In this document: positions 1 through 20,629 of the stretch, one piece after another
Layout: each line of letters begins with the position of its first letter
Position numbering within the stretch: the stretch's first letter is position 1
Virus record (IMG/VR): IMGVR_UViG_3300044695_004645
Span: 1-20,629 of that record
DNA from: a virus
DNA length: 20,629 nt
Strand: one strand, 5' to 3'
Translations under genes and position numbers: made by a program
Notes under the pieces: generated by a model
Databases searched by the model: none
What the model was told of the DNA's origin: nothing
The model's input: only the letters and a program-made list of their open reading frames with translations

Positions 1-1
1 C

Positions 2-103
2 TCCAGGGTGGACCGACTACGCGCCGGTGGAAACGGAGTTGTGGTTCTGCAAGGTGCGTATGCATTTAGCGTCCTTGCTGAACGAGCGGGGCTGAAATTG
101 TAA
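2..103 (+). CDS. C-terminal end of a DNA cytosine-C5 methyltransferase (partial)
   Basis: Only the last 33 codons are in the window; the gene begins off the left edge and ends at TAA 101-103. The visible peptide contains RVDRLRAGGNGVVVLQGAYAF, which resembles motif X plus the closing helix of C5 cytosine methyltransferases (family pattern RLRALGNGVVP..A..AF..L). The usual Pro after GNGVV is Val here. Family knowledge: these enzymes methylate C5 of cytosine and in phages usually protect the genome from restriction. It lies about 40 nt upstream of a block that contains a second methyltransferase. The call rests on about 25 residues of motif similarity. A competing open frame (3-95) lacks any recognisable motif. 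Confidence 0.62.
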   Translation, partial: SRVDRLRAGGNGVVVLQGAYAFSVLAERAGLKL

Positions 104-108
104 CAACC

Positions 109-141
109 AGGCCAATGCCGACGGCCTAAAAACGAAAGGGA
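109..141 (+). promoter_or_regulatory. Leader hairpin L1 and ribosome binding site, loop ATGCCGAC
   Basis: AGGCC (109-113) pairs with GGCCT (123-127) around a 9-nt loop AATGCCGAC. The strong Shine-Dalgarno GAAAGGGAG (134-142) follows 6 nt later, ahead of ATG 146. The same loop, on a different stem, recurs at 4228-4248 before the next gene block. The pairing and the repeat are seen directly. A role in mRNA processing, stability or protein binding is inference. Confidence 0.5.
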
Positions 142-145
142 GCAA

Positions 146-784
146 ATGAGATACAAACCATGGATGCCGGGAGATCCGTGTAAGCGGTGTGGTACGCCTA
201 TACCGACGCTGGCTGATAAATTCCAGCCGCGCAACAGCATATGCAAGCCGTGCGGAAACACTCGGCGAGCGGTTAAAAGAGAGGAACTACGCGCAAACGC
301 CGCGGTGCCATGTACGCAGTGCCAGCGCCTGATGCTCACATGGACCGAGCGCCGGCGCGGAACGTGCAAAGCGTGCCGGGCAGACAAACGCTGCGCGTGC
401 GGGTCCGTGCTGCTACAGAGCGATATGCGCTACGCCCGCTGTGCTCTATGCCGCAAGACAACGCGCGCGGAACGTAAGGAGATCCGCTGGTGCGGCTGTG
501 GCGGCCAGATCGAGCAAAAGCGCCGCTACGCTAAGATGTGCGAGAAGTGCGCAACGAAGGCGCGGACGGACGCAGGGCGCAAGGGTGCCGCAACCATGCG
601 CACGATATTGCAAAACAGCCGCCCGATGGCAACGCACGCCGTTCAGGTGCCGATGAATACGGGCGAGTACCGGCCGCCGATGACCAGGGCGGAGGCGCTG
701 GCACAGGATCGGGGCAACGATGACCCAGCGCGGTCGGCGTGGATTGACTCGGTGTGTGCACGGCGGGTGGGGGTGCGGGGATGA
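146..784 (+). CDS. Protein with four tandem zinc ribbons, function unknown
   Basis: 212 aa. Residues 1-135 carry sixteen cysteines arranged as four successive four-Cys modules: C12/C15/C33/C36, C56/C59/C74/C77, C83/C85/C99/C102 and C116/C118/C132/C135. The first two are CxxC...CxxC; the last two are CxC...CxxC. Spacing of 13-17 residues between pairs is typical of zinc ribbons. The protein is rich in Arg and Lys between modules, and residues 137-212 look unstructured. Such ribbons usually bind DNA, RNA or a protein partner, so a nucleic-acid-binding or transcription-related early role is plausible but unproven. The start is ATG 146 behind GAAAGGGAG and hairpin L1. The stop overlaps the helicase start (ATGA at 781-784), so the two are probably co-translated. 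I recognise no named family. Confidence 0.8.
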   Translation: MRYKPWMPGDPCKRCGTPIPTLADKFQPRNSICKPCGNTRRAVKREELRANAAVPCTQCQRLMLTWTERRRGTCKACRADKRCACGSVLLQSDMRYARCALCRKTTRAERKEIRWCGCGGQIEQKRRYAKMCEKCATKARTDAGRKGAATMRTILQNSRPMATHAVQVPMNTGEYRPPMTRAEALAQDRGNDDPARSAWIDSVCARRVGVRG

Positions 785-2151
785 GCGGCTACCGCGCGTT
801 TTTAGACGGCAAGCACGTTCAGCCGCAACCATCCGGCATTTCCGGCGACTTCGACCTCAATGGCAAGCTATTTGGCTTCCAGCGGCAAAGCATCACGCGG
901 GCGCTGAACGCTGGCAAGTTCGCACTGTTCACCGAGTGTGGAAGCGGCAAGACGGCCATGCAAGCGGAATGGGCGCGCCAGGTCTGCCAACACTCGGGCG
1001 GTGACGCGCTGATACTGGCACCGCTGGCGGTGACGGCGCAAACCGTAGCGGAGGGCGCAAAGTTTGGCATCGAGATCACGCAATGCCGAAGTCAAAAGGA
1101 CGTGCGGCGCGGTGTGAACGTCGCCAACTACGACATGCTCAAGCATTTCGACGCGGGCCACTTTGACGCCATCGTATTGGACGAGTCGAGCATCCTGAAA
1201 AACTTCACCGGTGCCACGCGGCGACTTTTGCAAGATTCGTTTGCCAACACGCCCTATAAGCTGTGTTGCTCGGCTACGCCGTCACCTAATGACCACATGG
1301 AACTCGGCAACCACTCGGAGTTTTTGGACATCATGAGCGGCGGTCAAATGCTCATGCGGTGGTTCCTGAACGACACCATGAAGGCGGGCGGCTACCGGCT
1401 AAAAGGACACGCAGAGGCGGACTACTGGCGGTGGGTGGCGTCGTGGTCAGTGTGCATGGAAAAGCCGTCAGACCTTGGGTTTTCTGACGACGGCTGGAAT
1501 ATGCCCGAGTTGCGCATTCATGAGGACATTGTCTCCGTCGATCAATCCATCAACGCCAACGGCCAACTGTTCCGGGTGGCGGACGTATCGGCGACGGGAC
1601 TGCATCGGGAGATGCGGCTGACGGCGCCGGCGAGGGCAGCGCGCGTTGCCGAGATCATCGGCGACTCGAAAGAGCCGTGGTGTATCTGGTGCAACACCAA
1701 CTACGAGGCCGACGAACTGATGCGCGTGATCGACGGAGCCATCGAAGTGCGCGGCGACGAGCGGACGGAGGCGAAAGAGGAGAAGCTACTGGGATTCACA
1801 AACGGCGCGTTCCAGCGCATCGTCACGAAGCCATCAATCGCGGGTTTCGGCATGAACTGGCAGCACTGCAACCGTCACATCTTTTGCGGGCTGTCCTACT
1901 CCTACGAACAGTTCTATCAGGCCGTGCGCCGGTCCTGGCGGTTCGGTCAAACTCGGCCGGTTGACGCCTACATGGTCATCGCGGAGACGGAAGGCCCCGT
2001 CCTCAAAACGATCCGCGAAAAGCAAAAGAAGCACGAAGAAATGAAAGCGGCCATGGTTCACGCGATGGCGGCAATTCAAAACGGTACCGGGCGGCGCCAG
2101 CTTGCATCGGCCGTCGGCACAAAGCAAATGAATCTTCCGAGGTGGATCTAA
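781..2151 (+). CDS. SNF2/DEAD-like superfamily 2 helicase
   Basis: 456 aa from ATG 781, which overlaps the preceding stop; a GTG at 754 would add nine low-complexity residues and is less likely. SF2 motifs appear in order: FQRQ (33-36), Walker A CGSGKT (53-58), Walker B VLDES (D134-E135), motif III SATP (164-167) and motif VI QAVRRSWRFGQ (380-390). The last is characteristic of the SNF2-like group, whose members translocate on double-stranded DNA using ATP. At about 450 aa it is the compact form common in phages. It sits between the zinc-ribbon gene and a DNA methyltransferase and overlaps the latter by 1 nt. A role in replication, recombination or DNA modification is suggested by context only. 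Confidence 0.9.
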   Translation: MSGYRAFLDGKHVQPQPSGISGDFDLNGKLFGFQRQSITRALNAGKFALFTECGSGKTAMQAEWARQVCQHSGGDALILAPLAVTAQTVAEGAKFGIEITQCRSQKDVRRGVNVANYDMLKHFDAGHFDAIVLDESSILKNFTGATRRLLQDSFANTPYKLCCSATPSPNDHMELGNHSEFLDIMSGGQMLMRWFLNDTMKAGGYRLKGHAEADYWRWVASWSVCMEKPSDLGFSDDGWNMPELRIHEDIVSVDQSINANGQLFRVADVSATGLHREMRLTAPARAARVAEIIGDSKEPWCIWCNTNYEADELMRVIDGAIEVRGDERTEAKEEKLLGFTNGAFQRIVTKPSIAGFGMNWQHCNRHIFCGLSYSYEQFYQAVRRSWRFGQTRPVDAYMVIAETEGPVLKTIREKQKKHEEMKAAMVHAMAAIQNGTGRRQLASAVGTKQMNLPRWI

Positions 2152-3143
2152 TGAACGTGATTTTAGACGAGCGGCACGGCCGCAACTGGGCGCTCTACAA
2201 CGGCGACTGCTGCGAAGTCATCAAGGGCATTCCCGATGAGTCGGTAGACCTGACGGTGTTTTCGCCGCCGTTTTCCAGCCTGTACATGTACTCTGACTCC
2301 GAGGCCGATATGGGCAACTGCGCGAGCGATGAGGAGTTCTTTGCGCACTTCGGATTCCTTGCGCCTGAACTACTTCGCGTGACGACGACTGGGCGGTTGT
2401 GCGTGATGCACGTTAAGGACCTGCCGACGTATCGGAATAGTGACGGCGCCAGCGGCCTACGCGACTTCCCAGGCCAGTGTATCGCCGCCATGGAGCGCGC
2501 CGGGTGGGCGTTCCATAGCCGGGTGACGGTGTGGAAGTGCCCGGTGACGGAGCGGGAACGGACCAATAACAACGGGCTCCTCCATAAAACCGTCATGCGT
2601 GATTCTTCGCAGATCCGGCAGGGAATGGCTGACTACGTGCTGGCCTTTCGCAAGACGCCCCCAGGTGACAATCTCAGCACGAAGCCGATTGAGCGGCCGA
2701 CTGGGTTCGAGCGGTATATCGGCGACGCGGCGCAAGATCCGCGCGAAACCGACCAGCACCCTTCGAAATACGCCCGCAAAGGCCGCGACGGGCGGACAAG
2801 CGTGGAGATTTGGCGGCGGTACGCGGAGCCGGTGTGGTGGGACATCGACCAGACGGACGTGCTGAACTTTCGCATCGCCCGCGACGAAAAGGACGAGAAG
2901 CACATCTGCCCGCTGCAGCTCGGGTTGATTCGCCGGTGCCTGGAACTGTGGTCCTCGCCGGGCGACGTCGTGCTATCGCCGTTCGCCGGTGTTGGCTCGG
3001 AGGGGTTTGTTGCGCTGGACGAAGGCCGCAAGTTCATCGGGATTGAGCTGAAGCCGGGTTACTTTTCAACGGCGATTAAACACCTGGAAAGCGCGGAGGC
3101 ATATGCCGGCGCTCAAGGAGGGCTATTCGATGCCATCGACTGA
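2151..3143 (+). CDS. Beta-class DNA methyltransferase (N4-cytosine or N6-adenine)
   Basis: 330 aa from ATG 2151, preceded by GAGGTGG (2139-2145) and overlapping the helicase stop TAA by 1 nt; a GTG at 2142 is an alternative start. Catalytic motif IV SPPF is at 38-41, close to the N terminus, and the AdoMet-binding motif I FAGVGSEG is at 278-285, close to the C terminus. This order (IV before I) defines the beta class, PF01555-like. SPPF or SPPY rather than DPPY is more usual in N4-cytosine enzymes, but N6-adenine activity cannot be excluded. The region between the motifs should hold the target-recognition domain. No restriction endonuclease partner is visible, so this is probably a solitary phage methyltransferase for anti-restriction or for marking the genome. 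Confidence 0.9.
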   Translation: MNVILDERHGRNWALYNGDCCEVIKGIPDESVDLTVFSPPFSSLYMYSDSEADMGNCASDEEFFAHFGFLAPELLRVTTTGRLCVMHVKDLPTYRNSDGASGLRDFPGQCIAAMERAGWAFHSRVTVWKCPVTERERTNNNGLLHKTVMRDSSQIRQGMADYVLAFRKTPPGDNLSTKPIERPTGFERYIGDAAQDPRETDQHPSKYARKGRDGRTSVEIWRRYAEPVWWDIDQTDVLNFRIARDEKDEKHICPLQLGLIRRCLELWSSPGDVVLSPFAGVGSEGFVALDEGRKFIGIELKPGYFSTAIKHLESAEAYAGAQGGLFDAID

Positions 3144-3318
3144 CAACCCTATCGCCACCGCCCAGCGCGAACAGCGAGAAGCGGCGGCGCGGTACACGAT
3201 CAAGCAGCAGCGCGAAGCCGCGAAACGCTGGCGAAAAGACAGGCACCCCGGCGCCTGGGATGGCCTGTGCGATTGGCTTATGGAAGAGTGCCTGTTATCG
3301 CAGGAGGCCGCAAAATGA
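3130..3318 (+). CDS. Small basic helical protein, unknown function
   Basis: 62 aa. I chose ATG 3130 because AAGGAGGG (3114-3121) lies 8 nt upstream; an ATG at 3103 further inside the methyltransferase gene has no such site. It overlaps the methyltransferase end by 14 nt, and its own stop overlaps the next start (ATGA 3315-3318). Residues 10-42 are a charged Arg/Lys/Glu/Gln-rich helix, followed by a Trp- and Cys-containing tail (WDGLCDWLMEECLL). No family is recognised. The operon position suggests an early accessory protein. Confidence 0.7.
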   Translation: MPSTDNPIATAQREQREAAARYTIKQQREAAKRWRKDRHPGAWDGLCDWLMEECLLSQEAAK

Positions 3319-3632
3319 CCCGCCCATGGACCCTAGCTGAATCCCGCACCATCGCCGAGCGCGTCATGGAGTGGCAGGTATTCGAGTTCCGTGGGCGACT
3401 GGTCCGCGTCGATGGCGGAATGGTTCCAGACTGGCCACATACTGACGCGGGCGAGGTGCTGGCGGCGATACAAATGGACGGGTGGCGCATCGAGCACAGT
3501 TTGTGGACGGCTGCGAGCCACACGTTCACGCTCAGGCTGCGGCACCCGATCACAAAGGCCGCGGCCGAGGGCAACGCGCCGGTGTGGGGCGAGGCCGTGA
3601 TGCTGGCGGTTTTGGCGGCGGTGGAGGGATGA
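3315..3632 (+). CDS. Phage_ABA sandwich-domain-like protein
   Basis: 105 aa from ATG 3315, with AGGAGG (3302-3307) upstream and a 4-nt overlap with the preceding gene. The pattern matches small phage proteins of the ABA sandwich type (PF18066-like). It starts with a helix containing AERVMEWQ (about 14-21), then has PDWPHTDAGEVLAAI and a beta-strand pair (WRIEHSLW, FTLRLRH). It ends with a helix APVWGEAVMLAVLAAVEG. The molecular function of this family is unknown; its members are common in early regions of tailed phages. The next gene starts inside its stop codon. Confidence 0.62.
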   Translation: MTRPWTLAESRTIAERVMEWQVFEFRGRLVRVDGGMVPDWPHTDAGEVLAAIQMDGWRIEHSLWTAASHTFTLRLRHPITKAAAEGNAPVWGEAVMLAVLAAVEG

Positions 3633-4147
3633 GGTCGCCCGACGTCGAACTCGTCGTCCTTGGCGTGCCAGGTCCTCAAGGCTCAAAACGCCACGTAGGC
3701 GGCGGGCGCATGATCGAATCCAGCAAAAAGGTCGCGCCGTGGCGGGATTCCGTCGCATGGGCCGCGCGGGAGGCGATGGCGGGGCGTCCACCGATAGATG
3801 GGCCTGTGCGATGCCAGATGGTGTTTATCTTCCCGCGGCCGAAGTCTCGCAAGAGCACGGCGCTGCATGACCGCAAGCCGGATCTATCAAAGCTCATCCG
3901 CTCGACGGAGGACGCACTGACCACGGGCGGGGCCTGGGCGGACGATGCGCGGGTGGTGGAGTACGTGACCACATGCAAGCGGTACGCCGATGAGATGCCA
4001 CCGGGCTCAATTACGAGCGGCGCCGCGATTTGGATATGGCGGGCTGTCCCATGTCCATCCTCGAACAACTCAAGCGCGCCGGCGCCGTGCTGGTGCGCCA
4101 AAAGAATCACCAGGTGTGGCGGCTGCCGAACGGACGGCGCTACGTGA
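3629..4147 (+). CDS. RusA-like Holliday junction resolvase
   Basis: 172 aa from ATG 3629, with GGAGG just upstream and an ATGA overlap. Family features include GVPGPQGSKRH (12-22) and KPDLSKLIRSTEDALT (83-98), followed by ADDARVV with D105/D106. RusA enzymes are dimeric, metal-dependent nucleases that cleave Holliday junctions; E. coli RusA uses D70, D72 and D91. Here D85 and D105/106 match the first and third, but the D72 position appears to be Ser87. The last 30 or so residues (after about 140) have odd composition and are read in a different frame across the next gene, so the functional domain may end earlier. It probably works with the replication module. Confidence 0.8.
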   Translation: MRSPDVELVVLGVPGPQGSKRHVGGGRMIESSKKVAPWRDSVAWAAREAMAGRPPIDGPVRCQMVFIFPRPKSRKSTALHDRKPDLSKLIRSTEDALTTGGAWADDARVVEYVTTCKRYADEMPPGSITSGAAIWIWRAVPCPSSNNSSAPAPCWCAKRITRCGGCRTDGAT

Positions 4148-4224
4148 TAGCGAAGACGCCTAGCGATGGGCGGGCGGGCAGGAATCAGGCGGCCGTGCTG
4201 AAACGGCTGATGCGGGCGAAGTAG
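4051..4224 (+). CDS. Orphan HicA-like small protein
   Basis: 57 aa from ATG 4051; an in-frame ATG at 4036 and a TTG at 4030 are alternatives, and none has a convincing ribosome site. The layout is that of the dsRBD-like HicA fold: helix (SILEQLKRAG), strand AVLVRQKNHQVWRL with a possible catalytic His20, hairpin PNGRRYVIAKTP, and a C-terminal basic helix. HicA toxins are mRNA interferases neutralised by HicB, but no HicB gene follows. Related lone proteins are common in phages and their function is not established. It lies inside the last 97 nt of the resolvase frame and closes the first gene block. Confidence 0.58.
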   Translation: MSILEQLKRAGAVLVRQKNHQVWRLPNGRRYVIAKTPSDGRAGRNQAAVLKRLMRAK

Positions 4225-4227
4225 ACG

Positions 4228-4261
4228 GGCCGCTATGCCGACGCGGCCGAGAAAGAGGGAG
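4228..4261 (+). promoter_or_regulatory. Leader hairpin L2 and ribosome binding site, loop ATGCCGAC
   Basis: GGCCGC (4228-4233) pairs with GCGGCC (4243-4248) around loop TATGCCGAC. AGAGGGAG (4254-4261) follows, then ATG 4265. Compared with L1, the loop is identical in 8 of 9 positions and the purine-rich tract plus GGGAGCA is conserved. The stem differs in sequence but still pairs. It heads the second gene block. It could be a duplicated regulatory element. Confidence 0.5.
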
Positions 4262-4264
4262 CAG

Positions 4265-4306
4265 ATGAAGCGAGAACAGGGGTGCGGCTATGGCACGCGC
4301 CCGTAA
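4265..4306 (+). CDS. Candidate 13-residue leader peptide overlapping the replication gene start
   Basis: ATG 4265 begins MKREQGCGYGTRP and ends at TAA 4304-4306. It has the strongest ribosome site of this leader (AGAGGGAG, 3 nt before the ATG). The replication gene starts in another frame at 4290, inside this mini-gene and 16 nt before its stop. Terminating ribosomes could therefore re-initiate at 4290. It may equally be a chance ORF. There is no family evidence. Confidence 0.3.
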   Translation: MKREQGCGYGTRP

Positions 4307-5333
4307 CATCAAGCCGGGATTCTTCGAGAGCGACGACCCGGCAAAAGTCGGCTACCCGCAGCGCCTCCTATGGATTGCCATGTGGACGCTGGCAGACAAA
4401 GAAGGCCGCCTGGAGTACCGCCCGACGCGGCTCAAAAAGTACGCCTTTGGCTTCGATCCGGCGACAGTGGAAGACGTCGCGCAGTGGGTTCACGACCTCC
4501 ACGACGCCGGGCTGATCGTCCTTTATCCTGTCGGTTTGGTCGAGGTGATTCAGTGCGTGAACTTCCTGAAGCACCAGCGGCCGCACTATAAGGACCCGAA
4601 AAGCGAGTATCCGCCGCCATCAGGCCAAATCAATGATAGGCCGATGATAGAGCAAAATCCCAGGATTCCCCAGGAATTGCCTCTATCATACGTCAATGAT
4701 AGGCCGATTCCCCAAAGTTCCCCAGGATTCCCCAGGATTCCCCAGGATTTGGGCCTATCATCGGTCAATGATACGTCAATGATAGACGATTTCCCCAGGA
4801 TTCCCCAGGATTTGCCTGTATCATTGGCCGATCATAGACGATTTCCCCAAAGTTCCCCAGGATTTGCCTCTATGATAGGGGGGGTTCCCGGTATGAATGT
4901 GGAATGTAGAATGTTGAATGTGGAAGGGGGAAGGGGGAATGGCGCGCTGACGCCCGCCCCGCCCCCGCCGCAGCAACTCCGCATCGACGACAACGGACCG
5001 GAACCCGACGAGCTTTTCCGGACGGCGGCGAAATTCGCATGTGAGCACTTGCCGGCCGGCGGCGATGTCGGGCTTACGGCTTCAGCCATGCGCTCGGAGT
5101 TTCAGAAGTCGGCCAGCTTCGAGGGCAACCCGGCCGGGTTTTGCCTGAGCTTCACCGCCAGCGTCCGCAAGTGGCGGGCGGCATATGACGCCAACCCGGA
5201 TCTGCGGACGAAGCAGGCGCAATGGTGGACGCGGGACGGCACGTACTCGCAAGCGCCACCAGCCCCAAGGGCGCCGCGGCGGTTTGGGCCGGTGGACTTG
5301 AAGGCCGGGCTGGAGGTGGACGATGCCCTGTAA
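4290..5333 (+). CDS. Replisome-organizer-like replication protein with internal repeats
   Basis: 347 aa from ATG 4290 behind AGGGGTG. Residues 1-105 resemble the N-terminal domain of phage replisome organizers and replication initiators: ARNIKPGFFESDD, LLWIAMWTLADKEGRLE, then RLKKYAFGFD, LHDAGLIVLY and VNFLKHQRPHYK, a winged-helix-type layout. Residues about 115-218 are encoded by a dense DNA repeat array and consist of Pro/Asp/Ser repeats such as PRIPQDLP; this part is probably a disordered linker. Residues about 225-347 form a second domain (RTAAKFACEHLP, then FCLSFTASVRKW) that may contact a helicase or loader. Placing repeats inside the initiator gene resembles lambda O, whose origin lies in the O gene. 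The DNA-binding and initiator roles are inferred. Confidence 0.72.
   Translation: MARARNIKPGFFESDDPAKVGYPQRLLWIAMWTLADKEGRLEYRPTRLKKYAFGFDPATVEDVAQWVHDLHDAGLIVLYPVGLVEVIQCVNFLKHQRPHYKDPKSEYPPPSGQINDRPMIEQNPRIPQELPLSYVNDRPIPQSSPGFPRIPQDLGLSSVNDTSMIDDFPRIPQDLPVSLADHRRFPQSSPGFASMIGGVPGMNVECRMLNVEGGRGNGALTPAPPPPQQLRIDDNGPEPDELFRTAAKFACEHLPAGGDVGLTASAMRSEFQKSASFEGNPAGFCLSFTASVRKWRAAYDANPDLRTKQAQWWTRDGTYSQAPPAPRAPRRFGPVDLKAGLEVDDAL
4632..4878. repeat. Iteron-like array: 10-bp units alternating with ATGATA dyads (candidate origin)
   Basis: There are two unit types. Unit B is TTCCCCAGGA at 4666, 4718, 4728, 4738, 4791, 4801 and 4853, with variant TTCCCCAAAG at 4708 and 4843 and a 9-bp variant at 4657. 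Unit A is ATGATA or its complement TATCAT. Two perfect dyads TATCAT-N6-ATGATA lie at 4684-4701 and 4756-4773, and a decayed one at 4819-4836. Further single A units are at 4633, 4644, 4779 and 4872. The B units stand in groups of 2, 4, 2 and 2 between A units. B units fall in all three codon phases, so selection appears to act on the DNA. An origin role is inferred. Confidence 0.7.
4895..4943. repeat. 7-bp tandem repeat GAATGTN / GAAGGGG
   Basis: Consecutive heptamers read GAATGTG, GAATGTA, GAATGTT, GAATGTG, GAAGGGG, GAAGGGG, GAATGGC. They start 16 nt after the last unit of the iteron-like array and lie in the same gene. The first four units are AT-richer than the surroundings and could be an unwinding element next to an origin. 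The repeat is seen directly; the role is inferred. Confidence 0.6.
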
Positions 5334-5802
5334 TCGCGGCACGGCGACTGCCCAGCTCAACCGCATGTCAAATCTCCAGGGGTTCGGCTTCATGGCGCCG
5401 GAGACGTTCACCTCGCTCATTGACGTGCTCGCCAGTCATTCCGACGATGCGGCGCACGCTCGGGCGGCGGTTGATCTGCTATTGGCCCGTAAATCGCTTC
5501 CAACGGGGCCGCAAGACATTGCGGACGCCTTGAACGAGGCGAAGCATGGGCAGCCGGTCAACGAAGCGCCTCGGGCAAGTACGGGAGGGTGCGGGCGGGT
5601 GATCGAAGGCATGACGTATTGGGACTACGATCCCAACTCGCGTGGGCTCGAAAAGATACACCACCCGGCACGATGCGTCGGCGGGGAAATCCGCATCACG
5701 AAGTGGGTGCGCGTGCAGGGCATGGTGGACGAGCAGGGCAACCAGCTCAAACAGCCGTACCACTTCAGCGGGAAATGCCGTTGCGCTGGGGGCACGCTAT
5801 GA
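5323..5802 (+). CDS. Uncharacterised protein with C-terminal cysteine cluster
   Basis: 159 aa from ATG 5323, with GGAGGTGG (5312-5319) ahead and an 11-nt overlap with the replication gene. Residues 25-75 are helical (APETFTSLIDVLASH, HARAAVDLLLAR, LPTGPQDIADALNEA), reminiscent of small replication-accessory proteins, but I cannot name a family. The C-terminal half has C90, C118, C152 and C154, which could bind one zinc ion. Aromatic residues are concentrated at YWDYDP (99-104). The stop overlaps the next start (ATGA 5799-5802). Context suggests a partner of the replication protein, perhaps a helicase-loading factor; this is a guess from position. Confidence 0.7.
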   Translation: MPCNRGTATAQLNRMSNLQGFGFMAPETFTSLIDVLASHSDDAAHARAAVDLLLARKSLPTGPQDIADALNEAKHGQPVNEAPRASTGGCGRVIEGMTYWDYDPNSRGLEKIHHPARCVGGEIRITKWVRVQGMVDEQGNQLKQPYHFSGKCRCAGGTL

Positions 5803-6002
5803 GCGAAGAGGACGAAGAGTTGCTGTACGCTCGGTTGACGACAATGAGTAGGGAAATAAAGGAGTTACGACGACACAGCAACCTGATGCAACGCATCTTA
5901 GCGGAACAATCCGCGACGATGGCTGCGCTGTGGGAAGCGCTACGGGTTGCGACGGCCAAGAAAATATTACACGTGAGGCTTGACACTGTGAAAAAAAAAT
6001 AG
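5799..6002 (+). CDS. Small acidic-to-basic coiled-coil protein
   Basis: 67 aa from ATG 5799 (ATGA overlap). It begins with an acidic stretch (MSEEDEELL), continues as one long amphipathic helix with heptad-like spacing (LTTMSREIKELRRHSNLMQRIL), and ends in a basic tail VKKK encoded by an A9 tract immediately before TAG. No family is recognised; small coiled-coil proteins of this size often act as dimeric adaptors. Base composition is less GC-rich than its neighbours, which may hint at later acquisition. The A9 tract could join it to the next gene by slippage (see the entry at 5991). Confidence 0.65.
   Translation: MSEEDEELLYARLTTMSREIKELRRHSNLMQRILAEQSATMAALWEALRVATAKKILHVRLDTVKKK
5991..5999 (+). 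other. A9 tract, candidate slippage site between two small genes
   Basis: Nine consecutive A residues precede the stop TAG 6000-6002 of the upstream gene. In the frame of the downstream gene the nearest upstream stop is TGA 5989-5991, so the only place where the frames can be joined is this tract. Loss of one A (or a +1 shift) gives a fused product continuing into the gene at 6007. Two short hairpins follow: TCCCC/GGGGA at 6027-6040 and AGCCC/GGGCT at 6052-6065. Slippage itself is not shown. Confidence 0.4.
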
Positions 6003-6006
6003 CTTA

Positions 6007-6354
6007 ATGGGAATAAGCCGTAAGGCTCCCCCGGTGGGGACAATCACCGCCAGCCCTCACGGGCTCCCAATCGAGGAGATGCGCTTGGACACCTTGAAAC
6101 TGGCCGGACCGACTGTGATTTGCGAGAACGCATCTGGCAAGCGGCGTGCAATCAGCCTTGCAACCTTGCGCATCCTCAAAACCGCCGGCCGCGTGGCGCG
6201 GCTGATTCAGCGCAAAAAAGACAAGGCGATCACGCGGGTGTTTTTGCTGGCTGAACCAAACGAGATCGCCACGCGGATAACGGCGCAAGCCACGGTAGTA
6301 AAGGTGTTGCCGAATACCTATACCCACCGCTCCTCGCTGATGGCTGGGCTGTGA
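6007..6354 (+). CDS. Uncharacterised basic protein
   Basis: 115 aa if started at ATG 6007, where no Shine-Dalgarno is visible because an A tract and stop codon precede it. ATG 6079 (MRLDTLKLAG) is an alternative, but its GAGGAG directly abuts the start codon. Residues about 25-100 alternate strands and helices (LKLAGPTVICEN, AISLATLRILKTAG, RVARLIQRKKDKAITRVFLLA) with many Lys and Arg residues, which would suit nucleic-acid binding. I recognise no family. Its stop overlaps the GTG start of the next gene. Expression may depend on coupling to, or slippage from, the preceding gene. Confidence 0.55.
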   Translation: MGISRKAPPVGTITASPHGLPIEEMRLDTLKLAGPTVICENASGKRRAISLATLRILKTAGRVARLIQRKKDKAITRVFLLAEPNEIATRITAQATVVKVLPNTYTHRSSLMAGL

Positions 6355-6578
6355 TTACACCTGCGCAGGTACTTGCGGATAACCTGCGAGCCACGATTGC
6401 CCGCATGAATTATGTGCCATGCACGGAAGCTGAGGCGAAGCGCAACGCTACAGTCACCGACGTGGAGGGCGTAGCGTGCTACGACAAGTCGGACCTATGC
6501 CCACCTCCCCGCCCCGATGGTGCGCACGATGCAGAGAAGCCCACGCCGGCGCCTGCCACCAACGGCAACCGCGGGTAG
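6351..6578 (+). CDS. Small hypothetical protein, GTG start
   Basis: 75 aa from GTG 6351, overlapping the previous stop (GTGA). Residues 1-20 form a helix (ITPAQVLADNLRATIARM); the rest is Pro-rich and low in structure (CPPPRPDG, EKPTPAPATNG). The last 82 nt are shared with the HNH endonuclease gene in another frame. The tail may therefore be unconstrained, or the gene could be shorter or absent. No family is recognised. Support comes from the tight overlap and from the absence of any other reading of 6355-6475. Confidence 0.45.
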   Translation: MITPAQVLADNLRATIARMNYVPCTEAEAKRNATVTDVEGVACYDKSDLCPPPRPDGAHDAEKPTPAPATNGNRG

Positions 6579-6832
6579 ACCATAGGCCACACGCTACAGC
6601 GCGTGGGTATGACGGAAGATGGCAGAAGATCAGGGCGGCGAAGCGCGGACGTGATCCGCTGTGCGAGTGGTGCCTAAAAGCGGGCCGCGTGGTATTAGCC
6701 GAGCTAGTAGACCACTACATACCACTGGCAGCAGGTGGTACGCATGATAATGAGAACCTAGTATCAATGTGCCGACCGTGCCATGGGTTGAAGACGGAGC
6801 AGGATAAGCGGAAGTACCTTTGTTATCAATGA
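6497..6832 (+). CDS. HNH endonuclease
   Basis: 111 aa from ATG 6497, which gives an N terminus (MPTSPPRWCARC) of the kind usual in this phage family. GTG 6476 has the better ribosome site (GGAGGG 6464-6469) and would add seven residues. The HNH core is clear: DPLCEWC (C56, C59), LVDHYIPLAAGG (D72-H73), N87, and CRPCHGLKT (C92, C95, H96), so both the zinc site and the metal-finger nuclease residues are present. Small HNH proteins encoded beside terminase genes are needed for DNA cleavage and packaging in HK97-like and other cos phages. Its position one gene upstream of the terminase small subunit fits that role. Confidence 0.9.
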   Translation: MPTSPPRWCARCREAHAGACHQRQPRVDHRPHATARGYDGRWQKIRAAKRGRDPLCEWCLKAGRVVLAELVDHYIPLAAGGTHDNENLVSMCRPCHGLKTEQDKRKYLCYQ

Positions 6833-6876
6833 GATAGGCGGGGTGTGTTCAATCTCTGGACACTTGCCGTCAACAC

Positions 6877-6903
6877 CGCACGTTGTATCACGTGCGAGTT
6901 TTT
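6877..6903 (+). terminator. Possible intrinsic terminator or structured site before terminase
   Basis: CGCACGT (6877-6883) and ACGTGCG (6890-6896) form a 7-bp stem with loop TGTATC, followed after two bases by T5 (6899-6903). It could end early transcription before the late genes. The T run is short and C-interrupted. Because the gap lies between HNH and terminase small-subunit genes, a cos or terminase-binding function is an alternative. Confidence 0.42.
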
Positions 6904-6931
6904 CCCAACTTTCTGATTTTGAGTTATCAAT

Positions 6932-7348
6932 ATGGGCGCTAGAGGATTCCAACCACGACCGGACAGTAGGCGCGGCACCGTCGCCAACGGCGGCGTCATC
7001 CCCGAGCCGATCCAGGAAGACATCACCCCGCCCGTCTGGTGTAAATCAGACCGGCTAAAGCTCTTCCAAAAGCTCGTCGCCGAAAACCGCGCCGCGGGCG
7101 TGGCTATCCGGCAGGTAGACGCAGACCAATACGCCGAACTGGCCGACGCCATGATTGAACGGCGGAACGAAACCGACGGCCGCACGAAGCTGGCCTGGGG
7201 CCGGCAGATAGACGAACTCCGCAGCCAGCTCAACATCGGGCCGCGCAACCGGCAACGGGCCGGAATTAAGGACACTCGCAAGCCGACGGCAGTAAACCCG
7301 ACGCTGGCGATTATTGCACGTGCAAAACAACGAGGGAACATGGTTTGA
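6932..7348 (+). CDS. Terminase small subunit (P27 family-like)
   Basis: 138 aa from ATG 6932. No Shine-Dalgarno is visible; the 30 nt upstream are AT-rich. An N-terminal basic, Pro-rich segment (1-35) leads to helical regions LKLFQKLVAENRAAGVAIRQVD and YAELADAMIERRNE. A C-terminal segment with RNRQRAGIK follows, a pattern typical of P27-like small terminases. The small subunit recognises the packaging site on phage DNA and hands it to the large subunit. The gene directly precedes, and overlaps by 35 nt, the large-subunit gene, which supports the assignment more strongly than sequence alone. Confidence 0.75.
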   Translation: MGARGFQPRPDSRRGTVANGGVIPEPIQEDITPPVWCKSDRLKLFQKLVAENRAAGVAIRQVDADQYAELADAMIERRNETDGRTKLAWGRQIDELRSQLNIGPRNRQRAGIKDTRKPTAVNPTLAIIARAKQRGNMV

Positions 7349-8900
7349 CGCTGAGGCTGTTGACGCCGCTTGCGCCTTCGCCGAAACGCTCACGCTCACG
7401 AAGTCCACAAAAAGCCGGCGACCGGAGCAGCTGGTACTCCTACCGCACAGCAAAAAGCTGGTAGCCAACATTTTCGGCTGGAAGCGGCCGGATGCATCAC
7501 GGCTTATCCGCAAGGTATTCGCCTCATTCGGCCGCAAGCAGGCCAAAACGCAGACCGCCGCCATTATCGCCCTGATCGTGTTTTTCCTGGACCCGGAGCC
7601 CGAGCAGGAACTCTACATGGCGGCAACCGACGCGCCGCAAGCGTCGATCTGCTTCGAGGCCATCTGGTCGATGATCCGCACGAATCCAGCGCTCCTGGAT
7701 CTGGTCGAGCCGACGCTATCACAGAAAAAGATTGTTCACCGTGAAACCGGTTCGATTATCCGGGCGTTGTCCGCTGACGGCAAAGGGAAGCACGGCTACA
7801 ACCCCTCGCTCGTTGTTTTTGACGAGCTGCACGCCTGGGGATCAGCCGAGCAGGAACTACTGGCCGCTCTCACAACCGGCAGTATGTCGCGCCGGGAGCC
7901 GCTGGAAATCATCATCACGACGGCCGGAAGCAGCCAAGAAACAATCTGCTACCGCGAATACGAATACGCGCGCCGGGTTCTATCGGGCGATGTCACGGAC
8001 CCCTCCTACCTGCCGCTGATCTACGAAGTCCCGAAGGACGCCGATTGGACCGATAAAAAACTCTGGCCGCTGGCGCTGCCGCTGCTGGAAACCGGGCACC
8101 AGAAGATTGAAGAGTATGAGCGCAAGTTTGACGAGGCCATGGCCCGGCCGGACCTGCAAAACCAGTTCCGGCGCCTGTACCTGAACCAATGGACCTCCGC
8201 AGAAACGCAATGGATTCCGATTCACGAATGGGACGCCTGCGCATTACCCACGCCGATTGACTGGGCGGAACTTCGCCGATATCCCTGCTACGGCGGGCTC
8301 GACCTCGCCGCGGTCCACGATCTCACGGCCTTCGCGCTGTGCTGGCCGGTGGGCGAAAAAGTTTACTACAAAGTCTGGGCATACCTGCCAGGCGAGCGTA
8401 TCGAGGACCGGAGCAAACGCGACGGCGTCCCCTACGCACAGTGGGCGGCTGACGGCCACATCCGGCTTACTCCGGGAACTACAACCGACTGGCGCTATGT
8501 CACCGCCCACATCAAAGAACTGGCCGACGAGTACGACATCAAGGCCATAGCGTTTGATCGCTACGGGGCGCGCGACACCGCCCGAGAATTACAAGACGCC
8601 GGCCTAGACGTGATCGACTTCGGGCAGGGCTACCAGTCAATGAGTCCAGCGTGCCGGCGGTTTGAAAAGCTGGTCTACGACCGGGCCGCCGTACATGAAG
8701 GCTCGCCGCTGGTCCGCTGGTCCGTTGACTGCACGCAGATCACGCAGGCGCCGGGCGACCTCATCAAGCCGGTGAAGCCCGAGCGCATGAAGAATTCGAA
8801 GCGAATCGACCCGGTGATTGCCATTGCGATGGCTACTGGGATTGCGATTATCACCACAGACAAAAAATCCATCTGGGAAACGAGAGGAGCGCCAGTTTGA
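7314..8900 (+). CDS. terL: Terminase large subunit (Terminase_1 / HK97 type)
   Basis: 528 aa if begun at TTG 7314; GTG 7320 is two codons later and equally possible, and no ATG is suitably placed. The ATPase domain has WKRPDASRLIRKVFASFGRKQAKTQTAA, with a divergent Walker A G73-RKQA-KT79, and Walker B LVVFDE (D170-E171) followed by LHAWGS. The C-terminal RNase H-like nuclease has GGLDLA (D330), AFDRYG (D415) and a final acid in RIDPVIA (D499). The enzyme translocates DNA into the prohead and cuts the concatemer. It overlaps the small-subunit gene by about 30 nt, and its stop overlaps the portal start (TTGA). Confidence 0.95.
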   Translation: MHVQNNEGTWFDAEAVDAACAFAETLTLTKSTKSRRPEQLVLLPHSKKLVANIFGWKRPDASRLIRKVFASFGRKQAKTQTAAIIALIVFFLDPEPEQELYMAATDAPQASICFEAIWSMIRTNPALLDLVEPTLSQKKIVHRETGSIIRALSADGKGKHGYNPSLVVFDELHAWGSAEQELLAALTTGSMSRREPLEIIITTAGSSQETICYREYEYARRVLSGDVTDPSYLPLIYEVPKDADWTDKKLWPLALPLLETGHQKIEEYERKFDEAMARPDLQNQFRRLYLNQWTSAETQWIPIHEWDACALPTPIDWAELRRYPCYGGLDLAAVHDLTAFALCWPVGEKVYYKVWAYLPGERIEDRSKRDGVPYAQWAADGHIRLTPGTTTDWRYVTAHIKELADEYDIKAIAFDRYGARDTARELQDAGLDVIDFGQGYQSMSPACRRFEKLVYDRAAVHEGSPLVRWSVDCTQITQAPGDLIKPVKPERMKNSKRIDPVIAIAMATGIAIITTDKKSIWETRGAPV

Positions 8901-10129
8901 ACACATTCGGGAAACTACTAGTGAAGCTGGGCGCTACACCTCCTCCAGATAACGACTTTTGGTATCAGCCTGTAAACGCCCCTTATGGCTCATTTCTTGC
9001 GCAGTACGCGAGCGGCGACACGGCGCTCCGTATCTCTGCGGTGTCCGCTTGCGTCTCCCTGCGGTCTGAAACCATCGCTTCCTTGCCCTGCCAGGTGTTC
9101 AAGCGCACGAAAGACGGGCGCGAAGCCGACCGCAACCACCCTCTATACCATATCCTCCACGACTCGCCCAATGAGGACATGAGCGCGTTTGAGTTTTGGC
9201 AGACGTGCGAGCAAGACCTCTGCATTGACGGCAATTTCTACGCCCGTATTCAGACCGACGGCCGCAACGACGTTTCCGGGCTGTACCCGCTTGACCCGTC
9301 GAAGATGGACGTGCAGCGCGATAAGCAAACCGGCATCCTCGTCTATCTCTACAAGGACGGGCCGACCGTCACGCCGTATCTCCGCGATGAAATCCTGCAT
9401 ATCCCCGGCCGTGGCTACGATGGCGTGAAGCGGCTTAAAGGCATGTCACCAATTGCCTACATGGCGCAAGATATTGCCATTGCCGGCTTCCAGGAGGGCT
9501 ATGCGGAGCAGTATTTCCGCAACAACGCCGCCCCGCGCGCCTATATCGCACATCCCAACACGCTTTCGCCAAAGGCCAAAGACACAATCCTCGACTACAT
9601 GATGGACAAGTTCGGCGGCGTCCGCAACGCGGGCAAGCTAGGCATTTTGGAAGAGGGAATGGAGATTAAAACCGTTCCCATTAACCACACGGACATGCAA
9701 TTCATCGAGGGCCGGAAGTTATCAGTCGAGGCTATCGCCCGCGGCTACCGTGTCCCCCCGCACAAGATCGGCGAATTGACCCGCTCGACCAACAACAACA
9801 TCGAGCACCAGGGCATTGAGTGGAAGACCGACACCATCGGACCGGAGTGCAAGCGCATCGAAAGCCGTTGCAATATGCAGCTCCTGGGGCCACGCGAAGG
9901 TAGCCGGTATTTCGTGGAGTTCAATCTTGACGCGCTGATGCGCGGCGATAGCGCGGCGCGCGCGGCGTTCTACTCCTCGCTCCGCAACATCGGCGCGCTA
10001 AACGCGAACGAAATCCGGCAGTTTGAAAACTTGAACGATTACCCGGGCGGCGAAGTGTACATGGTGCAGGGCGCGATGATCCCGGTGGCGATGGCCGGGG
10101 AGACACAACAGAAGGCGGTGGCGCAGTGA
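8897..10129 (+). CDS. Portal protein, HK97 family
   Basis: 410 aa from TTG 8897, with AGAGGAG about 8 nt upstream and a TTGA overlap with the terminase stop. The family signature is clear: ALRISAVSACVSLRSETIASLP (43-64), HPLYHILHDSPNEDMSAFEFWQ, then GNFYARI, LYPLDPSKMDV and DEILHIPGRGYDG. Later come YRVPPHKIGEL and the C-terminal LNANEIRQFENL. Length is close to that of HK97 gp3. The protein forms the dodecameric ring at one capsid vertex through which terminase drives DNA and to which the connector and tail attach. The stop overlaps the GTG of the protease gene. Confidence 0.96.
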   Translation: MNTFGKLLVKLGATPPPDNDFWYQPVNAPYGSFLAQYASGDTALRISAVSACVSLRSETIASLPCQVFKRTKDGREADRNHPLYHILHDSPNEDMSAFEFWQTCEQDLCIDGNFYARIQTDGRNDVSGLYPLDPSKMDVQRDKQTGILVYLYKDGPTVTPYLRDEILHIPGRGYDGVKRLKGMSPIAYMAQDIAIAGFQEGYAEQYFRNNAAPRAYIAHPNTLSPKAKDTILDYMMDKFGGVRNAGKLGILEEGMEIKTVPINHTDMQFIEGRKLSVEAIARGYRVPPHKIGELTRSTNNNIEHQGIEWKTDTIGPECKRIESRCNMQLLGPREGSRYFVEFNLDALMRGDSAARAAFYSSLRNIGALNANEIRQFENLNDYPGGEVYMVQGAMIPVAMAGETQQKAVAQ

Positions 10130-10758
10130 AAACGACATTCATTCTAGGCGGGCAAGTCCTCGCCGAAAGTGCCGACGCGAAAGCACCGCGCGAGATCATG
10201 TTCTACGCGGGCACGCCCGTGCTACGCACCGACGGCCGGAAGATGTTCCACCTTTCGTTTTCCATGGAACCGGACGCGGTGGACCTTTCGCTCTTGAACA
10301 GCGGCCGGGCTCCGTTCGTTGTGGATCACGTCGAAGATATCGACCACACGCTCGGCGTGATCGAGCGCGCCGAAATCAAAGGAACCGGTCGGGCCTTCGT
10401 CCGCTTCTCAGACCGGCAGGAGATGGCCGGGCTAATTGGCGACATCAAAAGTGGCGTGCTCGCCAACGTCTCCATGGGCGCGCGAATCACCGGCGAACTC
10501 GTAAAGGCCGAACCGGTCGAAACTGGCGTTCCGCACCTTCGCGCTACCAAGTGGCAGCCGTTCCACGTCTCGCTCGTCTCGCGCGGGGCTGACCCATCCG
10601 CCCAATTTCTGAGTGACTGCCAAATGGAAGTACCGGCAGAACTTTTCACCGACCTCTCTGCACCTACTGGCGCGGCCAGCGAAGCAGATCAGAGCGAACA
10701 AAAGGCACGCCTGGTGCTGCAGATCAAGCAACGCCGTTTCCGCGTCCTTGGCCGCTAA
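10126..10758 (+). CDS. Prohead (HK97-type) serine protease
   Basis: 210 aa from GTG 10126 (GTGA overlap). Key sequence features are VVDHVEDIDHTLGVIE with candidate catalytic His68, LANVSMGARI with candidate catalytic Ser116, and the conserved closing strand FHVSLVSRGADPSAQ (about 145-160). This is the layout of the HK97 gp4 / U35 prohead protease family. The enzyme is packed into the prohead, cleaves the N-terminal scaffold domain of the capsid protein, and then degrades itself. Residues 175-210 look disordered. It stands between portal and major capsid genes, the standard order. Confidence 0.9.
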   Translation: MKTTFILGGQVLAESADAKAPREIMFYAGTPVLRTDGRKMFHLSFSMEPDAVDLSLLNSGRAPFVVDHVEDIDHTLGVIERAEIKGTGRAFVRFSDRQEMAGLIGDIKSGVLANVSMGARITGELVKAEPVETGVPHLRATKWQPFHVSLVSRGADPSAQFLSDCQMEVPAELFTDLSAPTGAASEADQSEQKARLVLQIKQRRFRVLGR

Positions 10759-10772
10759 CCAACAACCAACCC

Positions 10773-10790
10773 GCGCCACAAGCGCAAAGG
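10773..10790 (+). promoter_or_regulatory. Leader hairpin L3 and ribosome binding site of the capsid gene
   Basis: GCGC (10773-10776) and GCGC (10782-10785) can pair around loop CACAA, immediately followed by AAAGGGG and then ATG 10798. The stem is short (4 bp) and would be weak alone. It is listed because the same plan (hairpin, then an A-rich Shine-Dalgarno) is found at L1, L2, L4 and L5. Confidence 0.28.
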
Positions 10791-10797
10791 GGCAACC

Positions 10798-12108
10798 ATG
10801 AAAAAGAAGCTACTCATTGAGAAGCTGGCCGCAACCACGGCCGAATATGAAGCGCTGCTGAAGGCGTCCGACGCCGCCGCCGATATCGTCGCGCACCTCG
10901 CCGCGGTGGACGCCAAGGAAGCCGAACTGAACACCGCCAAGCAGGAACTGGCCGCCATCGAGGCTCTGGAAGCCAAGGCGAAGGCAAACGCGACGCGCGA
11001 ACCGGGCCGGGTGACCAGCGACAACGAAGCGAAGCGGCCGTTTGCCAACTTTGGCGAGCAGCTTGCGGCCATCGCCTACGCCCAGTCGCCCGCTGGCTCG
11101 TTCCACGGCTACGGCGGGCAGATCGACAAGCGCTTGTTTGAGACGAACTTGGCCGCGTCTGGCGTCAATTCGACGGTCCCGAGCGAAGGCGGGTATTTGG
11201 TCGGCACCGACTTCTCGACGGTCCTGATGCAGAAGGCCGCCGAAATCGGGCAGATCGCGCCGCTGGCGTTCGATGTGCCGATTGGCGAAGGCTCGGACGG
11301 TATCGAGCTGCCGTACATCGACGAAACCTCTCGCGCCACCGGCTCCCGCTGGGGCGGCGTGCGTGTGTACCGGGCAAGTGAGGCCGACGCGCCCACGTCC
11401 ACCAAGCCGAAGTTCGCCCGTCACGACCTGAAGCTGGAAACCCTCAAGGGATTGGCCTACGTGACGGACCGGCAGTTGCGGAACGCCCCGGCCACCAGCA
11501 CGATCCTGGAGCGCGCGTTTGCGTCCGAAATGGCGTTTGTGAAGGATAACGAAATCTGGCGCGGTACCGGCGTCGGCCAGTGCCTCGGCTTTGCCACGCA
11601 GAGCTACGAGGGTGCCTCGTTGCTGGTTTCGGTGACCAAGAAATCGGCGCAGACCGCCGCCACCTTTGTCATTGAAAACGCCACGTCGATGCTGTCCCGT
11701 TTGCTCGCGAACCCCGGCGACACGATCCGCTGGTTCATCAACCGCGACACCATCGGCCAACTTCCGCTGATGACTGTCGGCCAGACGCCAGTGTTCCTGC
11801 CCAACGGCAACGCTTCCGGCTCGCCGTACTTCGGCACGCTGTTTGGTTACCCGGTCGTGATCGTGGAGCAGGCCGAAACCCTCGGCACCGCGGGCGACGT
11901 GGTTCTGGCGAATATGTCCAAGTACGTGACGATTTCGCAGGGCGGGCTGCGCTCGGCTCAGTCCATGCACGTCCGTTTCATCTACGACGAAATGACGTTC
12001 AAGTGGTCCACGGATTTCAACGGGCACGCGATGGTACGCAAGCCGCTGACGCCGTTCAAGGGCAGCGCCACGCAGTCGCCGTTTGTCACGGTCGAAACCC
12101 GCAGCTAA
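10798..12108 (+). CDS. Major capsid protein, HK97 fold
   Basis: 436 aa from ATG 10798 behind AAAGGGG. Residues 1-75 are a charged, Ala/Lys/Glu-rich helical segment equivalent to the HK97 delta (scaffold) domain. The shell domain follows a typical junction (ASGVNSTVPSEGGYLVG, about 120-136) and includes ELPYIDETSRATGSRWGG and KPKFARHDLKLETLKGLAYVTDRQL. Further on it has DNEIWRGTGVGQCLGF and a C-terminal strand VRFIYDEMTFKW. The upstream protease presumably cuts near residues 100-120; the exact site cannot be read. The protein builds the icosahedral shell. As the most abundant virion protein it has its own leader and strong ribosome site. Confidence 0.95.
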   Translation: MKKKLLIEKLAATTAEYEALLKASDAAADIVAHLAAVDAKEAELNTAKQELAAIEALEAKAKANATREPGRVTSDNEAKRPFANFGEQLAAIAYAQSPAGSFHGYGGQIDKRLFETNLAASGVNSTVPSEGGYLVGTDFSTVLMQKAAEIGQIAPLAFDVPIGEGSDGIELPYIDETSRATGSRWGGVRVYRASEADAPTSTKPKFARHDLKLETLKGLAYVTDRQLRNAPATSTILERAFASEMAFVKDNEIWRGTGVGQCLGFATQSYEGASLLVSVTKKSAQTAATFVIENATSMLSRLLANPGDTIRWFINRDTIGQLPLMTVGQTPVFLPNGNASGSPYFGTLFGYPVVIVEQAETLGTAGDVVLANMSKYVTISQGGLRSAQSMHVRFIYDEMTFKWSTDFNGHAMVRKPLTPFKGSATQSPFVTVETRS

Positions 12109-12121
12109 CCAATTCCACCGG

Positions 12122-12160
12122 GCGGGCGGCGCGTAGTCGCCCGCGCATGAAACGAAAGGG
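12122..12160 (+). promoter_or_regulatory. Leader hairpin L4 and ribosome binding site
   Basis: GCGGGCG (12122-12128) pairs perfectly with CGCCCGC (12138-12144) around a 9-nt loop. CGAAAGGG (12153-12160) follows, ahead of ATG 12167. There is no T run, so it is not an intrinsic terminator. It may protect or delimit the downstream transcript, or partly attenuate transcription between the capsid gene and its neighbour. Confidence 0.5.
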
Positions 12161-12166
12161 AAACCA

Positions 12167-12640
12167 ATGCGTTACGAAGAACTCCAAAATCAGCATTTCA
12201 TCAAGGGCCTCGACCCGGTGGCCGATGCCTTCGCGGGCACCGTCGCATCCGATGTTGTCGATGTATCCAACCACCAAGGCGTCCTGTTCCTCGTTTACAA
12301 GGGAGTCGGGGCCACGGGAACCAGCACGATCACGGTGGAAGCCTGCGACGACGTGACCCCGAGCAACACCACGGCGGTTCCGTTCTACTACAAGTCCATC
12401 ACCAGCACCGACGTGCAGGGCGCCGTCACGGCCGCCACGTCTGCCGGGTTCGCCACCACGGCGGGCTCCTCGCAGATCTACGCCGTCCAGGTGGATGCGC
12501 AGGAACTCGCCAGCGCGGGCTATAAGTACGCCCGCCTGAAGGCTGTCGAGGTGGTTGATTCGCCCGTTCTGGGCGGCATCGCCATCGCTCTCCTCGGTCC
12601 CAAGTTTGGCGGCTCCGCGACCAACACGGCCATCGACTAA
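12167..12640 (+). CDS. Probable head decoration (capsid-stabilising) protein
   Basis: 157 aa from ATG 12167. The sequence is rich in beta-strand, Thr, Ser, Val and Ala: PVADAFAGTVASDVVDVSNHQGVLFLVYKG is followed by GTSTITVEACDDVTPSNTTAVPF, VQVDAQELASAGYKYARLKAVEVV and a final GGIAIALLGP. Similar small proteins are found directly after the capsid gene in many siphoviruses, where this slot usually holds a decoration or cement protein. The role is inferred from position and fold type, not from a named motif. It has its own leader hairpin before it and a clear intrinsic terminator after it, suggesting separate high expression with the capsid gene. Confidence 0.65.
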   Translation: MRYEELQNQHFIKGLDPVADAFAGTVASDVVDVSNHQGVLFLVYKGVGATGTSTITVEACDDVTPSNTTAVPFYYKSITSTDVQGAVTAATSAGFATTAGSSQIYAVQVDAQELASAGYKYARLKAVEVVDSPVLGGIAIALLGPKFGGSATNTAID

Positions 12641-12657
12641 CCCTCTCTCTCCTGACC

Positions 12658-12684
12658 GGGGCGGCTCCACCGCCCCTCTTTTTT
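12658..12684 (+). terminator. Intrinsic (Rho-independent) terminator
   Basis: GGGGCGG (12658-12664) and CCGCCCC (12670-12676) form a perfect 7-bp GC stem with loop CTCCA, followed by TCTTTTTT (12677-12684). This is the clearest terminator in the window. It closes the capsid/decoration unit and lies only 4 nt before the next start codon. Confidence 0.85.
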
Positions 12685-12688
12685 ACCC

Positions 12689-13279
12689 ATGACCTCCCAC
12701 GCCTACCAACTCGTCACCGCGCCAACCGAATTTGCCATCACCGATGCGCAGATGGAGGCGCACGCGCGCGCTGCCGGCCAACCAGCCGAGCAGTACCAAC
12801 CCTACGTGCGGGCGGCGCAGGCATACGTTGAGACGATTACCGGGCGCAAGCTAGTGACGCAGACGTGGAAATGGTTTCTCGACTGCTTCCCCTACACTGA
12901 CCGGCTTGCCATGCCGTTCGGCCAACTCCAGTCAGTAACTCACGTCAAATACACCGATACGTCGGGCACGCAGACGACGTTTTCGGCGGACTACTGGGAA
13001 GTATCCACCGCCCGCGATCCGGGCGTCCTTGCTTTGTCCTACAACCAATCTTGGCCATCCACAACCCTGCGCGTCCTCGACCCGATAGAGATTCAATTCG
13101 TTTGCGGGTGGACCACGGCAGCGTATGCGCCTTACGAGATTCAGGCGGCTATTCTACTGGTTGCGACCCACTTCTACGAAAACCGCAGCGCCGTAGGCGT
13201 CGGTGATTCGGCCGTTGTGACATCCAAGCAAGTCGAACTCGGGGTTATGGCGTTGCTAGCCAACTGGATTATCCGATGA
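12689..13279 (+). CDS. Head-tail connector protein (gp6-like)
   Basis: 196 aa from ATG 12689. No Shine-Dalgarno is present, because the 27 nt upstream are the terminator and its T run. The opening LVTAPTEFAITDAQMEAHARA and the helix QPYVRAAQAYVETITGRKLVTQTWKWFLD are typical of gp6-like connectors (PF05135 / phiE125 gp8-like). They are followed by LPFGQL-type strands (MPFGQLQSVTHVKY) and a C-terminal helix PYEIQAAILLVATHFYENR. The protein forms a ring below the portal to which the head-closure protein binds. Because the start leaves the family N terminus intact, I keep it despite the missing ribosome site. It ends in an ATGA overlap. Confidence 0.88.
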   Translation: MTSHAYQLVTAPTEFAITDAQMEAHARAAGQPAEQYQPYVRAAQAYVETITGRKLVTQTWKWFLDCFPYTDRLAMPFGQLQSVTHVKYTDTSGTQTTFSADYWEVSTARDPGVLALSYNQSWPSTTLRVLDPIEIQFVCGWTTAAYAPYEIQAAILLVATHFYENRSAVGVGDSAVVTSKQVELGVMALLANWIIR

Positions 13280-13614
13280 CCCGCACCGGTCAGCGTAACG
13301 CATGGGTTCAAGCCTTTGCGTCCACCGAAACCACGGGCGACGCGGGCGACCCGCAGCCGTCATGGAGCGATACCCCGGCGCTTGAGTTTTGGGCGCACAA
13401 GCGCAACTTGACACAGCGTGAAGTGGTGGTAGCGGGCGCGCTTCAACAGGAAGACGCCGTAGTTTTTGAGGCGCTGTACATGGACACACTCACCACGCGC
13501 CACCGGCTGAAATACGCGGGCCGGTACTACGACATCACGGGCCTCAGCGACCCAGGCGAGCGCCACGAAGCGCTGCATATTTACGCACGTGACGCGGTTA
13601 GTTACGGATCATGA
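13276..13614 (+). CDS. Head closure / head-tail joining protein
   Basis: 112 aa from ATG 13276 (ATGA overlap). The layout is that of the SPP1 gp16 / HK97 head-tail joining family (PF05521). It has an early strand with WVQAFASTETTGDAGDPQPSW and a central ALEFWAHKRNLTQREVVVAGALQQEDAVVFEALYMD. Then come TRHRLKYAGRYYDITGLSDPG and a last strand HIYARDAV. The protein seals the portal-connector channel and provides the surface for the tail. Size and order (connector, closure, tail completion) match the standard module. It is followed by another ATGA overlap. Confidence 0.85.
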   Translation: MTRTGQRNAWVQAFASTETTGDAGDPQPSWSDTPALEFWAHKRNLTQREVVVAGALQQEDAVVFEALYMDTLTTRHRLKYAGRYYDITGLSDPGERHEALHIYARDAVSYGS

Positions 13615-14012
13615 CACTCCCCGAAGCCCTAGGCATTCACCTCCGCACCGACGCAACCGCCACAATCGCCCACTACGGCGCGTCCAAAGTGTTCTGGTGC
13701 TACGAAACGCTGGGCATCACCGCGCCGTTTATGGCATTCCGCCAAACCTCCTGCCGTCGCATTGCGCAGCACATCAACGGCGCTGGAGCACCACGCGAAT
13801 ATGGCGTGGAAATCATACACTACGCCGCATCCCAATCAGCCGCATGGGCGGGTGCGGAGGCCACGAAATCCGACCTAGACAACGTGACAGGCACATTTAG
13901 CACCGTGGCGTTCAAGCGCTGCACGGTCACGGACGAAAGCGACCTCGTAAGCGAAGAGGCCGCGGCGCGCGGGCTGTTTGCTGTGGCGCAGACGTTGAGT
14001 ATCATCACTTAG
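13611..14012 (+). CDS. Tail completion / terminator protein (DUF3168-like)
   Basis: 133 aa from ATG 13611 (ATGA overlap). It starts with MTLPEALGIHLRTDATATIAHYG, then a short motif region VFWCYETLGITAPFMAFRQTSC and a strand YGVEIIHYAA. A helix AAWAGAEATKSDLDN and a closing helix EEAAARGLFAVAQTLSI follow. This helix-strand order fits the DUF3168 tail-terminator group that caps the tail tube at the head side. Support is mostly from position between head closure and tube genes and from the overall pattern. An 89-nt gap with two hairpins follows. Confidence 0.65.
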   Translation: MTLPEALGIHLRTDATATIAHYGASKVFWCYETLGITAPFMAFRQTSCRRIAQHINGAGAPREYGVEIIHYAASQSAAWAGAEATKSDLDNVTGTFSTVAFKRCTVTDESDLVSEEAAARGLFAVAQTLSIIT

Positions 14013-14042
14013 TTTTCCGGCATGTCGTGAGACACCCGGCGA

Positions 14043-14096
14043 GGGGGATATAAGGCCCCCAACCACAATCCAGCTATCGCCGTGAGGCGAAAGGAG
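14043..14096 (+). promoter_or_regulatory. Leader L5 with two hairpins and ribosome binding site of the tube gene
   Basis: The first hairpin pairs GGGGG (14043-14047) with CCCCC (14056-14060) around an 8-nt AT-rich loop. The second pairs TCGCC (14077-14081) with GGCGA (14086-14090) around GTGA, a GNRA-type tetraloop, directly against the Shine-Dalgarno AAAGGAG (14090-14096). ATG is at 14102. The gap 14013-14101 contains no gene and no confident promoter. Confidence 0.5.
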
Positions 14097-14101
14097 CCCA
14101 C

Positions 14102-14518
14102 ATGGCTACATTCTCGGCAGTTGCCGGAACCGTCTTCAAGTACACCGTCACCGCGACCCTCACCACGATTCCCGGCGTCGGTTCGATGTCCTTCAGCGGT
14201 GGCGACAAAAACGATATCAACGTCACCTCCATTGATGACGAAACGGAAGTATTCATCCCTGGCCGCCGCACCGCCAAGGAACTGAACTTCCCCATGTTCT
14301 ATGACCCGGCCGATGCGGGCCAGGTGGCCATGCTGGCCGCCTACGACGCCTCCAGCCAAACCCCGGTCGCCATGAGCATCATCGACGACGACGCGGGCGA
14401 TTGCACGCTGACCTTCAGTGGCTACATCAAGAACATGACGAAGAAATACGACCTCGACGGCGCGGTTATGTTCGATGTCGTCATCAAGCTGACCACCGCG
14501 ATTACCACCACCGCCTAA
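14102..14518 (+). CDS. Major tail tube protein
   Basis: 138 aa from ATG 14102 behind AAAGGAG. The protein is beta-rich: FSAVAGTVFKYTVTATLTTIPGVGSMSFSGGDKNDINVTSIDDE, then VFIPGRRTAKELNFPMFYDPAD and a closing strand series VAMSIIDDDAGDCTLTFSGYIKNMTKKYDLDGAVMFDVVIKLT. This matches the tail-tube fold of siphoviruses (gpV-like), whose hexameric rings stack into the tail tube. The next gene is a tail assembly chaperone, which is the invariant neighbour of tube genes. Its own leader with hairpins suggests high expression. The stop TAA is part of the next gene's ribosome site. Confidence 0.85.
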   Translation: MATFSAVAGTVFKYTVTATLTTIPGVGSMSFSGGDKNDINVTSIDDETEVFIPGRRTAKELNFPMFYDPADAGQVAMLAAYDASSQTPVAMSIIDDDAGDCTLTFSGYIKNMTKKYDLDGAVMFDVVIKLTTAITTTA

Positions 14519-14527
14519 GGAGGCGCA

Positions 14528-14941
14528 ATGATCGACCCTGTAACCCCCGCCACGCTTGTGCCGTGGCGGGGGAAGAGTTACCCTCTGCAGCTCACGAACG
14601 GCTGTCTAGCCATGGCCGCCGGCGAGCTGGATATCAACATCCTGGAGGGAGGGCCGGGCTCGCTGTTCACGAAGCCCGCCTACTACCAAAACGGCGTGCT
14701 TCTGTATGCGATCCTTCGCCAGAAGTTCCCTGCGTCGGAAGTGTCGCTCATGGAGTGCCTGGACGCGGTAACCGGTGAGAAATCGGACTTCTACGCCGAT
14801 GTCCTGAAAAAGCTGGTGGCTGAACTGGCGCCAGCGATCCGGCGAATTATGAAGCTTGAAGCCGAGCCCACGGACCGCCCTACGACAGACGCGAATTCTG
14901 GCGCCGACTCTGGGCCAGCGCTCGCGTCCACATCGGACTGA
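14528..14941 (+). CDS. Tail assembly chaperone, short (G-like) form
   Basis: 137 aa from ATG 14528, with TAAGGAGG (14516-14523), the best Shine-Dalgarno in the window, formed partly by the previous stop codon. The conserved part is residues 1-112: TLVPWRGKSYPLQLTNGCLAMAAGELDINILEGG, then LLYAILRQKFP and DVLKKLVAELAPAIRRIMKLE. The last 25 residues are Thr/Ser/Ala-rich and look non-conserved. This is the G-like product of a siphovirus tail chaperone gene, which keeps tape measure protein soluble during tail assembly. A second product by -1 frameshift is listed separately. Confidence 0.82.
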   Translation: MIDPVTPATLVPWRGKSYPLQLTNGCLAMAAGELDINILEGGPGSLFTKPAYYQNGVLLYAILRQKFPASEVSLMECLDAVTGEKSDFYADVLKKLVAELAPAIRRIMKLEAEPTDRPTTDANSGADSGPALASTSD

Positions 14942-15105
14942 CCAGCGAAGAATTTTGGGAGATGACGCCCGGCCAAACCTGCGATCTATTCACGATTGCG
15001 GGCGAGGCGAATGGTTCCGGCTTAGACGATGGCGAAAAACTGGGGAGCAAAATTCGACGCGGCGCGGCTGCGAGAGGCGAAAGCCGCTTTCCGCGCCATC
15101 GCTGA
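14860..15105 (+). CDS. Tail assembly chaperone T-like extension, reached by -1 frameshift
   Basis: This open frame is -1 relative to the chaperone gene and opens just after a TGA at 14857-14859. It runs to TGA 15103-15105 and has no ATG, GTG or TTG before 14962. It nevertheless encodes the family-typical YDRREFWRRLW and GLTSEEFWEMTPGQ, as in GT-type chaperones. The shift must fall within 14860-14941. No canonical XXXYYYZ heptamer is present. The best single-tRNA site I see is CGC-CCT-ACG (14876-14884), where Pro on CCT can re-pair with CCC. That would give a fusion of about 192 aa. The T part binds the tail tube in lambda. Confidence 0.7.
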   Translation, partial: SRAHGPPYDRREFWRRLWASARVHIGLTSEEFWEMTPGQTCDLFTIAGEANGSGLDDGEKLGSKIRRGAAARGESRFPRHR

Positions 15106-15634
15106 AGTCGTTGACCCCGGCGGCAAGCGCGTCGGGGCTGCGTGGGAAAATGCTCGCGCTGAAGTGCAAGACGGATTCCGGTCCGCTGCGCTGATTGTCC
15201 GTGATAAAGCGAGGGCTGGCGCAGCATCAACGGGCGCGCCGAAGCGGCTGTATTCCGGTGATAAACCGGCCATCTTCGCATTCTCCGATTTCAACGCGGC
15301 CACCGACGACAAGCGGAAGCGGGCCGTGCTGGTCGGGATGCGTACCGGGCTGTCTACGCACGCGAAAGACCCAAACCTCTACATCAATTGGTCTCCAAAA
15401 TCAAACAGGCGTAAAAAAGACGGCAGTAAGATCCACTACCGATGGATGGGCTACGAAATGGGCAACGGCCTATCAATGTCCCTGGCAACGCTTTTTGAAA
15501 AAGGCACCCTAGACCGCCGTATCAAGCCAGGCCGGTTCTTCCGCTCGGCCATCTTTTCCACCCGTTCCACCGTCGCCCGCCTCCTCACCTCCGCCTACGC
15601 GAAAGCCGTGGGCACCATCAACCGAATCAAATAA
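15029..15634 (+). CDS. HK97-gp10-like tail/neck component
   Basis: 201 aa from ATG 15029, which has only a weak ribosome site and lies inside the frameshifted chaperone extension (77-nt overlap). The N-terminal half is helical and basic (FDAARLREAKAAFRAIAEVV, then EVQDGFRSAALIVRDKARAGA). The middle has KRKRAVLVGMRTG and HYRWMGYEMG, and the C terminus PGRFFRSAIFSTRSTVARLL. That order, ending in an RFFR-type motif and helix, suggests the HK97 gp10 family. That family is normally encoded between head closure and DUF3168 genes, and here that slot is empty. Function in tail completion is inferred. It overlaps the tape measure start by 1 nt (TAATG). Confidence 0.55.
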   Translation: MAKNWGAKFDAARLREAKAAFRAIAEVVDPGGKRVGAAWENARAEVQDGFRSAALIVRDKARAGAASTGAPKRLYSGDKPAIFAFSDFNAATDDKRKRAVLVGMRTGLSTHAKDPNLYINWSPKSNRRKKDGSKIHYRWMGYEMGNGLSMSLATLFEKGTLDRRIKPGRFFRSAIFSTRSTVARLLTSAYAKAVGTINRIK

Positions 15635-18111
15635 TGGCCAACGAAATCACATACCGTATCACCGGCGACCCCACCAGCTTTAAGTCTGCGATGTCGCAGG
15701 TTGAGGCGGCAACGGTATCGACCACGGGGAAAGTCAACGCCGCCTCGCGTAGCGTTGAAAGCCTCGGGGCGAAGCTGTCTTCCGTTGGCGCGTCGATGAC
15801 GCTGGGGATCACCGCGCCGGCTGTGGCGCTGGGAGTAGCCGTTGTCAAGACTGCGGCTGACATAGAAGCTTTGAAAGCTGGGCTGGGCGCCGTCACTAAG
15901 GAATCCGGCTCGCTCGAAACCCAACTTGCACGCCTCAAGGAAGTGGCGAAACTTCCTGGCCTCGGGCTGAAAGAGGCTATTCAGGGCAGCACGTCACTGC
16001 AGGCAGCCGGATTCTCCGCGCAACTCGCGGAACGCTCGCTGAAGGCATTTGGGAATGCGCTCGCCACCGTTGGCAAAGGGAAAGCTGAACTCGACGGCGT
16101 GACGCTGGCGCTGTCGCAGATCGCCTCGAAAGGCAAGATCAGCGCCGAAGAAATCAACCAGCTTGCCGAGCGCGTTCCGCAGATCCGCGTAGCGATGAAG
16201 GATGCCTTTGGCACCGCTGACACGGAAGTGCTGCAAAAGGCGGGCATTGGCGCCGAAGAGTTTGTAACCAAAGTCGTCGCGCAACTCGAAAAGCTGAAGC
16301 AAGTCACCGGTGGAACGAAAAACAGCTTTGAAAACCTGGGCGATGCGGTGACGCAGGCAGCCGAGCGCGTTGGGCAGAAGCTCCTGCCGACCGTTACGGC
16401 GGTGATCCCGAAAATCGAAGCCATGGTAACCGCGGCGGCCGACGGCGTGGACGCATTCACCCGCCTGTCGCCGGAAGCGCAGAATCTCGCGTTGACGTTG
16501 GGCGGCGTTGCTATTGCGGCGGGTCCGGTGATTTCCGTTATCGGCAAGGTGTCCGCTGGCATCACGTCCATGCAGACCGTCGCGGGCGCAGCTGGCGCGG
16601 CTATGGTGGGGCTATTCGCCGTCACGCTGGTGGCGGCCGTGGCGCAGACGCTTTCGAGCATCGACAAGCTCAACGAAAAATACAAGGCGCTGAAAGAGTT
16701 TCAAGACCGCCTGAAGACCGGGCAACAGGATCTCATTAACGGATTCAAGGACGACGGCAAGGCCCTGGGCAACGGCGCGAGTATCTCCAGCGGTGGGCTA
16801 TTCGACCAGCCGGCCAGCGCGGCGAAGCGGTTTGGCATTGATCTAAAGGCGCTGTCTACTGAACTTGGGCTATTCACTGGCGAAACGAAAAAAGCCGAGC
16901 CACCGGTGAAGGCACTAGGCGCAGCCGTTGAAAAGGCGTCGAACATCATCAAAGTGGCCAGCGTCGGGCAACTGGTCTACGTCGAATCACTAGAGCGCGT
17001 TAAGGCCGCGATGAGCAAGGTCAAGGACGTGATGTTCGAGTACCAAATGGCGGGCACGGTACTTGGGAAAACCATCGACACGCACCCGGCTATTCTCGAC
17101 GCCGCAACTCTTGGCGCGCAGGAATACGCAGCGCGATTGCGGGACATCCGGCGCGAGCTGGAAAACATGCCGGCGCCGCGCGTTGAAATCGTCAACCAGG
17201 GTAACCTACGCCGCGGCTCCGTCTTCGAGACGGACGATATTCTCGGCTCCGCATCGTCGCGCAACCAGGCGCAGCGCGTAACGCAGGCGGAAGCGGACCT
17301 TGCGCGAATCAAGCAGCTCAATGCCGAAGGCAAAGCCACCGGCAACGACGTCATCACGGCGCAGCAAAACCTGAAAAAAGCCATGGAAGAAACCGGGCGC
17401 GCGGCTACCACCAGCGGCAAGGCTCAAACCAAGGCCATGCAGCAAGTTTCCACCGTCGTGACCGACCTCTCCCGCGGAATCGCCGGGATCATCTTCGATG
17501 GCGGCAAGTTCGGCGACATGCTCCAAAAGGTTGCCAAGCAGGCCGGGCAGGCCATCACGCGCGAGCTCATCGAAGGCGCGCTGTCGAAGCTGTCGAAAAA
17601 ACTCCTCGATGTTGGCGGGCTCTTTGGAACCGTTTTCGGCGGCGGCACGGGCGTGATTAAATCGGCTGTTCCTGGCGTGACCGCCGTTGGGCTGGAAAAC
17701 GGCGGGCTTGGAAATCTGCCGGGGCTAGGTGGCGGTATCGGCGGCGCAGCATCGGCCGCGTCTTCCGGCCTCGCTGGCATCATTGGAGCCGCTGGCTCTG
17801 TCGTTTCGGCTATTTCCGGCGTGATCGGAAACTTCCAGTTCATGGCGATGAACAAAACGCTCGACCTCATCGAGCACGAAGTCCGCTTTTCTCAAATCCA
17901 CCTTCTCAACACTCTCAACAAGGCCAACGAATTTTGGCCATACATGAAATCCGTTTGGGAATCTCTGATCCGCATGGAAACCGCTGGCGGATTTGGTGGC
18001 GGCGGCGGAACGGTCAACGTATCCATGGCCGGCGCCTACCTCATGAGCGATGCCCAGATGGGCGACTTTGCAGACCGCTTGGCGCGGTTCCTGAAGGCTC
18101 GGGGTATCTAG
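15634..18111 (+). CDS. Tail tape measure protein
   Basis: 825 aa from ATG 15634. The N terminus (ITYRITGDPTSFKSAMSQVEAATVSTTGKV) and the segment LPGLGLKEAIQGSTSLQAAGFSAQLA belong to the tape-measure N-terminal domain family. So does ISAEEINQLAERVPQIR. Hydrophobic stretches lie at about 54-72 and about 286-340, as expected for a protein that inserts into the host membrane during DNA ejection. Long helices follow (about 345-620), and a Gly/Ala-rich segment is at about 669-730. At roughly 0.15 nm per residue, the usual relation would predict a tail of about 120 nm. Its place after the chaperone and before the hub gene is standard. Confidence 0.93.
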   Translation: MANEITYRITGDPTSFKSAMSQVEAATVSTTGKVNAASRSVESLGAKLSSVGASMTLGITAPAVALGVAVVKTAADIEALKAGLGAVTKESGSLETQLARLKEVAKLPGLGLKEAIQGSTSLQAAGFSAQLAERSLKAFGNALATVGKGKAELDGVTLALSQIASKGKISAEEINQLAERVPQIRVAMKDAFGTADTEVLQKAGIGAEEFVTKVVAQLEKLKQVTGGTKNSFENLGDAVTQAAERVGQKLLPTVTAVIPKIEAMVTAAADGVDAFTRLSPEAQNLALTLGGVAIAAGPVISVIGKVSAGITSMQTVAGAAGAAMVGLFAVTLVAAVAQTLSSIDKLNEKYKALKEFQDRLKTGQQDLINGFKDDGKALGNGASISSGGLFDQPASAAKRFGIDLKALSTELGLFTGETKKAEPPVKALGAAVEKASNIIKVASVGQLVYVESLERVKAAMSKVKDVMFEYQMAGTVLGKTIDTHPAILDAATLGAQEYAARLRDIRRELENMPAPRVEIVNQGNLRRGSVFETDDILGSASSRNQAQRVTQAEADLARIKQLNAEGKATGNDVITAQQNLKKAMEETGRAATTSGKAQTKAMQQVSTVVTDLSRGIAGIIFDGGKFGDMLQKVAKQAGQAITRELIEGALSKLSKKLLDVGGLFGTVFGGGTGVIKSAVPGVTAVGLENGGLGNLPGLGGGIGGAASAASSGLAGIIGAAGSVVSAISGVIGNFQFMAMNKTLDLIEHEVRFSQIHLLNTLNKANEFWPYMKSVWESLIRMETAGGFGGGGGTVNVSMAGAYLMSDAQMGDFADRLARFLKARGI

Positions 18112-19728
18112 GTGGGCATCTCTGTTTTAATCGCCTCCACGCTGCGCAACAGCGTAACGGCTACCGCGTCTATTTCGCTTACCAGAACACTAGGGGAACC
18201 TGCGACGTGTGAAGTAGTGACCACCGACGCGACGGGTTCAGTGGTGCCCGCCGTCGGGAATATCGTTGAAATCCAAGACCAGGCGTCAGACGTCCAGTTT
18301 TTCGGCACGGCGCAAGAAGTCTCGACCACGCGCCGGGACCACACGGCGGCGAACGAATGCCGCCTCACTGCCACCGACCTCAACCACGCCACCACGCGGC
18401 GGCTGGCGGGCCAATACGAGTGGACCGGAAAGACAGTGCTGTACATCGTCTCCGATATCGTCACTAACTCCCTGTCTGGCGATTTAACAGATGTTTCGCT
18501 GGTCGAAACCGGGCCAACGATTGACCGGTTCGCGGTGGACTATTCGACGGTCAAAGAAGCTTTCGATTCCCTGGCCGAAATGGCCGGGATGCGCTGGTAT
18601 GTGGACGAGTTAAACCGGCTCCACTTCTTTACCCCGTCGGCCTCACCCGATGCGCCGTTTGCCATTACGGACGGGACTAACGTTTCCAGTCTGAGCGTCC
18701 GCGCGACGCGCGAAGACTACTGCAACACCGTCACCGCCCGAGTAGGGCAGGCGTTGCGCGACCCCGACGTGCAAGCCTTTGCGGGCGACGGCACCACGAA
18801 GTCATTCAGCGTTGACTACCCTATCGCCCAAACGCCAACCGTCCGCGTCGCGGGCGTTGAGGGGACCGTCGGCATCATCGGCGTCGATACCGGCAAGGAT
18901 TGGTATTGGCAGGCCGGATCGGCGGAGATTAGGCAAGAGGACGCGGACGCCGCGCTCGTGCTGGCCGTTGCGCTCGAAGTCACCTACGTGGGTATCGACC
19001 TGATCTATGTGGGCGTGTCAGACGCTGGAGAGATTAGCGCGCGGGCAACGGCAGAAGGCAACTCAGGCATTTACCACAAGCTCATCGAGATCGAAGGACA
19101 GCTTACTCGTTCCGACGCGACCACGGCCGCGCAAGCCTACCTAGACGCGCATGCAGAACTGACATACGTTCTTACCGCTGAGACTAACGATTTAAAAGAA
19201 CCGGACATACTGACAATCCGCCCCGGCGACGTGCTGTCGTTTACCCGCTCGGGCTACGGCACAACTGGCAATTTTCTTGTCCGCTCGGTCAGCCTCACTC
19301 ACATGGAAGGCGTGCCTGACACCGCTACTTATCAGTGGCGCGGGCGCATCGAAGCCATCAAAGGGCCACGCCTCCGCACCTACACCGATATACTACGCGC
19401 CTCCACCGCTGGCGGCGGCGTGTCTGGTAGCGTGGCGGCGGTGACGCGCTCCAGCGGCGCGGGCGCGTACATCCATGAGATTGGCACGCTGACGGCGAAT
19501 ACTACAATTACGCCCGACGTAGCAGCCACCCCCGGCGCTACGCTTTACGTGTTCGGCAAGACCGGCGCTTCGCCTTACACGGTCAGTTTTCACGCGGAGT
19601 GGTTCGCCACACTGCCCAACACCCTCATCCCACAAGCCCCAGGCATTACTTTCGTATTCCCGTTTGTCGGACGAGCTGGCGACGGGTTGTGGTGGTTCTG
19701 CGGTTTGTCCGTCAATAACCAGGAATAA
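18112..19728 (+). CDS. Tail hub / minor tail protein (gp27-like)
   Basis: 538 aa from GTG 18112, directly after the tape measure stop, with only a weak ribosome site. Residues 1-170 look like the first domains of a gp27/VgrG-type hub: SISLTRTLGEPATCEVV, VGNIVEIQDQASDVQFFGTAQEVSTTR, CRLTATDLNHATTRRLAG and FAVDYSTVKEAFDSLAEMAGMRWYVDELNRLHFF. Residues 375-430 contain LTIRPGDVLSFTRSGYGTTGNFLVRSVSLTHM, typical of hub closing domains. The last 95 residues form a separate beta domain with aromatic clusters (FHAEWF, DGLWWFCG) that could bind a receptor or the next protein. It would cap the tube at the distal end. The fold call is by pattern. Confidence 0.75.
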   Translation: MGISVLIASTLRNSVTATASISLTRTLGEPATCEVVTTDATGSVVPAVGNIVEIQDQASDVQFFGTAQEVSTTRRDHTAANECRLTATDLNHATTRRLAGQYEWTGKTVLYIVSDIVTNSLSGDLTDVSLVETGPTIDRFAVDYSTVKEAFDSLAEMAGMRWYVDELNRLHFFTPSASPDAPFAITDGTNVSSLSVRATREDYCNTVTARVGQALRDPDVQAFAGDGTTKSFSVDYPIAQTPTVRVAGVEGTVGIIGVDTGKDWYWQAGSAEIRQEDADAALVLAVALEVTYVGIDLIYVGVSDAGEISARATAEGNSGIYHKLIEIEGQLTRSDATTAAQAYLDAHAELTYVLTAETNDLKEPDILTIRPGDVLSFTRSGYGTTGNFLVRSVSLTHMEGVPDTATYQWRGRIEAIKGPRLRTYTDILRASTAGGGVSGSVAAVTRSSGAGAYIHEIGTLTANTTITPDVAATPGATLYVFGKTGASPYTVSFHAEWFATLPNTLIPQAPGITFVFPFVGRAGDGLWWFCGLSVNNQE

Positions 19729-20629
19729 ATGCGACAACTCATCCTCATCCTATCCGCGTTGTCTGTTTTTGGACAGGCCACAACACCGTTTAAAGTTAGC
19801 CAGGGGGGCACCACTGCGGGCGCTGTGTGGCTCCAGGAGCCGCGCGCCAACGGCACGAATTGGTTCAAACTCCGCGCCGGTGCCATGGCTGCCGACGTTA
19901 CCGCCATTGCGCCCACCTCCGACGGCACCGCCAGCCAATGCCTTTCGACCGACGGCGCGGGTCAATGGGGCTGGCGCGACTGTTCCGGCGCGTCCACGCG
20001 CTACCGCATATCAGACTACTTTTGGATTCAGACGCCAGGCGGTTCAATCTCGCCCGGCCTCACGACCGTTACGCTCGCTCCGTGCCCGTCTGGCCTGGAT
20101 GCGACCGACACGAAGCTCTACGTTTACATCTCAGGCGGCACCGGTACCGCTGAAGCCGCTCCTCTATCAGTCAGCGGTGGCGCTGGTACATGCAGCAGCG
20201 GAGCGGCAAGCGGCACTATCAAATTCACCGCTGCGAACTCCCATACCGGCGCATGGACCATCCAGAACGCCGGTTTCCGCGAGACAGAGCGCATTGCCGA
20301 TCACGGCGATATTTTGCTCATCAGCAACGTTGACGTTTACGAGCGAACAGTCATCGAGAAGGGCTTAACACTCGAAGGTGGTGGGGGTGGTGGCGTGCGA
20401 TCAGTCATCACCGCGCACGGCGATATCGTGGCGATCGACGTGGACCTTGCCGCGCCGGTCACGATGTCGAATTTTTCGATCATGGCTGATGCACCGCAAG
20501 TGTCGGCCGGCGCGGCGGTTCGGCTGGGCGTGGACGGGTCAACCAATCACAACTGCGGATCGAAGATTGACAACCTGTTTATCTACCAGTTCTACTACGG
20601 CATCCACCTCAAGGACGGCTGCAAGCCGG
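19729..20629 (+). CDS. Beta-helix tail protein with N-terminal signal peptide (partial)
   Basis: The gene starts at ATG 19729, immediately after the hub stop (TAAATG) with AGGA upstream, and runs off the right edge; 300 codons are visible. Residues 1-17 (MRQLILILSALSVFGQA) look like a Sec signal peptide: positive n-region, hydrophobic core and an A-x-A-like end. Then comes a region with GTTAGAVWLQEPRANGTNWFKLRAG and QCLSTDGAGQWGW, and from about residue 180 strand-turn repeats typical of a right-handed beta-helix (DILLISNVDVYERTVIEKGL; MSNFSIMAD). Six glycines in a row occur near 217. Position and fold suggest a tail spike or fibre that binds or degrades a surface polysaccharide. No catalytic residues can be assigned. 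Confidence 0.75.
   Translation, partial: MRQLILILSALSVFGQATTPFKVSQGGTTAGAVWLQEPRANGTNWFKLRAGAMAADVTAIAPTSDGTASQCLSTDGAGQWGWRDCSGASTRYRISDYFWIQTPGGSISPGLTTVTLAPCPSGLDATDTKLYVYISGGTGTAEAAPLSVSGGAGTCSSGAASGTIKFTAANSHTGAWTIQNAGFRETERIADHGDILLISNVDVYERTVIEKGLTLEGGGGGGVRSVITAHGDIVAIDVDLAAPVTMSNFSIMADAPQVSAGAAVRLGVDGSTNHNCGSKIDNLFIYQFYYGIHLKDGCKP

Follow-up and report, generated by a model that had tools for sequence, protein, structure and literature searches.

A predicted -1 frameshift at a lone C_CCT tetramer in the tail assembly chaperone genes of uncultured phages

Comparison of a viral contig record of 20,629 bases (IMGVR_UViG_3300044695_004645, analysed over its whole length and called the window below) with related contigs points to a lambda-type pair of tail assembly chaperone genes, in which a -1 slip at the tetramer C_CCT, ahead of an RNA hairpin, would produce a GT fusion protein; we give this reading a probability of about 0.86. 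The majority of ribosomes would stay in the zero frame and make G, a protein of 137 aa. A minority would pause at the hairpin and back up by one base with tRNA-Pro on CCU (14879-14881), whereupon the tRNA would re-pair with CCC (14878-14880), UAC would be read next, and translation of the T-like frame would follow, yielding a fused GT product of about 192 aa. Like gpGT of lambda, such a fusion would connect tail tube and tape measure.

The gene pair and its surroundings

The G-like reading frame (14528-14941, plus strand, zero frame) lies between the gene for the tail tube protein (14102-14518, plus strand; Pfam Phage_tail_3, E 8e-9, or Phage_TTP_11; PHROG 158) and that for the tape measure protein (15634-18111, plus strand; Pfam TMP_3, E 1.5e-18), with the head genes (portal, capsid and terminase) upstream of the tail tube gene. 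Because the order is tail tube, G/T and tape measure, the pair sits where a lambda G/T tail assembly chaperone is usually found. In the -1 frame an open stretch begins at 14860, just after a TGA at 14857-14859, and extends to a stop codon ending at 15105, and by the positions of the two frames the overlap is 82 nt long (14860-14941, plus strand). Its product over 14860-15105 begins YDRREFWRRLWASARVHIGLTSEEFWEMTPGQ, and the T-like extension itself (14881-15105, plus strand, stop included) runs for 74 codons past the slip; in this -1 frame 14881-14913 codes for YDRREFWRRLW and 14935-14970 for GLTSEEFWEMTP. An earlier note on the window had placed this extension in the -1 frame and concluded that a -1 shift was needed, a view borne out by comparison with relatives.

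T is separated from the tape measure gene by one more reading frame (15029-15634), and the T frame continues into it, past the ATG of that frame at 15029. Over 15029-15105 relatives differ at position 3 of this next frame and not of T; thus the C-terminus of T is probably unconstrained.

The T-like product of the window matches Phage_TAC_6 weakly and below the cut-off (E 0.007). Among related loci, the T parts of L040 and L079 pass the TAC_6 cut-off, and that of L084 passes the cut-off for Phage_tail_T (lambda T). On the G side, L079 matches Phage_TAC_12 and some homologues match Phage_TAC_11 (best E 3.6e-4); the G protein of the window has no significant match in Pfam or in a fold search of the PDB, and its fold matches to named chaperones are weak. 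In an AlphaFold model of G (mean pLDDT 80) order ends at residue 112 and residues 113-137 are disordered, so that the slip, at codon 118, falls in the tail beyond the folded domain of the model.

The candidate slip site, its conservation and its hairpin

The 82-nt overlap holds no XXXYYYZ heptamer, in phase or otherwise, as the earlier note had reported. Three runs of three identical bases occur in it, and only CCC at 14878-14880 is so phased as to allow a -1 slip, the zero frame there reading CGC CCT ACG. The tetramer C_CCT (14878-14881, plus strand) is accordingly the sole Z_ZZN site of the overlap that is in phase and has cognate re-pairing in the -1 frame. This is the site at which the earlier note had proposed a move of tRNA-Pro from CCT to CCC, and its choice is upheld by the uniqueness of the run, by a flip in substitution phase between 14872 and 14886, and by enrichment of C_CCT among relatives. 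The same note had called the site atypical, which is right in that a heptamer is missing, but C_CCU belongs to a defined class of Z_ZZN -1 slip tetramers with activity in E. coli, as described in the main text of PMC4066793, and the site is therefore not bizarre. Some shift-prone tetramer is expected by chance within about 27 codons with a P of about 0.41, which is unsurprising taken alone; the weight of the C_CCT evidence lies, on sequence grounds, in its conservation among relatives and not in its mere presence.

Conservation was gauged at 48 analysed loci, falling into 35 clusters at 70% G identity, that were found in searches with T-protein patterns as queries, so that the slip site was not selected for. 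Comparison of the overlap among related phages, which the earlier note had put forward as a check, brackets the switch to 14872-14886, as set out below, and finds C_CCT at the homologous junction in 19 of the 35 clusters, usually 16-22 codons ahead of a conserved LG motif. From the upstream G reading frames 2.4 would be expected (p=1.7e-8, with coarser clusters 3.5e-7 at 50% and 6e-4 at 40%), and these p-values are optimistic because the clusters are related to one another.

Representatives of 11 clusters carry C_CCT with no canonical heptamer on either side (the window, L038, L039, L040, L044, L045, L049, L069, L084, L100 and L125). Elsewhere the tetramer is extended 3' to CCCTTTN (L012, L083, L115, L119, L134 and L088) or, among cluster representatives, 5' to GGGCCCT in L079 and AAACCCT in L082, and some members of the L100 cluster likewise have one or other of the latter. 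Junctions with AAACCCT are those of L082, L104 and L106, and junctions with GGGCCCT those of L079, L105, L108 and L109. L012 aligns to the window without gaps, its CCCTTTG being the same site as CCCTACG. Versions with C_CCC are also seen (GGACCCC in L070 and L126, AAACCCC in L131), consistent with the equal shiftiness of C_CCU and C_CCC in E. coli.

The codon preceding the slip codon is GAC at 15 of 25 C_CC(T/C/A) junction sites (L040, L044, L045, L049, L069, L084, L085, L100, L115, L119, L125, L126, L134, L135 and L088), where 0.116 is expected among NNC codons (p=1e-8); in the window clade it is CGC, not GAC. GAC also stands ahead of CCCTTTN and CCCAAAN sites, where it lies outside the slip motif, and for this reason a tandem site was rejected as the explanation of the recurrent GGACCCT. 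The preceding GAC may act through the nascent Asp-Pro or through the E site.

Among GenBank phages no relative was found by DNA or by G protein. The T queries recovered there one distant Syntrophomonadaceae phage, with a canonical CCCAAAC, and two Microcystis phage records, the one examined having a different layout. Bacterial genomes yielded no relatives.

Downstream of the tetramer, a 41-nt hairpin is predicted at 14888-14928 (plus strand; -22.5 kcal/mol, z -3.3, matched in stability by 2 of 200 shuffles), giving the Z_ZZN site a putative 3' structure after a spacer of 6 nt from CCT. The stem is longer in L009, in L038 another hairpin likewise begins 6 nt past CCT, and in L039 the onset is at about the same place. 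Mean predicted pairing over 13 C_CCT clusters climbs to 0.91 at +6 from CCT, and over 11 A-type heptamers it is 0.80-0.88 at +6 to +7 from the end of the heptamer. This predicted register suggests that the slip motif ends with CCT, with peptidyl-tRNA-Pro moving around translocation. Changes in the hairpin among relatives are too few for covariation and none is compensatory, and part of the hairpin is under T coding constraint. The stretch TTCTGGCGNCGACTCTGGGC (14895-14918) is almost unchanged in L012, L038 and L039 despite G identity of 45-53%, a conservation that seems greater than T coding alone would need. The earlier note, right about the site, had overlooked both the hairpin and the canonical heptamers built on CCT in distant relatives.

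Across the family, a sequence resembling a Shine-Dalgarno (SD) element is enriched ahead of the junction (mean rank 0.19 against 0.5 expected) and lies 6-22 nt upstream of the slip site in L012, L045, L069, L085, L115, L117, L122, L127, L132 and L133; the window has no such SD-like upstream stimulator (rank 0.54).

In fine mechanism we infer a slip that would involve either tRNA-Pro alone or an imperfect tandem move on a degraded heptamer, C_CGC_CCT, by tRNA-Arg (CGC to CCG) and tRNA-Pro (CCT to CCC) together. The canonical AAACCCT and GGGCCCT at the junction in relatives favour the tandem move, as does a hairpin register that fits CCT as the final codon of the motif, but re-pairing of CGC as CCG leaves mismatches at the second and third codon positions, the codon before the slip codon varies (CGC, GAC, AAC, GGC, CCC), and the favoured GAC precedes CCCTTTN too, where it can have no part in the motif. 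We consider the tandem move unlikely; it is in any case a sub-variant of a slip at C_CCT, for the site is identical and only the number of tRNAs differs.

Position of the frame switch

A viral-contig search with G found 18 contigs, all from other metagenome records, in four divergence groups with G protein identities of 100/98, 88, 85 and 52-53%, and the -1 arrangement is kept in all 18. This arrangement, its conservation and the location of the switch can be read from the aligned sequences themselves. Between the window and L007, all substitutions from 14809 to 14872 fall at codon position 3 of the zero frame, and all those from 14886 to 14952 at position 3 of the -1 frame. L003 fits this pattern save for one change at 14938, and L009 follows the same trend upstream, where a deletion near 14873 makes its register less certain, and also downstream save for two exceptions, at 14938 and 14942. 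Across the T-like extension, relatives vary chiefly at third positions of the T frame. A -1-frame TGA (14872-14874) arises in L007 and L008 by the change at 14872, right before CCG CCC TAC, so the shift must lie after it, and in L049 and L084 a zero-frame TAG stands one codon past CCT, so the shift there must precede it. Three independent tests, namely phase change, conservation and hairpin, place the frame switch at C_CCT.

A switch elsewhere in the overlap, or a +2 move or bypass, might be entertained given that the overlap spans 82 nt and that the fusion product is predicted; selection, however, confines the switch to 14872-14886, an interval whose sole re-pairing site is C_CCT, and such routes seem improbable.

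Separate production of the T-like part, from an internal or coupled start, is highly improbable. The reading frames do overlap, and in some tailed phages two chaperone reading frames are expressed separately (PMC7302621), but in the window clade and most relatives no ATG, GTG or TTG precedes the conserved core in the T frame. This agrees with the earlier note, which had seen no usable start; the first such codon in the window is the ATG at 14962, within the EFWEMTP motif. In a more distant locus, L128 (L128:1898-2830), moreover, the G-like and T-like parts share one open frame, apparently a natural fusion that needs no frameshift, which supports a GT fusion as the product. On these two grounds an internal start for T was rejected.

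A one-base sequencing or assembly error, with G and T truly one reading frame, was considered because the source is a viral contig record, and had been named in the earlier note as a possible refutation, but it is itself refuted by the relatives, since the arrangement is common to 18 contigs of other records at four levels of divergence, the phase switch is clean, and L007 has a stop in the -1 frame.

Known shift sites and what the family may offer

Lambda gpG/gpGT resembles the pair described here in the order of tail tube, G, T and tape measure, in a -1 shift near the end of G and in a short T extension. The lambda slip site is the canonical heptamer G GGA AAG, whereas in the window the C_CCT tetramer stands alone and the fusion is predicted. 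Frameshifting of -1 type in tail assembly chaperones is already known and is conserved (Xu, Hendrix and Duda 2004, as described in PMC5009743), and in lambda the long form is minor, with a G:GT ratio of 30:1 (PMC5009743).

The Z_ZZN class is likewise known. According to the main text of Sharma et al. (2014, PMC4066793), tetramers rank in E. coli as A_AAG >> U_UUC > U_UUU > C_CCU = C_CCC > A_AAA for -1 shifting, and C_CCU was tested with the IS3 pseudoknot, in a construct. C_CCU is thus shift-prone in E. coli given a 3' stimulator, as is predicted here, but the natural IS1 and IS3 tetramers named in that text are A_AAG, U_UUU, U_UUC and A_AAA. Counting against the slip is the weakness of such tetramers, the best six giving 0.26-5.6% when a pseudoknot was present and close to background when it was absent, so that a strong stimulator is required (PMC4066793, main text). 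By analogy with lambda, a low percentage would suit a chaperone pair that makes little of its long form. From the relatives together with the published activity of the C_CCU tetramer, we infer that the slip occurs, that it is inefficient and that the hairpin plays a part in it.

Overlaps with no XXXYYY heptamer are also reported in the PRFect survey of SEA-PHAGES tail chaperones (PMC10885494), although a lone C_CCT does not appear to be covered by any of the eight backward motifs named in its main text. Shifts of Listeria phage at CCC_UGA and CCC_UCC (PMC5009743) similarly move tRNA-Pro between CCC and CCU in a structural gene, but these are +1 and that of the window is -1. What looks new, from the sequences compared, is a natural slip at a single codon, C_CCY, that is conserved in phage tail chaperones and often follows GAC; C_CCU is unnamed as a natural site in the main texts of PMC4066793 and PMC10885494, which does not prove priority.

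C_CCU would then be a slip codon rarely seen in nature and yet kept across a family of uncultured phages. The chances seem about even that in a large, mostly uncultured siphophage group single-codon C_CCY, commonly GAC_CCY, is the standard chaperone signal, and that heptamers have come and gone about a tRNA-Pro slip that is itself conserved. If true, C_CCU tetramers would have a conserved use in nature, and the upstream Asp codon would contribute something further. Gene callers and frameshift finders based on XXXYYYZ, as most are, would miss or truncate the chaperone of the window. The family also forms a natural series, with CCT alone, last in a heptamer or first in a heptamer, and thus the share of the second tRNA in -1 slipping, and the reason for the preference for GAC, can be asked about directly.
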